Assembly (NCBI RefSeq): GCF_020171745.1 | Contig: NZ_JAIVAH010000017.1 | Span: 1 to 64,000, forward strand | Length of the DNA: 64,000 bases | From: Prescottella equi | Lineage (GTDB): Bacteria > Actinomycetota > Actinomycetes > Mycobacteriales > Mycobacteriaceae | Direction: 5' to 3' | Shown: one piece after another, positions 1 through 64,000 of the stretch | Layout: the number at the start of each line of letters is the position of its first letter | How positions within the stretch are numbered: position 1 is the first letter of the stretch | Translations under genes and position numbers: made by a program | Notes under the pieces: model-generated | The model's input: the letters and a program-made list of their open reading frames with translations, nothing else | Database searches by the model: none | What the model was told of the DNA's origin: nothing

Positions 1-445
1 CCCCCCCCCCCCCCCCCCCCCCCGCCGCCGTTTTCTCTGTTTCCGCCCCGCTTCCGACCCGCGACGCCCCACTCTCACCCACCCGCATCCCCACGGTTCC
101 CCACTCGGTGCGACGGACCGGCCGGCGGTGGATCTTTTCGCGGTGACTACGGGTTCCGACCTGCGGTTTTCACGAGTTCTCGACGGAGGAGTGCGACGGG
201 ACTCGCGGGCTGTGTCGGGTGTTTGCAGTCACGTTCGCAGGATCCCCCACTTTGGCCCATGTCTGTGAACTGCAGTTATCTCTCGAAACTTGTCAAATCG
301 GCTCCTCGTTTGGAGTCGCGGTGGGGGAAAGTGGGGTACTGTGGTGCGCAGCGGATCGTGGGAGCGACCCGCAAGAATGCTGGGACGCACCAACCGGTGA
401 TGCCCCAACAGATTCGCCACAGGGGCTCCGGCAGGAGGTGACGAG
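1..445. other. Gene-free stretch upstream of mraZ
   Basis: The window opens with an uninterrupted run of 23 cytosines, which may be a real tract or an assembly edge. No convincing gene lies here: the short open frames on both strands have no family resemblance and weak start contexts. The visible content is two clusters of GTGGGG-type boxes. One is in reverse orientation (CCCCAC or ACCCAC at 67, 77, 89, 99 and 245); the other is in forward orientation (321, 331, 341). The mraZ ribosome-binding site AGGAGGTGACG ends just before 446. Confidence 0.6.
321..346 (+). promoter_or_regulatory. MraZ box array (three direct repeats, 10-bp period)
   Basis: GTGGGG at 321, GTGGGG at 331 and GTGGTG at 341 are spaced by exactly one helical turn. 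MraZ of other bacteria binds TGGGN repeats separated by five bases upstream of its own gene. TGGGG-N5-TGGGG-N5-TGGTG fits that arrangement. The array lies about 100 bp upstream of the mraZ start, so autoregulation of mraZ and the dcw operon is the natural reading. No clear -35/-10 pair was identified, so the position relative to the promoter is unknown. Confidence 0.65.
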
Positions 446-877
446 ATGTTTCTCGGTACCTACACGCCGAAGCTCGACGACAAGGGGCGGCTGACGTTGC
501 CCGCGAAGTTTCGGGACGCGTTGGCTGGAGGGTTGATGGTCACGAAGGGTCAGGACCACAGCCTTGCGGTGTACCCCCGTGAGGAGTTCACTGCCGTCGC
601 GCGTCGAGCTGCTGCCGCTTCCCGAACCAGTCCGCAGGCCCGCGCCTTCGTGCGTGGACTTGCATCGGGAACCGACGAGCAGCATCCCGATGGCCAGGGC
701 CGGATCACACTGTCTGCCGATCACCGCCGCTACGCGGGGCTGTCGAAGGACTGTGTGGTGATCGGTCAGATCGAATTCCTCGAGATCTGGGACGCCCGAG
801 CGTGGGAGTCCTACCTCGCGGAGCACGAAGAGAGCTACTCGCAAGCCAGAGACGAGGCGCTCGAAGGGATCTTCTAG
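446..877 (+). CDS. mraZ: Transcriptional regulator MraZ
   Basis: This 143-residue protein heads the dcw cluster. MraZ is a nucleoid-associated AbrB-fold regulator that oligomerises and binds TGGG-type repeats upstream of its own operon. Two SpoVT-AbrB half-domains are visible: residues 1-50 with the signature [13 protein letters not shown], and about residues 80-125 with [14 protein letters not shown]. Length and N-terminus (MFLGTY) match the family. The ATG follows a strong AGGAGGTGACG site. It is followed by a 188-bp gap with a tandem hairpin repeat before rsmH, so it may be partly uncoupled from the genes downstream. Confidence 0.95.
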
Positions 878-923
878 CCCGGAGACGCCAACGGCGAGTG
901 CCGCGAGGCCTCTGCCCGAAGGT

Positions 924-990
924 GACCCTGACGCACTTCCCCAGCGCCAGGTTTGCCGCCGGGACCCTGACGCACTTCCCCAGCGCCAGG
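924..990 (+). repeat. Tandem stem-loop repeat (two 28-bp units, 39-bp period)
   Basis: The same 28 bases occur at 924-951 and 963-990. Inside each unit CCTGACGC and GCGCCAGG can pair as an 8-bp stem with one G-T wobble around a 9-base loop (ACTTCCCCA). The two hairpins sit between the mraZ stop and the rsmH ribosome-binding site. They could slow RNA decay, attenuate transcription, or be copies of a dispersed palindromic repeat. No T-tract follows, so an intrinsic terminator is unlikely. No further copy was noticed elsewhere in the window. Confidence 0.8.
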
Positions 991-1065
991 TCCCCGATCG
1001 GACAGGGACCCCGAGGCATTCGCCCACCCTGCACAGCAACACACCGCGGAAGAGTCGGAGGAATC

Positions 1066-2076
1066 ATGGTCGACGGCGAGGACGGCAAGCAGTCGGTCCC
1101 CGGCGAGTTCGGTCATGTCCCGGTACTGCTGAATCGCGCAGACGAACTGCTGGGGCCCGCGATCACCGCTGACAACCCGCGCGGTGACGGTGCAGTGATG
1201 ATCGACGCGACCCTCGGTCTCGGCGGGCATTCCGAGTACTTCCTGCGCACCTATCCCGGGTTGCATCTCATCGGCCTGGATCGCGATCCCGAGGCGTTGC
1301 GTATCGCTTCCGGCCGGCTCGCGGCCTACTCGGACCGCACCACGTTCGTGCACACCCGTTACGACGGCATCGTCGATGCCCTCGAACAGGCAGGGCTCGA
1401 CCCCGTCGGCTCGGTGCACGCGATCCTGTTCGATCTCGGGGTGTCGTCGATGCAGCTCGACGAGGCCGACCGGGGCTTCGCTTACTCGATCGACGCGCCA
1501 CTCGACATGCGGATGAACCCGACTACCGGCATCACGGCCGCCGAGGTCCTCAATACCTACAGCCACGGCGAACTGGCGCGGATCCTGAGCACGTACGGCG
1601 AGGAGCGGTTCGCGGGCCGCATCGCGTCCGAGATCGTGCGTCGCCGCCAGAAGCAGCCGTTCACCACCAGCGCCGCGCTGGTCGAACTCCTCTACGACGC
1701 CATCCCGGCCGCCACGCGCCGCACCGGGGGACACCCCGCCAAGCGGACGTTCCAGGCACTGCGGGTGGAGGTCAACGGCGAACTCGACTCGCTGCGGGAC
1801 GCGATCCCCGCGGGGCTGGATGCGCTCGCGGTCGGTGGGCGTGTGGTGTTCATGTCGTACCAGTCGCTCGAGGATCGAGTCGTCAAGCTGGAACTCACTC
1901 CGCGGGCGAAATCGAAGACTCCCGAGGGGCTTCCGGTGGAGCTGCCGGGCATGGGTCCGGAGTTCAAGATCCTCACCCGTGGTGCGGAGCGGGCCTCCGA
2001 GGCCGAGATCGAAGACAACCCGAGGGCGGCACCGGTCCGCCTGCGGGCAGCGGAACGAATCGCGAGGAAGGCGTAG
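1066..2076 (+). CDS. rsmH: 16S rRNA (cytosine-N4)-methyltransferase RsmH
   Basis: RsmH (MraW) methylates N4 of C1402 in 16S rRNA using SAM. The 336-residue product shows the family N-terminus GHVPVLL, the SAM-binding motif [10 protein letters not shown], an acidic motif GLDRDPEA, the signature [11 protein letters not shown], and the C-terminal [11 protein letters not shown]. The frame is open far upstream of the start. The ATG at 1066 was chosen because GGAGGA precedes it at the right distance and the family N-terminus follows directly. It ends three bases before ftsL. Cytosolic; a constant dcw member with no known direct role in wall synthesis. Confidence 0.95.
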
Positions 2077-2079
2077 CGC

Positions 2080-2760
2080 ATGACTGTGCAGATGACTCCC
2101 GTCGGTGTCGGGTCCGCGAGTCTTCGCCGGTCGGATGCCGCGCAGCGCGCCTACGAGCGTCGTCGGCAGCGTGCCACCGTGGCGGGTCACCCGTCTGCGT
2201 CGGACACGCGCTTCTCCTCCGTCACGACCATGCCGAAGGACGTCGTGGCCCGGATCCCGTTCGTGGCGTCCATCATCGGGCTGCTGTGCCTCGGGCTCGC
2301 GGCCACGCTCCTGCTCACGACGCGCTCGGCGGAGGATTCGTACGAGCTGGCGGCTGATCGGGCGCACAATCAGAGCCTCCGTGAGCAGGCCGTGGACCTC
2401 AAGCGCGAGGTGGAGGCCGGCAACTCGGCGCCGATCCTCGCGCAGAAGGCCGCCGAACAGGGTCTGATTCCCGCGAAGGATCCGGCTCGGCTGCTGCTGG
2501 CGCCGGACGGGTCCGTCCAGGTGGTCGGCACGCCGAAGCCGGCGGAGGGCAAGCCGGTCGCCCCGCTGGACCGCGAGCCGGCGCCGGTCGTCGCTCCCGA
2601 ACGCACACAGCAGCAGACGCGCCCCACGCCTCCGTCCGCGGCAGCCCCGAGCACGGCCGCCGCGCCGCAGCCGGTCAATGACGGCCGCATCCAGGCGCAG
2701 GGTGAACAATTGACGCCTGTGACGGTCATCACGCAACCTCCGGTGGGCGCACGCCAGTGA
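2080..2760 (+). CDS. ftsL: Cell division protein FtsL-like
   Basis: This is a 226-residue bitopic membrane protein in the ftsL slot between rsmH and ftsI. A basic cytoplasmic N-terminus (about 55 residues) precedes one transmembrane helix (about 58-80, IPFVASIIGLLCLG). A short helical or coiled-coil stretch rich in E/R/A follows, then a proline/alanine-rich tail. FtsL partners FtsQ and FtsB in the divisome and helps activate FtsW-FtsI; actinobacterial forms are longer than the roughly 120-residue E. coli protein. Sequence similarity is low in this family, so the name rests mainly on position and topology. Its TGA overlaps the GTG of ftsI. Confidence 0.85.
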   Translation: MTVQMTPVGVGSASLRRSDAAQRAYERRRQRATVAGHPSASDTRFSSVTTMPKDVVARIPFVASIIGLLCLGLAATLLLTTRSAEDSYELAADRAHNQSLREQAVDLKREVEAGNSAPILAQKAAEQGLIPAKDPARLLLAPDGSVQVVGTPKPAEGKPVAPLDREPAPVVAPERTQQQTRPTPPSAAAPSTAAAPQPVNDGRIQAQGEQLTPVTVITQPPVGARQ

Positions 2761-4649
2761 GCGGCTCCGCTCCTGCTCCGCGGCGTCGCCGGCCGGCACC
2801 CCCGCCTCGACGTCCGAAGCGGGGGAGTAAGTCGCCCGCCCAACGCGGCGCTTCCTTCGAGTTCCGTCTCCGTGGCGGGCGCCTCGTCATGCTCGGCGCC
2901 CTGGCAATCGTTGCGGTCCAACTTCTCTGGGTCCAGGGGATCGCCGCCCCTCGGCTGTCCGCCGAGGCCGCCAATCAGCGCACCACGACGGTGACACTGC
3001 CCGCGGTGCGTGGCACGGTCGTCGACCGCAACGGCAACAAACTCGCCTACACGCTCGACGCGAAGGCGCTCACGTTCCAGCCCGTCGCCGAACGCAAGAG
3101 GCTCGAAGAGGAACGCACGAAGAACCCGGAGGCGCCCGAACCCGACGAGCGCCTGCGCGAGATCGCGAAGGGGATCCACAAGCGCCTCGGGGACACCGTT
3201 TCCGAGAGCGACCTGCTCGACAAGCTGAGCAGCGACGAGACCTTCGTCTATCTCGCGCGCAGCGTCGATCCCGCGATCGCCGCCGATATCGGCGACGAGT
3301 TCCAGGAGGTGGGACTCGAACGGCAGGACATCCGTGAGTATCCGGGTGGTTCGCTGGCCGCGAACATTGTGGGGGCGACCGGATGGGACGGACACGGACT
3401 GCTCGGTCTCGAGGCGTCGCTCGACTCGACGCTGGCCGGCAAGGACGGCTCGGAGACCCACGACCGGGGCTCCGACGGCGCCGTGATCCCGGGCAGCCGG
3501 CGCGATCTCCGGGAGGCCGTCGACGGGTCCACGGTGGAACTCACCATCGATTCGGATCTCCAGTACTACGTGCAGCAGCAGACGCAGCAGGCCAAGGATC
3601 TGTCGGGCGCCAAGAACGCGTCGGTCGTGGTGCTCGACACGAAGACCAGCGAAGTGCTCGCGATGACGAACGACGGCACGTTCAACCCGGCGATCGGGGT
3701 CGGCAACAATCCGCGCACGGCACAGATGGGCAACCTTCCCGTGAGCTCGCCGTTCGAACCGGGGTCGGTCAACAAGATCGTCACGGCCGCGGCGGCGATC
3801 GAGTACGGACTGACGACGCCCGACGAGGTCCTGCAGGTTCCGGGCACGATCCAGATGGCCGGCGTCTCGGTCAAGGACGCCTGGGCGCACGGGGTGGTGC
3901 CGTTCACCAGCACCGGAGTGTTCGGAAAGTCCTCCAACGTCGGCACGCTGATGCTCGCCGAACGTGTCGGCGAGGAACGCTTCGCCGACATGCTCCACCG
4001 TTTCGGGCTCGGCCAGGTCACCGATGTCGGGCTGCCGGGTGAGAGCGCCGGCAGCGTTCCGGCCCTGGAAGACTGGTCCGGCGGTACATTCGCGAACCTG
4101 CCGATCGGCCAGGGCCTTTCGATGACGCTGCTGCAGATGACCGGCATGTACCAGGCGATAGCGAACGACGGTGAGCGGATCGCGCCGCGGATCGTCAAGG
4201 CCGTCGTCGACGAGGACGGCACCCGCACCGAGACCGAACGACCGGAACCGGTCCGCGCCATCAGCGAGGAGACGGCCCGCACGGTGCGCGACATGTTCCG
4301 GTCGGTGACCCAGAAGGACCCGATGGGTTACCAGCAGGGCACCGGTCCGCAGGCGGCCGTGGAGGGCTACCAGATCACCGGCAAGACGGGAACGGCCCAG
4401 CAGGTCGATCCGGCGTGCCGGTGCTACTCCAACTCGAACTACTGGATCACCTTCGCCGGTATCGCCCCGGCGGATGATCCGCGGTACGTCATCGGCATCA
4501 TGCTCGACGCCCCGTCGCGAGGCGTCGACGGCGGCGGCGGGCAGTCGGCCGCGCCGCTGTTCCACAACATCGCCTCGTGGCTGCTGCAACGCGACAGCGT
4601 TCCGATGTCACCGGATCCGGGTCGGCGGTTGGTGCTTCAGGCGGATTGA
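2757..4649 (+). CDS. ftsI: Septal transpeptidase FtsI (PBP3, class B PBP)
   Basis: This 630-residue class B penicillin-binding protein cross-links septal peptidoglycan with FtsW. A proline- and basic-rich cytoplasmic N-terminus is followed by one membrane anchor (about 39-61), the PBP dimerisation domain beginning near PAVRGTVVDRNG, and the transpeptidase domain. The active-site triad is complete: SVNK with Ser337/Lys340, SSN at 392-394 and KTG at 543-545. A Cys pair (ACRC) follows the KTG motif. The GTG start overlaps the ftsL stop, indicating coupling. A 178-bp gap with a palindrome separates it from murE. Confidence 0.96.
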   Translation: MSGSAPAPRRRRPAPPPRRPKRGSKSPAQRGASFEFRLRGGRLVMLGALAIVAVQLLWVQGIAAPRLSAEAANQRTTTVTLPAVRGTVVDRNGNKLAYTLDAKALTFQPVAERKRLEEERTKNPEAPEPDERLREIAKGIHKRLGDTVSESDLLDKLSSDETFVYLARSVDPAIAADIGDEFQEVGLERQDIREYPGGSLAANIVGATGWDGHGLLGLEASLDSTLAGKDGSETHDRGSDGAVIPGSRRDLREAVDGSTVELTIDSDLQYYVQQQTQQAKDLSGAKNASVVVLDTKTSEVLAMTNDGTFNPAIGVGNNPRTAQMGNLPVSSPFEPGSVNKIVTAAAAIEYGLTTPDEVLQVPGTIQMAGVSVKDAWAHGVVPFTSTGVFGKSSNVGTLMLAERVGEERFADMLHRFGLGQVTDVGLPGESAGSVPALEDWSGGTFANLPIGQGLSMTLLQMTGMYQAIANDGERIAPRIVKAVVDEDGTRTETERPEPVRAISEETARTVRDMFRSVTQKDPMGYQQGTGPQAAVEGYQITGKTGTAQQVDPACRCYSNSNYWITFAGIAPADDPRYVIGIMLDAPSRGVDGGGGQSAAPLFHNIASWLLQRDSVPMSPDPGRRLVLQAD

Positions 4650-4751
4650 CGAGGCCGGCAGCGTGACGATTCCCACGGACCGGTGGGTGCCGGGCACGCT
4701 GACTCGTGCAGCGGGAGTCGCCGCCGGTAATCTGACATGTCGATCATCACG

Positions 4752-4773
4752 CGGATCCTCGTACGAGGATCCG
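4752..4773. promoter_or_regulatory. 22-bp perfect palindrome upstream of murE
   Basis: The half-site CGGATCCTCGT is followed directly by its exact reverse complement, with no spacer and no mismatch. It lies 54 bp before the murE start, in the only sizeable gap between rsmH and ftsQ. The perfect dyad suits a dimeric transcription factor. As RNA it could form a hairpin with a very tight turn, but no T-tract follows to make a terminator. Which protein binds cannot be told from sequence. Confidence 0.7.
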
Positions 4774-4827
4774 AGTGCGAAATCCATCGGACACCGATCC
4801 GAAGCGACCCGAGAGGACCTACTGCCT

Positions 4828-6471
4828 GTGCATCCGAGTCCGCAGCCGTCAACGCCGGACGCGTCGGCGGTGAGTGGTCTCCGGCCGGAGAATCCACCGT
4901 TCACTGCCCTGACCGACCTCGCGGTGCGCATCGGCGCCCGACTCGAGTGGATCGGGCCGGCCGGTGCCGATGCCGGCGGGGTGACGGGCGTCGAGTTGCG
5001 AGCGCAGGCCGTGCGCCGGGGTGACCTGTTCGCCGCACTGCCGGGAGCCCACACACACGGTGCAGAGTTCGTGCGCGCGGCCGTCGAGGCGGGTGCGCGC
5101 GGTGTGCTCACCGACGACGCGGGTGCGGCGGTGGTCGCCGGGCGGATGGCCGACGCCGACGTGTCGCTGCCGATGCTGGTGCACCCGGACCCGCGGCAGG
5201 TCCTCGGCGAGGCCTCGGCCACCATCTACGGGCACCCGTCCGAGCACATGCGCGTCATCGGGATCACCGGCACGTCCGGGAAGACCACGACGTCGTATCT
5301 GGTCGAATCGGGTCTCGCTGCGGCCGGGCACACGATCGGCCTGGTCGGCACGATCGAGACGCGGGTGGCCGGGCATCGGGTGCCGAGCGCCCTCACGACG
5401 CCGGAGGCCCCGCAGTTGCACGCGCTGTTCGCGGCGATGCGGGAACGCGGCATCGATACCGTCGTGATGGAGGTGTCGAGCCACGCGCTGGCGCTGGGCC
5501 GGGTGGACGGTGTCCGGTTCGCGATCGGGGCGTTCACCAACCTGTCGCAGGACCACCTGGACTTCCACAAGGACTTCGACGACTACTTCAACGCCAAGAG
5601 CCGGCTGTTCGCCGCCGACTCCGCGGTGTGCGCGCAGCGCGCGGTGATCTGCACCGACGACCAGTGGGGCGTCCGGATGGCGGACATCGCCCGGCAGGCG
5701 CACCCGGATACCCCGGACGCGGTCGAGACAGTGTCGACGCGCACGACCGCCGACTGGACCGCCACCGCGACGTCGGCGTCCGACACCGGAACCCAGGTCT
5801 TCACCCTCACCGGTCCCGACGCCACGTCGCGCACCGCGACGCTCCGTCTGCCCGGCCACTACAACGTCGCCAACGCGGCACTGGCCGCGGCGATCTGCTG
5901 CGCGGCGGGAGCCGACGTGGAGGCGGCACTGGCCGGGATCGCGGATGTCGACGTCCCGGGCCGGGTGGAGCGGGTCGAGCGCGGCCAGGACTTCCTGGCT
6001 GTCGTCGACTACGCCCACAAGCCGGCGGCGCTCGAGGCCGTCATCACGACGCTGCGCGGACAGACGAAGGGACGGATCGCCGTCGTCGTCGGTGCCGGCG
6101 GTGACCGCGACCGTGGCAAGCGTCCCCTGATGGGCGAGGCGGGTGCCCGCGGTGCCGATCTGCTGGTGGTCACCGACGACAATCCGCGCACCGAGGATCC
6201 GGCGGCCATCCGCGCGCAGATGCTCGCGGGAGCCGACGAGGTTCCGGAAGCAGAGCGCGGCGAGGTCCGCGAGATCGGTGACCGAGGGGAGGCCATCGCC
6301 GCGGCGGTCCGTTGGGCACGCGCCGGCGATGTTGTGCTCGTGGCCGGTAAGGGTCACGAGGCGGGCCAGGAGGTCCACGGGGTGAAGTACCCATTCGACG
6401 ACCGCGAGGTCCTGGCAGAGGCGATCGCACGGATCGTCCCGGAGGATCGCGCACACGGAGGAAACGCATGA
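4828..6471 (+). CDS. murE: UDP-MurNAc-tripeptide synthetase MurE (meso-DAP adding)
   Basis: MurE ligates meso-diaminopimelate onto UDP-MurNAc-L-Ala-D-Glu with ATP in the cytoplasm. The 547-residue product has the Mur ligase ATP loop GTSGKTTT near residues 148-155, the central-domain EVSSHAL motif, and DNPR near residue 450. DNPR is the family signature for meso-DAP rather than L-lysine. The frame is open upstream into ftsI. GTG 4828 was chosen because it follows GAGAGGA and gives an N-terminus of the usual length. The last four bases (ATGA) overlap murF. Confidence 0.95.
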   Translation: MHPSPQPSTPDASAVSGLRPENPPFTALTDLAVRIGARLEWIGPAGADAGGVTGVELRAQAVRRGDLFAALPGAHTHGAEFVRAAVEAGARGVLTDDAGAAVVAGRMADADVSLPMLVHPDPRQVLGEASATIYGHPSEHMRVIGITGTSGKTTTSYLVESGLAAAGHTIGLVGTIETRVAGHRVPSALTTPEAPQLHALFAAMRERGIDTVVMEVSSHALALGRVDGVRFAIGAFTNLSQDHLDFHKDFDDYFNAKSRLFAADSAVCAQRAVICTDDQWGVRMADIARQAHPDTPDAVETVSTRTTADWTATATSASDTGTQVFTLTGPDATSRTATLRLPGHYNVANAALAAAICCAAGADVEAALAGIADVDVPGRVERVERGQDFLAVVDYAHKPAALEAVITTLRGQTKGRIAVVVGAGGDRDRGKRPLMGEAGARGADLLVVTDDNPRTEDPAAIRAQMLAGADEVPEAERGEVREIGDRGEAIAAAVRWARAGDVVLVAGKGHEAGQEVHGVKYPFDDREVLAEAIARIVPEDRAHGGNA

Positions 6472-7988
6472 TCCCGATGACGCTCGCCCAGATCGCTCAG
6501 GCGGTCGGCGGGACGCTCCACGACGTCGACGATCCGTCGGCCACGGTCTCGGGAACGGTGGAGTTCGATTCCCGCAAGATCACCCCGGGCGGCCTGTTCC
6601 TGGCGTTGCCGGGTGCACGGGTGGACGGTCACGACCACGCGGCCGGCGCGGTCGCCGCCGGAGCCGTCGCGGTGCTCGCGGCCCGGCCCGTCGGGGTCCC
6701 CGCGATCGTCGTCGAACCGCTCGGCCCGTCGGGCAGCGGCGCGCTGGCCCTCGAACACGACCGCGACGGCTCCGGTGCCGCGGTGCTCGCGGCGCTCGGC
6801 AAGCTGGCCCGTGCCAGCGTCGACCGGCTGACCACCGAGTCGGGGCTGACCGTGGTGGGTGTCACGGGATCGTCGGGCAAGACTTCGACGAAGGATCTGC
6901 TCGCGGCCGTGCTGTCGCCGCTCGGATCGGTCGTCGCCCCGCCGGGATCGTTCAACAACGAACTGGGTCATCCGTGGACCGCGCTGCGCGCCGACTCCGA
7001 CACCCGGTTCCTGGTGCTCGAGATGTCCGCGCGCGGCCGCGGCCACATCGCGGCACTGGCCGAGACGGCGCCGCCGCGCATCGGCGTGGTCCTCAACGTC
7101 GGCACTGCGCACCTCGGCGAGTTCGGATCGCGTGAGGCGATCGCGGAGACCAAGGGTGAACTGCCCGCGTCGCTGCCGTCCGCTGCCGACGGCGGCGTCG
7201 CAGTGCTCAACGCCGACGACCCGCTGGTCGCGGCGATGGCGGCACGCACCGAGGCGCGTGTCGTGCTGGTCGGGCTGTCGGGCAACGCCGACGTCCGCGC
7301 CACCGATGTGCGCCTCGACGACCAGGCGCGCGCGAGCTTCACGCTGACGTGCTCGGCCGGAACGATCCCGGTCACCCTCGCGGTGCACGGTGAGCACCAC
7401 GTCGGCAACGCGCTCGCGGCGGCGGCCGTCGCACTCGAATGCGGTGCCACGCTCGAGCAGATCGCTGCGGCGCTCGGCGGCGCGGCACCCGTGTCGGCGC
7501 GGCGGATGGAGGTCCGGGATCGCGCCGACGGTGTGACCGTCGTCAACGATTCCTACAACGCCAACCCCGATTCGATGCGTGCCGCGATCAAGGCACTGGT
7601 GTCTATGGCGAGGTCCGGGCGTGGTCCGGCACGCCGGACGTGGGCGGTCCTCGGTGAAATGGCGGAACTGGGTCCAGAATCAGTGGTCGAGCACGACGCG
7701 ATCGGACGGTTCGCGGTGCGCTTGGACGTGACCAAGCTGATCCTCGTCGGACCGGGCCGTCCCGTCCGCGCGATGTACCAGGGAGCGGTGATGGAAGGTT
7801 CGTGGGGTGACGAGGCGATCCACGTGCCCGACGGTGCGAGCGCGATCGCACTGCTCGAGCAGGAACTGAGGGCCGGTGATCTGGTGCTGGTGAAGGCGTC
7901 GCAGTCGATCGGCCTGTGGGAGGTCGCGGACGCCGTGCTGGCCACCCAGGTGGCGGGTTCGGCGACCGGTGAGGGGGCGCCGCAGTGA
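6468..7988 (+). CDS. murF: UDP-MurNAc-pentapeptide synthetase MurF
   Basis: MurF adds D-Ala-D-Ala to UDP-MurNAc-tripeptide, completing the cytoplasmic pentapeptide precursor. The 506-residue protein has an N-terminal Mur ligase domain ([15 protein letters not shown]), the ATP loop GSSGKTSTK at about 134-142, the central-domain NNELGHPW and [10 protein letters not shown], and the C-terminal domain with [14 protein letters not shown] 6468 overlaps the murE stop and is preceded by CGGAGGAAACGC. It ends in a GTGA overlap with mraY. Confidence 0.95.
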
Positions 7989-9079
7989 GGCAGATTCTCT
8001 TCGCCGCGGGCATCGCGCTTGCGGTCTCGATCCTGCTGACGCCGGTCCTGATCAAGGTCTTCTCGCGGCAGGGCTTCGGGCAGGAGATCCGGGTCGAGGG
8101 CCCGGCCAGTCATCAGGCGAAGCGCGGCACGCCCACGATGGGCGGTGTCGCGATCCTCGCGGGTATCTGGGCCGGTTACTGGGGCTCGCATCTCATCGGA
8201 ATCGGCTACGACGCGGAGGGTCCGACGGCGTCGGGTCTGCTGGTGCTCGGGCTGACGACCGCGCTCGGCGCGGTCGGCTTCCTCGACGACTTCATCAAGA
8301 TCCGCAAGCAGCGCAACCTCGGCCTGAACAAGACTGCGAAGCTGGTCGGCCAGCTCGTCGCCGCCGTCGTGTTCGCGATCCTGGCGCTGCAGTTCCGGGG
8401 CGGCAACGGGCTGACCCCGGGCAGTGTGCACCTGTCGTACGTGCGCGACATCGCGACCGTGAGCATGGGCTCGATCGTCTTCATCCTGTTCGTCTATCTG
8501 CTGGTCAGCGCGTGGTCGAATGCGGTGAACCTCACCGACGGCCTCGACGGTCTCGCGGCCGGCTCGATGAGCCTGGTGCTCGGTGCCTACGTCATCATCA
8601 CGTTCTGGCAGTACCGCAACGCGTGCAGTGGCGGACCGGGCAGCGCCGGACCCTCGAAGGGCTGCTACGACGTTCGCGATCCGCTCGACCTGGCGCTGCT
8701 GTGCGCGGCGGGTGCCGCCGCGTGCATCGGCTTCCTGTGGTGGAACGCGGCTCCGGCGAAGATCTTCATGGGCGATACCGGTTCGCTGGCCCTCGGCGGC
8801 ATGCTCGCCGGCCTGTCCATCACGACCCGCACCGAGCTGCTGATGGTCGTCATCGGTGCGCTGTTCGTGGCCGAGGCCGCGTCGGTGGTCATCCAGGTGG
8901 CCGTGTTCCGGTCGAGTCGCCGACGCGTCTTCCGGATGGCCCCGTTCCATCACCACTTCGAACTCGGTGGCTGGGCGGAAACCCAGGTGATCATCAGATT
9001 CTGGCTGCTGGCGGCGATCGCGTCCGCGATCGGGCTGGCGTTGTTCTACAGCGAGTACCTCGCGGCGATCGGGGACTGA
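7985..9079 (+). CDS. mraY: Phospho-MurNAc-pentapeptide transferase MraY
   Basis: MraY moves phospho-MurNAc-pentapeptide from UDP to undecaprenyl phosphate, making lipid I at the inner face of the membrane. The 364-residue polytopic protein carries the family motifs [33 protein letters not shown] and [10 protein letters not shown]. These supply the Mg2+-binding aspartates and the histidine motif. Hydrophobic segments fit the usual ten helices. The GTG start overlaps the murF stop; murD follows three bases after the stop. Confidence 0.96.
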
Positions 9080-9082
9080 TCC

Positions 9083-10603
9083 ATGCCGATCGATCCTGCG
9101 AACCTGGACGGACTGCGCGGAGCCCGGGTCCTGGTGACCGGTGCCGGTATCTCCGGTCGTGCCGTGATCGCGCCGCTGCACGACCTCGGAGCCCACGTGA
9201 CGGTCACCGACACCGCCGTCGACGCGCTCGCCCGCTGCGCCGAGGCGGGAGCGTCCACGGTCCCGGTCGACGACCTGGTCGCCGCGCCGCAGCGGCTGGC
9301 CGAGTTCGCGCTCGTCGTCACGAGTCCGGGCTTCCGCCCCGATGCGCCCGTGCTCGCGGCGGCCGCGGCCGCCGGGGTGCCGGTGTGGGGTGACATCGAG
9401 TTCACGTGGCACGTCGACCAGGCCGGGATCTACGGCCCGGCGCGGCAGTGGCTTGTGGTCACCGGGACCAACGGTAAGACGACGACGACGTCGATGCTGC
9501 ACTCGATCCTCGAGGCCGCCGGGTTCGTGTCGGCGGCGTGCGGCAACATCGGTCTTCCGGTGCTCGACGCGCTGCGCGCACAGCCGCGGGCCGAGGTGCT
9601 GGCCGTCGAGTTGTCGTCCTTCCAGCTGCACTGGGCGCCGTCGGTGCGGCCTGCGGCCGGCGTCGTGCTGAACATCGCCGAGGACCATCTGGACTGGCAC
9701 GGCGGCATGCCGGGGTACGTCGACGCGAAGGCGCAGGCGTTGACCGGTGCCGTCGCGGTCGTCGGGCTCGACGACGCGGTGGCGGCCTCGCTGGCGCCGC
9801 GCCCCCGGGACGGCCGCACCGTCGGGTTCCGGCTGGGCACGCCGGGCCACGACGAACTCGGCGTCGTCGACGGCACTCTCGTCGACCGGGCGTTCGGGGA
9901 CGGTGCGTCGCTGGTTCCGGCGGACGAGATCAGCCCGCCGGGTCCGGCGGGAGTGTCCGACGCACTGGCGGCCGCCGCTCTGGCGCGCGCGATCGGTGTC
10001 TCCGCCGACGCGGTCGCCGCGGGGTTGCGAGCGCACCGGGTGGGTCCGCACCGCGCCCAGGTCGTCCGCACGCTCGCGGAGGTCACGTTCGTCGACGACT
10101 CGAAGGCGACCAACCCGCACGCGGCACGGTCGTCGATCGTCGCGCACGACTCGGTCGTGTGGATCGCCGGTGGCCTCCTCAAGGGTGCCCGCGTCGACGA
10201 CCTCGTCGCCGAGGTCCGCGACCGGATCGCCGCCGCCGTCCTGATCGGGCGCGACGCCGGCGTGATCGCGGACGCGCTCGCACGACACGCGCCCGAGGTA
10301 CCGGTCGTTCGCATCCACGCGGGCGACGATGGGGGCGTGGGCGAAGACAACGACACAGCCGCGGCCACCGCCGCTGCTGCGCAGGTGTTCGATCTCGATC
10401 TTCCCGCCGTCGACGCGGACACGGTGATGTCGGAGGCGGTGCGGTCCGCAGCCGCCCTGGCGGCGCCGGGCGACGTCGTCCTGCTCGCGCCCGCGGCGGC
10501 GTCCCTCGACATGTTCGACTCGTACGGTCACCGCGGCCGCAGCTTCGCTGCGGCCGCTGCCGCGCTCACCGCAGCCGACACCGGCCGGGGGATCGAGGGA
10601 TGA
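9083..10603 (+). CDS. murD: UDP-MurNAc-L-alanine:D-glutamate ligase MurD
   Basis: MurD adds D-glutamate to UDP-MurNAc-L-Ala. The 506-residue product has an N-terminal Rossmann-like domain (GAGISGRAV), the ATP loop [11 protein letters not shown] near residue 130, a central ELSSFQL motif, and a C-terminal domain with HRVGPHRAQ and [11 protein letters not shown]. It is slightly longer than the typical 440-480 residues; the extra length lies in an acidic/alanine-rich insertion near residues 415-435 in the C-terminal domain. It overlaps ftsW by ATGA. Confidence 0.94.
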
Positions 10604-12096
10604 CCACGTCCGGCGAACGTGCGCCGCGCACCAGGATCGGTGCGTGGCTCGCGCGTCCGCTGGCGTCGTTCCATCTCGTCGTCACGATCGCGATACTGCT
10701 GACCGTGCTCGGTCTGGTGATGGTGCTGTCGTCGTCGAGTGTCGAATCGGTGGCCCGCGACGGATCTGCGTACGGCAAGTTCACCTCGCAGCTGATCTTC
10801 GCGTCGCTGGGCATGGTGATCTTCTACATGGCGCTGATGATTCCGATCCGGGTTATGCGCAAGTGGTCGTTGTGGGCGTTCGCGTTCACGGTCGCGATGC
10901 TCGTGCTGGTGCTCATCCCCGGCATCGGCACGAAGTCGTTGGGCACCCGCGGCTGGTTCGTGATCGGCCCGATCTCGCTGCAGCCGTCGGAGCTGGCGAA
11001 GATCGCGTTCGCGGTGTGGGGTGCACATATCCTTGCGACGCGCCGCCGCGAGAACCCATCGCTCAAGGAGATGCTGATTCCGCTGGTGCCGGCCGCACTG
11101 GTGGTGTTCGTGCTGATCGTCCTGCAGCCCGATTACGGCACGACCGTGTCGCTCGCGATCATCCTGCTGGCATTGCTGTGGTTCGCGGGACTGTCGCTGA
11201 AGATTTTCGTGAGCATGCTCGTGGCCGGAGGTACGGTCGCGGTCGTCCTCGCGCTGACCGCCGGTTACCGGTCCGCCCGCGTGCAGGCGTTCTTCAACCC
11301 CGGCAACGATCCCCAGGGAGACGGCTACCAGGCGCGACAGGCCAAGTACGCGCTTGCCGACGGCAGCCTGTTCGGCGAGGGGCTGGGACAGAGCCGCGCC
11401 AAGTGGAGTTATCTGCCGCACGCGCACAACGACTTCATCTTCGCGATCATCGGCGAGGAACTCGGGTTCATCGGCGCCGGCGCCGTGATCGGACTGTTCG
11501 CGCTGTTCGTCTACACCGGTCTGCGGATCGCCCGTCGATCAGCGGATCCGTTCCTCCAGCTGCTGACCGCAACGGCTACGGCGTGGGTCACCGGGCAGGC
11601 GTTCATCAACATCGGCTACGTCGTCGGCGTTCTCCCGGTCACGGGTCTGCAGCTGCCGCTCGTGTCGGCGGGCGGCACGTCGACCGCGACGACGCTGCTG
11701 ATGTTCGGACTCGTCGCGAACGCGGCCCGGCACGAACCCGAGGCGGTGTCCGCGCTGCACAGCGGTCAGGACGGTCGCGTCGCCCGGCTGCTCCGGTTGC
11801 CCAAACCTGCGGCATACATTCCACCCCGGAAGCGGGGCGCCGCCGTCATCCGCGGCCAGGAGAACCGGAAGGTCCAGCCCGCCCGCGGCGAGCGCGCACC
11901 GGCTCGGACCGAGCGGGTGGGTGCCGGTAATCCGCATACCCGGGGACAAGGCCGCGGACACGACACCTCGCGGCGCATGCCGCCGGGCAGAGAGCGTCGG
12001 GCGGACGACAACGAGGGGCGAAGCCCCATGACGGAGCGGGGGCGCGCGACTCGTGCGCGTGACCCGCGTCCAGGAGAGCGAGGAACACGTAGGTGA
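10600..12096 (+). CDS. ftsW: Septal peptidoglycan polymerase FtsW (SEDS family)
   Basis: FtsW is the SEDS glycosyltransferase that polymerises lipid II at the septum together with FtsI. The 498-residue protein has about ten membrane helices and the family motifs [22 protein letters not shown] and [15 protein letters not shown] basic cytoplasmic tail of about 100 residues, rich in Arg/Gly/Pro, follows the last helix; long FtsW tails that contact FtsZ or FtsI are known in actinobacteria. The frame is open upstream inside murD. ATG 10600 was taken because it overlaps the murD stop and starts the family N-terminus. Confidence 0.93.
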
Positions 12097-13238
12097 GCGG
12101 CGAGAACGGTAGGAACACTGCCCTTTCGGTGGTGGTCGCCGGTGGCGGAACCGCCGGACACATCGAGCCGGCGATGGCCGTGGCGGACGCGATCCGTGCA
12201 CTCGATCCGTCCGCTGTGGTGACCGCACTCGGCACCCAGCGCGGACTCGAGACCACGCTCGTGCCGGAGCGCGGCTACTCGCTCGAACTGATCCCGCCGG
12301 TGCCGTTGCCGCGCAAACCCACGATGGATCTGCTGCGCCTGCCGGGGCGGCTGCGGCGCTCGATCGCCGCCACCCGCGAGATCCTGGACCGCACCGACGC
12401 CGACGTGATCGTCGGCTTCGGTGGCTACGTGGCGCTGCCCGCCTATCTGGCGGCCGGTGCCGGACTGTCGCGCCGCCGCCGGAAGATCCCGATCGTCATT
12501 CACGAGGCCAACGCGAGTGCCGGCATCGCCAACAAGATAGGCGCCCGTCGGGCCCGACGCGTGCTCGCGGCGGTCCCCGGCTCGGGGGTCGCGGCGCGCG
12601 GCGCGTCGGAGGCCGAGATCGTGGGCATCCCGGTGCGCTCGTCCATCACGGGACTGGACCGGGCCGCGCTGCGGGCGAAGGCACGGGAGCATTTCGGCCT
12701 GCCCGCCGACGGACCGGTGCTGCTGGTCTTCGGCGGTTCGCAGGGGGCGCGGTCGCTCAACGAGGCCGTCGTCGGTGCCGCACCGCAGCTGGCCGACGCC
12801 GGCGTGTCGGTGCTGCACGCGTACGGGCCCAAGAACTCGGTGGACGTCGAGTCCCGGCCGGAGGCGCCGTACGTGGCGGTGCCGTACCTCAAGCAGATGG
12901 ATCTCGCGTACTCGGCTGCGGATGCCGTGATCTGCCGTTCCGGTGCGATGACGGTCGCGGAGGTGTCCGCGGTGGGCCTGCCCGCCGTCTACGTGCCGTT
13001 GCCACATGGAAACGGCGAGCAGGAGCTCAACGCCCGGCCGGTCGTCGCGGCCGGCGGTGGGATGATCGTGGCAGACGCGGAGCTGACGCCGCAGTTCGTG
13101 GCGGACACCGTCGTACCGCTGCTCGGGGACCGAGCGCGACTCGACGAGATGGGTCGTTGCGCCGCAGGCGCCGGTCACCGCAGCGCAGCCGCTGCGGTCG
13201 CGCAGATCGTTGTCGACGTAGCAAGGGGAAACCGATGA
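12093..13238 (+). CDS. murG: Lipid II synthase MurG (GlcNAc transferase)
   Basis: MurG transfers GlcNAc from UDP-GlcNAc to lipid I on the cytoplasmic face, giving lipid II. The 381-residue GT28 enzyme shows [46 protein letters not shown] and, in the donor-binding half, [10 protein letters not shown] and GNGEQELNA. The GTG start overlaps the ftsW stop, and its own stop overlaps the ATG of murC, so the three are probably translationally coupled. Confidence 0.95.
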
Positions 13239-14731
13239 GTGAGCAGCTACCCGTGGGTCTCGAGCGGGTGCACATGGTCGGAATCGGTGGTGCCGGCATG
13301 TCGGGCATCGCGCGGATCCTCCTCGCTCGCGGTGGCCAGGTATCCGGTTCCGATGCCAAGGAGAGCCGGGGTGTGCTGTCGCTGCGGGCGCGGGGCGCCG
13401 TGGTGCGCATCGGTCACGACGCGAGCGCGCTCGACCTGCTGCCGGGCGGACCGACCGCGGTCGTCACCACCCATGCCGCGATCCCGAAGGACAACCCCGA
13501 ACTGGTGGAAGCCGCGGCCCGCGGAATCCCGGTCATCCTCCGGCCGGCGGTGCTCGCGTCACTGATGCAGGGACATCGCACACTCCTCGTGTCGGGCACG
13601 CACGGGAAGACGTCGACCACCTCGATGCTCGTGGTCGCATTGCAGCACTGTGGATTCGATCCGTCGTTCGCGGTCGGCGGAGAGCTGAACGAGGCGGGCA
13701 CCAACGCGCACCACGGCACGGGTGACGTCTTCGTCGCCGAGGCCGACGAGAGCGACGGCTCGCTCCTGCAGTACGACCCCGACGTGGTCATCGTCACCAA
13801 CGTCGAGGCCGACCATCTCGACTACTTCGGCACCAGCGAGGCCTACGTGCAGGTCTTCGACGACTTCGTCGCCCGGATCGCACCTGGCGGCCTGATGGTG
13901 GCGTGTCTCGACGACCCGGGATCGGCGGCGCTCGCGCGCCGCACGATCGAGTCGGGCCGCGACGACATCCGGGTCGTCGGCTACGGCACCGCGGACGGTG
14001 TGGCCGCCGCCGGTCCGGTGCCGGTCGGCGTCGAACTGGTGTCGTGGGAGGCCCGCGACACCGGGGGAGTGGCCCAGATCCGGTTCGCCGGTGAGGACAC
14101 CGAGCGCACCCTGCGCCTCGGCGTACCCGGAAAGCACATGGCACTCAACGCGCTTGCCGCCCTGCTCGCCGGTCGCGGTGCGGGGGCATCGGTCGACGAA
14201 CTGCTCGAAGGGCTCGCCGGGTTCGGCGGGGTCCATCGGAGGTTCCAGTTCACCGGGCGTGAGCGGGGTGTCCGACTGTTCGACGACTATGCGCACCACC
14301 CGACGGAGGTCCGCGCTGTGCTCGGCGCGGCAAGCGATCTCGTCGAGGACGACCGGCAGCCTGGCCGGGTCGTCGTGGTGTTCCAGCCGCACCTCTACTC
14401 GCGGACGGTCACGTTCGCTCAGGAGTTCGGCGAGGCCCTCGATCTGGCAGACGAGGTCGTGGTGCTCGACGTCTACGGCGCCCGGGAGGAGCCGCTGCCC
14501 GGGGTGAGTGGCGCGCTGGTCGCACAGGCGGTGACGAAACCCGTTCACTATCAGCCGGACCGGTCGCAGGTGCCGCGCCAGGTCGCGGGCCTGGCGGAAC
14601 CGGGCGACGTCGTGATCACGATGGGTGCGGGTGACGTGACCATGCTCGGTGGTCAGATCCTCGATGCACTGCGTGCACGGCCCAACGGCAATCGTTCGGC
14701 GGCAGCGGGATCCGGCTCGGAGCAGTCGTGA
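13235..14731 (+). CDS. murC: UDP-MurNAc:L-alanine ligase MurC
   Basis: MurC joins L-alanine to UDP-MurNAc, the first amino-acid addition of the pathway. The 498-residue product has the N-terminal Rossmann motif [11 protein letters not shown], the ATP loop [11 protein letters not shown], the substrate motif [17 protein letters not shown], and the C-terminal [13 protein letters not shown] 13235 overlaps the murG stop and lies behind AAGGGGAAACCG; the frame is open further upstream, but that part reads as murG antiphase. GTGA overlap with ftsQ. Confidence 0.95.
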
Positions 14732-15564
14732 CCTCCGATCGTCGTCGGCGGTCCCGGGGTGGACGGCCCGACGCGAGGCGGGACCGTCGTGTCCGTACCC
14801 GTCCGGGCGAGCAGATCGAGTCGGACTCGTCGGTGCTGGTCGATTCACCGGAGTCGTCGGACCGCGCCGGCCGGGGATCCACCGATCGGGCGCGTGCCAG
14901 GTCGTTGCGCCGCAAGGTTTTCCTGATCGGCGGAACGGTGGCTGTGCTGATCGTCGCGCTGACGGCGACGCTGTGGTTCAGCCCACTGATGTCTGTGCGG
15001 ACCGTCGAGTTCGTCGGTGACGGCGTGCTCTCCTCCGAGGAAGTGCTGGCGCAGGCCGGAATCCAGGAGGGCCGACCGTTGCTACGGGTCGACACGGCTG
15101 CGGCCGCGCAGCGGGTCGCGGGCATACCGCGGGTGGCAGAGGCGCGGGTGCGCCGGGAGTATCCGTCGACCGTCGTGGTTTCGGTGACCGAGCGGATTCC
15201 CGTGGTGTTCTTCGATTCCCCGGAAGGTACCCACCTGATGGACGACACCGGGGTGGACTTCGCGATCGAGCCACCGCCGTTCGGTGTGGTGCGCCTGGTG
15301 ACACCGACGCCGGGTCGTGACGACCATGCGACGCAGGCCGCCCTCGAGGTGCTCGAGGCGTTGCCGGAGTCGGTGCGATTCCAGGTCTCCGAGGTTGCCG
15401 CGCCGACGATTTCGAGTGTCTCGGCTACTCTTGTGGATGGTCGTGTCGTGGTGTGGGGCAGTGCCGAAGGCTCCGAGAGGAAGTCGGCGGTGGTGTCCGT
15501 GCTGCTGACGCAGCCCGGCCGGATCTTCGATGTGTCGAGTCCCGAGTTGCCCACAGTAAAGTGA
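14728..15564 (+). CDS. ftsQ: Cell division protein FtsQ
   Basis: FtsQ is a bitopic divisome protein that recruits FtsL/FtsB. The 278-residue product has a long Arg/Asp/Ser-rich cytoplasmic N-terminus (about 65 residues), one transmembrane helix (about 69-90, [20 protein letters not shown]), a POTRA domain starting at [10 protein letters not shown], and the beta domain with the characteristic [12 protein letters not shown]. The GTG start overlaps the murC stop. A 237-bp gap with repeats follows before ftsZ. Confidence 0.93.
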
Positions 15565-15608
15565 TGGGCGATCCTGGGGCGCACACCGCGATCCGGGTCA
15601 GGGGCAAC

Positions 15609-15634
15609 CATGTCCCGCAAACATGTCCCGCAAA
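15609..15634 (+). repeat. Two tandem 13-bp repeats upstream of ftsZ
   Basis: CATGTCCCGCAAA occurs at 15609-15621 and again, directly abutting, at 15622-15634. It lies 45-70 bp after the ftsQ stop, upstream of the candidate ftsZ promoter. It could be a tandem protein-binding site or a polymerase slippage product. No coding frame here looks real. Confidence 0.75.
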
Positions 15635-15668
15635 AACTTGGCGCGTGTCGGCGCGCCTGCTGGCGGAT

Positions 15669-15713
15669 CGCTATGGCACTGCATAGCGTTTCGCTCAACT
15701 GGAGTACTTGACA
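15669..15713 (+). promoter_or_regulatory. Inverted repeat and candidate -35 element upstream of ftsZ
   Basis: CGCTATG at 15669-15675 and its exact complement CATAGCG at 15682-15688 frame a six-base spacer (GCACTG). Twenty bases on, TTGACA at 15708-15713 matches a sigma-70-type -35 box. The stretch 17 bp further (TTGAGG) is a poor -10 match. A strong separate ftsZ promoter is known in other actinobacteria, and the hairpin is well placed as an operator. The promoter call is tentative; the inverted repeat is exact. Confidence 0.5.
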
Positions 15714-15801
15714 TAACCTTGACCCTGTGGTTGAGGTTGAGGGTTTTCCGAAACTCATCCCGTTGCACGAGCGCGAATCCACTCACGGAAGGCGAGAGCC
15801 C

Positions 15802-17034
15802 ATGACGCCCCCGCACAACTACCTCGCCGTAATCAAGGTCGTCGGTATCGGCGGCGGCGGCGTCAACGCGGTCAACCGCATGATCGAGCAGGGACTCAAG
15901 GGAGTCGAGTTCATCGCGGTCAACACCGACGCGCAGGCGCTGCTCATGAGTGATGCCGACGTCAAGCTCGACGTCGGACGCGAACTCACCCGCGGCCTCG
16001 GCGCCGGCGCCGATCCCGAGGTCGGTCGCAAGGCCGCGGAGGACCACAAGGACGAGATCGAAGAGGTCCTCAAGGGCGCCGACATGGTCTTCGTCACCGC
16101 CGGTGAGGGTGGCGGCACCGGAACCGGTGGCGCGCCCGTCGTCGCGAGCATCGCGCGCAAGCTCGGCGCTCTCACGATCGGTGTCGTGACGCGGCCCTTC
16201 TCGTTCGAGGGCAAGCGTCGCGGCGGTCAGGCCGAGTCCGGCATCTCCGCGCTGCGTGAGTCGTGCGACACCCTGATCGTCATCCCGAACGACCGCCTGC
16301 TTCAGCTCGGCGACGCCGCCGTCAGCCTGATGGATGCGTTCCGCAGCGCCGACGAGGTGCTCCTCAACGGTGTCCAGGGCATCACCGACCTGATCACCAC
16401 GCCGGGTCTGATCAATGTCGACTTCGCGGACGTCAAGAGCGTCATGTCCGGCGCCGGTAGCGCGCTGATGGGCATCGGCTCGTCACGCGGTGAGGGCCGG
16501 TCGATCAAGGCCGCGGAGACGGCGATCAACTCGCCGCTGCTCGAGGCGTCGATGGAGGGTGCGCGGGGCGTGCTGCTGTCGATCGCGGGCGGCTCGGATC
16601 TCGGCCTGTTCGAGATCAACGAGGCAGCCTCGCTGGTTCAGGAAGCCGCACACATCGACGCCAACATCATCTTCGGAACGGTCATCGACGATTCGCTCGG
16701 CGACGAGGTGCGGGTCACCGTCATCGCCGCGGGCTTCGACGGTGGTGCTCCGGTGAAGCGTCCGCTCGAGGTCCAGTCCGCGATCGGCCGCGGCAACATC
16801 GGCGCCGGTCGTGCCGGTGAGGTCGGACAGTCCGAGCGTGCCGCCGCGCCCGCCGAGCCGGCTCCGGCCGCTCCTGCGGCACCGGTTGCACCTGCGGCTC
16901 CGCGTGAACCGGTCGGCGCGCCCACCGGTTCGAGCCTCCCGCCGCTCGGCTCCACCGGGTCGCGTGCAGTGCCGGTCGGCAACGAGGACGGCGAGGACGA
17001 CGACGTCGACGTGCCTTCCTTCATGCGCCGTTGA
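15802..17034 (+). CDS. ftsZ: Cell division GTPase FtsZ
   Basis: FtsZ is the tubulin-like GTPase that forms the Z-ring. The 410-residue protein has [20 protein letters not shown], the tubulin signature [10 protein letters not shown], and the synergy-loop region DFADVKSVM. An Ala/Pro/Glu-rich linker of about 60 residues follows, then the C-terminal peptide [10 protein letters not shown], which binds SepF and other partners. The frame is open 25 codons upstream. ATG 15802 is preferred because GGAAGGCGAG precedes it and the core begins directly. Its TGA overlaps the TTG of pgeF. Confidence 0.97.
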
Positions 17035-17771
17035 GCGGGGCAGCTGTGACGGGTGTGCGGGTCCGTCGGGTCGTCACGAGTCGATCCGGCGGGGTATCCG
17101 CGGCGCCCTACGATTCGTTCAATCTCGGTGACCACGTCGGTGACGATCCGGCGGCGGTCGAGGCCAATCGCCGTCGACTGGCGGACGGGATCGGGCTGCC
17201 GTTCGAGCGCCTGGTCTGGATGGAACAGATTCACAGTCGGAACGTGACCGTCGTCGACGGTCCTGTCGACGGCCCCGTACCGGCGACGGATGCGCTCGTG
17301 ACGAAGGTGCCCGGCCTGGCGTTGGTCACGCTGAGCGCCGATTGTGTCCCGATCCTGCTGTCGGACGACGAAGCGGGCGTGATCGCGGCGGTGCACGCCG
17401 GACGCATCGGTGCCCGCATCGGGATCGTCCCCAAGGTGATCGGCGCGATGATCGAGCAGGGCGCGCGTCCCGAGCGGATCGGCGCCTTCCTCGGGCCCGC
17501 GGCCAGCGGGCGTCAGTACGAGGTGCCCGCCGCGATGCAGGCCGACGTGGAGAAGTTCCTCCCGGGCAGTGCGACGCGGACGGCGAAGGGCACTCCCGGG
17601 CTCGATCTACGTGCGGGGCTGCGCCGTCAGCTGCTCGCCGCGGGTATCTCGGGCGTCGCGGAGGACCCGCGCTGCACGATCGAGGATCCGACTCTGTTCA
17701 GCCACCGCCGGGGCGCACCGACCGGCCGACTGGCCGCCGTGATCTGGATGGATCCGTCCGGGCCCGAGTGA
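17031..17771 (+). CDS. pgeF: Peptidoglycan editing factor PgeF (laccase-domain, YfiH/YlmD)
   Basis: This family (Cu-oxidase_4, PgeF) hydrolyses mis-incorporated L-Ser on UDP-MurNAc in E. coli; purine-nucleoside activities are known for related proteins. The 246-residue product has the metal/active-site landmarks QIHSRNV, SADCVPI and VHAGRIGA. The usual HAGWRG reads HAGRIG, a variant I associate with actinobacterial members. A TTG start at 17031 overlapping the ftsZ stop gives coupling; GTG 17047 is out of frame with it. The position between ftsZ and yggS is typical of actinobacteria. Confidence 0.85.
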
Positions 17772-17781
17772 CGGAGGAGAG

Positions 17782-18522
17782 TTGACTGTCGGGATGGGTA
17801 GGCACGAGGAAGTCGCGTCGGCCCTGACGCGCGTGCGCGCCAGGTTGGATGCAGCCTGTCGTGACGCCGGTCGGGATCCGTCCGAGGTCACCCTGTTGCC
17901 CGTGACGAAGTTCTTTCCGGCATCGGATGTTCGGATTCTCTACGACCTCGGGTGTCGGGCGTTCGGGGAGTCCCGCGAGCCGGAGGCGAGCACGAAGGTC
18001 GCCGACTTCTCCGCGGACCCGGGCGTCGCCGAACCCGTGCACTGGCACATGATCGGGCGGCTGCAGCGGAACAAGGTGAAGTCCGTGGTGCGCTGGGCCG
18101 ACACGGTCCATTCTCTCGACAGTGACCGACTCGCGGAGGCGCTGTCGGGTGCCGTCGGTGCCGCGCTGGACGCGGGGGAGCGTTCGGGCCCGGTCGAGGT
18201 CCTGATCCAGGTGAGCCTGGACGGCGACCCGACCCGAGGCGGGGTCTCCGTCGCGGACCTCGAAGCCCTGGCGGATCGGGTAGCGTCCGCGCCCGGTCTC
18301 GAACTGGCCGGCTTGATGGCGGTGCCGCCGCTGGGGGCGGATCCCGACGCGGCGTTCGCGCAGCTGCACGAGGTACACGCCGACCTGATGCGGGTGCATC
18401 CGGGCGCGGGGACCCTGTCCGCCGGAATGACCGGGGATCTGGAGTCCGCGGTGCGCCACGGTTCGACGTGCGTGCGTGTCGGAACTGCGCTGCTCGGGTC
18501 TCGACCGATAGTCTCGAAATGA
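17782..18522 (+). CDS. PLP homeostasis protein (YggS/PLPBP family)
   Basis: YggS-family proteins bind pyridoxal phosphate without a known catalytic reaction and affect PLP balance. The 246-residue product fits the alanine-racemase-like TIM barrel: PLP lysine in LLPVTKFFP, the loop AFGESREPEA (GENYVQE in the E. coli protein), WHMIGRLQRNK, and the phosphate-binding end GMTGDLESAVRHGST. GAGGAGAG precedes the TTG at 17782; ATG 17794 is an alternative start four codons in. It lies in the dcw tail before sepF. Confidence 0.88.
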   Translation: MTVGMGRHEEVASALTRVRARLDAACRDAGRDPSEVTLLPVTKFFPASDVRILYDLGCRAFGESREPEASTKVADFSADPGVAEPVHWHMIGRLQRNKVKSVVRWADTVHSLDSDRLAEALSGAVGAALDAGERSGPVEVLIQVSLDGDPTRGGVSVADLEALADRVASAPGLELAGLMAVPPLGADPDAAFAQLHEVHADLMRVHPGAGTLSAGMTGDLESAVRHGSTCVRVGTALLGSRPIVSK

Positions 18523-18619
18523 TCACCAGTCACATATGGAACATCAGCCACACCCGGATCTCTGCGGTCGACCGCAGGATTAGCCAGTACCAGTCCGCCG
18601 CGCCCAGGAAGGTCGATCA

Positions 18620-19207
18620 ATGAGCAGCCTGCACAAGTTCAAGGCTTACTTCGGCATGGTTCCCCTCGAGGACTTCGAGGACGACTACATCGACGAGCCC
18701 GGTCAGGGTCGACGCGAATACGCGGAACCGGGTTACGCATCGGCACGTCGAGACGACGTCGACAGCGATTTCGATCGCTACGAGCCCGCACCCCGTCCGT
18801 CCCATCAGCGTGTCGAGTCGATCGCCCCGCGTGGCGGCGCCCCGCGTCCGACCCGGGGTTCGCTTGCCGTGGACTCGCGACTCGACAGGGTCGAGAGCCG
18901 CCGCTCCGCCCTCGAGGAGAGCGGCCCGCTGTCCAAGATCACGACGCTTCGGCCCCGCGACTACGGCGAGGCGCGCACGATCGGTGAGCGTTTCCGTGAC
19001 GGCACCCCGGTGATCATGGACCTGGTCGAGATGAGCAACGCCGACGCCAAGCGTCTGGTCGATTTCGCCGCCGGCCTCGCGTTCGCACTGCGTGGATCCT
19101 TCGACAAGGTGGCCACCAAGGTGTTCCTGCTCTCGCCCGCCGACATCGACGTTTCGGCGGAGGAGCGCCGCCGGATCGCAGAGACCGGCTTCTACAACCA
19201 GAAGTGA
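18620..19207 (+). CDS. sepF: FtsZ membrane anchor SepF
   Basis: SepF tethers FtsZ filaments to the membrane, essential in actinobacteria that lack FtsA and ZipA. The 195-residue protein starts with the membrane-targeting amphipathic helix ([13 protein letters not shown]), then an acidic/disordered linker to about residue 100. The folded SepF domain follows ([49 protein letters not shown]). A 97-bp gap precedes it; AAGGTCGATCA lies before the ATG. Confidence 0.94.
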
Positions 19208-19324
19208 CCCGGGCGCGGTCGGCCGGATCATGTGACCCGGCAGGCTGCCGCGCGTGACTGTGACGCGCGACTCGGCTTCCCGAATGGTTTTGATCGACTG
19301 GTTCCTGTCAGGCAGAGTGAAGGT

Positions 19325-19627
19325 GTGGCCGTGTTCTCGGTGATCTACGTGATCCTGTTCATCTTCTGGTTGTTGCTCATCGGGCGGATCATCGTCGAGT
19401 TCATCAGAGTCTTCGCTCGCGACTGGCGGCCGTCGGGTTTCGTCGTCGTCGTCCTCGAGACGATCTTCACGATCACGGACCCGCCGGTGAAACTTCTGCG
19501 CCGACTGATTCCGCCGATCTCGCTCGGTGGGGTCCGGCTCGATCTCTCGATCATGGTGCTGCTGTTCCTGCTCTTCATCCTCATGCAGGTGGTCGCAGGA
19601 CTGGCTTCACCGGCAGGTTTCGTGTGA
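19325..19627 (+). CDS. YggT family membrane protein
   Basis: This small integral membrane protein has about 100 residues and two hydrophobic segments: FSVIYVILFIFWLLLIGRII near the start and LSIMVLLFLLFILMQVVAG near the end. Between them is the YggT signature VLETIFTITDPPVKLLRRLIPP. Exact function is unknown; the family is regularly found between sepF and divIVA in Gram-positives and has been linked to division and osmotic tolerance. The frame is open 31 codons upstream, but GTG 19325 fits the family N-terminus (VAVFSVIY); GTG 19331 is also possible. Confidence 0.8.
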   Translation: MAVFSVIYVILFIFWLLLIGRIIVEFIRVFARDWRPSGFVVVVLETIFTITDPPVKLLRRLIPPISLGGVRLDLSIMVLLFLLFILMQVVAGLASPAGFV

Positions 19628-19741
19628 CAGAATGGCCCGCAGTTACAGTGTGACTGGTAACGAAATGGTTAACGAGTACGCGCAACGCGCTAGAACCGAA
19701 TGCGTGCTAGACCGCCAAAAGATGCGTGAAGGGATCCTTCC

Positions 19742-20611
19742 ATGCCGCTGACTCCAGCTGATGTGCACAACGTCGCGTTCAGTAAGCCTCCGATCGGGAA
19801 GCGTGGCTACAACGAGGACGAGGTAGACGCCTTCCTCGACCTCGTCGAGCAGGAGCTGTCGCGCCTCATCGAGGAGAACGCAGATCTCCGTCAGCGAGTC
19901 GGCGAGCTCGACCAGGAGCTGGCCGAGGCGAAGAAGGCTCCGCGTCCCGCGGCCGCCGCCGCGCCTGCACCGGCGCCGGAGCCCGAGCCGGTTCGCGTCG
20001 TCGAGCCGCCGAAGCCCGCGCCCGCGCCCGCTCCCGCGCCGGCCCCTGCCGCCGCGCCGCGTGAGGACGCCAACATGCAGGCCGCGAAGGTGCTGGGTCT
20101 TGCTCAGGAGATGGCCGACCGCCTCACCGGCGACGCCAAGACCGAGGCCGAGCAGCTTCTCAGCGATGCGCGCACCAACTCCGAGCGACTGGTGACCGAC
20201 GCGCGCACCAAGTCGGAGACGTTGGTCTCGGACGCGAAGCAGAAGTCCGAGACGATGGTCGCGGATGCCAAGCAGAAGTCCGAGTCCCTGCTGTCGGACG
20301 CGCAGACGCGTTCGGAGACCCAGCTGCGTCAGGCCAAGGAGAAGGCCGACGCGCTGCAGGCGGATGCCGAGAAGAAGCACACCGAGATCATGGCGACGAT
20401 CAACCAGCAGCGGTCGGTCCTCGAGGGCCGCATCGAGCAGCTGAAGACGTTCGAGCGCGAGTACCGGGTGCGTCTCAAGTCCTACCTGGAGTCGCAGCTC
20501 GAGGAGCTCGAGCAGCGCGGTTCGGCCGTGCCGGTCGACGGCGGCCAGGACACGTTCGGTCCCGGTGCGCAGGCGGGCTTCACCCAGTCGTACGCCAAGG
20601 GAAGCAACTGA
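19742..20611 (+). CDS. wag31: Polar growth protein DivIVA (Wag31)
   Basis: DivIVA/Wag31 is the coiled-coil scaffold that marks cell poles and directs apical wall synthesis in Mycobacteriales. The 289-residue protein has the conserved N-terminal domain ([20 protein letters not shown], then [11 protein letters not shown]), an Ala/Pro linker (about 60-105) and a long C-terminal coiled coil. From about residue 139 to 215 there are seven successive 11-residue units, each like [18 protein letters not shown] precedes the ATG. A 114-bp gap separates it from yggT and may carry its own promoter. Confidence 0.95.
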
Positions 20612-20654
20612 CCCCGAGCCGATGCCCGGCCGGCTCCCGAGTAGAGGGTGAATC

Positions 20655-20909
20655 GTGCTGGTCATGACGTTGGTCCTCGCCGCGGCCGGGTTCGCGCTGC
20701 TGGTGATCGCCCTGATGACGGGTTCCGTCATCTGGGCGTGGGGTTGCATTCTGGTCTGTGTAGCAGGCGCCGTCCTCCTGCTCGTCAGTGCGCTGGCGAG
20801 CAGGAAGGCGGTGCCCGGCGAGGCCGGTCCGGCGAATCCGCCCGATGCGGCCGGGCCGGATGGTCTGCCGGACCACGGCGATTCCGGGAGCGATTCGACA
20901 CAGGGTTAG
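20655..20909 (+). CDS. Small two-helix membrane protein downstream of wag31
   Basis: Eighty-four residues: two adjacent hydrophobic helices (MTLVLAAAGFALLVIALM and WGCILVCVAGAVLLLVSAL) followed by a hydrophilic Gly/Pro/Asp-rich tail. I do not recognise a named family. A transmembrane protein at the same place, next to wag31, is known from mycobacteria (Rv2144c), so a role near wall growth is possible but unproven. The GTG at 20655 follows GTAGAGGGTG with suitable spacing. Confidence 0.65.
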   Translation: MLVMTLVLAAAGFALLVIALMTGSVIWAWGCILVCVAGAVLLLVSALASRKAVPGEAGPANPPDAAGPDGLPDHGDSGSDSTQG

Positions 20910-20930
20910 ACTGAACGAACATTCGGCGTC

Positions 20931-21150
20931 GATCCGGCCATCACCGGGGAGCCTTCGGAAGAACGGCCGATGCTCGGTGTGCCTCGTGCACCTCCGGGTC
21001 TCGGCTCACTAGAACCGAACGGGTGGGCCCGTCACAGCCTCGGATCGAGAGGTCCGCCGCGTGCGCGTGGCGGGCAAGCGGGGTGGTACCGCGGTCACGG
21101 CGCACAGGGCGCCGTCGTCGTCCCCGTGCCGGTAGTAGGGCACGAGGAGT
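20931..21150 (+). ncRNA. Isoleucine T-box leader of ileS (translational type)
   Basis: The conserved T-box/antisequestrator sequence GGGTGGTACCGCGG is present (full element 21076-21094), with the TGGT that pairs with the free NCCA end of uncharged tRNA. Upstream, CGGCC (20935-20939) pairs with GGCCG (20965-20969) to form a short Stem I. The bases right after the first strand are ATC (20940-20942), an isoleucine codon and the likely specifier. Instead of a terminator, a CGTGCC/GGCACG hairpin (21125-21144) abuts the GAGGAG ribosome-binding site. This fits actinobacterial short Stem I T-boxes that control translation initiation. Confidence 0.9.
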
Positions 21151-21156
21151 CAAGCG

Positions 21157-24100
21157 GTGACCAGTAACGAATCCACCTCTCCCCAGACGAACGACGGGTA
21201 TCCGCGCGTCGACATCGTCGGCGGACGCGCCACCGGTTCCGTCTCCTTCCCGGATCTCGAGCAGAAGGTGCTCGCGGCCTGGGAGGCGGACGACACCTTC
21301 CGCGCCAGCATCGAGAATCGCGACGGTGCCGAGGATTTCGTGTTCTACGACGGCCCGCCGTTCGCCAACGGCCTGCCGCACTACGGCCATCTGCTCACCG
21401 GCTACGTCAAGGACGTGGTTCCGCGATTCCAGACGATGCGCGGCAAGAAGGTCGACCGCCGATTCGGCTGGGACTGCCACGGCCTGCCCGCCGAACTCGA
21501 GGCGGAGAAGCAGCTCGGGATCAAGGACAAGTCGCAGATCGACGCGATGGGTCTCGCCGAGTTCAACGCCTACTGCAAGCAGTCGGTCCTGCGCTACACC
21601 GACGAGTGGCGCGACTACGTCACCCGTCAGGCCCGCTGGGTCGATTTCGACAACGACTACAAGACCCTGGATCTGGACTTCATGGAGTCCGTGATGTGGG
21701 CCTTCAAGGAGCTTCACGACAAGGGCCTGATCTACCAGGGCTTCCGCGTGCTGCCGTACAGCTGGTACGAGCAGACGCCGCTGTCGAACCAGGAGACCCG
21801 CCTCGACGACGCCTACAAGATGCGTCAGGACCCGGCGGTCACGGTCGACATGGTGATCGCTGCTCCGGGTAGCGCCCTCGACGGCGCGAACGCCCTGATC
21901 TGGACCACGACGCCGTGGACGCTGCCGTCCAACCTCGCGGTCGCCGTCCACCCGGACGTCGACTATGTGCACGTCGCCGGCGCCGACGGCAAGACCTACC
22001 TGCTCGCCGCGGCTCGGGTCGGGCACTACGCGCGTGAGCTGGGCGAGGCGCCCGAGGTGCTCGGCGAGTACAAGGGCTCCGATCTCGTCGGCCTGTCCTA
22101 CGTGCCGCCGTTCGACTTCTTCCACGGCCCGGGCAAGGGCCACGAGAACGCGCACCGGGTGCTGTCGGCCGACTACGTCACCACCGATTCCGGTACCGGA
22201 ATCGTCCACCTCGCACCGGCCTTCGGTGAGGAGGACATGGACGTCGCGACGGCTAACGGCATCGAGATCGTGCAGCCGCTGGATCCGGGCGGCAAGTTCA
22301 CGTCGATGGTCCCGCCGTACGAGGGCCTGCAGGTTTTCGACGCGAACCCGGTCATCATCAAGGACCTCAAGGCCGCCGGAAAGCTGTTGCGGCACGAGAC
22401 GATCGAGCACTCGTACCCGCACAGCTGGCGCTCGGGCCAGCCGCTGATCTACATGGCGGTGCCGTCGTGGTTCGTCGCGGTCACGAAGTTCCGCGACCGC
22501 ATGGTCGAGCTCAACCAGGAGATCACCTGGGTGCCCGAGCACATCAAGGACGGCCAGTTCGGCAAGTGGCTCGAGGGTGCCCGCGACTGGAACATCAGCC
22601 GTAACCGCTACTGGGGCAGCCCGATCCCGGTGTGGGTGTCGGACGATCCGTCGTACCCGCGCGTGGACGTCTACGGCTCGCTGGACCAGCTCGAGGCGGA
22701 CTTCGGGGTGCGTCCCACGGATCTGCACCGTCCGATGATCGACGAGTTGGTTCGCCCCAACCCGGACGACCCGACCGGCAAGTCTATGATGCGCCGTGTC
22801 CCCGAGGTGCTCGACTGCTGGTTCGAGTCGGGCTCGATGCCGTACGCGCAGGTGCACTACCCCTTCGAGAATCGCGACTGGTTCGACTCGCACTACCCGG
22901 GCGACTTCATCGTCGAGTACAACGGCCAGACCCGCGGCTGGTTCTACACGCTGCACGTGCTGGCGACCGCGCTGTTCGACCGTCCGGCGTTCAAATGCGT
23001 TGCGGCGCATGGCATCGTCCTCGGCGACGACGGCCTCAAGATGAGCAAGTCCAAGGGCAACTACCCGGATGTCAAGGAGGTGTTCGACCGCGACGGCTCG
23101 GACGCCATGCGGTGGTTCCTCATGTCGTCGCCGATCCTGCGCGGCGGCAACCTGATCGTCACCGAACAGGGCATCCGTGAGGGCGTGCGCCAGGCGCTGC
23201 TACCGCTGTGGAACGCGTGGAGCTTCCTGCAGCTGTACGCGTCGAAGCCCGGCCAGTGGCGGACCGATTCGCCGAACGTGCTCGACAAGTACATCCTCGC
23301 GAAGCTCGCGGCGACCCGGAACGCGATCACCGAGGCGCTCGAGGTCACCGACATCGCGGGGGCGTGCGACGAGCTGCGCACGTTCTGCGACGCGCTCACC
23401 AACTGGTACGTGCGCCGCTCGCGCAGCCGGTTCTGGGACGAGGACCGCGACGCGATCGACACGCTGCACACGGTGCTCGAGGTGGTCAGCCGTCTGGCGG
23501 CGCCGCTGCTGCCGATGGCGTCCGAGGTGATCTGGCGTGGCCTGACCGGTGGTCGGTCGGTGCACCTGACCGACTGGCCGTCCGAGGCCGAGCTGCCGGC
23601 CGACGCCGAACTCGTCGCCGCGATGGACGACGTCCGCAGCGTGTGCTCGACGGTGCTCGGCCTGCGCAAGGCGCAGAACTTGCGCGTGCGCCTGCCGCTG
23701 CCCGAGGTCACGGTCGCGGCGCCGGACGCCGAGAAGATGCGCCCGTACCTGGGCCTGATCGCCGACGAGGTCAACGTCAAGAAGGTCGACCTCACCGAGG
23801 ACGTCGACGTGCACGGCCGCTTCGAGCTGGTCGTCAATGCGCGTGCCGCGGGCCCGCGTCTGGGCAAGAACGTGCAGACGGTCATCAAGGCGGTCAAGGC
23901 CGGCGACTGGACCGAGACCGACGGCGTGGTGAGCGCGGCGGGCATCGACCTGCTGCCGTCCGAGTACACCCAGCGTCTCGTCGCCGCCGAGCCCGAGTCG
24001 ACGGCGGCCCTGCCGGACGGTGCCGGCCTGGTCGTGCTCGACTCGCAGGTCACCGAGGAGCTCGAGGCCGAAGGTTGGGCCAAGGACCGCATCCGTGAGC

Positions 24101-24312
24101 TGCAGGACGCCCGCCGGAACGCGGGACTCGATGTCTCCGACCGCATCTCGGTCACGCTGGAGGTTCCGGCCGACCGTCTCGAGTGGGCGTCCCGGCACCG
24201 GGAGCTGATCGCGGGGGAGATCCTCGCGACGACGCTCGAGATCGGCGACGTCAGCGGTGACGCCGTGGTCGAACTCGGCGAGGGCGTGCGCGTCGTGATC
24301 GTCAAGGCCTGA
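21157..24312 (+). CDS. ileS: Isoleucyl-tRNA synthetase (IleS2, eukaryote-like type)
   Basis: Class I synthetase that charges tRNA-Ile, with editing of valine. At 1051 residues it has the length and motifs of the eukaryote-like IleS2 type, which is less sensitive to mupirocin. The HIGH motif reads HYGH ([13 protein letters not shown]) near residue 77 and KMSKS is at about 628-632 ([12 protein letters not shown]). The CP1 editing domain includes [13 protein letters not shown]. The C-terminal anticodon-binding and extra domains follow. The GTG start has GAGGAG seven bases upstream and is controlled by the T-box leader. Confidence 0.97.
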
Positions 24313-24377
24313 TCGATCGGTAGCGCTTCGGGCGGACGACGGGGATTCCTGTCGTCCGCCCGGCGTAGTTTTCAGGC

Positions 24378-25721
24378 ATGGTTTCCGCCGATCCGACCCG
24401 CAGCCGCCGGTGGGTCCTGCACCTCGACATGGATGCGTTCTTCGCGTCCGTCGAGCAGCTGACCCGTCCCACGCTGCGCGGCCGCCCGGTCCTCGTCGGT
24501 GGACTCGGGGGTCGCGGAGTGGTCGCGGGGGCCAGTTACGAGGCCCGGGCGTTCGGGGCGCACTCGGCGATGCCGATGCACCAGGCCAGACGGTTGGTGG
24601 GCCCGGCCGCTGTCGTGCTGCCGCCGCGCGGCGCCCTGTACGGGCACGTGAGCGGGCGGGTGTTCGACGCGCTGCGAGTGAAGATGCCCGTGCTGGAACA
24701 GCTTTCGATGGACGAGGCGTTCGGTGAGCCGGCCGAGCTGGCCGGGTGCGGCAAGGCCGATGTGGAGCGCTACTGCGAGGAGCTGCGGGCGCTCGTGCTG
24801 GCCGAGACCGGCCTGGTCGCGTCGATCGGCGCCGGTGCCGGCAAACAGGTGGCGAAGATCGCCTCGGGACTCGCCAAGCCGAACGGGATCACCGTCGTCT
24901 CCCCGGACATTCAGCAGCAGTTGATGAGTGCGCTGCCGGTGCGGAAGCTGTGGGGCGTCGGGCCCGTGGCGGAGGAGAAGCTCAAGCGGCTCGGTATCGA
25001 CACGATCGGCGCGCTCGCCGCTCTCCCGGACGCCGAGGTCGTGTCGGTGCTGGGCGCGACGATCGGACCGAGCCTGCGCCGGCTCGCCCGCGGGATCGAC
25101 GACCGTCCGGTCGCTGAGCGGGCCGACGCCAAGCAGGTGAGCGCGGAGACCACGTTCGCCGAGGACATCGTCACGCTGGCCGGGCTGCGTCGCGCGGTCG
25201 ACGCGAGCGCCGCTTCCGCACACCGTCGGCTGGACCGCGACGGCCGGGCTGCGCGCACCGTCGTACTCAAGCTCCGCAAGTCCGACATGAGCATCGTCAC
25301 GAGGTCGCTGACGTTGCCGTACGCAACGACCGATCTGCAAGTGCTGACGGCGACCGCGCAGCGGCAGGTGATCGACCCGCTCGAGCTCGGCCCGATCCGG
25401 CTCGTCGGGGTCGGATTCGGGGGCCTGTCGGCGGTGAGTCAGGGGTCGCTGTTCCCGGAACTCGACCAGGCGGCACCCGGTGAGGACGAGGAACCCGAGG
25501 AGGACGCGAATGCCCTCCACGGCCCGGACACGACGGTGCGCTGGCGGCCGGGACTGGACGTGTCGCATCCGGAGTACGGGCACGGTTGGGTGCAGGGGGC
25601 CGGCCACGGCGTGGTGACGGTGCGATTCGAGACGCGCAGCACGGGGCGCGGGCTGTCACGTACATTCGATGACGCCGATTGTGATCTGGTCGTCGCGGAC
25701 GTGATCGACAGCCTGGCGTGA
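24378..25721 (+). CDS. dinB: Y-family DNA polymerase IV (DinB)
   Basis: Translesion polymerase, 447 residues, longer than E. coli DinB (351). The N-terminal catalytic motif [13 protein letters not shown] has Asp17 and Asp19; SMDEAF near residue 110 completes the metal site. The thumb and little-finger domains follow. A beta-clamp-binding motif QGSLF sits at 355-359, and about 75 more residues form a small extra domain ([15 protein letters not shown]) seen in the mycobacterial DinX type. It stands alone, 65 bp after ileS. No LexA-like box was noticed upstream. Confidence 0.93.
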
Positions 25722-25859
25722 GGTCAGCCTCACCGCCGGTATTGTTGCTGTGAACGTGCGTGACAGCTGGGGGTGGGCGGTCACTGTGCCCGAGCCCCCG
25801 GCGAAGCCCGAACCGTATTCGACCGAATGTGTTCGACCGAGAATGTAAAGGACAAGCAC

Positions 25860-26348
25860 TTGAAGCTCCGGAAGATGACCATCGCCGGTGTGGCGATCGC
25901 CGCCGCTCTGACCATGACGGCCTGCTCGGACGACAGCGGGAGCACCGAGCGCACCACGGCGCAGCAGACCACCACGACCGCGGCTGCCACGCCGACGCTC
26001 GCACCGCCGACGCCGGCCGAGCTCAACGCCGCGCTGGCCACGGCCTTCGACGAGAGCGTTCCGGTCGATCAGAAGGCGCAGCTGGTCCAGGGTGCCGAGG
26101 CCGATCCCGAGCTGATCAACCAGGTTGCCAAGGCCGCCAAGGACGCCGGCGCCACCATCAACGTCGTCGACGTGACCCCGACCGGTGACGACACCGTCAC
26201 CGCCGGCGTCGAACTCGTCATCAACGGCCAGAACAACCCGGCCACGGTCGACTTCGTCGCCGAGGACGGTGTCTGGAAGATGTCGAAGTCGTACGCGTGC
26301 CAGCTCGTCACGATGGCTCAGCTGACCTCGCCGGCCTGCCCCGCGTAG
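25860..26348 (+). CDS. Mtb12-like lipoprotein
   Basis: This 162-residue exported lipoprotein has the signal peptide KLRKMTIAGVAIAAALTMTAC with lipobox LTMTAC, a Thr-rich linker, and a folded domain (LNAALATAFDESVPVDQKAQ ... WKMSKSYACQL). That domain resembles the low-molecular-weight antigen Mtb12 family, an NTF2-like fold of unknown function. TTG 25860 is preferred because AAAGGA lies eight bases upstream and it begins the signal peptide; ATG 25875 is the alternative. It ends at a strong bidirectional terminator facing another lipoprotein gene. Confidence 0.8.
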   Translation: MKLRKMTIAGVAIAAALTMTACSDDSGSTERTTAQQTTTTAAATPTLAPPTPAELNAALATAFDESVPVDQKAQLVQGAEADPELINQVAKAAKDAGATINVVDVTPTGDDTVTAGVELVINGQNNPATVDFVAEDGVWKMSKSYACQLVTMAQLTSPACPA

Positions 26349-26361
26349 TAGCTCGCTCTCG

Positions 26362-26410
26362 AAACGCCGATGCCGGCGTCACCACGAAGGTGACGCCGGC
26401 ATCGGCGTTT
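26362..26410. terminator. Bidirectional intrinsic terminator
   Basis: A stem of about 22 bp (AAACGCCGATGCCGGCGTCA and complement) closes over a five-base loop (ACGAA) and is followed by TTTT on the plus strand; the minus strand begins with the complementary A-rich flank. It sits between the convergent genes ending at 26348 and 26417 and can serve both. Confidence 0.9.
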
Positions 26411-26416
26411 TCGGTC

Positions 26417-27196
26417 TCAGTTGGATGGCGCGGCCGCGCGGATCCGCTCGGCGGACCCGCGGGCGAGCCCTTCCAGGACGCCGGCGTCGACCGGTTCGGG
26501 TCCGGTCGCGACCACCTGCACGACGGTCGAGTCCACGACCGCGACCACGGCGTCGGACACCAGGGAGAAGCCGTCGCTGGTGGTCACGAGGCGGATCGCG
26601 GTGGAGGCGTCACCGATTGTGGGCGTCGCGAGCGGTTCGATGCGGTAGTCGACCACGACGCCCTCTCCGTCGGTTCCGGTGTAGGCGGTGCACTGACGCA
26701 TCGTCGTCTGGACGGTCGAGAACGCCTCGGCCGCACCGGTTCCCGGGAAGCTCGCGGCGTCGACGTCGATGCTGGTGAATCCGGGGCCGGAGAAGTTCGA
26801 CTCGGCGGCGGCGACCGCGCCGCGCGCCTGGCGGGCGATCGTGTCGAGCACGTTCGCGCACCGGGTGGGGTTGGTCGTCGGCTGCGGGCCCGAGCCGTCG
26901 TCGGCTGACCCGTCGGCCGAGTCCTCGGCCGAACGCTCGGCGCCGGGCAGGGCGACGAACCCGACGGGCAGGTCGGCCGCGGTGAGGAGCGCGGTGCGCA
27001 GCGCGGCCGGGTCTGTGATCGGACCCGCCGCAGGCTGGGTGGGCGCGGTCACGACCGGGCCGAGATCGGAAGGTGTGGACGTCGACGAGTTCCCGCTCGC
27101 AGACTCGGATTCCGGGTCGGTCGATCCGCACGCCACCAGCCCGCCGGCCAGCGCGATTGCGGCGGTCGCGACGACCGCCCGCGTCAGCCTGCCCAC
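26417..27196 (-). CDS. Lipoprotein of unknown function (259 aa)
   Basis: An exported lipoprotein. The signal sequence ([20 protein letters not shown]) ends in lipobox GLVAC, followed by a Ser/Thr/Pro-rich linker and a domain of about 190 residues with paired cysteines (RCANVL and RQCTAYTG). It has the look of actinobacterial sensor-like lipoprotein domains, but I cannot name the family with confidence. The GTG start at 27196 overlaps the end of the upstream lipoprotein gene by 13 bases, so the two form an operon. Confidence 0.75.
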   Translation of the reverse strand: MGRLTRAVVATAAIALAGGLVACGSTDPESESASGNSSTSTPSDLGPVVTAPTQPAAGPITDPAALRTALLTAADLPVGFVALPGAERSAEDSADGSADDGSGPQPTTNPTRCANVLDTIARQARGAVAAAESNFSGPGFTSIDVDAASFPGTGAAEAFSTVQTTMRQCTAYTGTDGEGVVVDYRIEPLATPTIGDASTAIRLVTTSDGFSLVSDAVVAVVDSTVVQVVATGPEPVDAGVLEGLARGSAERIRAAAPSN

Positions 27197-28134
27197 TCGA
27201 CCCGCTCGCTCGTGGTCTGACGCAGGTGCATCGTGTCCGACGGGTCGCTGAACGACTGGCTGCCCTCGGTGGTGATCGATCCGGCGACCGGCAGCGGCAC
27301 GCTCAGGTCGACCACGACGTTGCCGGCTCCACGGAGGGCGAAGGAGTCGACGTCGAGGGCGCCGGCGCCGTTGGGCAGTTGGAAGACGGCGGAGGTGGGC
27401 GTCTGTTCCACCTGCACGTCGATGGTGAGGCGGTCGCCGTCGCGGGCGACCAGCTTCGCGGTCGTCACCTGGTCGACAGCGATCGCGCCCATCACCTGCT
27501 GGCGGAACTTCCACTCGGCGCCGACGCCGATCGGCTGCTCGGGGAACGCGACGGTGCGGTAGACGGCCTGATAGAACGCCTGCTCGATCATTGCCCGGGC
27601 CTTGTTCTGGGCGTCGGGGTCGGGGCGGAGCCGCAGGGCGGTGATCGCGCCCGACAGATTCATCGTGAACCCGGCGTGCGAACCGGTGGCAGGCTCGAGG
27701 AGCTCGTTGACGGACTCGTCGGGTGTGCTGAGGTCACCGAGTGTCAGGTCGATCGTCGTGGCCGGGGTGCCGGCGGATGCGCCCTGCGTGACGAGTGCCG
27801 TCAGCGGCATGGTGAGGGCAGGCGTGGAGACGTCCTGGACGGCCTGCTCGTCGATCTGCTGCAGCACCGTCGCGGTCGTGACCAGTTGCGCTTCCTGGCG
27901 GGTGCCCTGCGCGGGCCGGAACTGGACCACCGAGCGGGGTTCGGCCCCGGCGTCGACGATCTCGGCCGTGGCGGCCGTCACGGGCACGGTGACCTCGTCG
28001 GAGGCGGCGCCGACAGCGTCGGGGCTGACGGGTGCGGCTTCACCGCCGTTGCCGCACCCGGCGAGGAGGGCGAGGGAGAGGGTTGCCGCGACGACCGCGG
28101 TTCCCGAACGGAAGACTTTCGACGCAACTGGCAC
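27184..28134 (-). CDS. DUF6263-like lipoprotein (316 aa)
   Basis: An exported lipoprotein with signal peptide and lipobox LLAGC at about residues 23-27 (mature Cys27), followed by an Ala/Val-rich domain with no catalytic motif I can recognise. The overall pattern (repeated beta-type segments, [24 protein letters not shown]) resembles DUF6263 proteins. The GTG start is preferred since it begins the basic signal-peptide segment. First gene of a two-gene minus-strand operon, divergent from lspA 65 bp away. Confidence 0.75.
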
Positions 28135-28199
28135 GCCAACAGGTTAGTCGGCGCGGGTGGCATGACCGGTCTGTCTCCCGCGTAAGGGATGATGGCGGG

Positions 28200-28829
28200 G
28201 TGAGTGACGACCGCACCGACAGCGACGACGGCGCCGTGAAAGGTGAACCGATTCCCGAACCACCCGTCCCGGACCCCGGCGACGCCTCCGTACCGCCCAC
28301 CGATTCCGGCAGCGGCACAGCGGCGGCGCGGCCGCGACGCATGCGGATGCTCGTGGTCATCGCGATCGTGGTGCTCGCGCTGGACCTGTTGACGAAGGTG
28401 CTGGCGGTCGCGCTGATCGATCCGAAGGATCCGGTCCGCATCATCGGCGACACGGTCACGCTGACCCTGATCCGCAATCCCGGCGCCGCGTTCTCGATGG
28501 CGACGGGGATGACCTGGCTGCTGACACTGGTCGCGGTCGGCGTCGTGATCGGCGTCATCAGGATCGGGCGGACGCTGCGTTCACCGTGGTGGGCCCTTGG
28601 CCTCGGCCTGGTGCTCGGCGGTGCGCTCGGTAACCTGATCGACCGGATCTTCCGGTCTCCCGGTCCGTTGCAGGGCCACGTCGTGGACTTCGTCTCGGTC
28701 GGCTGGTGGCCGGTCTTCAACGTCGCGGACTCGTCGATCGTCTGCGGCGCCATCCTGTTGGTTGCACTCACGTTGTTCGGCATCGAGCCCAGCGGCGACA
28801 AGGTCTCGCGGAAGGGAGATGCGGAATGA
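28200..28829 (+). CDS. lspA: Lipoprotein signal peptidase LspA (signal peptidase II)
   Basis: LspA removes the signal peptide from diacylglyceryl-modified prolipoproteins in the membrane. The 209-residue protein has a Pro/Asp/Ser-rich cytoplasmic extension of about 45 residues, four hydrophobic segments, and the aspartyl catalytic dyad Asp148 (GNLIDR) and Asp177 (FNVADSS). NPGAAFS is also conserved. GTG 28200 was chosen as the start, giving the extended N-terminus usual in this order. It overlaps rluD by ATGA. Three lipoprotein genes lie just upstream. Confidence 0.94.
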
Positions 28830-29752
28830 GGGAGACACGTTCCATGCCGGTGCCCGACGGGCTCGACGGTATGCGGGTCGACGCCGGCCTCGCCCGACTC
28901 CTCGGGCTCTCACGGACCGCAGTGGCCACGCTCACCGAGGAGGGCGCGGTCCTCGTCGACGGCGCCGCCGTCGGCAAGTCCGATCGGCTCGCGGGCGGCA
29001 CATGGCTCGAGGTGGAGTTGCCCGAGCCGCCCCGCCCGCTCACGATCGAGGCCGAGCCGGTCGAGGGCATGGAGATCCTCTACGCCGACGACGACATCGT
29101 CGCGGTCGACAAGCCGGTGGGTGTCGCGGCGCACGCCAGCGTCGGCTGGACCGGGCCGACGGTGATCGGTGGTCTCGCGGCCGCCGGGTTCCGGATCTCG
29201 ACGTCGGGCGCGCACGAGCGTCAGGGCATCGTGCACCGCCTCGACGTCGGTACGTCCGGCGTGATGGTCGTCGCGACGTCGGAGCGCGCCTACACCGTGC
29301 TCAAGCGCGCGTTCAAGCAGCGCACCATCGACAAGCGCTATCACGCACTGGTGCAGGGTCACCCGGACCCGAGCAGCGGCACGATCGACGCGCCCATCGG
29401 CCGGCATCGCAGCAACGACTGGAAGTTCGCGGTGACCGCGGACGGCAAGCCCAGCGTCACGCACTACGACACCGTCGAGGCCTTCCAGGCGGCCAGCCTG
29501 CTCGACATCCACCTCGAGACGGGTCGCACCCACCAGATCCGCGTCCACTTCTCGGCGCTGCGGCACCCGTGTTGCGGTGATCTCACGTACGGTGCCGACC
29601 CGCGCCTTGCGGAGCGTCTCGGCCTCGAGCGGCAGTGGCTGCACGCCCGCTCGCTCGGGTTCGCGCATCCGGCCGACGGGCACTGGGTCGAGATCACGAG
29701 CGACTACCCGAAGGATCTGCAGCACGCGCTCGGAGTCCTGCGGGGCGCGTGA
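28826..29752 (+). CDS. rluD: RluD-type 23S rRNA pseudouridine synthase
   Basis: This RluA/RluD-family enzyme isomerises uridines in 23S rRNA. The 308-residue product has an N-terminal S4 RNA-binding domain ([21 protein letters not shown]) and the catalytic domain with [12 protein letters not shown], Asp140 being the nucleophile. The C-terminal part ends with [10 protein letters not shown]. The pairing lspA-rluD with a four-base overlap is common in bacteria. The exact target uridines cannot be read from the sequence. Confidence 0.92.
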
Positions 29753-29753
29753 G

Positions 29754-30428
29754 ATGAGTTCGCGCACGTGGCCGGCCGTCGCCGCGACGGTCGCGCTGGC
29801 GGCCGTGGTGGTGTCCCTCGGGGCGGCGAACCCGCCGCAGCCGGGGCGCGTGGGCACCGACGCCCTCGGCCCGGAATCGGGTGAGCTGGTCGCGTCGTAC
29901 CTGGAACGGGCCGACGCCTCACTCGTCGACGCCTCTCTCACCGACGCCGGCGAGGCGGAACCCCGGTGGGCGCTGGTGTCCTTCGAGGCCCCGGTGACGA
30001 CGTCCGGTCTGCTGGACGTCGCCGGGGACGTGCGGGTGTCCCAGGTGTTGTTCCGGGTTCCGGTCGAGCGCGTGCAGACGCCGATCGTCGCGGTCCCGGT
30101 GCCCGACAACGACGTCGCGGTGCGCCGGGCGCCGTCGGTGGCCGCGGCACGCCTGCAGGCCGGGATCGTCGGGCACGACCGCAGTTCGCGGGTTGCCGCC
30201 TACTCGGCGGACCGGTTGTCCGCGGACTGCGCGTGCGTCGTGGGCGCGACCGTCCGAGGTTCGCTGGACCAGTTGCGTGCGCTGGCGGCAGTTCCGGGCG
30301 TTCGCACGGTGGAGGCGTTGCCGGCCGACGCGGTCGCCGGGGCGTTCTCGGTCAATCCGCTGTTGCCGACGCAGACGACCGCGGTCGTTCCGGGACCGGA
30401 CGACGGGCCGGTGCCCGCCCTCGGCTGA
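29754..30428 (+). CDS. Exported protein of unknown function downstream of rluD
   Basis: 224 residues. A hydrophobic N-terminal segment (TWPAVAATVALAAVVVSLGA) serves as signal or anchor. The rest is an extracytoplasmic domain containing two close cysteines (SADCACVVGATV) and repeated Val/Ala-rich beta-type segments. I do not recognise the family. The ATG is one base beyond the rluD stop, so it belongs to the lspA-rluD operon. The Cys pair suggests a disulfide or metal site outside the cell. Confidence 0.65.
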   Translation: MSSRTWPAVAATVALAAVVVSLGAANPPQPGRVGTDALGPESGELVASYLERADASLVDASLTDAGEAEPRWALVSFEAPVTTSGLLDVAGDVRVSQVLFRVPVERVQTPIVAVPVPDNDVAVRRAPSVAAARLQAGIVGHDRSSRVAAYSADRLSADCACVVGATVRGSLDQLRALAAVPGVRTVEALPADAVAGAFSVNPLLPTQTTAVVPGPDDGPVPALG

Positions 30429-30477
30429 CGCGCCGGTCCGGACTTCCTCCGTCCTGCCGTGCGTGAGCGGCGGCACA

Positions 30478-31098
30478 ATGTCGAGCGTGCCGCGAAAAGC
30501 CGTTCCGAGCAGAGCCTCGATCCTCCTTCTCACCGCGTGTGCCGCGGTATCGACGATGGTTTCGGCGGGGACCGCGACCGCGGGGACCGAGTCGTCGACG
30601 GTCCCGTCCACCGAACTGGGTCCGTTGGTCAGGGCCGTCTCCGAACGCCTGTCCACCGCCGACGCCGTCGCGGCCGCCAAATGGGGGACCGGCAAGCCGA
30701 TCGACGACCCGGCCCGCGAGGCGGATGTGCTCCGGGCCGTCGCCGAGCAGGCGCGGCGCGAGAACCTGGATCCGGCGCGTGTCGAGCAGGTGTTCCGCGA
30801 TCAGATCGAAGCCAGCAAGGACGTACAGCGCGGCCTGTTCGCGGTCTGGGACGTCGTGCCGCACGCGGTGCCCGATCCGCGGCCCGATCTCGCGACGGTG
30901 CGGCCGGTGCTGGATCGCCTGAACGTCGATATCGTCACCGCGATGAGCGAGCAGCGGGACGTTCTGGCCGGCCCGCGGTGCCTGCCGGACCTACTCGCGG
31001 GCGCGGGCGACGTCGTCGGGTCGGAGCGACGGGACGTGCTGCACCAGGCGGGCCTGGTGCGGGCGCTGCGTTCGATGTGCGGCACGGTGTCCGGCTGA
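30478..31098 (+). CDS. Secreted gamma-class chorismate mutase (AroQ-gamma)
   Basis: Converts chorismate to prephenate, but outside the cytoplasm. The 206-residue product has a signal peptide (LLLTACAAVSTMVSAGTATAG) and an all-helical AroQ domain like the exported M. tuberculosis enzyme Rv1885c. Conserved active-site candidates are Arg57 (VSERLS), Lys68 (AAKWG) and Arg80 (DPARE), plus the QIEAS segment. Cys168 and Cys201 are placed like the disulfide of the mycobacterial protein. ATG 30478 is used; GTG 30487 is possible. No aromatic biosynthesis gene is nearby. Confidence 0.85.
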   Translation: MSSVPRKAVPSRASILLLTACAAVSTMVSAGTATAGTESSTVPSTELGPLVRAVSERLSTADAVAAAKWGTGKPIDDPAREADVLRAVAEQARRENLDPARVEQVFRDQIEASKDVQRGLFAVWDVVPHAVPDPRPDLATVRPVLDRLNVDIVTAMSEQRDVLAGPRCLPDLLAGAGDVVGSERRDVLHQAGLVRALRSMCGTVSG

Positions 31099-31105
31099 CC
31101 GGTCG

Positions 31106-32134
31106 TCAGTTCGAGGCGCGGTCCACGGTGTGCTCGCGCAGGAACTCGATCGTCCGGTCCAGTGCGTTGCGGCCGTCGGCGGTGTCGAGATCGAACTGGT
31201 ACTCGTGTGCCAGCGGCGGCTCGTGGTCGTCGGGATAGAAGACGGTCGTCACGGCCACGCCGAGTTCGGTCAGCCTCGACGCAAGAGCCTTGGACTGCTT
31301 CTCGGTGAGCCCGTCGGCGTTGCCGCCCGAGATGTAGGTGGGCGGGAACCCCTCGGTGACGTGGTGCAACGTCGACATCTGCGCCACCGACTCCGAGTTC
31401 GCGATGTCCCTGGTGCCGGTGTAGGCCCAGATCGACTCGGTGGTGCCCCACCCGATGATGCCGGGTCCGCCGACCATGTTCGGCACGTCGTAGATGCCGC
31501 AGTTCAGCACGACGCCACGCAGTTGCTCGGGGCGCAGCGCCGTCTCGATCCCGATCGCACGGGCGTAGTCGGGGCTGGTGGCGATCGTCGCGAGCTGGCT
31601 CGACAGCTGCGCCCCCGCCGAATCTCCGGCCAGGACGATCCGGTTCGGGTCGACGTGGAGGCGTGCGGCGTTCGCGAGGACGTAAGCGTGGGCGTCGCGC
31701 AGTTGCTCGACGGCGGTCGGGTACCGGTGTTCGGGACCGAGCGAGTAGTCGAGCGAGACGACGGTGAAGCCCGCGTCGGCGATCAGTTCGTAGTAGGTCG
31801 CACAGTTCGCCCGGTCACCCGAGATCCAGGCCCCGCCGTGGGTCCAGATCACCGTCGGCAGGGTCTCTCTGGTGCCCGACAGTTCGGCGGGGAAGTACAC
31901 GTCGAGGTGTGCGTCGTCGTCGCCGTCCCGGTACTGCTGCGCGGTGATCGACGCGACTCCGCCGGGAGCGTGCTTGCGGAGGGCGCCCGTCGTCCTCCGA
32001 GCTTCACGGCCGAACACCGCGCGCACGACGAGTGCGCCGGGCCGCGGGCTCGTGACGAATGCGACGACACCACCACCGGCGAGCAGGACTAGCGGCATCA
32101 GGATCCGTCGCAGTCGCTGGGTGCGGGTCGGCAC
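31106..32134 (-). CDS. Alpha/beta hydrolase, HSL-type carboxylesterase
   Basis: A 342-residue esterase or lipase of the hormone-sensitive-lipase group. An N-terminal hydrophobic segment (about 11-28) suggests membrane anchoring or export. The oxyanion motif HGGAW is at 99-103 and the nucleophile elbow GDSAG at 170-174 (Ser172). The acid and histidine lie in the C-terminal part (NADGLT; DDHEPP). Substrate unknown; short acyl esters would be usual. It is convergent with the chorismate mutase gene, with only seven bases between them. Confidence 0.85.
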   Translation of the reverse strand: MPTRTQRLRRILMPLVLLAGGGVVAFVTSPRPGALVVRAVFGREARRTTGALRKHAPGGVASITAQQYRDGDDDAHLDVYFPAELSGTRETLPTVIWTHGGAWISGDRANCATYYELIADAGFTVVSLDYSLGPEHRYPTAVEQLRDAHAYVLANAARLHVDPNRIVLAGDSAGAQLSSQLATIATSPDYARAIGIETALRPEQLRGVVLNCGIYDVPNMVGGPGIIGWGTTESIWAYTGTRDIANSESVAQMSTLHHVTEGFPPTYISGGNADGLTEKQSKALASRLTELGVAVTTVFYPDDHEPPLAHEYQFDLDTADGRNALDRTIEFLREHTVDRASN

Positions 32135-32208
32135 GGGGCAGTCTCCTGGATTCGAGTGGGTTCGACGTGTGACGAGTCACAGTAGCCCGGAGGCTATCGT
32201 CGGAGAAC

Positions 32209-33141
32209 GTGACACCGCAGGCTCGAACCGAGGATTCCACCGGACTGGCGGCCGGGTTCGGCGCGTACCTGATCTGGGGAATGTTCCCGATCTTCTTCGG
32301 CCTCCTTGCGCCCGCCGGTTCGCTCGAGGTGCTGGCGCACCGGATGGTGTGGACGGTCCTGCTGATGCTTGCCGTCCTGCTCATCCTGGGCCGGCTCGGT
32401 TCGCTCCGGGGCCTGTCGGCGCGGACGTGGGCGCTGGTGACGGCGGCGACGGTCGCGATCGCGATCAACTGGGGTGTCTACATCTACGCGGTCGTCTCCG
32501 GCAACGTCGTCGAGGCCGCGCTCGGCTACTTCGTCAATCCGCTCGTCAGCGTGCTGATCGGGGTGCTCGTCTTCCGCGAGCGGATCAGTGCCGCGCAGAT
32601 CGCGGCGCTGGTGCTGGCCACTATCGCGGTGGTGATCATCACCGTCGACTACGGGCGTCCGCCGGTCGTGGCGCTGACGCTGGCGCTGTCGTTCGCGCTG
32701 TACGGGGTGATCAAGAAGGTGGTCCCGCTCGACCCGCGCACCAGCCTGACCGCCGAGGGGCTCGTGGCCGCGCCCTTCGCGATCGTCTATCTCGTCGTGC
32801 TCGTGGTCTCCGGCACCGGATCGTTCATCGGCAACGGCGTCGGCCACAGCCTGCTGCTGATGGCGGCCGGACCGGTCACCGCGCTGCCGCTGTTGCTGTT
32901 CGGCGTCGCCGCGCAGCGCATTCCGCTCACGACGCTGGGGCTCTTGCAGTACCTGACCCCGGCGCTGCAGATGGTGTGGGGCGTGGTCGTCATGCACGAG
33001 GTGATGCCGCCGTCGAGGTGGGTCGGATTCGCCCTGATCTGGGTCGCACTGGTGGTCTTCACCACCGACGCCCTGGCCCGTGCACGGCGGACGCGCAGGG
33101 CGGCGTCACGGGTGCCCGAGACCGTCGGTACTAGGGCATAG
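32209..33141 (+). CDS. rarD: EamA/RarD-type transporter
   Basis: A 310-residue membrane protein with ten hydrophobic segments in two EamA repeats. Hallmarks of the RarD subgroup are [12 protein letters not shown] near the start, [31 protein letters not shown] and [10 protein letters not shown]. RarD was named for chloramphenicol sensitivity in Pseudomonas, but its physiological substrate is not known. The GTG start lies close to the divergent esterase gene (75 bp). Confidence 0.88.
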
Positions 33142-33184
33142 AATCTCAGCTTGCCTGGATCTACCGAATTACAGAGAGGCACGC

Positions 33185-36100
33185 GTGGCTGACTCGTTCG
33201 TTCACCTGCACAATCACACCGAGTACTCGATGCTCGACGGTGCGGCAAAGGTCGGCCCGCTGTTCAAGGAGGCCGAGCGCCTCGGCATGACCGCGGTCGG
33301 CATGACCGACCACGGCAACATGTACGGCGCCAGCGAGTTCTACAACTCCGCCAAGAAGCACGGCATCAAGCCGATCATCGGTATCGAGGCGTACGTCGCG
33401 CCGGAGTCGCGGTTCAACACCAAGCGCGTGCTGTGGGGCGATCCGAGCCAGAAGTCGGACGACGTCTCGGGTAGCGGTGCGTACACCCACATGACGATGG
33501 TCGCCGAGAACTCGACCGGGCTGCGGAACCTGTTCAAGCTGTCCTCTCTCGCGTCCATCGAGGGCCAGCTCGGCAAGTGGCCGCGCATGGACGAGGAACT
33601 CATCGCCACGCACCACGAGGGCATCATCGCCACGACGGGCTGCCCGTCGGGTGAGATCCAGACCCGGCTCCGGCTCGGGCACGATCGCGAGGCACTCGAG
33701 GCCGCCGCGAAGTGGCAGGAGATCTGGGGCAAGGACAACTTCTTCCTCGAGCTGATGGATCACGGACTGTCGATCGAACGACGGGTCCGTGAGGGCCTGA
33801 TCGACATCGGCAAGCAGCTCGGCATCCCGCCGATCGCCACCAACGACTGCCATTACGTCACCAAGGACGCCGCCGAGAACCACGAGGCGCTGCTGTGCAT
33901 CCAGACCGGCAAGACGCTGTCGGATCCCACGCGCTTCAAGTTCGACGGCGACGGCTACTACCTCAAGTCCGCCGCCGAGATGCGGGCCATCTGGGATGCC
34001 GAGGTCCCCGACGCGTGTGACAACACGATGCTCATCGGCGAGCGGGTCCAGCCGTACGAGGACGTGTGGCAGCACCGCGACCGGATGCCGATCTTCCCCG
34101 TCCCGGACGGGCACACGCAGCAGACCTTCCTCCGCCACGAGGTGCTGCGCGGCCTCGACCGCCGTTTCCCGAGCGGTCCGCCGCAGGAGTACCTCGAGCG
34201 CGCCGACTACGAGATCGGCGTCATCAACGAGATGGGCTTCCCCGCCTACTTCCTCGTCGTCGGTGACCTCATCAACCACGCCCGCGAGGTCGGCATCCGT
34301 GTCGGACCCGGACGAGGCTCGGCCGCCGGTTCGCTCGTCGCGTACGCGATGGGCATCACCAACATCGACCCCATCCCGCACGGCCTGCTGTTCGAGCGGT
34401 TCCTCAACCCCGAGCGCGTCTCGATGCCCGATATCGATATCGACTTCGACGATCGCCGCCGCGGCGAGATGGTCCGCTACGCCACCGAGAAGTGGGGCAG
34501 CGAGAAGGTCGCACAGGTCATCACGTTCGGCACCATCAAGACCAAGGCCGCGATCAAGGACTCCGCGCGAGTCCAGTTCGGCCAGCCCGGGTTCGCGATC
34601 GCCGATCAGATCACCAAGGCGCTGCCACCGCCGATCATGGCGAAGGACATCTCGGTGTCGGGCATCACCGACCCCGAGCACGAGCGGTACAAGGAAGCCG
34701 TCGAGGTCCGCGCCCTCATCGACTCCAACCCGGATGTCGCGAAGATCTACCAGACCGCGAAGGGTCTCGAGGGCCTGATCCGCAACGCCGGCGTCCACGC
34801 CTGCGCGGTGATCATGTCGTCGGAGCCGCTGACCGACGCGATCCCCGTGTGGAAGCGCGCCCAGGACGGCGCCATCATCACCGGCTGGGACTACCCGTCG
34901 TGCGAGGCCATCGGCCTGCTGAAGATGGATTTCCTCGGTCTGCGCAACCTCACCGTCATCGGTGACGCGATCGAGAACATCAAGGCCAACCGCGGCGTCG
35001 ACATCGATCTGGACACCCTGCCGATCGAGGATCCGGCCACCTACGAGCTGCTCGCCCGCGGCGACACCCTCGGTGTGTTCCAGCTCGACGGCAGCGCGAT
35101 GCGCGACCTGCTGCGGCGCATGCAGCCCACCGGCTTCGAGGACATCGTCGCCGTCCTCGCGCTGTACCGGCCCGGTCCGATGGGCATGAACGCCCACAAC
35201 GACTACGCCGACCGCAAGAACGGCCGTCAGGAAGTCAAGCCGATCCACCCCGAGCTCGAGGAACCGCTCAAGGAGATCCTCAAGGACACCTTCGGCCTGA
35301 TCGTCTACCAGGAGCAGATCATGCAGATCGCTCAGAAGGTGGCGGGCTACTCGCTCGGACAGGCCGACCTGCTGCGTCGAGCGATGGGTAAGAAGAAGAA
35401 GGAGATCCTCGACGAGGCCTACGACGGCTTCGCCGAGGGCATGAAGGAGAACGGCTTCTCCCAGCCTGCGATCACCGCGCTGTGGGACACGGTCCTGCCG
35501 TTCGCCGGCTACGCGTTCAACAAGTCGCACGCCGCCGGCTACGGCCTGGTCTCGTTCTGGACCGCGTACCTCAAGGCGAACTACCCGTCCGAGTACATGG
35601 CGGGCCTGCTCACTTCGGTCGGCGACGACAAGGACAAGGCCGCGGTCTACCTGTCCGACTGCCGGAAGATGGGCATCACCGTGCTGCCGCCGGACGTCAA
35701 CGCGTCCCGTGTGGACTTCGCGTCCGTCGGCGAGGACATCCGGTTCGGTCTCGGTGCGGTGCGCAACGTCGGCGCCAACGTGGTGGGCTCGATCATCGCG
35801 GCGCGGGAGGAGAAGGGCAGCTTCACCGACTTCTCCGACTACCTCAACAAGATCGACGCGCTGGCCTGCTCCAAGAAGGTCACCGAATCCCTCATCAAGG
35901 CAGGCGGATTCGACTCGCTCGAGCATCCGCGCAAGGGTCTGATGCTGGTGCACGCCGACGCGATCGACGCGGTGATGGGCACCAAGAAGGCCGAGGCGAT
36001 GGGCCAGTTCGATCTGTTCGGCGGCGACGACGCCGACGAGTCGATCGCGGCCGTCTTCAACGTCAAGGTGCCCGACGAGGAATGGGATGCCAAGCACAAG

Positions 36101-36721
36101 CTGGCCCTGGAGCGGGAGATGCTGGGGCTGTACGTGTCCGGCCATCCGCTCAACGGCATCGAGCACGTGCTGGCGGCGCAGTCCGACACCTCGATCCCGG
36201 TGATCCTCGAGGGCGACATCAAGGACGGCACCCAGGTCACCGTCGGCGGCATCCTGGCGTCGGTGAACCGGCGGATCAACAAGAACGGCCTGACGTGGGC
36301 GTCAGCCCAGCTCGAGGACCTCTCCGGTGGCATCGAGGTGCTGTTCTTCCCGCAGGCCTACTCGGTGTACGGCATGGACGTCGTCGAGGACTCGGTGGTG
36401 CTGGTCAAGGCCCGGGTGTCGATTCGCGACGACCGGGTTTCCCTGATCGCCAACGACCTTGCCGTTCCGGACCTTTCGGCGATCGGTGTCGCCAAGCCGG
36501 TGGCCGTCAGCCTACCGGTGCGGCAGTGCACCAAGGAGAAGCTCAGTGCGCTCCGGCAGGTGCTGTCGAAGCATCCCGGCACGGCGGACGTGCACGTCAA
36601 GCTCATCGGATCCCGCGGCACCTCGCTGTGGAAGGTGGACGAGGTGCTCCGGGTGGAGCCGTCGTCGTCGTTGATGGGCGACCTCAAGGCGCTGCTCGGG
36701 CCGAGCTGTCTGGCGGGCTGA
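33185..36721 (+). CDS. dnaE1: Replicative DNA polymerase III alpha subunit DnaE1
   Basis: Main replicative polymerase, 1178 residues. The N-terminal PHP domain ([16 protein letters not shown]) acts as the proofreading exonuclease in the mycobacterial enzyme. The C-family catalytic aspartates lie in [13 protein letters not shown] near residue 414; the fingers and HhH region follow. A clamp-binding motif QFDLFG sits at about 941-946, and a C-terminal OB fold near 1010-1080. GTG 33185 follows AGAGAGGCAC; the frame is open upstream into rarD. Transcribed alone; a GC hairpin follows. Confidence 0.97.
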
Positions 36722-36736
36722 CGTCGTGATGCGCGG

Positions 36737-36765
36737 CTGCCCGGGCCGGGAGGCGGTCCGGGCAG
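36737..36765. terminator. Possible terminator hairpin after dnaE1
   Basis: CTGCCCGG (36737-36744) pairs with CCGGGCAG (36758-36765) around a 13-base loop, 15 bases after the dnaE1 stop and before a convergent gene end. No T-tract follows on either strand, so it is a weak candidate, as is common in GC-rich actinobacteria. Confidence 0.5.
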
Positions 36766-36787
36766 TCTGAGTGCCGCGACGATGCGG

Positions 36788-37054
36788 TCACTGATGGTGG
36801 TGATGGCACATCCAGTGCCAGTTCCCCTGCTGATCGCGCTGCATGCACCCGCACCCCATGTGGTGTCCGTGGTGGTGGTGGTGAACCTGGGTCACGGCGA
36901 CCACGGCCGGACTCGCTGCCGGCGTGGCGGTGTCTGCGAGTGCCGGTGCTGCGGCCAACCCGAGCGGGACGGCCACGAGCGACAGCGTGACGAGGATTTT
37001 TGCGAGCGCGCCCCGCATCGTGCGCACTCGTGGTGTTTCGAACTCCTGCTCCAT
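36788..37054 (-). CDS. Small secreted histidine-rich protein
   Basis: 88 residues. A signal peptide (LAKILVTLSLVAVPLGLAAA) with predicted cleavage after APALA at residue 40 leaves a 48-residue mature peptide. The mature part has 12 histidines in three groups (58-65, 80, 84-87) and three cysteines (68, 70, 83). This composition points to binding of zinc, nickel or copper outside the cell. I do not recognise a family. The ATG at 37054 was chosen because GGAGAGGATC precedes it; the frame extends further upstream with no signal peptide character. No metal transporter or regulator lies beside it. Confidence 0.7.
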   Translation of the reverse strand: MEQEFETPRVRTMRGALAKILVTLSLVAVPLGLAAAPALADTATPAASPAVVAVTQVHHHHHGHHMGCGCMQRDQQGNWHWMCHHHHQ

Positions 37055-37221
37055 GCGAGATCCTCTCCGCACGGCCGACCACCGGAGGACGTCTGCCGCC
37101 GGCGGTTGCCGCCGGGAAATGCTCCGGCGGTCGGGGGCCGTCGCCATGCGTCGAGTGGCACTGTCGCGACACTCGGCGCATCGCTGCTCTTCTTACAATC
37201 CCCATGCTATTGCCGTTTTTG

Positions 37222-37235
37222 CCGGATTAATCCGG
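37222..37235. promoter_or_regulatory. 14-bp perfect palindrome in AT-richer gap
   Basis: CCGGATTAATCCGG is its own reverse complement. It lies in the 232-bp space between the DUF5995 gene (which ends at 37287 on the minus strand) and the histidine-rich gene start (37054). It could be an operator for the latter or a small termination hairpin for the former. The surrounding bases (TTTTTGCC, TGCTATTG) are AT-richer than the neighbourhood. Confidence 0.45.
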
Positions 37236-37286
37236 TGTTCGAAACTCGGAGGAGATTCACAGGAAGCCGGTGCGCGGCCGTGTCAC

Positions 37287-38174
37287 TCAGAGTCCACCGA
37301 GGTCGGACAGCGTCTGCAGGGCGCTGTCCGTCACTCGCCACAGGCCGTCGATCTCCTGTTCGGCGGACGGTCGCACCTGCGGGTTCTGCAGCGCGAACCC
37401 GTTCGTGAGGGTGACGGTGTTGTAGCCGCTGTCGGCGGCACGCAGCAATGTCCTCGACGGCTGGTCGTTGCCGGCCAGGCGGTCGAGGCCCTCGCCCACG
37501 AAGTAGAACCGCCACAGCGGTCCGAGGTCGGCGTGATACAGGTCCTTGGTGCGAGTCACGATCGAATCGCCCTTGACCGCAATCGAATCGACGATCCGAT
37601 AGAAGTCGGGGATGCGCTCGGGTCGGGTGCCGCTGGTGTCGACCGCGTGCGCGAGGTCGACGGTGAGGTGGGCGTTGTAGCCGGCCATGGCGACGCGCGC
37701 CGGGCTCGCCGTGCATTGCCGGGCCAGGGCGAAGTAGTGGGACCACGCGGAATCGACCGGGGCGCCGGTGAACTCGGCGTGGAGGTTGCGTAGATAGCGG
37801 GCCAGCAGGTCGTAGCTGATGGCGGGAGACCACGTGCGGTCCGGCAGCGCCGCCGGGTCGCGCTGCAGCGGCAGGACGGCGTCGTATTCCACCGCGTCCA
37901 GTCCGATCGAGAACAGTCCGCGCCAGTCCCGGTGGGCGACGAGGATCTCGGTGATCCGGCGGTGCCGGCCGATCGCGGACTCCAGTCGCGGCAGGCCGGT
38001 GCCGGACAACGTGGACGTATCGCTCAGGGCGAGGATCTCTCCGATCTCGCTCGCGCCCAACGGTGTTCCGCACGCGGTCGCCACCGGGGTGTCGGCGGCG
38101 GCGGGGGCGGGGGAGAGGAGCGCAAACGCGGCTCCGGCGGCGATGAGCGGTGCGAACAGGCGGCGTGGGCGCAT
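37287..38174 (-). CDS. Secreted DUF5995 family protein
   Basis: 295 residues with a clear signal peptide (LFAPLIAAGAAFALLSPAPA, cleaved near AAADTP). The mature part is helical in composition and contains the DUF5995-like core: histidine/aspartate-bearing stretches such as GYNAHLTVDLAHAV, IPDFYRIVDSI and YFVGEGLDRLAG. The conserved NAHLTVDLAHAV resembles a metal-binding helix, but no activity is known for the family. Transcribed from the minus strand, downstream of a tetR gene with a hairpin between them. Confidence 0.8.
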   Translation of the reverse strand: MRPRRLFAPLIAAGAAFALLSPAPAAADTPVATACGTPLGASEIGEILALSDTSTLSGTGLPRLESAIGRHRRITEILVAHRDWRGLFSIGLDAVEYDAVLPLQRDPAALPDRTWSPAISYDLLARYLRNLHAEFTGAPVDSAWSHYFALARQCTASPARVAMAGYNAHLTVDLAHAVDTSGTRPERIPDFYRIVDSIAVKGDSIVTRTKDLYHADLGPLWRFYFVGEGLDRLAGNDQPSRTLLRAADSGYNTVTLTNGFALQNPQVRPSAEQEIDGLWRVTDSALQTLSDLGGL

Positions 38175-38212
38175 CGCCCGAGCCTAATGGGCGGCACGGT
38201 CTCGCATCTGCT

Positions 38213-38237
38213 GAGCGACCTCTCGGACAGGTCGCTC
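38213..38237. terminator. Hairpin between tetR and DUF5995 gene
   Basis: GAGCGACCT (38213-38221) and AGGTCGCTC (38229-38237) form a perfect 9-bp stem with a 7-base loop, about 57 bases downstream of the minus-strand tetR stop. There is no T-tract, so termination is a suggestion only; it could also act on the 5' side of the DUF5995 gene. Confidence 0.5.
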
Positions 38238-38293
38238 GAGGGCTTGGTTGTAGAGCCGTGGTCCCGTCTCGCCCCGTGGATTCTGTCGACTTG

Positions 38294-38905
38294 TCACGAT
38301 CGGGTAGTGGGCGCTCCGTCGAGGGTGGCGGCAATCCTCTCCGCGAGAGCCTCGGGATCGATCGCGGGGTCGATGCAGAGCCGGACGACGTAGCCCTGGA
38401 TCGCTGCGAGGAGCGCGTCGGCGACGGGGCCGACGACCTCGTCGTGATTTCCGCCGATCTCCTGCGCACGTGATCGCGCCCACGGCAGTAGAGCGGTGAC
38501 GAGCAGTTGATGCAGCCGATCGAGATTGTGGGCGGAGACCGCGGCAATCTCCTCGTCGCGGGGAATGTCCGCCCAGATCTGCACCAAGATCGCCGCTTGG
38601 GACCGGTCGACCAGTTCCGTGACCATCCGGGTGAATACCTGACCGGGGGTCATATCGGTCTGCCCGGCGGCGATGTCCGCGGTGAACTTCCGCGTCCGCG
38701 CTTCGAGCAGGCTCGTTGCGGTGAACCTGACGAGTTCGGACTTGTTCGCGAAGTGGGAGTAGATCGCTCCGTTGGACAGGCCCGACTCCGTGATGATGTC
38801 CGCCATCGACGTGTTCGCGAAACCGTCCCGGGCGAAGCACCGCAGTGCGGCCGAGGCGATCTGTTCGCGCCGGCTGCGACTAGTGGCTTCGCTCAACCGT
38901 GGCAT
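38294..38905 (-). CDS. TetR family regulator of the adjacent membrane protein gene
   Basis: A 203-residue TetR-type repressor. The N-terminal helix-turn-helix (REQIASAALRCFARDGFANTSMADI ... SNGAIYSHFANKSEL) is typical; the C-terminal ligand domain is not assignable. The frame contains an ATG five codons earlier (38920), but the perfect operator-like repeat 38909-38928 would then lie inside the gene. ATG 38905, just beside that repeat, is the better start. It is divergent from the membrane protein at 38979 and probably autoregulated together with it. Confidence 0.88.
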   Translation of the reverse strand: MPRLSEATSRSRREQIASAALRCFARDGFANTSMADIITESGLSNGAIYSHFANKSELVRFTATSLLEARTRKFTADIAAGQTDMTPGQVFTRMVTELVDRSQAAILVQIWADIPRDEEIAAVSAHNLDRLHQLLVTALLPWARSRAQEIGGNHDEVVGPVADALLAAIQGYVVRLCIDPAIDPEALAERIAATLDGAPTTRS

Positions 38906-38908
38906 ACA

Positions 38909-38928
38909 AACAGAGTACATGCTCTGTT
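38909..38928. promoter_or_regulatory. TetR-type operator between divergent genes
   Basis: AACAGAG (38909-38915) and CTCTGTT (38922-38928) form an exact inverted repeat with a six-base spacer (TACATG). It is four bases from the tetR start and 50 bases from the divergent gene start, where an autorepressing TetR site is expected. Binding by this TetR is inferred from position. Confidence 0.7.
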
Positions 38929-38978
38929 ATCGTACGGTCGTAAAAAGATCGCTCACTCCTTTTGTAGCCGAGGTGCCC

Positions 38979-40007
38979 GTGTCCCCACAGCCCGCGAAAC
39001 CGCACACCAAGTGGCCGATGGCCGCCCTGTTCGGGGTGCTCGGGTCCCTGGCAGTCACGCTCGTCGTTCTTGCCTTTCTCTGGCCGACCAAGACTGCGGA
39101 ACTACGGGACCTTCCCGTGAGCATCACCGGGCCTGCGGCCGCTGTCGCCGCATTCAAGGCGCACGCGCCAGACGCGTTCGACTTCGTCACGGCCGACGAT
39201 CGCGCCGAGGCGATCGCACAGATCGAGACGCGCGAAACCTACGGCGCGATCGTCCTCGCGGACGCACCCGGGCGGCCGCCCGAGGTGCTCACCGCACCCG
39301 CGGGAAGCGCCGTGGCGACCCAGATGCTCACCGGGGTGGCCACCGGCCTGCAAGCTCAACTCACACAACAGATCACGGTGTCGGGCGGGGATGCGAGCAC
39401 GGCGGTGGTCCCGGTGACGGCGGTCGTACCGTTCGCCGACGGTGATACCGCGGGATCGGGCCTTGCCGCGGCATCCTTTCCCCTGACGATGGGCGGAATG
39501 ATCGGCGGCATCCTGGTCTCGCTGCTCGTCGTCGGCGTCATTCGCCGCCTCGTGGCGCTCGCCGGTTTCGCGGTATCCGCAGGCATCCTGCTCACCCTCG
39601 TGCTGCAGACCTGGTTCGAGTACCTGCAGGGGGATTTCTGGGTCAACGCACTGGTTATCGGCCTGTCGGTCCTCGCCACGTCGGCGTTCCTCGTCGGGTG
39701 TACCTCGCTGCTCGGACCGCGGGGTATCGGACTCGGCGCGATCGTCACCATGCTCGTCGCGAATCCACTGTCCGGAGCGGCGATTCCGTGGCAGTTCATC
39801 GCCACGCCGTGGGGGATCATCGGCCAGTACATGGTGCCGGGCGCATCGAACGCTCTTATCCGGTCGGCGAGCTACTTCCCCGACGCGGACGCCGCGCGGC
39901 AGTGGTGGGTCCTCGGCGCCTGGACCGCCTTCGGTGTTGCACTGGCACTCGTCGGCCACTATCGGGACCGCGCGACCATGCGCGTCTCCGCAAGCACGCT
40001 GGAGTAG
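38979..40007 (+). CDS. Multi-pass membrane protein, ABC-2/YhgE-like
   Basis: 342 residues. An N-terminal transmembrane helix (MAALFGVLGSLAVTLVVLAFLW) is followed by an extracytoplasmic domain of about 120 residues (LPVSITGPAAAVAAFKA, GAIVLADAPGR), then about five more helices. The arrangement of one helix, a large outside loop and a C-terminal helix bundle recalls ABC-2 permease and YhgE/Pip-type proteins, used in export of drugs or surface material. No ATPase gene is next to it. GTG 38979 is chosen; GTG 38973 two codons earlier is equally in frame. Likely repressed by the divergent TetR. Confidence 0.7.
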   Translation: MSPQPAKPHTKWPMAALFGVLGSLAVTLVVLAFLWPTKTAELRDLPVSITGPAAAVAAFKAHAPDAFDFVTADDRAEAIAQIETRETYGAIVLADAPGRPPEVLTAPAGSAVATQMLTGVATGLQAQLTQQITVSGGDASTAVVPVTAVVPFADGDTAGSGLAAASFPLTMGGMIGGILVSLLVVGVIRRLVALAGFAVSAGILLTLVLQTWFEYLQGDFWVNALVIGLSVLATSAFLVGCTSLLGPRGIGLGAIVTMLVANPLSGAAIPWQFIATPWGIIGQYMVPGASNALIRSASYFPDADAARQWWVLGAWTAFGVALALVGHYRDRATMRVSASTLE

Positions 40008-40098
40008 CCGGCGTCAGGTCCGGTCGAGCTGTCCCGCAGCGCAGCGACACCGGCCATTTCGAACAGCCCAGAGGATTGGGGTGGGCCGGTCTACGGCA

Positions 40099-40662
40099 TC
40101 ACGTGGACGGGACCACGTTGTCGATGCCGCAGGGGTTGTCACCGCTGATCTGGAAGGTCGCCCTCGGCGTTCCGGACTGGTCGATCGCGGTGTACTCGTC
40201 GAAGGTGTATACGAACTGGTAGTCGCCACCGGGGCCGCACCGGTGACCTGGGTCGGTAGTGGCGGGAAGCGCCAGAATGATTTGCTGGACCTCCACGCCG
40301 TCGGTGATGATTGATGACGGCGGAACGAGATCGATTCGATCCTTCGCGCGCTGCTCGTAATGGCAGCGGCGAAGGGTCACACCCGAGACCGGATCGCGCT
40401 TGTAGGCGACCAGCCATTGGTTCCCGGACAGCTCGTCGGGCTGCTGAGGCGTCACCGCGCATCCTTCTGCCGCGACCATCGTCTCAGCCGAGGTCGGTGC
40501 TGCCGCGCCGGTGGAGGGTGTCGTGGTCGGGGTGTCCGACGAGCAACCAGCAAGTGCCAGTGGGACGGTCACTGCCGCGGCTGCCAGAAGCGCCCGGGCG
40601 GTGGTCCAATCCCGCGTTGCCAATGTCGACCTCAACGGCCGTTCCCCTCGTCGATGACTCAT
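40099..40662 (-). CDS. Lipoprotein of unknown function (187 aa)
   Basis: Signal peptide ending in lipobox ALAGC, then a Thr/Ser/Pro linker (SSDTPTTTPSTG) and a domain with four cysteines (EGCAVTP, RRCHYEQ, HRCGPGG, NPCGIDN), probably two disulfides. No family recognised. The frame is open further upstream; ATG 40662 (MSHRRGERP) is taken as the start because it gives a normal basic signal-peptide N-region. A similar lipoprotein leader, cut short, lies about 160 bp away on the other strand. Confidence 0.7.
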   Translation of the reverse strand: MSHRRGERPLRSTLATRDWTTARALLAAAAVTVPLALAGCSSDTPTTTPSTGAAAPTSAETMVAAEGCAVTPQQPDELSGNQWLVAYKRDPVSGVTLRRCHYEQRAKDRIDLVPPSSIITDGVEVQQIILALPATTDPGHRCGPGGDYQFVYTFDEYTAIDQSGTPRATFQISGDNPCGIDNVVPST

Positions 40663-41047
40663 ACTTCGCGACAGTAAGGGGTTGAAGGTGGCTTCCGTCG
40701 ACTTTCGACCCGAGTCTGTGGTCCGACTTTCGGTCAAATACTTTGCACTGCAGTGCAACTATCGATGTTGCGAGTCGCCTGGCACACTTTCGCGTCGCGT
40801 AGTTCGAGCGGGGATGGGTCGGTGCCTGCAGTCGTCGTCCTGGGAGCAGCGGCCCTGCTTACCGGCTGCTCGAGCGACACAAAGCGCTGCGCGTGTTGAA
40901 ACCTCGGACCCCGGCCGCGAGGGCGCGCCCGACCGACGCTGCGCACGCGACCCCGAATCCGTGGGGCATCCGTTTCGTCAGCGGGGGCGCACCGAGTCTC
41001 GGCAAACGTCGCTGATTGATCCCATCTCCGGACGGAGGTCGCGTCGT
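40663..41047. other. Gap with degraded coding remnants
   Basis: 385 bases without an intact gene. The divergent region of the lipoprotein gene at 40662 would hold its promoter; ATTTGCACTGCAGTGCAA-like dyad bases near 40741-40758 (CTTTGCACTGCAGTGCAACT) form a short palindrome, TTGCACTGCAGTGCAA. The rest contains the truncated lipoprotein leader at 40822 and no recognisable domain up to 41047. Confidence 0.5.
40822..40899 (+). pseudogene. Truncated lipoprotein leader
   Basis: Starting with GTG 40822 the frame reads a convincing lipoprotein signal peptide (VPAVVVLGAAALLTGCSSDT, lipobox LLTGC) but meets a stop after only 25 codons. The GCSSDT start of the mature part matches that of the neighbouring intact lipoprotein (GCSSDT at 40099-40662). 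It is either a broken copy of a lipoprotein gene, a frameshift in the sequence, or chance. No intact continuation was found in the other frames. Confidence 0.4.
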
Positions 41048-41448
41048 GTGAGTGACACACTGGCGGTCATGCTGGGTTGGGATATAGCCGTCATCAGACC
41101 ACGGAAGCCGCTCGTCGGACCGGACGATCCGCGTCTGGACCTGGAACCGACCAGCGAGGAGTTCGGCTCCCTGCGCTCCGCGCCGCTTCTGGGAGGCGAC
41201 ACCCTGGCCAGCTGGTCGGCGAACCTTGGTGGACTCGACTGGCTCGACGAGGCGGCGCCCTGCCGGCAGCTCCGCGACGGCGGCTATCCGAGCGTCTACG
41301 CCGTGCCGCCGACGTCGTCCGCACCAGAGTGGATCTGAGCTTCGTCCACGCTCGCTACCCGGAAACCGTTCCATCACTGGACCTGTCGGCTGTCATCGCG
41401 GTTCCGTCGGACGAGTGGCTTCTGGTCGAAGCGTGGGACCAGTCGTAA
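41048..41448 (+). pseudogene. Probable frameshifted small gene
   Basis: Two overlapping frames look like one protein. From GTG 41048 (or ATG 41069, MLGWDIAVIRP) the first frame runs to a TGA at 41336-41338. The next frame then continues with sensible sequence (VDLSFVHARYPETVPSLDL ... EWLLVEAWDQS) to 41448. A single indel near 41310-41335 would join them into about 133 residues. No family was recognised; size and acidic character would suit a small cytosolic protein such as an immunity protein, but that is a guess. Confidence 0.4.
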
Positions 41449-41658
41449 GCGACGGGCCCTGTCATGGCGTTGTTCTGTGGTCAGGGCGCAAGGAACGAGC
41501 GGCCGAGACCGCCCGGCGGTCCGGTCGTGGACCCGCTCACAGCCCCTTCGGTAATGCCCTCAGGACCCCAACGCTTAGGCTGAGATCGCGATCAAGCCGG
41601 GGGAGAATGTGATTGGTTGCGCTCCCGCGTCCACAGCAGGACATAGGAGGGGACCATC

Positions 41659-42000
41659 ATGGGCAAATCAGCAAAGCAGGCACTCGCGGGGGACACCGCC
41701 GCAGTCAGCCCCAAGGGCTACTGGGTCAGTGTCTACCGCACCATTTCAGATCCTGAAAAGCTGGCTGCCTACGACAAGCTGGCCCGCCCGGCCGTCCAGC
41801 TCGGAGGCGGGCGGATCCTCTCTCGTGGCGTTCAGGTCGTCGCCCACGATGCCGGCATCGCCGAGCGCACCATCCTGATCGAGTTCGACAGTTTCGAACA
41901 GGCCGTCGCGGCGCGCGAAAGTGAGGCCTACCAGGAGGCGCTGGCTGTCCTCGCCGACGGCGTCGAGCGTGACTTCCGCATTATCGAAGGTCTTGCCTGA
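41659..42000 (+). CDS. DUF1330 family protein
   Basis: 113 residues in the dimeric alpha/beta-barrel superfamily. DUF1330 hallmarks: YWVSVYRTISDPEKLAAYDKLA at the N-terminal half, GGRILSRG, and ERTILIEFDSFEQAVA near the C-terminus. No activity has been settled for the family. The ATG follows a strong GGAGGGGACC site. It stands alone, with unrecognised DNA on both sides. Confidence 0.85.
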   Translation: MGKSAKQALAGDTAAVSPKGYWVSVYRTISDPEKLAAYDKLARPAVQLGGGRILSRGVQVVAHDAGIAERTILIEFDSFEQAVAARESEAYQEALAVLADGVERDFRIIEGLA

Positions 42001-42292
42001 TCGGAGACCTGCCGGATCCGGCGCGCCGCCCGAACAGGGCCTGGCCGTGGTCCGGTTCTTCGGTTGGAGCCGCCGGGGGAGCGATGTCGAGGACGAGCGG
42101 TAGGCCTCGGGCGACGAGCATCAACGCGCGCTCGTCCTTACCGTGCTTGCACGGGTACCGCACCCCGCGCGCGTCCGGCGTGCCGACCAGGACGTCGGTG
42201 CACCTGATCCGGGATTCCCTGTGGTCGCGCCAGGTGAACGTGCAATGCTCGCGAGACGAGACGGTCCCCTCGAGGATGGGTAGGTCACTCCC
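42001..42292. other. Gap without an assignable gene
   Basis: About 290 bases. A minus-strand frame ending at 41981 has codon use like real genes here (for example YPCKHGKDERALMLVARG). It lacks a start codon outside the methyltransferase gene, and I recognise no domain. It may be the tail of a lost gene. No clear promoter for the downstream methyltransferase was found beyond the GGATGGGTAGG site before its ATG. Confidence 0.4.
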
Positions 42293-43069
42293 ATGCCAAT
42301 CGACAACGACGTGTACAACCGGGTGGGCGCGAGTTGGTGGGACGAGGACAATCCACTCAACATGCTGCACGGGAGTCTGACGCCAGGGCGCTTCGCGTAC
42401 TTCCGGGAGATACTTGCGGACCGGTTGGGCCACCACTACTCGGGCCTGTGCGCGCTCGACATCGGCTCGGGTGGAGGGTTTCTCGCCGAGGAGTTCGCGA
42501 AGATCGGTTTCCGGGTGGTCGGGGTCGATCCGTCCGCGGTGTCGCTGGCCGCGGCACGTGCACACGCAGGCAAGGGTGAACTCGACATCGACTACCGCCT
42601 CGGTGTGGGCGAGAAGCTCCCGGTGCGGGACGCCGAGTTCGATGTCGTGTACTGCTGTGACGTGCTCGAACACGTGACCGATCTGGACACGGTGATCGGT
42701 GAGACCGCCCGGGTGCTCAAACCCGGAGGGCTGTTCATGTTCGACACCATCAACCGGACCAGGACCAGCCGGATCGTTGCCATCAAGATCATGCAGGAGT
42801 GGCGATGGACGCGGCTGTTCGATACCGCCGTCCACGACTGGTCGATGTGCATCAGGCCCGGCGAGCTCGTCGAGGTCATGGAGCGGCGCGGATTGCGGGG
42901 CGGCGACATTGTGGGCCTTGGGCCGCGGTCGAAGAACCCGCTGCGGGTACTCGACATGGTGCGCGCGGCACGCGGCCGCCTGCCGTGGGGAGAAGTCAGT
43001 CGCCGGCTCGACTTCGGGCAAACGAGGACCACCGCGATTTCCTACATGGGCTATGCGGTCAGGGTGTGA
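42293..43069 (+). CDS. UbiG-like SAM-dependent methyltransferase
   Basis: 258 residues with a class I methyltransferase fold: motif I LDIGSGGGFLAEEF near residue 55, acidic VVGVDPS, then DVVYCCDVLEHV and RVLKPGGLFMFDTINRT. The pattern is that of UbiG (O-methylation in ubiquinone synthesis). Actinobacteria of this group use menaquinone, so the true substrate is probably another hydroxylated small molecule. It stands alone between degraded DNA on both sides, which fits acquisition by transfer. Confidence 0.75.
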   Translation: MPIDNDVYNRVGASWWDEDNPLNMLHGSLTPGRFAYFREILADRLGHHYSGLCALDIGSGGGFLAEEFAKIGFRVVGVDPSAVSLAAARAHAGKGELDIDYRLGVGEKLPVRDAEFDVVYCCDVLEHVTDLDTVIGETARVLKPGGLFMFDTINRTRTSRIVAIKIMQEWRWTRLFDTAVHDWSMCIRPGELVEVMERRGLRGGDIVGLGPRSKNPLRVLDMVRAARGRLPWGEVSRRLDFGQTRTTAISYMGYAVRV

Positions 43070-43429
43070 GACGAACTCCCGGAATGGATGGTGGCCTAGC
43101 CGACACCCGGGCCGTCGCACGCGTCCGCGCCGGCAAACCGACCACCACAGCTGCCACGGAACTCGGCATCAGCGTCGGCGACCTGCACAACTGAGTCCGC
43201 AGGACCGTCGTAATTCACGAAAGCGCTGCGTTGGCGAAGGCCAACCAGCAATGCCGCGGCTTGGGTATTTGCGGAAGCCGCACGGATCCATCTGGCATGG
43301 ATCTGCCACCCGCGGCTCACAGTGGTTTCCCGCTCGAAGCGCGCCCAGTGCCTCGGCTCAGTCCAGGACCTCGTCGAGCATCCGCCGGAGGAGCTCTTCG
43401 CCGAACGACCGTCTGCTATGCGGCCACCG
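43070..43429. other. Gap with transposase-like helix-turn-helix remnant
   Basis: 360 bases between the methyltransferase and the ABC permease gene. It contains the short helix-turn-helix remnant at 43084-43194. The remaining sequence gives no recognisable domain on either strand, although frames stay open for up to about 145 codons, which is common in DNA of this base composition. Confidence 0.45.
43084..43194 (+). pseudogene. Helix-turn-helix fragment with in-frame stop
   Basis: The 36-codon frame reads DTRAVARVRAGKPTTTAA then TELGISVGDLHN and stops at TGA. The shape (RxG..., AxELGIS, LxNW) matches the first helix-turn-helix of IS-type transposases or small DNA-binding proteins. The stop stands where such proteins carry tryptophan (TGG to TGA), and the frame continues VRRT directly after it. 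This suggests a nonsense-mutated remnant. Confidence 0.3.
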
Positions 43430-44467
43430 TCACCCCACGCGCATGCCGCTCGGAAGTTTGCCGATCGGGGTCCGCAGTCGCCGGTGCCCGGCCGCGAGCA
43501 TGACAGCGGCCATAGCCGCCTGAATGCCCACACCGAGCGGCCAGATGGGCCCCGGTCGAGTCGTCGTCACCGTCGATTCGGTCAGGCACGGCACGTCTCC
43601 GAGGCCGCCGCGCTGCGCATCGCGGACACTCTCGCTGAGCGAGCCCATCACGCCGACGGAGTCCTCCGGCGGTTCGGGAACGGCGTCGGAGACGATGACG
43701 AACGGATTGGCCGAGAGCAGCCAGGCGGTCCGTTCGGTGTGCAGGATGGTGCGTTTGGTGGTCTCGGTCTCGCTGCACACGTATCGCCCGCCGTGATCGT
43801 CGGGCTCCCACCCCACGACGCTGGGGACGCGCAGTTCCTCCCGGGCCAGAGCCGAACTCAGCCCGAACGCGATCGGGGTCCCCACCGTGAAGGCGGCGAC
43901 CAGCAGGTAGGTTGCGGCCACCGCGAACAGCGGGCGGTGCGATCGGGCGGAGATCCCGATTCCGATCGCGCACATGAGGCCGAGTTCGAGGGCCACCATG
44001 ACGACGAACACCGGCAGGCTCGCAACCTGGACGCCACCGCTGAGGACCGCCCACACCAGGGCCGGCACCGCTGCCGCGAGAAACGCGAGCGATGCGACCC
44101 AGGCGGCCAACCACTTGCCCCACAGCAACTGGCCGGGGCTCAGGAGGGTGCCCTGCAGGATCGCGAGGGTTCCCGCCGCGCGGTCACCGCTGATCGAGTT
44201 CGCCGACATGGCCGGAACCACCAGCAAGGCAAACAGCAGAACGAACCCGACGACGAGTTCGAACAGGAACTGGCCGGCCATGCCGGCGGAGTTGTCCGCG
44301 GCCTGCCCCAGCGCGGTGACCCCGCAGATCAGGGCGAACCACACGACGAGCAGCACGTACCAGCCGCGGGTGCGGAGCCGCTGCCGGAACTCGAGCCCGA
44401 ACACCGTCAGGACGCCGTCGACGTACCCGAGCGTCGGTCGTATGGTCGTCGGTTGCGTGGTTGTCAC
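43430..44467 (-). CDS. ABC-2 type permease
   Basis: 345-residue integral membrane subunit of an ABC exporter with about six hydrophobic segments (GWYVLLVVWFALICGV, FELVVGFVLLFALLVVPAM and others). SANSISGDRAAGTLAILQGTLL is a hallmark of the ABC-2 permease group (NosY/CcmB-like, where a cytosolic helix contacts the ATPase). A large loop (about 205-290) lies before the last helix. The GTG start overlaps the ATPase gene stop by four bases. Substrate unknown. Confidence 0.87.
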   Translation of the reverse strand: MTTTQPTTIRPTLGYVDGVLTVFGLEFRQRLRTRGWYVLLVVWFALICGVTALGQAADNSAGMAGQFLFELVVGFVLLFALLVVPAMSANSISGDRAAGTLAILQGTLLSPGQLLWGKWLAAWVASLAFLAAAVPALVWAVLSGGVQVASLPVFVVMVALELGLMCAIGIGISARSHRPLFAVAATYLLVAAFTVGTPIAFGLSSALAREELRVPSVVGWEPDDHGGRYVCSETETTKRTILHTERTAWLLSANPFVIVSDAVPEPPEDSVGVMGSLSESVRDAQRGGLGDVPCLTESTVTTTRPGPIWPLGVGIQAAMAAVMLAAGHRRLRTPIGKLPSGMRVG

Positions 44468-45402
44468 AGTGCGTTCTCCCGCATGCTCAGGTAGGTCTGT
44501 TCCCACGTGCCGGTCGCCGGGGCGAACTCGGTCACCGCAACACCTTCCGCGATCAGGGTCCGCAGGGCTTCGGCCGCGTCGGATTCGTTCTCCACCAGGA
44601 TCACCCGGTCCCCGGGTCGGCGGTCGGCGGAGGTGTCGAGTCGGCGTCCGGCGCGCAGCAAGGAGGCGTCGAGCGCGGACGGATCGAGTGCGCGCACGAC
44701 GAACCGGCGGGCCTGGGCACCCGCCTCTGCGATTGTCTGCATCCGCACGGTCCGGCCGTCCGCAACGAAGACGGCACGATCGGCGGTCTCGTCGAGATCG
44801 GACAGCACGTGCGAACTCACGACGACGGTGCGGCCCTCGGCCGCCAAGCGGCGCAGCAGGATTCGCAGGTCGATTCGCGCGCCCGGGTCGAGGCCGGACG
44901 CCGGTTCGTCGAGCAGCAGCACTTGCGGGTCGTTGACGAGCGCGCGGGCGAGGGACAGCCGCTGCTGCTGTCCCCGGGAGAGCGCGCGGGCCGGGGCGTC
45001 GGCGAGGTCGGCAAGCTTGACCGTCTCGAGCAGATCGGCAGCGCGCCGACGGGCGTCGGCCGGTCGGATCCCGTAGAGCCGTCCCACCGCGACCAGGATC
45101 TCGCGCGCGGTCAGCGATTCCCACACCCCGAGGGTGTCCGGCATCCACCCGAGCAGCGCGCGAACCGCCCGGGTCTCCGTGAGCGGGTCGTGTCCGCAGA
45201 TGTCGATCGATCCGGCGTCGGGGCGTAGCAGTGACGCGAGCATCAGCAGCAGGGTCGTCTTGCCGGATCCGTTCGGTCCGATGAGGGCGGTCACCTCGCC
45301 CGGGTGTGCAACGAAGTCCATCGAGCGGACGGCGTGCACCTTGCCGAACGCGCGGGCCAAGCCTTCGGCGCGGATACCGGCCGCGGCAGCGGAGGTCGTC
45401 AT
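44464..45402 (-). CDS. ABC transporter ATP-binding protein
   Basis: 312 residues from ATG 45402; the frame opens with TTG nine codons earlier. Walker A GPNGSGKTT, signature LSRGQQQR, Walker B VLLLDEPASGLD and the switch histidine SSHVLSD are intact. A C-terminal domain of about 90 residues follows, as in CcmA/DrrA-type ATPases. It pairs with the permease immediately downstream through a GTGA overlap. Drug, heme or lipid export are all possible; there is no substrate clue nearby. Confidence 0.9.
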   Translation of the reverse strand: MTTSAAAAGIRAEGLARAFGKVHAVRSMDFVAHPGEVTALIGPNGSGKTTLLLMLASLLRPDAGSIDICGHDPLTETRAVRALLGWMPDTLGVWESLTAREILVAVGRLYGIRPADARRRAADLLETVKLADLADAPARALSRGQQQRLSLARALVNDPQVLLLDEPASGLDPGARIDLRILLRRLAAEGRTVVVSSHVLSDLDETADRAVFVADGRTVRMQTIAEAGAQARRFVVRALDPSALDASLLRAGRRLDTSADRRPGDRVILVENESDAAEALRTLIAEGVAVTEFAPATGTWEQTYLSMRENAL

Positions 45403-45456
45403 CGACCGAACGCTACGCGGTTCGGACAATTGCGACGCGGATTTCGGGAGCGGGTC

Positions 45457-45702
45457 TCAGTCCGTCGGCAGTGTCGGGCGCTTCGCGAGCATGATGCGCC
45501 GCCCCCACCACACGACGACGGCAACGCCGGCCGCGGTCAGCACGGCGGTCTGCAGCACCTGCGTCACGGTGAGTACGAGGAGAAAGATGACGAGCCCGGC
45601 GGCGAGTGCCTCGAGCTTGTAGAGCGGCCAGGCTGTGCCGGCCAGGTCGACGGTGACGCCCGGGCGTCCGTGTGCGCGTCGGGGGAGTGCAGCGGTGGTC
45701 AT
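45457..45702 (-). CDS. Small two-helix membrane protein
   Basis: 81 residues: a short basic N-terminus, then two hydrophobic helices ([20 protein letters not shown] and [18 protein letters not shown]) joined by a short turn, with a basic end. No family recognised. The ATG at 45702 follows GAGGTG; the longer upstream frame has no coding character. It sits upstream of the ABC exporter genes on the same strand with a 54-bp gap, so it may be co-transcribed as an accessory subunit. Confidence 0.6.
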
Positions 45703-45866
45703 GCGTGCACCTCGTTTCGCGCGTAGTTCGGAAGATCCCGTCGGTGTGTTCAGCGTACCGGCATTCCCAAGTTCGGGGCAACGAACATTTTGCGTCGTGT
45801 GACGGAAATCCCGTCGTCCGGTCGATCGGGTGGTCAAGATCAAGTGCGGGGTGTTCACTTGAGTGC

Positions 45867-46304
45867 ATGCCTCTTACCGGTGAATACGAACCCAGTCCTT
45901 CGTCCTGGGCCGCGGACCAGGTCGACCTCTACGAACGCTCCGGTGGTACCGAGGGAACGGTGATGGAGGGCAAGCCCGTCGTCATCCTCACCACCGTCGG
46001 CGCCAAGTCCGGCAAGCTGCGCAAGACGCCGCTGATGCGCGTCGAGCACGACGGTGAGTACGCCGTCGTCGCGTCGCTCGGCGGCGCCCCCAAGAACCCG
46101 GTCTGGTACTACAACGTCGTCGCCGATCCGCACGTCGAACTGCAGGACGGTACCGTCAAGCAGGACATGACGGCTCGTGAGGTCACCGGCGACGAGAAGG
46201 CCGTCTGGTGGGAGCGTGCGGTGGAGGCGTGGCCCGACTACGCCAAGTACCAGAAGGGCACCGAGCGTCAGATTCCGGTCTTCGTCCTGACGCCGCAGAA
46301 GTAG
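45867..46304 (+). CDS. F420-type nitroreductase family protein (Ddn-like)
   Basis: 145 residues of the split beta-barrel group to which the deazaflavin-dependent nitroreductase Ddn of M. tuberculosis belongs. Key features: [52 protein letters not shown] and [16 protein letters not shown]. These proteins use F420H2 to reduce quinones or nitro compounds. ATG 45867 begins the family N-terminus ([10 protein letters not shown]); the upstream open frame is discarded. No F420 biosynthesis gene is in the window. Confidence 0.88.
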
Positions 46305-46334
46305 CGACGACCGCCGTCTCCCAGCCGTCCGGCC

Positions 46335-46381
46335 CGGTTCCGAGTAGCCTGCGATAAGCAGGAACAACCAATTCGGAACCG
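46335..46381 (+). promoter_or_regulatory. Inverted repeat in the poxB leader
   Basis: CGGTTCCGA (46335-46343) and TCGGAACCG (46373-46381) are exact complements 29 bases apart, ending 16 bases before the poxB start. Between them lies TGCGATAAG, a possible extended -10 element. The dyad could be a pair of half-sites around the promoter or a leader stem-loop. Confidence 0.45.
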
Positions 46382-46397
46382 TGGTCGGAGGCTCGAC

Positions 46398-48161
46398 GTG
46401 GCGGCGAAAACTGTTGCAGATCAATTGGTTTCCCAGCTGGTCCAGGCTGGGGTACGGCGCATCTACGGGATCGTCGGAGACAGTCTCAATCCGGTGGTGG
46501 ACGCGGTCCGCAGGACCGGGGGGGCGTCGGCCGGCGGCATCGACTGGATCCACGTCCGGCACGAGGAGGCCGCCGCGTTCGCGGCCGCGGCGGAGGCGCA
46601 GATCACCGGCGAACTCGCGGTGTGTGCCGGATCGTGCGGGCCCGGCAACCTTCACCTGATCAACGGGCTGTACGACGCGAACAGATCCGGCGCGCCCGTG
46701 CTCGCGATCGCCTCGCATATCCCGAGCACCCAGATCGGTATGGGGTACTTCCAAGAGACCCACCCGGACCGGCTGTTCGTCGAATGCTCGCGCTACACCG
46801 AGATGATCAGCACGCCGGCGCAGTCGCCTCGCGTGGTCCAGAGCGCGATGCAGCACGCCATCGCCCAGTCGGGTGTCGCGGTGATCACGCTGCCCGGTGA
46901 CGTTGCCGAGGAGCCCGCGGAGGGCGCCCCGCCACCGCTGGCGCGGACCGGTGCGGCGTCGCTGGTGCCGGCGGACGCGGACGTGCGGGCCCTCGCCGAC
47001 GCGATCAACGAGGCGTCCGCGGTCGCGATCTTCGCCGGTGCCGGGGTGCGCGGCGCCCGCGACGAACTGCTCGCGCTCGCCGACACGATCGGGGCGCCGA
47101 TCGGCCACACCCTGCGCGGCAAGGAGTGGATCCAGTACGACAACCCGTTCGATGTCGGGATGACCGGACTGCTCGGCTACGGCGCCGCGCACGACGGCAT
47201 CCACGACGCGGACCTGCTGATCCTGGTCGGCACCGACTTCCCGTACGACCAGTTCCTGCCCGGCGACGTCCGCACCGCGCAGATCGACGTCGCGGCCGAG
47301 ACCCTCGGCCGCCGCACCGGCGTCGACCTCCCGGTCCACGGCGACACCCGCTCCGTACTGCGGGCCCTCGAGCCGCTGGTGCACCGCAAGACGAGCCGCA
47401 CGTTCCTCGAGAAGTCCCTCGACCGGCACGAGAAGCTCATGACCAAGGTCGTCGGCGCCTACACCGAACCCGCGAAACAGCGGACCCCGATCCATCCCGA
47501 ATATGCGGCGTCGATCCTCGACGACGTCGCAGCCGAGGACGCGATCTTCACCGCCGACACCGGTATGTGCAACGTGTGGACCGCGCGCTACCTGAATCCG
47601 AACGGCCGCCGCCGCTTCCTGTCGTCGGCGCTGCACGGGTCGATGGCGAACGCGTTGCCGCACGCGATCGGTGCGCAGTTCGCCGAACAGGGGCGTCAGG
47701 TGGTCGCGATGGCCGGCGACGGCGGGCTGTCGATGCTGTTGGGCGAGTTGATCACCGTCGCGATGTACAAGCTGCCGATCAAGATCGTCGTGTTCGACAA
47801 CTCGACGCTCGGCATGGTCAAGCTCGAGATGCTGGTCGACGGCCTGCCCGATTTCGGGGTGGATGTCCCTTCTGTCGACTATGCCGCTGTCGCAACGTCT
47901 TTGGGCCTCTACGGCCGCCGGATCGAGGATCCGGCGGACCTCGAGCCCGGGCTCAGGGAAGCATTCGAGCACGACGGTCCGGCCCTCGTCGACATCGTGA
48001 CCGACCCCAACGCGCTGTCGCTGCCGCCCTCGATCACCGGTGGTCAGGTCCGCGGTTTCGCGCTGGCCATGTCGAAGATGGTGATGAACGGCGGTGTGGC
48101 GGAAGCGGTTCAGATGGCGAAGTCGAATCTGCGCAACGTGCCGCGGCCGTCGCAGTTCTGA
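46398..48161 (+). CDS. poxB: Pyruvate dehydrogenase (quinone) / pyruvate oxidase PoxB
   Basis: A 587-residue ThDP-dependent flavoenzyme that decarboxylates pyruvate to acetate and CO2, passing electrons to quinone at the membrane. The N-terminal ThDP-binding half has HEEAAAFAAAAEAQ, with the cofactor-activating Glu; a central FAD domain follows. The C-terminal half has the ThDP signature GDGGLSMLLGEL ending in VFDN. The overall pattern matches PoxB/CidC rather than acetolactate synthase. GTG 46398 follows CGGAGG. It stands alone. Confidence 0.88.
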   Translation: MAAKTVADQLVSQLVQAGVRRIYGIVGDSLNPVVDAVRRTGGASAGGIDWIHVRHEEAAAFAAAAEAQITGELAVCAGSCGPGNLHLINGLYDANRSGAPVLAIASHIPSTQIGMGYFQETHPDRLFVECSRYTEMISTPAQSPRVVQSAMQHAIAQSGVAVITLPGDVAEEPAEGAPPPLARTGAASLVPADADVRALADAINEASAVAIFAGAGVRGARDELLALADTIGAPIGHTLRGKEWIQYDNPFDVGMTGLLGYGAAHDGIHDADLLILVGTDFPYDQFLPGDVRTAQIDVAAETLGRRTGVDLPVHGDTRSVLRALEPLVHRKTSRTFLEKSLDRHEKLMTKVVGAYTEPAKQRTPIHPEYAASILDDVAAEDAIFTADTGMCNVWTARYLNPNGRRRFLSSALHGSMANALPHAIGAQFAEQGRQVVAMAGDGGLSMLLGELITVAMYKLPIKIVVFDNSTLGMVKLEMLVDGLPDFGVDVPSVDYAAVATSLGLYGRRIEDPADLEPGLREAFEHDGPALVDIVTDPNALSLPPSITGGQVRGFALAMSKMVMNGGVAEAVQMAKSNLRNVPRPSQF

Positions 48162-48247
48162 CCGTGAGGCGGACGGTATCGGGCGTCGAGTCGGGCGATC
48201 GGTGGGGCGGTTGCGCGCACGCCCGCCTGTAGTGGGAAAATGCATGG

Positions 48248-49600
48248 GTGTCTAATTCGCCGGAACTCGCAGATCTGAAGGTAACCTCGCCCGCGCTCAC
48301 CGCGGACGAGATCGACGCCGCTGCGGAGCGAATTGCGCACATTATCGATGCGACGCCGCTGCAGTTGAGCGAGCGGTTGTCGGCGCTGACCGGAGCCCGG
48401 GTCTACCTCAAGCGTGAGGACCTGCAGGTGGTCCGCTCGTACAAGCTGCGCGGCGCCTACAACCTGATCATGCAGCTCAGCGACGCCGAGCGCGCTGCCG
48501 GGGTGGTCGCTGCCAGCGCGGGTAACCATGCGCAGGGCGTTGCGTTCGCGTGCCGGGCGATGGAGATCAGCGGCCGGATCTACGTGCCGGCGAACACGCC
48601 CAAGCAGAAGCGCGACCGGATCATGGTCCACGGTGGTGGATTCGTCGAACTGATCCCGACGGGTGAAACCTACGACGCCGCGGCCGCCGCCGCAGCAGCG
48701 GATGTCGAGCGCACCGGCGCCACGATGGTGCCGCCGTTCGACGACGCGCGCACCGCGGCCGGTCAGGGCACCATCGCCGCCGAGATCCTCGAGCAGTTGG
48801 GGGAGGCGCCCGACAGTGTCGTCGTCCCGGTCGGTGGTGGCGGCTGCATCGCCGGCATCGCCACCTACCTGCACGAGCGTGCGCCCGAGACGACGATCGT
48901 CGGTGTCGAGCCGGTCGGCGCGGCGTCGATGACCGCGGCCCTCGTCGCCGGCGGCCCGGTCACCCTGCCCGACGTCGACCCGTTCGTCGACGGTGCGGCG
49001 GTCAAGCGCGTCGGTGATCTTCCGTACGCGGTGGTTTCCGCGCTCGGGGCGAGCGTCGTCTCGCACGCGTCGTTGCCGCTGGTGACGGGCACCCGCACGG
49101 GTCACGGTCCGGAACGCTTCGCGATGACGCAGGTCGACGAGGGTGCGATCTGCACGGCGATGCTGCAGCTGTATCAGAACGAGGGCATCATCGCCGAGCC
49201 CGCCGGGGCGCTGTCGGTGACGGCGCTCGGTCAGCTCGACGTCGAGCCGGGCAGCACCGTGGTGTGCCTGATCTCCGGTGGCAACAACGACGTGTCCCGC
49301 TACGGCGAGATCCTCGAGCGGTCGCTGGTCCACCTGGGGCTCAAGCACTACTTCCTCGTCGACTTCCCGCAGGAGCCGGGCGCGCTGCGCCGCTTCCTCG
49401 ACGAGGTCCTGGGACCGGACGACGACATCACGCTGTTCGAGTACGTCAAGCGCAACAACCGCGAGACCGGCGCCGCGCTCGTCGGTGTCGAACTGGGGTC
49501 GGCCGACGGACTGTCCGATCTGCTCGACCGCATGCGTACCTCGCGGATCGTCGTCGAGCAGCTCGAGCCGGGCTCGCCGGCGTACCGCTACCTCACGTAG
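48248..49600 (+). CDS. ilvA: Threonine dehydratase (threonine ammonia-lyase) IlvA
   Basis: Deaminates threonine to 2-oxobutyrate, the first step of isoleucine synthesis. The 450-residue product has PLP-binding Lys66 in RSYKLRGAYN, the glycine-rich phosphate loop GGGGCIAGI, and a C-terminal ACT-like regulatory segment (HYFLVDFPQEPGALRRFLDEVL) for feedback control. GTG 48248 gives the usual N-terminus. Its last eight bases overlap the convergent tetR gene. Confidence 0.93.
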   Translation: MSNSPELADLKVTSPALTADEIDAAAERIAHIIDATPLQLSERLSALTGARVYLKREDLQVVRSYKLRGAYNLIMQLSDAERAAGVVAASAGNHAQGVAFACRAMEISGRIYVPANTPKQKRDRIMVHGGGFVELIPTGETYDAAAAAAAADVERTGATMVPPFDDARTAAGQGTIAAEILEQLGEAPDSVVVPVGGGGCIAGIATYLHERAPETTIVGVEPVGAASMTAALVAGGPVTLPDVDPFVDGAAVKRVGDLPYAVVSALGASVVSHASLPLVTGTRTGHGPERFAMTQVDEGAICTAMLQLYQNEGIIAEPAGALSVTALGQLDVEPGSTVVCLISGGNNDVSRYGEILERSLVHLGLKHYFLVDFPQEPGALRRFLDEVLGPDDDITLFEYVKRNNRETGAALVGVELGSADGLSDLLDRMRTSRIVVEQLEPGSPAYRYLT

Positions 49601-50159
49601 CGGGGTTCTCGCCCGAACGATCCTTGCCCGCCGGGTCGGTGCCGAGCAGTCGGTCCACCACCCGGCGGTGCAGGTCCGGATCGGACTCGGGGAGCCCGAG
49701 CAGCGCCGCCAGATAGATGCCGTCGCCGACGAGACGGACGATCTCGGCCTGGACCGGGTCGTCGATCTCGGCGAGCAGTCCGTCGTCCCACGACCGCATC
49801 ACGTCGGCAAGCGCCTGCTGCACCTCGTCGTGCCGGCCGTCGGCGGTGCGCATCGCGGCGAGCATCGAGCGGTACAGCGTCATCTCGTCGGCCGACTCGG
49901 CGGGTGGGTACTGCAGGTAGATCTCGGACACCGTCCGTCCGCGGGCGACGGCGTCGGCCAGTTGCCGGTCCGAGCGGTCGCCGAGGCGTCGCACCATCCC
50001 GGCCAGTAGCGCCTCCTTGCTGGGGAAGTGGTAGAGCAGGCCGCCCTTGGACACCCCGGCGTCGGCCGCCACCGCCTCGAGCGTGACCTGTGCCGGTCCC
50101 TGCGTGAGCAGCAGGCTCTCGAGGGCGTCGAGGATGCGATCACTTGTGTCGGATGCCAT
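49593..50159 (-). CDS. TetR family repressor of the adjacent MFS exporter
   Basis: 188-residue TetR protein. The N-terminal domain reads DRILDALESLLLTQGPAQVTLEAVAADAGVS followed by KGGLLYHFPSKEAL. The C-terminal domain is all-helical with no assignable ligand. ATG 50159 (MASDTSD) is preferred over the ATG three codons upstream. The first copy of a repeated operator lies eight bases from this start, and the second near the divergent MFS gene, so it should repress both. It is convergent with ilvA, with overlapping 3' ends. Confidence 0.9.
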   Translation of the reverse strand: MASDTSDRILDALESLLLTQGPAQVTLEAVAADAGVSKGGLLYHFPSKEALLAGMVRRLGDRSDRQLADAVARGRTVSEIYLQYPPAESADEMTLYRSMLAAMRTADGRHDEVQQALADVMRSWDDGLLAEIDDPVQAEIVRLVGDGIYLAALLGLPESDPDLHRRVVDRLLGTDPAGKDRSGENPAT

Positions 50160-50166
50160 GAAAATC

Positions 50167-50230
50167 ACTGTACCGGCTGGACGGTTGACTGCTATTCTGG
50201 AGTCGCTACTGTACCGGCTGGACGGTTAAC
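50167..50230. promoter_or_regulatory. Twin TetR operators overlapping the MFS promoter
   Basis: TGTACCGGCTGGACGGTT occurs at 50169-50186 and 50210-50227, part of identical 20-base units starting at 50167 and 50208 (41 bp apart). Each contains the dyad ACCG-N6-CGGT. Between and over them lies a good promoter for the plus strand: TTGACT (50185-50190), 16 bases, TACTGT (50207-50212). Copy one touches the -35 and copy two covers the -10, a classic block on transcription. Confidence 0.82.
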
Positions 50231-50278
50231 TCCCCGGTCGGTTCCTGTTCATCAACCAGTTCGTGTGGGAGTGGAAGC

Positions 50279-51793
50279 ATGTCTGTGGGCACCGTGCGGG
50301 ATTCGCACGACGTGACGGCGAGCCGGAAGGACTGGCTCGGGCTGGTCGTGCTCGCCTTCGCCGTCCTGCTCATCTCGGTCGACGCGACGGTCCTCGACCT
50401 CGCGCTGCCGTTCATCAGTGAGGACCTCGAGCCGAGCAGCACGCAGCTGCTGTGGATCATCGACGTCTACTCGTTCGTGCTGGCGGGCCTGCTGGTCACC
50501 ATGGGCACCCTCGGCGACCGGATCGGCCGCCGCCGCCTGCTGCTGATCGGTGCGGTCGGGTTCGGTCTGGCATCGCTGATAGCGGCGTGGTCGTCGAGCC
50601 CGGAGATGCTGATCGCGGCGCGCGTGCTGCAGGGTGTCTCGGGAGCGACGCTCATGCCCGCGACGCTCGGCCTCATCCGCACCATGTTCGTGAACCCGCG
50701 TCAGCGCACCACCGCGATCGGCGTGTGGGGTGCGATGGCGGGCGGTGGCGCCGCGGCCGGCCCGCTCGTCGGCGGCTGGCTGCTCGAGCACTTCTGGTGG
50801 GGCTCGGTCTTCCTGATCAACATCCCGGTGATGGTGGGCCTCATCGTTCTCGGCCCGCTGGTGATTCCGGAGTCGAAGGACCCGAACCCGGGACGCTTCG
50901 ACCTGACCAGCGCCGGGTTGTCGATTGTCGCGATGATTCCGATGGTGTATGCGATCAAGGAGTCCGTGGTGCACGGCCCGACGTGGATCCTCACGGCGAT
51001 CGGCCTGGTGGGTGCGCTCGCCGCGTGGGTGTTCATTCGCCGGCAGCGGTCCCTGGCCCACCCGATGATCGACCTGTCGCTGTTCGCGCGGCCGGCGTTC
51101 TCCACTGCGGTGCTGACCAACCTGTTGTCGATCTTCGCGCTCGCCGGTGTGCTGTTCTTCGGTTCGCAGTACCTGCAGTTGGTACTCGGCTACCGGCCCC
51201 TCGAGGCCGGACTGTTGATGTTGCCGGGCACGCTGGTCAGCGCGTTCGCGTCGTTGGGCGCGGCGTGGCTGGTGCGCCGCTGGGAGCCGAGCCGGGTGCT
51301 CAGTGTCGGGCTCGTGGTCGCCGCATTCGGTGCCGCGGCGATGATCGCGTTGCGTGCGGACAGCGGTCCTCAGGCGTTCATCATCGGCTTCGTCCTCATC
51401 GGTGCGGGCGTCGGTGTGGCGCTCACCCTGACGTCGGATCTGGTCGTCAGCTCGGTCGAGCCGGAGCGGGCCGGCGCCGCGTCGGCGGTGTCGGAGACGG
51501 CGTACGAACTCGGTGTCGCCCTGGGCGTCGCGGTGCTCGGCAGCGTCGTGCTGGCAATCTTCCGCCGCGGACTCGACGTCTCGGCCCTCACTGCCGATCA
51601 GGCGCATGTCGCGCAGGGCACGCTCGGCGGCGCGGTCGAGGTGTCGCACGGGATGCCGGCCGGTCAGGCCGAGGCCTTCGTCGACGGGGCGCAGGCCGCG
51701 TTCGTCGACGGCATGCACATCGCGGCCGGAGCAACGTCGATCATTCTCCTGGCAACGGCAATCCTCGTGGCGCGCATGCTTCGTCGCATCTGA
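50279..51793 (+). CDS. MFS drug exporter, DHA2 family (14 helices)
   Basis: 504-residue proton-coupled efflux protein. Hydrophobic segments fit 14 helices. The N-terminal motif LISVDATVLDLALPFISEDL, motif A GDRIGRRRLLL and motif C-like GPLVGGWLLEHFWW are those of the EmrB/QacA (DHA2) group. Likely substrates are lipophilic cations or antibiotics. It is driven by the operator-covered promoter upstream and controlled by the divergent TetR. A strong terminator follows. Confidence 0.92.
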   Translation: MSVGTVRDSHDVTASRKDWLGLVVLAFAVLLISVDATVLDLALPFISEDLEPSSTQLLWIIDVYSFVLAGLLVTMGTLGDRIGRRRLLLIGAVGFGLASLIAAWSSSPEMLIAARVLQGVSGATLMPATLGLIRTMFVNPRQRTTAIGVWGAMAGGGAAAGPLVGGWLLEHFWWGSVFLINIPVMVGLIVLGPLVIPESKDPNPGRFDLTSAGLSIVAMIPMVYAIKESVVHGPTWILTAIGLVGALAAWVFIRRQRSLAHPMIDLSLFARPAFSTAVLTNLLSIFALAGVLFFGSQYLQLVLGYRPLEAGLLMLPGTLVSAFASLGAAWLVRRWEPSRVLSVGLVVAAFGAAAMIALRADSGPQAFIIGFVLIGAGVGVALTLTSDLVVSSVEPERAGAASAVSETAYELGVALGVAVLGSVVLAIFRRGLDVSALTADQAHVAQGTLGGAVEVSHGMPAGQAEAFVDGAQAAFVDGMHIAAGATSIILLATAILVARMLRRI

Positions 51794-51808
51794 CGTGTAA
51801 CACCGCAG

Positions 51809-51839
51809 CGGCCCGCTCGATTCACTATCGAGCGGGCCG
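51809..51839 (+). terminator. Intrinsic terminator after the MFS gene
   Basis: CGGCCCGCTCGAT (51809-51821) and ATCGAGCGGGCCG (51827-51839) form a perfect 13-bp stem with a 5-base loop, 15 bases beyond the MFS stop. Only TT follows, which is usual for GC-rich actinobacterial terminators. Confidence 0.8.
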
Positions 51840-52247
51840 TTCGCGTATGTGCGCCACGTCACATCGTTAGCGAGAATCGTCAAGCGTCGCAGCCCAGTAC
51901 GGCGCCGCTCCACACTTCGGGCGAGTTGGTTCGAGCTGCGCTCGGCGAATGATTCTGGTGCGCAGCGAGTTTGGACTGCAGTCCAAAGGGATGAATCTGC
52001 GGGTGAAATGGTTGAATCTTTCGCTATCACCCTGACCTTTCACCCTCTGCATTCGGGATTGTCGAGTTCCGTTGAAGCGCAGTGGATTTCGCGTGGGTGA
52101 AAGCTGGGGTGAAGCTCTGTGGATGGGTTCTTCGGGCGCAGGACATGTACTACCGATTGTGTTTGTATGTCCCGCGTCGGGGTGATTGTCCATGTCATCC
52201 ATCGCTCGCTGCCGAATCCGGCCGGGCGTCCATAAGAAGGGCCTCAA
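51840..52247 (+). promoter_or_regulatory. Control region upstream of the first giant surface protein
   Basis: About 400 bases without a gene. Two dyads stand out. TTTGGACTGCAGTCCAAA at 51970-51987 is an 18-bp perfect palindrome. CTTTCACCC (52037-52045) and GGGTGAAAG (52095-52103) are exact complements 49 bases apart, with further TGAAA and GGGTGAA half-copies around them. Base composition is AT-richer than in the genes. GTCCATAAGAAGGGCC lies before the ATG. No promoter could be fixed, but dedicated regulation is likely. Confidence 0.6.
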
Positions 52248-55200
52248 ATGGTGAGGTTGAGCGGCGCCCTGCGCAGGGGCGTCATCCGAACTGTGGTCAT
52301 GGCCATGTTGGCCGCCATGGTTACGATTACGACCGCGACGGTCGGCGCAGGGACCGCGGCAGCGGCGGAGGCGCTGAGTTGCGATGTGCTCTACGCGGTC
52401 AACAACAACGATTCGAATGCGTATCGAATCAATCAGGCCGACGGCAAGGCTACGGCCGATTTCAAGTTGAAGACGAGCAGCCCTAACCAGTTGGGAATCG
52501 GGGTCGGGGGCGCGTACGCGGTCTACACGGATCAGAACAAGATCTACAAGTACAACGCAAGCACCGGAGAAACGTCGGAAACCAATCGTCCGAGCGGCTA
52601 TCAGACGTTTCAGGGTGCCGTGAACCCGAAGAACGGTTTGTACTATTTCGGCGGATACGTCGATAACGGCGGATTCAAGTACGGCGTCTACGACCCTGGC
52701 ACCAATTCCGTCGTGCCCGGCGACGTGAAGGTGAATGTCACTACGTCGCGGCCTGGCACCAACGGAGACATCGCGTTCGATGCGGCCGGCAACCTCTACA
52801 TCGTGTCGTCGGGAAGCGGTGAGGGCCTGGTCTACTCGGTTCCCGGGCCGATCAACGCGAACTCGACGGTGACGGCAACGGCAACCACGGGCAAGTCGAA
52901 GGCGTTCGCAAGCGCAACCTCGATCGCCTTCGGTTCCGACGGATACCTGTACGTCGGCAGGACCGGAAGCAAAGATTTGACTCGCGTCGACCCGGCGACC
53001 GGTGCGACCGTCAAGACCTTGAGCAGCATGGAAATGTACGACCTCGGCTCGTGCAGCGACCCGTACTCGATCGAGTTGCGTAAGGACCTTCCGGCGGGGC
53101 GTGTCGCGGACGGTGACCAGTTCTTACTCGAGGTAACCGGCGGCGGAGTCAGCACTGGCAATACCGCAACGACCACGGGAAGCGCCACGGGTGTCCAGCC
53201 GGTCAAGGTGGGACCGCTCTTGGGGCTTCCCGGTACCGAGTACACCATCAAGGAGACGGCGAAGAACGGTGCGGATCTCGCCAACTACAACGTGACCTGG
53301 CAGTGTCTCGACGCGAAGACCAACGCGAAGCTGTCGAACGGCGCCGGCGCATCCGGCAAGGTGTCGCTTCCCAGCACGAAGGGTGGTGCGAGTGTCATCT
53401 GCACCTTCACCAACGGGTCCCTGAAGTCCGGTCTCGCCCTGGAGAAGACGGCCGCGCCGAACGCTCCGGCAGATTTCAAGGTCGGCAAGACGATCACCTA
53501 CAGCTTCAAGATGACCAACACCGGCGATGTGACGCTCAAAGACGTCAAGCCGGTCGAGAAGGCGTTCTCCGGCAAGGCGCAGATGTCGGACTTCTCCTGC
53601 CCCGATGGCGCGAAGTCGTTGGCGGCCAAGGCTTCCGTGACCTGTACCGCGACCTATGTCCTCCAGCAGGAGGACATCGACCGCGGGACTCTCGACAACA
53701 CCGCGACCGCGACCGGCACGGATCCGGGTGGCAAGCCGGTGAACTCGGACGAGTCGAAGGTCCCGCTCAAGGGTGGTCCGACCACGCCCGGTATCTCGAT
53801 CGAGAAGACCGCGTCGCCCAAGTCTGCCGAGAGCTACAAGCTGGGCCAGACGATCAAGTACAGCTTCAAGGTCACCAACACCGGTGACGTGACGTTGCGG
53901 AACATCAAGGTGAACGAGGGATCGTTCACGGGTGCCGGCCCGCTGTCGGCGGTCGAGTGCCCCGCGACGGCAGCGTCTCTCGCACCGAAGACGTCGGTGA
54001 CGTGCACGGCGGAGTACACGCTGACGCAGAAGGACATCGACAACGGAAAGATCGAGAACTCGGCGACCGCCACGGGCACACCGCCGGGCACCGACACGCC
54101 GATCGTCTCCCCTCCGGGCAAGGAGATCGTCGAGGGAAATCCCGCCAAGTCGCTGTCACTGGTGAAGGACGCGTCGCCGTCGACCACCGCGGATTACAAG
54201 GTGGACCAGGAGATCTCGTACTCGTTCCTGATCAAGAACACCGGTGACGTGACACTGACCGACGTGCATCCGAACGAGACGAACTTCTCGGGTTCGGGCG
54301 ACATGTCGGCGTTCGACTGCCCGGCGGGCGCGGCGTCGCTGGCGCCGGGTGCGTCGGTGACCTGCACGGCGAAGTACACGCTGACGCAGGCCGACATCGA
54401 TGCCGGCAAGTTGGAGAACACCGCCACCGCGACGGGCACCCCGCCGTCGGGCGGGCCGGTCACGTCGAATCCGTCGGACAAGACGCTCTCGGGCGAGCCG
54501 AAGCCGGCGATCAGCCTGGAGAAGACTGCGTCACCTGCTGATCCCGACGAGTTCCAGGTGGGCAAGACCGTCACCTACACGTTCACGATGACGAACACCG
54601 GCAACGTGACGCTGACGAACGTCGTGCCCAACGAGGTGTCGTTCACGGGCGACAAGTCCAAGTTGAGTGCCTTCGATTGCCCGGACAAGTCGAAGCCGTT
54701 GGCTCCCAACGCCTCCGTGAAGTGCACCGCCACGTACACGCTGACCCAGGCGGACGTGGACCGGGGCAAGCTCGACAACGTCGCGACGGCGACGGGCACT
54801 CCGCCGTCGGGTGGTCCGGTCACGTCCGAAGAGGACGACGCGAAGCTGACTGGCAACCAGAAGCCGAACCTCGAGATCGTCAAGACCGCGTCGCCCAACG
54901 GCGTCTCGGACTTCAAGGTCGGCCAGAAGGTCACCTACACCTTCGACATCACCAACACGGGCAACCAGACCCTGACGAACGTCAAGGTCGTCGAAGGCGC
55001 GTTCACCGGCAGCGGTGAGCTCTCCGACGTGTCCTGCCCGGACGGTGCCAAGTCCATGGCGCCGGGTGCCAAGGTGCAGTGCACGGCGACGTACGAGCTG
55101 ACGCAGGCCGACATCAACGCGGGCAAGCTCGACAACGCCGCGACCGCGACCGGCACGCCCCCGGGGACCGACGAGCCGATCGAGTCCCCGCAGGACGAGG

Positions 55201-57005
55201 AGAACCTCGCCGGCGATCCCAAGTCGGCGCTGAAGCTCGAGAAGACCGCGGAGCCGCGGGAGAACGTCAAGGTGAACGACACCGTCACCTACAAGTTCAC
55301 GATCACCAACACCGGTGATCAGACCCTGAAGGACGTCGGCGTCAAGGAGAACGAGTTCTCCGGCAAGGGAACGCTGTCCGCGATCACCTGCCCGGACGAT
55401 GCCAAGAAGCTGGATCCCGGCAAGTCGGTGACCTGTGAGGCCACCTACACGTTCACCGTCGACGACATGAACGTCGGCACGGTCGAGAACACCGCCACGG
55501 CGACCGGAACCCCGCCGTCGGGAACGCCGATCGAGTCCGATCCGTCGAACGTCGACGTCACCGGTAAGCAGGCGCCTCAGCTCGAGGTCGTCAAGTCTGC
55601 GTCGCTGACGAGCCTGGACGGCTTCAAGGCCGGCGCGAAGGTGAAGTACTCCTTCGCGGTCACCAACACCGGCAACGTCACGATGGCGAACGTCACGATC
55701 AAGGAGGGTGACTTCTCCGGTACCGGCACGATCACCGAGATGACGTGCCCGGACGAGGCGAAGTCGCTGGCGCCGAACGAGCAGGTGACCTGCACGGCGC
55801 TGTACGAGCTGACCCAGGCCGACGTCGATGCCGGCAAGGTGGACAACACTGCGACCGCGACCGGCACGCCGCCGGGCACCGACACGCCGATCGAGTCGCC
55901 GCCGTCGGACGGTGGGATCGAGGGCACTCCGAACCCGGACCTGTCGATCGTGAAGACCGCGTCGATCTCCGATTCGTCGGAGTTCAAGGTGGGCAAGGAG
56001 ATCACCTACTCGTTCGTGATCACGAACACCGGTGACGTGACGCTCACCGACGTTCGCCCGAACGAGAAGTCCTTCACCGGTTCCGGCCCGATGTCGGATC
56101 CGATCTGTGAGGCGGGCGCGAGCTCGTTGGCGCCGAACGATTCGGTGAACTGCACGGCGACATACACGCTCACGCAGGCCGACATCGACAACGGCAAGCT
56201 CGACAACGTCGCGACCGCGACCGGCACCACGCCGGGCAAGGAACCGATCGAGTCGCCGGAGTCGCAGGTGTCGCTGCCGGGTCATCCGCATCCGGGCATC
56301 AGCATTGTCAAGAAGGCGAACCCGCGCGAGAAGGTGAAGCTGGGGCAGGAGGTCACCTACCGGTTCGTGATCACCAACGTCGGTGACGTCACGCTGAAGG
56401 ACGTCAAGGTGAACGAGGGCGAGTTCACCGGCACCGGGACCATGTCGGCGATCACCTGCCCCGATGGTGCGAAGTCGCTGGCACCGAAGGATTCGGTGGC
56501 CTGCACCGCGACGTACGTCGTGACCAGGGCCGACGTCAAGGCCGGTCGCATCGACAACGTTGCGACCGCGACGGGCACGAACCCGAAGGGTGACGACGTC
56601 GTGTCGGAGCCGTCGAACGAGACGGTGACGCCGGACAAGTCGAGCTTCCCGGGTCTGATCATCATTCCGATCATTCCGGGGCTCCTGACGGGCTCGCTCG
56701 GCTCGACCGGGTCGACGGGATCTGCGGGTGAGCCGGCGGGGACCGATACTCCGGTCATCGATGGCAACCCCACCGGTGAGGGCAACCAGCCGGGACAGGG
56801 CCCGGGCACGGGCACGGACGCCGAGAACCAGGCGTCGAATCCCAAGGGCGGACTGATCGATTCCGGTCTGGGCGCCGACGGTGACGGCGGACTGAACGCC
56901 GGTCTCGTCGCCGGGGGACTGGCGCTGCTGGTCGCCGCGGGCGGTGTGCTGGTCCTGGCACTGCGCAGGCGCAAGGCCGAGGAAGGTGATGTCACGGATC
57001 TGTGA
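52248..57005 (+). CDS. Giant surface protein with beta-propeller-like head and nine DUF7507 repeats
   Basis: 1585 residues. A signal peptide (cleaved near GTAAAAEA, about residue 41) is followed by a 230-residue head rich in short beta repeats (LYAVNNNDSNAYRI, GYAVYTDQ-like strands, AGNLYIVSSG, DGYLYVGRTG) resembling DUF6923/propeller domains. A prealbumin-like domain comes next (about 272-392). Then nine repeats of about 117-120 residues (395-1463) each read EKTASP, KVG..TYSF..TNTGDVTL, a Cys pair and NTATATGTPP. The end is GLIIIPI, a Gly/Ser/Thr/Pro spacer, LIDSG at 1536-1540, one membrane helix and RRRK. There is no LPXTG. Probably a wall-linked stalk; function unknown. Confidence 0.85.
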   Translation: MVRLSGALRRGVIRTVVMAMLAAMVTITTATVGAGTAAAAEALSCDVLYAVNNNDSNAYRINQADGKATADFKLKTSSPNQLGIGVGGAYAVYTDQNKIYKYNASTGETSETNRPSGYQTFQGAVNPKNGLYYFGGYVDNGGFKYGVYDPGTNSVVPGDVKVNVTTSRPGTNGDIAFDAAGNLYIVSSGSGEGLVYSVPGPINANSTVTATATTGKSKAFASATSIAFGSDGYLYVGRTGSKDLTRVDPATGATVKTLSSMEMYDLGSCSDPYSIELRKDLPAGRVADGDQFLLEVTGGGVSTGNTATTTGSATGVQPVKVGPLLGLPGTEYTIKETAKNGADLANYNVTWQCLDAKTNAKLSNGAGASGKVSLPSTKGGASVICTFTNGSLKSGLALEKTAAPNAPADFKVGKTITYSFKMTNTGDVTLKDVKPVEKAFSGKAQMSDFSCPDGAKSLAAKASVTCTATYVLQQEDIDRGTLDNTATATGTDPGGKPVNSDESKVPLKGGPTTPGISIEKTASPKSAESYKLGQTIKYSFKVTNTGDVTLRNIKVNEGSFTGAGPLSAVECPATAASLAPKTSVTCTAEYTLTQKDIDNGKIENSATATGTPPGTDTPIVSPPGKEIVEGNPAKSLSLVKDASPSTTADYKVDQEISYSFLIKNTGDVTLTDVHPNETNFSGSGDMSAFDCPAGAASLAPGASVTCTAKYTLTQADIDAGKLENTATATGTPPSGGPVTSNPSDKTLSGEPKPAISLEKTASPADPDEFQVGKTVTYTFTMTNTGNVTLTNVVPNEVSFTGDKSKLSAFDCPDKSKPLAPNASVKCTATYTLTQADVDRGKLDNVATATGTPPSGGPVTSEEDDAKLTGNQKPNLEIVKTASPNGVSDFKVGQKVTYTFDITNTGNQTLTNVKVVEGAFTGSGELSDVSCPDGAKSMAPGAKVQCTATYELTQADINAGKLDNAATATGTPPGTDEPIESPQDEENLAGDPKSALKLEKTAEPRENVKVNDTVTYKFTITNTGDQTLKDVGVKENEFSGKGTLSAITCPDDAKKLDPGKSVTCEATYTFTVDDMNVGTVENTATATGTPPSGTPIESDPSNVDVTGKQAPQLEVVKSASLTSLDGFKAGAKVKYSFAVTNTGNVTMANVTIKEGDFSGTGTITEMTCPDEAKSLAPNEQVTCTALYELTQADVDAGKVDNTATATGTPPGTDTPIESPPSDGGIEGTPNPDLSIVKTASISDSSEFKVGKEITYSFVITNTGDVTLTDVRPNEKSFTGSGPMSDPICEAGASSLAPNDSVNCTATYTLTQADIDNGKLDNVATATGTTPGKEPIESPESQVSLPGHPHPGISIVKKANPREKVKLGQEVTYRFVITNVGDVTLKDVKVNEGEFTGTGTMSAITCPDGAKSLAPKDSVACTATYVVTRADVKAGRIDNVATATGTNPKGDDVVSEPSNETVTPDKSSFPGLIIIPIIPGLLTGSLGSTGSTGSAGEPAGTDTPVIDGNPTGEGNQPGQGPGTGTDAENQASNPKGGLIDSGLGADGDGGLNAGLVAGGLALLVAAGGVLVLALRRRKAEEGDVTDL
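53430..56640 (+). repeat. Nine in-gene DUF7507 repeats (about 355-bp period)
   Basis: Repeat units begin near 53430, 53790, 54150, 54508, 54868, 55228, 55579, 55939 and 56296. Each encodes a beta-sandwich unit with two conserved cysteines (CPDGAKS-type and VTCTATY) and ends NTATATGTPP followed by a Pro/Ser/Glu-rich linker. Units 6 and 9 are shorter at the start (RENVKVN, REKVKLG). The regular spacing and strong similarity suggest growth by duplication. Confidence 0.9.
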
Positions 57006-57022
57006 TGATCACTGACGATTGA

Positions 57023-57061
57023 CAGGGTGGCCCGAGACGATGTTCGTCTCGGGCCACCCTG
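57023..57061 (+). terminator. Intrinsic terminator between the two giant genes
   Basis: A perfect 18-bp stem (CAGGGTGGCCCGAGACGA and complement) with a three-base loop lies 17 bases after the stop of the first giant gene, followed by CTTCTG. It makes the two giant genes separate transcription units. Confidence 0.88.
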
Positions 57062-57512
57062 CTTCTGTCGGGAGTCTTCGTCGGATCGGTTCACGGCCTC
57101 GCCGGCTTTTGCGCGATCGGTCGCCGGACCCGCTGCGACGCAGTGTCGTACGACACATTCCGCGCGCTCCGACCGGGTCCGGTGCGAGGCGGTCGAAGAA
57201 TCTGCAGCGGAGTGTCGTGGATCACTTTCCGTCGGGCGGGTGGATGAATTAGAGGGTGAGATTCCGGTTGGCCCTCGGGCGCTGTGGCATGCCGGTCGAT
57301 CTGCGGCCCGGTTCTGAATTCCGCAGTGGCGCATTGCGTTATTCGTCCGACCGGTTGCGTTGACGGTGGTGTTGTGCCGTCGCCGACACTTTTTTGTATC
57401 ACCTTTCGTGTCGCCATCTCGTGTATATGAGGTGTTTGTCCTTTTCTCCGTAGTCGCCGAACTCTCCTCAGGCGTGCGGCAAATCGGGTGTGTCGAACGA
57501 AAGGTGTCCTTC
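57062..57512 (+). promoter_or_regulatory. Control region upstream of the LPVTG adhesin
   Basis: About 450 bases after the terminator without a credible gene. The last 130 bases are clearly AT-richer than the surroundings (ACTTTTTTGTATC at 57388 onwards; TATATG at 57424-57429 as a possible -10). GAAAGGTG at 57499 serves as ribosome-binding site. A dedicated promoter is likely; no operator dyad was seen. Confidence 0.5.
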
Positions 57513-60500
57513 ATGCGTAAACGTGTCTTCCTGCGGCGTGCCGGAGGGGAGGTGGTGTCTAGGTGGGCGGCGCTGGGGATGATCTTTGCGGTCATGGCGT
57601 TGGTCTTGACTTCGTTCTCGATCGCCCCGGTTGCCTCGGCGAACCCGAGCGCGACCTCGACCACCCCTGCTCCGACGCAGACTGCCGAGAGTTCGCCCTC
57701 GACAACGGAACGGAGCTCCGCTCCGGCAGCACCCACGACCACGACCACGACCACGACGAAGGCGCCGGCGGTGACCACGTCGGAGTCGCCCGCAACCACG
57801 ACGAAGGCGCCGGCCGAGTCGAAGGCGCCCGCGACCACGACGAGCGTGGCCCCCACGACGGCGCAGCGAAGCGCGGCGCGTGGACTCAACCCCGGCATCG
57901 AGGTCGCGATCACCGAGGTCAAGGTCGTGGGAACTCCCGGCCCGCAGATCAAGGTCGGGGACTCCGTCGAGGTGAGCGGCACGTGGGACGCGTCGAAGAC
58001 CACTCCCAAAAAGGGTGACGAGTTCACGATCAAGTTCCCCGACGAGCTGAAGTTCCCGGCCAACCAGCCGATCGCTCTCGAGGGGACCGACAACGGCAGT
58101 CCGATCATCTGGGGCAACTGCGAGCTGGTGGCCGCCACCAATCTCATGACCTGTGTGCTCACCGACGCCGTGGACGGCCGCGAACTGGACGTGTTCGGCA
58201 CCTTCACGGTCTACACGAAGGCAGTCGAGCGCACCACGTCCGAGACGGTGAACTTCACGATCAACAATGAGGTCGTGGCGGTCGATCTGCCCGGTACGGG
58301 CGGCATCAGCGACGGCGTCACCATCGGCGAGGCCAAGAAGTCCGGCAAGCTCCAGGACAACAAGCAGTCCGTGCGTTGGACGATCGATATCCCCGGCGCA
58401 GATCTGGCCGCTCTGGACACCGGCAACGGTTCGGTGAACCTGACCGATGCGCTCTCGGGCAACATGAAGCTGTGCGCGGGCACCCTGCCCAACGCCAAGC
58501 TGCTGGTCGGCCGGGACAAATTCGATGAGGTCTCGGGCGGTGTCACCGTCAGCCAGGCTGCTGCGGGCGCTCCCGTCTCCATCGCGATCACCAACGGTGC
58601 GGCTTTCAAGAGCGACATGGTCTACCGCGTCGAGTACACCTCGTGCACGGTCAGCGGTGAGGCAGACGCTGCCGGGACTGTTTACGACAACTCCGTGCAG
58701 ATCGGCGGCAAGACTGTGAGCGCGCTTGGCGTCGGGCAGGACTTTGTCCCGAAGACCGCGCCGTCCAAGTCTGGAAGTCTGGACAAGGGTAAGCGCTACA
58801 TGGAGGCCGACTGGTCGATCCTGGTCCCGGGCAGCTACATTGCCGGCATCACCACCCCGGACAAGAAGGTCACCATTGTGGAGACTCTCGGTACCGGGCA
58901 CGCCGTCTGCAAGTCGGGCCTCGATCTGAGGATCGAGCGCGCCAACCGACTGCCTGCATTGGATGGCTCGGGTTACGGACGCACCACCGTCACCGGCGAT
59001 TTCGACGTCGCCGTCACAGGTGCCACGGAGGGCGCCACGACCTTCACCGTGACAATCACGCCGAAGGATGCCGGCACGATCGACCCGAAGCAGTACTACT
59101 ACGTCACCTACCGGAGCTGCCTCACCGGGAGCGAGGTGCCGGACAACACGGTGGAGTTCACCAACTCGGCGACGGTGAACACTGATCCGGTCACCGCTAC
59201 GGCGAAGGGTCCCGCATTCGAGGGCAGCAAGAGCGGCGCGCTCAACAAGACGCCGCGGATGGTCGCCGGAGAGGCGCAGCCGGCCGGCACGACCCTCGAC
59301 TGGAAGGTGGAGATCCCCGGACGCCACCTCGAGACGCTCACGGAACGTGCGGTCGTCACGGACACCTTCTCGGACACCCTGACCGTGTGTGAGGTCGGCA
59401 ACGATCTCAAGGCGAACCTCAATCTCAAGGTCGTTGCGAAGGACTTCCTCGGCACCAACAGTGTCAACCCGGAGCGCGACCTCACCGCCGCCACCACGGT
59501 CGAGCGAACCGCCGACGGGATCAAGTTCACCCTCCCGAAGGACGAGGACGCCGGCGACTACAACCGTGAGATCCGGTACTTCATCGACTACACCCTGTGC
59601 ACCGCCAGCGGTGGGCTGGATCAGTTCGGCACGGAGTACCGAAACTCGCTTGCCTACACGGGCAACATCATCAACTCGAAGAGCGTCGAGCAGACCTGGG
59701 GCGGTGGCGGCACCGGTACCGGTGTGACGCGCGGCTCGTTCTCGCTCCAGAAGGAGGCCGCACCGCTCTCCAAGGAGTTCCCGGAGGACACCGAGTTCAC
59801 CGTGAAGGTCGAGGAGTTCGCCCCCGGGAACGATCCGGCGAACAACAAGCCGACCAGCACCTACAACATCAAGGTGAAGGCCGACGGAACGCCGGTCAAC
59901 GGGCACAACCCCCGCGGCACCGGCTGGCAGATCCGCCTGTCCGAGATCGACCTGCCCACCGTCGGCGGCGTCTACTTCGAACAGGGCAAGTTCCGCCCGG
60001 CAGCGGGCGTGACCCTCAACGCGGACCAGACCCAGGCGCTGGTGACCATCACGCCGAAGGCCAACATCGGTGTCACCCTGCTGAACAAGGCCGTCCTGGG
60101 CAAGGCGACGATCACCAAGACCGTCATCGGTGACGGGCTCGGTGACCTCTCCGGCAACGAGTCGTTCGTCATCAACGCGCGCATCGACGACAATGACGAC
60201 GCCACCGGCACCGAGGTGCGCCAGTTCACCCTGAAGAGCGGTCAGCACTTCGAGCTGAAGGACCTGCCCATCGGAGCGAAGGTCACCTTCGACGAGGTCC
60301 TGCCGCTGAACACCGACCGCGTGACGTGGGCGGCGCCGGTGATCGTGCCGAACACGCTCACCATCGGTACCAACGCCGCGGCGAACACGGTCTCCATCAC
60401 CAACGAGGCCAAGATCACCTACGGCTCGTTCGACGTGAGGAAGGCGCTCACCGGACCGGAGGCGTTCAACAAGAACGTGCCGGCCACCTTCGACGTGACC

Positions 60501-62267
60501 GCCACTTGGACGGGCACGGACGGAGTCGAGCAGACCAAGACGCTGAAGCTCCCGAAGGACGGCAGCACGGTTTCGTTCGGTGAGAACCTGCCCGGTGGCA
60601 CCAAGGTGACGCTGACCGAGACGGTTCCGGCGAACGGTAGCGGTCTCGCCTGGAGCGTGCCCGCATACGCCGGGAACGTCACCGCCGGCGCACCCGGCTC
60701 GGCCGTGGTGACCATCGGCAAGGACCGGGGCCAGGTCGAGGTGAAGAACTACGTCGACACCAACGACGGCACCCTGCGCATCACCAAGCAGGTCAGCGGC
60801 GAGGCCGCCGAGGCCGTCGGAGACGAGGCGTTCACGGTCGAGGCGCGCTGGCAGGACGGCACGGAGTTCCGCTTCAAGGAACTGACCGTCAAGCAGGGCG
60901 AGAGCACGCCGCTCGGCGTCGACATCCCTGTCGGTACCCAGGTGACCTTCACCGAGAAGGGGCGTCCCGGCATCGACCGAGTCGAGTGGGGCACGACCTC
61001 GTGGGGCACTGACCCGACCGGGGGCTCCTGGCTCATCTCGAACGCCGACGGCACCGCGACGGGCATCGTCTCGGACGCCCCGATCGACGGTCGATTGATC
61101 ACCCTGTCGAACGAGGCGCTGTGGAAGTTCGGCTCGGTCGAGTTCACGAAGTTCATCCTCGACGGGGATGACCTCATCCGCGCCACCGAGGCTGACCTGC
61201 CCGAGGGTGCTGAGTTCAAGGTCAAGATCGATGGCATCACGCCGGCGCTGCCCGAGGGAACCGAGTTCCCGGCAGTGAACGAGACCATCACCCTCAATGC
61301 CGAGAACGACTGGAGCTGGACGTCCGGCGAGGTGCTGCCGCGGGACACCGTGATCACCTTCGCCGAGGTCGATCCCGCTGCCCTGCCCGGAATCTCCTGG
61401 GCGCGGCCGTACTACAACGTGGCTGCGGACGCCGGTGAACCCGGCCACCGCAATACCGTCGAGGTCGTGGCGGGTGACAAGGCAGTGGTGGAGATCCACA
61501 ACCGCCCGATCCCGACCACGGACGTGGACATCGACAAGATCGTGACCGGCCCCAAGGGCAAGCAGGTGACGGAGCACGAGTCCACGACCTTCCAGGTCAC
61601 GGCCACGTGGACGGACGTCGACGGTGAGGATCGCACCTGCGTCCTCGACGTCAAGCCGGGCGGCTCGGTCAGCCCGACCGCCGGGTGTGACGCGGCCGTC
61701 GTCGACGGCCGGGTCTACTTCCCGCGCGACACGGAGATCACCTTCGCCGAGACCGGCGCACTCACCGACGTGACCAACGTCAAGTGGGGCGAGGTCGTGT
61801 GGGGCGTCAACGAGGGCGAGGCGGAGGTTGCCACGATCGACGGCAAGTCGACCGCTGTCTCCGTCACCCTCACCGGTGACGCGAACGAGTCGGTGGTGCT
61901 GGGTCTCGAGAACAAGACCAGCAGCAACGGTCTGATCATCATCCCGCTCCCGATCCCGCTGCCGCCGTGGGGTGGATCGCTGACCCCGCCGGGGACCGGA
62001 TCCGACGGGCCGACCCCGCCGGTCTCCGGCCAGCCGGAGCAGCCGGGCCAGCCGGGCCAGCCGGGTTCGCCGGAACAGCCGGGTAACTCCGGCCACAACG
62101 GTGCTCCGGGCCAGCCGGCTCCGGGCAAACCTGCTCCGGACCAGTCGTCGTCGCTGCCCGTGACGGGTGCGAACGTCGTCTGGCTCGCCGGTGCGGCGCT
62201 CGTGCTGATCGCCGGTGGCGGATGGCTCACGCTGCGTAACCGCAGGCGGGTGACCGGCGAGGGCTAG
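57513..62267 (+). CDS. Giant LPVTG-anchored adhesin with DUF5979-type repeats
   Basis: 1584 residues. The signal peptide is cleaved near VASANPS (about 43), followed by a Thr/Pro/Ser linker with poly-Thr (45-125). Adhesin-type Ig-like domains follow (about 128-740): one opening domain (VSGTWDASKTTPKKGDEF, as in MSCRAMM heads), then three related units starting SGKL, SGSL and SGAL with paired cysteines. Six DUF5979-like units start near 741, 864, 971, 1086, 1207 and 1337. The tail is GLIIIPLPIPLPP at 1473, a PGQ/PEQ-rich wall spacer, LPVTG at 1548-1552, a membrane helix and RNRRR. ATG 57513 follows GAAAGGTG. Confidence 0.9.
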   Translation: MRKRVFLRRAGGEVVSRWAALGMIFAVMALVLTSFSIAPVASANPSATSTTPAPTQTAESSPSTTERSSAPAAPTTTTTTTTKAPAVTTSESPATTTKAPAESKAPATTTSVAPTTAQRSAARGLNPGIEVAITEVKVVGTPGPQIKVGDSVEVSGTWDASKTTPKKGDEFTIKFPDELKFPANQPIALEGTDNGSPIIWGNCELVAATNLMTCVLTDAVDGRELDVFGTFTVYTKAVERTTSETVNFTINNEVVAVDLPGTGGISDGVTIGEAKKSGKLQDNKQSVRWTIDIPGADLAALDTGNGSVNLTDALSGNMKLCAGTLPNAKLLVGRDKFDEVSGGVTVSQAAAGAPVSIAITNGAAFKSDMVYRVEYTSCTVSGEADAAGTVYDNSVQIGGKTVSALGVGQDFVPKTAPSKSGSLDKGKRYMEADWSILVPGSYIAGITTPDKKVTIVETLGTGHAVCKSGLDLRIERANRLPALDGSGYGRTTVTGDFDVAVTGATEGATTFTVTITPKDAGTIDPKQYYYVTYRSCLTGSEVPDNTVEFTNSATVNTDPVTATAKGPAFEGSKSGALNKTPRMVAGEAQPAGTTLDWKVEIPGRHLETLTERAVVTDTFSDTLTVCEVGNDLKANLNLKVVAKDFLGTNSVNPERDLTAATTVERTADGIKFTLPKDEDAGDYNREIRYFIDYTLCTASGGLDQFGTEYRNSLAYTGNIINSKSVEQTWGGGGTGTGVTRGSFSLQKEAAPLSKEFPEDTEFTVKVEEFAPGNDPANNKPTSTYNIKVKADGTPVNGHNPRGTGWQIRLSEIDLPTVGGVYFEQGKFRPAAGVTLNADQTQALVTITPKANIGVTLLNKAVLGKATITKTVIGDGLGDLSGNESFVINARIDDNDDATGTEVRQFTLKSGQHFELKDLPIGAKVTFDEVLPLNTDRVTWAAPVIVPNTLTIGTNAAANTVSITNEAKITYGSFDVRKALTGPEAFNKNVPATFDVTATWTGTDGVEQTKTLKLPKDGSTVSFGENLPGGTKVTLTETVPANGSGLAWSVPAYAGNVTAGAPGSAVVTIGKDRGQVEVKNYVDTNDGTLRITKQVSGEAAEAVGDEAFTVEARWQDGTEFRFKELTVKQGESTPLGVDIPVGTQVTFTEKGRPGIDRVEWGTTSWGTDPTGGSWLISNADGTATGIVSDAPIDGRLITLSNEALWKFGSVEFTKFILDGDDLIRATEADLPEGAEFKVKIDGITPALPEGTEFPAVNETITLNAENDWSWTSGEVLPRDTVITFAEVDPAALPGISWARPYYNVAADAGEPGHRNTVEVVAGDKAVVEIHNRPIPTTDVDIDKIVTGPKGKQVTEHESTTFQVTATWTDVDGEDRTCVLDVKPGGSVSPTAGCDAAVVDGRVYFPRDTEITFAETGALTDVTNVKWGEVVWGVNEGEAEVATIDGKSTAVSVTLTGDANESVVLGLENKTSSNGLIIIPLPIPLPPWGGSLTPPGTGSDGPTPPVSGQPEQPGQPGQPGSPEQPGNSGHNGAPGQPAPGKPAPDQSSSLPVTGANVVWLAGAALVLIAGGGWLTLRNRRRVTGEG

Positions 62268-62290
62268 TCCCTCGGCCGACACACGGTAAC

Positions 62291-62325
62291 GGGGCGGGCG
62301 CGATCTACCGGGTCGCGCCCGCCCC
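62291..62325 (+). terminator. Hairpin after the adhesin gene
   Basis: GGGGCGGGCGCGA (62291-62303) and TCGCGCCCGCCCC (62313-62325) form a perfect 13-bp stem with a 9-base loop, 23 bases after the adhesin stop. There is no T-tract. It may stop or thin transcription into the sortase genes, setting substrate to sortase ratio. Confidence 0.75.
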
Positions 62326-62412
62326 GGACCGGTGCCACACCGAATTCCGCTGACCAGCGGATCAGAAATGTCGCGGCCGATTGTTCGGCCGCCCTCGAAA
62401 GGAGAATCTTCC

Positions 62413-62553
62413 GTGCTCGTCCTCCCGCTCTCTCTCACCTTCGATGTCCAGACCACCGGTTCCGCCGTGATCGACGGTCTCGGTCGGTTGTCCGTCCTTC
62501 TCTATGATCTGCTCGGTGGCGGCGGAAGCGCCGCGATCAACCTGGGCAGCTAG
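62413..62553 (+). CDS. 46-residue hydrophobic peptide before the sortase
   Basis: The GTG at 62413 follows a strong AAAGGAG (62398-62404). The product (MLVLPLSLTFDVQTTGSAVI, then DGLGRLSVLLYDLLGGGG and SAAINLGS) has a hydrophobic start and a hydrophobic or amphipathic middle with a glycine run, but no clear export signal or cysteine. I recognise no family. The good ribosome-binding site and its place between adhesin and sortase genes argue that it is translated. Confidence 0.6.
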   Translation: MLVLPLSLTFDVQTTGSAVIDGLGRLSVLLYDLLGGGGSAAINLGS

Positions 62554-62586
62554 CCGGTTCGACACCTGTGGAGGGGGCTCCGGCCC

Positions 62587-63390
62587 ATGCGTGACACCAA
62601 AGTTCCTGGGCCGCAGCGGACCCGGCCGAATGTGGGCCGGGTCATCGGCGAACTGCTCCTCACCGCGGGGGTCGTCGTCCTGCTGTACGTCTTCTACGAG
62701 GCGTACTGGACGAATATCGTCTCGGGGCGGCTGCAGGACGAGGTCGACAACAACCTGACGGAATCCTGGGGTAGAGGGGCGGCCGGCGGCGAGCCGGTCG
62801 CCCCGCCGTCCCCGGCTCTCGGCGAAGGTTTTGCGCGCGTGCATATTCCCGTCCTTGATGCGGCCTACGCGGTCGTGGAGGGCACACGCAACGAGGACCT
62901 GCGGGCCGGTCCCGGCCACTATGTCGACTCGCAGATGCCCGGCGAGCCCGGAAATTTCGCGCTCGCCGGGCATCGCATCGGTACCGGTGCGGTGTTCCAG
63001 CACCTGGATCGGCTCGACACCTGTGATGCCGTGGTCGTGGAGACCGAATTTCAATGGGTCACTTACCGAGTGCTCCCGCTCGACGCCACTGCGCCCGAAC
63101 GCCGCGCTGCGGCGTCAGCCTGCCTGAGTCCGGAGCAGGTCGATCGGGTCGCCGACGGCGACTACGCCCACCTCCAGGGACGGCACATCACTACGCCCGA
63201 CGACATCGAGGTCGTCAACCCACTGCCCGGCGCCCCGTGGGTCGAGCCGCACCCGGGGCTGGAAAGCATCCTCACGCTCACCACGTGTCATCCACTGTTC
63301 TCGAACTCCGAACGCATGATCGTGCATGCCGTTCGCGTCGAGACCGTCTCGAAGTCGTCGGGCAACCTGCCTGCGGCGTTGCAGGAGTAG
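62587..63390 (+). CDS. Class E sortase
   Basis: 267 residues. One N-terminal membrane anchor (VIGELLLTAGVVVLLYVFY) is followed by a linker and the sortase beta-barrel. The catalytic triad is complete: His129 in LAGHRIG, Cys234 in TLTTCHP and Arg243 in NSERMIV. TLTTCHP and the anchor at the N-terminus fit class E, the actinobacterial housekeeping group. It should cleave a five-residue signal such as LPVTG or LAXTG after Thr and attach the protein to the peptidoglycan cross-bridge. GGAGGGGGC lies upstream of the ATG. Confidence 0.92.
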   Translation: MRDTKVPGPQRTRPNVGRVIGELLLTAGVVVLLYVFYEAYWTNIVSGRLQDEVDNNLTESWGRGAAGGEPVAPPSPALGEGFARVHIPVLDAAYAVVEGTRNEDLRAGPGHYVDSQMPGEPGNFALAGHRIGTGAVFQHLDRLDTCDAVVVETEFQWVTYRVLPLDATAPERRAAASACLSPEQVDRVADGDYAHLQGRHITTPDDIEVVNPLPGAPWVEPHPGLESILTLTTCHPLFSNSERMIVHAVRVETVSKSSGNLPAALQE

Positions 63391-63394
63391 ACAG

Positions 63395-63547
63395 ATGTAC
63401 GGCTATCTCTGGCGCATGCTCCCGGGTCCTCGACCGGTGAAGGCGCTACTGGCGATCGCCCTCGCGGTCGCGTTCGTGCTGCTGCTCATGGAAGTCGTAT
63501 TCCCGTGGGTGTCCGAGCAGATGCCCTACTCTGACGTCACCGTATAG
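63395..63547 (+). CDS. 50-residue membrane protein paired with the sortase
   Basis: A single hydrophobic helix (VKALLAIALAVAFVLLLMEVV) between a basic start (MYGYLWRMLPGPRP) and an acidic end (FPWVSEQMPYSDVTV). Proteins of this size ending FPWV...DVTV commonly follow class E sortase genes in actinobacteria, as I recall, but have no assigned function. It starts four bases after the sortase stop, behind GCAGGAG, so it is co-translated and may be a sortase subunit or chaperone. Confidence 0.75.
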   Translation: MYGYLWRMLPGPRPVKALLAIALAVAFVLLLMEVVFPWVSEQMPYSDVTV

Positions 63548-63562
63548 GGGAGGACGGCAGGC

Positions 63563-64000
63563 ATGGGTAGGCACGAGGCCAGGCGACGAGCCGGTCGGGG
63601 CGGGACGATCCTGATGGTCGTCGTCGCGCTGATCCTGCTCGCGGGGGGTGGAGTCCTCGTCTTCCGCGGGTTGCAGCCCGAGCCTGCGGCGGCTGCGCCG
63701 GTGCCTCGGTCGACGTTCGATCTGTCGCCCGACGGCGTCGCGGATCCGGTCGACGGCGCTGTGCCGGGGATCGGCGCGGGTGGGAAGGCGCGCAAGCCCG
63801 GGCCGGCGGCGGAGAACCCGGCGGATCGGCCGCAGGTGCCGTTCGGGCCGCTGCCCGACAACAGTGTGGTGATCCCGGCGATCGGGGTGGAGACCACGCT
63901 TGATCCGCTCGGATTGGCGGCGGATCAGAGCCTGTTGTTGCCGCGGGACGTGAGTCAGGTGACGTACTGGACGGGCTCGGCGCCGATCGATGCCCCGGAC
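63563..64000 (+). CDS. Class F sortase, N-terminal part (cut by window end)
   Basis: 146 codons are visible and the frame is still open at the window edge. A basic N-terminus and one anchor helix (TILMVVVALILLAGGGVLVF) lead into a Pro/Ala-rich linker, then the opening strands of a sortase fold (VVIPAIGVETTLDPLGL, LLLPRDVSQVTYWTGS). Those strands are typical of class F. The catalytic His, Cys and Arg would lie beyond the end. GGGGAGGACGG precedes the ATG. Class F enzymes often sit away from substrates; here one lies beside a class E enzyme. Confidence 0.8.
   Translation, partial: MGRHEARRRAGRGGTILMVVVALILLAGGGVLVFRGLQPEPAAAAPVPRSTFDLSPDGVADPVDGAVPGIGAGGKARKPGPAAENPADRPQVPFGPLPDNSVVIPAIGVETTLDPLGLAADQSLLLPRDVSQVTYWTGSAPIDAPD

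What the first reader, a model, noticed from the sequence alone, without database searches (positions are those of the whole stretch)
52248..64000. Surface island: two giant exported proteins, two sortases of different class and two small proteins
Seen: two exported proteins of 1585 and 1584 residues, both built from repeated beta-sandwich units, are followed by a 46-residue peptide, a class E sortase, a 50-residue membrane protein and a class F sortase start. Known: sortases often sit with pilin or adhesin genes, but class E and F enzymes are usually described as housekeeping. Inference: this could be a self-contained adhesin or fibre-assembly system in a mycolate-bearing actinobacterium.
Basis: partly seen in the sequence, partly recalled or inferred. 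Interest (0 to 1): 0.75.

Follow-up and report, generated by a model that had tools for sequence, protein, structure and literature searches.

The report
Two sortase–adhesin pairs, two anchoring codes
An actinobacterium carries two giant surface proteins side by side, and each seems to be fixed to the cell wall by its own enzyme reading a different tail code, one the textbook code and one a variant that existing database models miss.

Summary
The six genes are real. One self-contained six-gene system is not supported: they are two modules that assort independently. Module B (giant 2, 46-aa peptide, class E sortase, 50-aa membrane protein): giant 2 ends in LPVTG and is the only convincing LPXTG protein found in this genome, so this class E sortase looks dedicated. 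Module A (giant 1 plus a class F-like sortase, 245 aa, running past 64000): giant 1 has no LPXTG; its tail reads LIDSG before the membrane span. Over 201 family genomes, IDSG/IDGG-like tails and one clade of class F-like sortases co-occur (both 19, sortase only 1, tail only 3). In a class-wide sample, 46 of 51 class F sortases follow a membrane-tailed protein with [V/I/A/P/M]-x-[T/S/A/G]-G. Tail type follows sortase clade, not genus or ectodomain. The general signal is already in NCBIfam (GVDTG sorting domain), and Arg-to-Asn in class F is in print; the IDSG tail and its sortase fall below both curated cut-offs. The searched papers give class F no signal except LPXTG from a C. acnes enzyme; the structure cited as class F (5UUS) scores as class E. 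All evidence is comparative; nothing was tested biochemically.

The parts
52248..57005 (+). Giant 1, 1585 aa: signal-like N-terminus, head (about residues 46-270, propeller-like by weak PQQ/Kelch matches under cut-off), SpaA_3, nine DUF7507 units each with a Cys pair 15 residues apart, Gly/Ser linker, LIDSG, membrane span, RRRK tail
56853..56867 (+). LIDSG, proposed sorting signal of giant 1 (residues 1536-1540)
   Evidence: coordinates checked; the Gly is invariant in 59 aligned tails; own-genome tail search
57023..57061 (+). 18-pair hairpin after giant 1, no T run; folding z -8.1
   Evidence: not in the terminator-like list
57513..62267 (+). Giant 2, 1584 aa (open frame from 57360): MSCRAMM/antigen I/II-like head, DUF5979 units, LPVTG, membrane span, basic tail
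62154..62168 (+). LPVTG of giant 2, over the TIGR01167 cut-off
   Evidence: frame checked
62291..62325 (+). 16-pair hairpin between giant 2 and the 46-aa peptide; folding z -5.0
62413..62553 (+). 46-aa conserved peptide (P46), GTG start, no Pfam or NCBIfam match; kept between giant 2 and the class E sortase
62587..63390 (+). Class E sortase SrtE, 267 aa, His-Cys-Arg; proposed enzyme for LPVTG of giant 2
63395..63547 (+). 50-aa single-span membrane protein (TM50), goes with class E sortases
63563..64000 (+). Class F-like sortase SrtF, first 146 of 245 aa in the window (ends at contig position 64300); the catalytic His and Cys and the Asn at the Arg position lie beyond 64000; proposed enzyme for LIDSG

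Best explanation
The locus holds two sortase-substrate pairs. Pair B: the class E sortase cleaves LPVTG of giant 2 (an MSCRAMM-like adhesin) and links it to the wall; the 46-aa and 50-aa proteins are conserved accessories of that pair. Pair A: the class F-like sortase recognises I-D-S-G (in the place of P-X-T-G) of giant 1, cleaves presumably between Ser and Gly, and links giant 1, a long DUF7507 stalk with a propeller-like head, to the wall. Shown by comparison: gene pairing, tail conservation, co-variation of tail and sortase clade, independent assortment of the pairs. Inferred: cleavage, the bond cleaved, the acceptor, surface exposure, disulfides and adhesion. In the window, pair B lies between giant 1 and its sortase.
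For: Pair A stands without module B in G058, and giant 1 and SrtF are neighbours in G058, G142, G153 and (giant broken) G183. Module B keeps giant 2-P46-SrtE in 12 of 12 genomes with the giant-2 head (SrtE in pieces in G183), TM50 in 11 of 12. In G142 a second SrtF (82%) is beside an 881-aa protein with Big_8, DUF5979 and SdrD_B, akin in kind to giant 2, yet ending LIDSGLGAD like giant 1: the tail goes with the sortase. Of 120 class F genes read in family loci, 57 have a membrane-tailed protein directly beside them by the rule; 38 of these tails carry [IV][DEN][TSAG]G. Of 168 other membrane-tailed proteins in the same loci 6 do, and all 6 lie in class F loci: the window, L038, L046, L048, L110, and L134, whose sortase (matched) my gene finder missed. 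Tree of 59 sortases: tail type needs 5 changes (least possible 4, shuffled mean 34.9), genus 21; ID[ST]G one side of a branch (10 rows, 3 genera, support 84), I[DN]GG likewise (7 rows, 4 genera, 99). Tail and I-type sortase in 201 genomes: both 19, sortase only 1, tail only 3; outside the 14 genomes that gave the tail model 5, 1, 3. Own genome: four IDSG/IDAG proteins, two of them on contigs without a sortase match, against one convincing LPXTG protein.
Against: No enzymology. Neighbouring genes are inherited together, so co-variation of tail and sortase is partly expected; orphan tails and the G142 swap speak against this being all. 63 of 120 class F genes in the family loci have no such neighbour by the rule (61 if the window and L038, where giant 1 is not next to SrtF, are counted as paired). 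19 of 57 tails fail the strict motif. In G009 the giant's tail lies about 44 kb from SrtF; G041 has an I-type sortase and no tail; G071, G098 and G133 have weak tail matches without such a sortase. The tree is a quick one, without bootstraps and with long branches. The I-type threshold (more than 60 bits apart) was set after seeing the gap, and not all class F matches were fetched. That G000 has no other LPXTG protein rests on one profile search; LAXTG was not searched apart.
Confidence: 0.77

Rival explanations
1. One co-operating six-gene system: both sortases act together on both giants to build a fibre or wall coat.
For: All six genes lie together in the same order in the window and in L038, whose contig has the length of that of Prescottella equi DSM 20307; 15 bases separate TM50 and SrtF in the window.
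Against: Independent assortment in both directions; different tail codes; no class C sortase among the four found.
Confidence: 0.1
2. SrtE is the enzyme that anchors both giants; SrtF has another job, and its neighbour's tail is just a membrane anchor.
For: In Actinoplanes missouriensis deletion of all four class F sortases gave no phenotype while srtE deletion did (PMC13251363, passages read). Class F has Asn at the catalytic Arg position in 168 of 171 genes.
Against: G058 has giant 1 and SrtF but neither SrtE nor the giant-2 head. G017, G049 and G066 have an ID[ST]G tail beside such a sortase without the giant-2 head (SrtE was not searched there). The motif Gly is invariant in 59 of 59 tails. 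The Actinoplanes proteins beside srtF1 and srtF4 were not analysed by its authors.
Confidence: 0.12
3. The tail is a signal for another C-terminal processing enzyme (rhombosortase or exosortase type), and the sortase nearby is incidental.
For: Weak match of the window tail to PVV-CTERM (19.2 bits, cut-off 27).
Against: Adjacency and co-variation with class F sortases. I did not search for rhombosortases or exosortases.
Confidence: 0.04

Closest known systems
Rhodococcus equi 103S srt2 island (PMC2947987; passages read)
   Same: Described in 2010 as a sortase island with two putative substrates, one (REQ27480) with LPVTG; R. erythropolis has one of the two. The P. equi DSM 20307 locus carries the same gene set as the window. 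That this locus is srt2 is my inference from the description.
   Different: The passages call the substrates secreted proteins of unknown function, name no IDSG-type signal, and say that outside the two islands only one protein has sortase-substrate hallmarks.
NCBIfam NF058571 GVDTG_CTERM, 'GVDTG sorting domain'
   Same: Same layout: small-residue motif with Gly, membrane span, basic tail; 45 of 59 class F neighbour tails match it at E up to 10.
   Different: The window tail scores 15.2 bits against a cut-off of 29: Ile-Asp-Ser-Gly instead of Val-Asp-Thr-Gly. The line seen here names no enzyme.
Class F sortases, NF033748
   Same: His and Cys, Asn in place of Arg, placed downstream of a tailed protein.
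   Different: SrtF scores 78.7 bits against 166 and groups with IDGG-type enzymes.
Class E sortase with LPVTG substrates, Actinoplanes SrtE (PMC13251363, passages read)
   Same: Class E enzyme with LPVTG substrates.
   Different: There one enzyme serves substrates at other loci; here one linked substrate was found.
PDB 5UUS, shown as class F in PMC8361268 and PMC9520033 (passages read)
   Same: Aligns with the window's SrtE over residues 42-267, 1e-70.
   Different: Scores 210 bits for class E (cut-off 160) and 19 for class F; its sequence keeps the Arg. That it is the Cutibacterium acnes enzyme of Di Girolamo 2019 is recalled.

Membership tests
Class E sortase (NF033747) | Score over the curated cut-off | tested here: met
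   241.7 bits, cut-off 160
Class E sortase (NF033747) | His-Cys-Arg | tested here: met
   R in 12 of 12 class E sequences aligned, the window's among them
Class E sortase | LAXTG preference with a Tyr in the beta3/beta4 loop (PMC5148588, passages read) | tested here: not met
   Loop reads GHRIGTG in the window; no Tyr there in the 12 read; substrate is LPVTG, but two relatives with LAVTG also lack it. The position is my inference from the alignment of L165 to 5GO5
Class F sortase (NF033748) | Score over the curated cut-off | tested here: not met
   78.7 bits, cut-off 166; hence 'class F-like'
Class F sortase (NF033748) | Asn in place of the catalytic Arg (in print: PMC6998099, passage read) | tested here: met
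   hhalign pairs this Asn with R243 of SrtE
Sortase fold | Predicted structure matches solved sortases | tested here: met
   pLDDT 93.4; best match 2XWG E 3.7e-7, TM 0.64
GVDTG sorting domain (NF058571) | Score over the curated cut-off | tested here: not met
   15.2 bits, cut-off 29
LPXTG anchor (TIGR01167) | Giant 2 over the curated cut-off | tested here: met
   18.4 bits, cut-off 15.9
Sortase-assembled pilus island | Class C sortase | tested here: not met
   PF04203 and NF033748 searches of the genome give one class E and three class F
Sortase-assembled pilus island | Pilin motif and E-box in the giants | not tested
   not searched
MSCRAMM / antigen I/II adhesin | Tandem DE-variant Ig head | tested here: inconclusive
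   Foldseek to PrgB, antigen I/II, UafA, SdrC, Cna at E 1e-14 to 1e-9, but TM 0.14-0.35 and pTM 0.51 from four sequences

The most novel reading that the evidence does not exclude
Class F sortases of Actinomycetes form a family of dedicated enzymes with a sorting code of their own, [V/I/A/P]-x-[T/S/A/G]-G without Leu-Pro, read by an enzyme with Asn for Arg, and split into clades that read sub-codes such as IDSG and IDGG; the LPXTG specificity usually ascribed to class F comes from an enzyme that belongs to class E.
Probability: 0.63. Interest if true: 0.75.

Novelty: new variant of a known kind. Interest (0 to 1): 0.6.

Why it matters
Class F sortases are widespread in Actinomycetes (215 of 296 sampled genomes match at E up to 0.001, 124 over the cut-off), and passages read here say that their role is unknown. 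A 2026 Actinoplanes study set aside the proteins beside srtF1 and srtF4 because no known pentapeptide was found (PMC13251363). If the pairing is right, many of their substrates can be listed from sequence alone, surface proteins of actinobacteria have been under-counted, and an orthogonal sortase code could be of use in protein ligation.

Tried and rejected
Joint six-gene system: rejected on independent occurrence. Class E as LAXTG enzyme by the Tyr rule: the loop lacks Tyr, but so do two relatives with LAVTG, so the rule did not help. Asn for Arg as a new finding: dropped, it is in print. The general GVDTG-type signal as a new finding: dropped, NCBIfam has it. Sigma-70 promoters: none found; terminators at chance level. 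PDB sequence search with SrtF alone (E up to 0.01), giant 2 (0.1) and giant 1 (0.01): nothing; a class F profile finds distant sortases, best 4.4e-9. The second-look structural aligner was not available.

Literature basis: ten searches of one open-access library; passages only were read of PMC13251363, PMC13293333, PMC2947987, PMC8361268, PMC5148588, PMC9520033, PMC6998099, PMC13257024 and PMC12445094. 'GVDTG' gave 7 papers, none about sortases by title and abstract. Di Girolamo 2019 and Malik & Kim 2019 were not seen. The supplementary figures of PMC13251363 were not seen.

Full report
What is there. The window is positions 1-64000 of contig C17 (273,839 bases) of a 5.49-Mb genome. Named relatives of its class F-like sortase are Prescottella defluvii, P. 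equi, P. agglutinans and Rhodococcus sp. OK519, so the genus is Rhodococcus/Prescottella, family Nocardiaceae. Beyond it lie genes, mostly on the other strand, that read like trehalose/glycogen enzymes (my reading). G+C is 0.61-0.67 in the giants and 0.67-0.70 in the 8 kb before them, but other parts of the window are as low as 0.65.

Domain make-up. Giant 1 has a head with weak propeller-type matches under cut-off, an SpaA_3 domain and nine DUF7507 units of about 120 residues, each with a Cys pair 15 residues apart. Giant 2 has Big_8 and DUF7926 at the head and four DUF5979 units; an AlphaFold model of its head from four sequences (pLDDT 83, pTM 0.51) matches MSCRAMM and antigen I/II adhesins at low TM. 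SrtE is over the class E cut-off; SrtF has class F as its only NCBIfam match at E up to 0.1, at 78.7 bits against 166. Its model (pLDDT 93) is a sortase fold without a close solved relative.

Two tails. Giant 2 ends in LPVTG, over the TIGR01167 cut-off, and is the only convincing LPXTG protein found in the genome: the next match (E 0.15) has no LPXTG. Giant 1 ends GGLIDSGLGADGDGG, membrane span, RRRK. A model of such tails finds four proteins in the genome at E up to 1.4e-11: giant 1, a 1320-aa DUF7507 protein divergent from another class F sortase on C10, and two proteins on C9 and C11 (the latter LIDAG), contigs on which the sortase searches show no match.

Two modules. In 14 same-genus genomes, SrtE occurs in 8 (in pieces in one) and SrtF (82-100% identical) in 7; two have SrtE alone, one SrtF alone; in one they are 38 kb apart. 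Giant 2-P46-SrtE stay together in the 12 family genomes with the giant-2 head (4 genera), TM50 in 11. IDSG-type SrtF is in 10 of 201 genomes among the genes read, giant-2 head in 12, both in 6.

Tail follows sortase. I fetched 120 stretches around class F matches in the family (one search listed more; not all were taken) plus the loci of the own genome. With a simple gene finder of my own, 120 class F genes were read; 56 have a membrane-tailed protein directly upstream on the same strand, and one a divergent one. In three fetched loci (L113, L134, L152) no class F gene was called. 38 of the 57 tails carry [IV][DEN][TSAG]G, against 6 of 168 other membrane-tailed proteins, all 6 in class F loci. 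With a wider pattern it is 41 of 57 against 10 of 176; of these 10, five are in class F loci, one is an LPMTG protein and four look like chance. In the 59-tail alignment the motif Gly is invariant; before it stand T 29, A 13, S 9, G 8; then D 30, E 17; then V 27, I 17. On a tree of 59 sortases the tail type needs 5 changes and the genus label 21. Tail and I-type sortase co-occur: 19 genomes with both, 1 sortase only, 3 tail only, 178 neither (Fisher 1.5e-22); without the 14 genomes that gave the tail model: 5, 1, 3, 178 (1.8e-7). Genomes are related, so the p-values overstate. In G142 the second SrtF stands beside an adhesin with a Big_8/DUF5979/SdrD_B ectodomain that shares with giant 1 only linker and tail in a BLASTP comparison.

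Wider. In 296 genomes of the class, 215 match the class F model. From 50 loci (the 30 loci returned for the best scores and 20 that I picked from listed high scorers; some genomes more than once), 46 of 51 class F genes are directly preceded by a membrane-tailed protein, and 46 of 46 of these tails fit [VIAPM]x[TSAG]G.?G, such as GSVKTGVGG. The one LPXTG-like match is LAEAG behind the motif. This set leans to high-scoring class F genes. Asn stands at the catalytic Arg position in 168 of 171 class F genes, Arg in 12 of 12 class E.

What is known. The Asn is in print. The GVDTG sorting domain is in NCBIfam. Passages read say that class F has no designated function, or that it reads LPXTG on the strength of the C. 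acnes enzyme; the structure shown as class F, 5UUS, is class E by the curated models. The locus fits the description of the R. equi srt2 island. New here, as far as the named searches show, are the pairing of this signal kind with class F enzymes, the IDSG/IDGG sub-code and its clade, and the two-module reading of the locus.

Limits. Everything is comparative. 63 of 120 family class F genes have no tailed neighbour by my rule. The gene finder is simple and start sites are approximate. SrtF fails the curated class F cut-off and giant 1 the curated GVDTG cut-off, so I describe them as working like, and not as members of, these models.

Noticed in passing
62413-62553; L269:2294-2437, L270:2124-2270, L271:1323-1478, L272:2595-2762: 46-55-aa peptide with a core like QTTGSA..D.LGRLSVLLYDLLGG, kept in 12 genomes of 4 genera between giant 2 and the class E sortase; no family match for the window's copy. 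Function unexplained.
   Followed up: partly
63395-63547; L165:2289-2444: 50-aa membrane protein goes with class E sortases, also with a second class E sortase (40% identical) of G142 near which no giant 2 was seen.
   Followed up: partly
L039, L045, L046, L139, L151, L153: IDGG-tailed proteins beside a sister clade of class F sortases; L039's has a weak VWA match, L046's a weak thioester-domain match.
   Followed up: partly
L005:9217-11376: Class F sortase with a lipoprotein-like N-terminus next to a Gly/Ser/Leu-repeat protein ending VPVGGVEAGD; similar pairs in other genomes of the genus.
   Followed up: partly
L148 (G172): Class F-like gene without the His, Cys and Asn: probably an inactive sortase.
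   Followed up: no
G009 C1:1346781-1384734: About 38 kb lie between SrtE and SrtF where the window has under 200 bases; may be an insertion; the stretch was not read through.
   Followed up: no
G183 C1:3030963-3031760 (Prescottella defluvii) and L042: Class E sortase and both giants appear in several frames; may be decay or sequencing error.
   Followed up: no
L271, L272: Giant-2 relatives with LAVTG in place of LPVTG, with sortases that lack the Tyr proposed to select LAXTG.
   Followed up: partly
57023-57061 and 62291-62325: Two very stable hairpins after the giants, without T run.
   Followed up: partly
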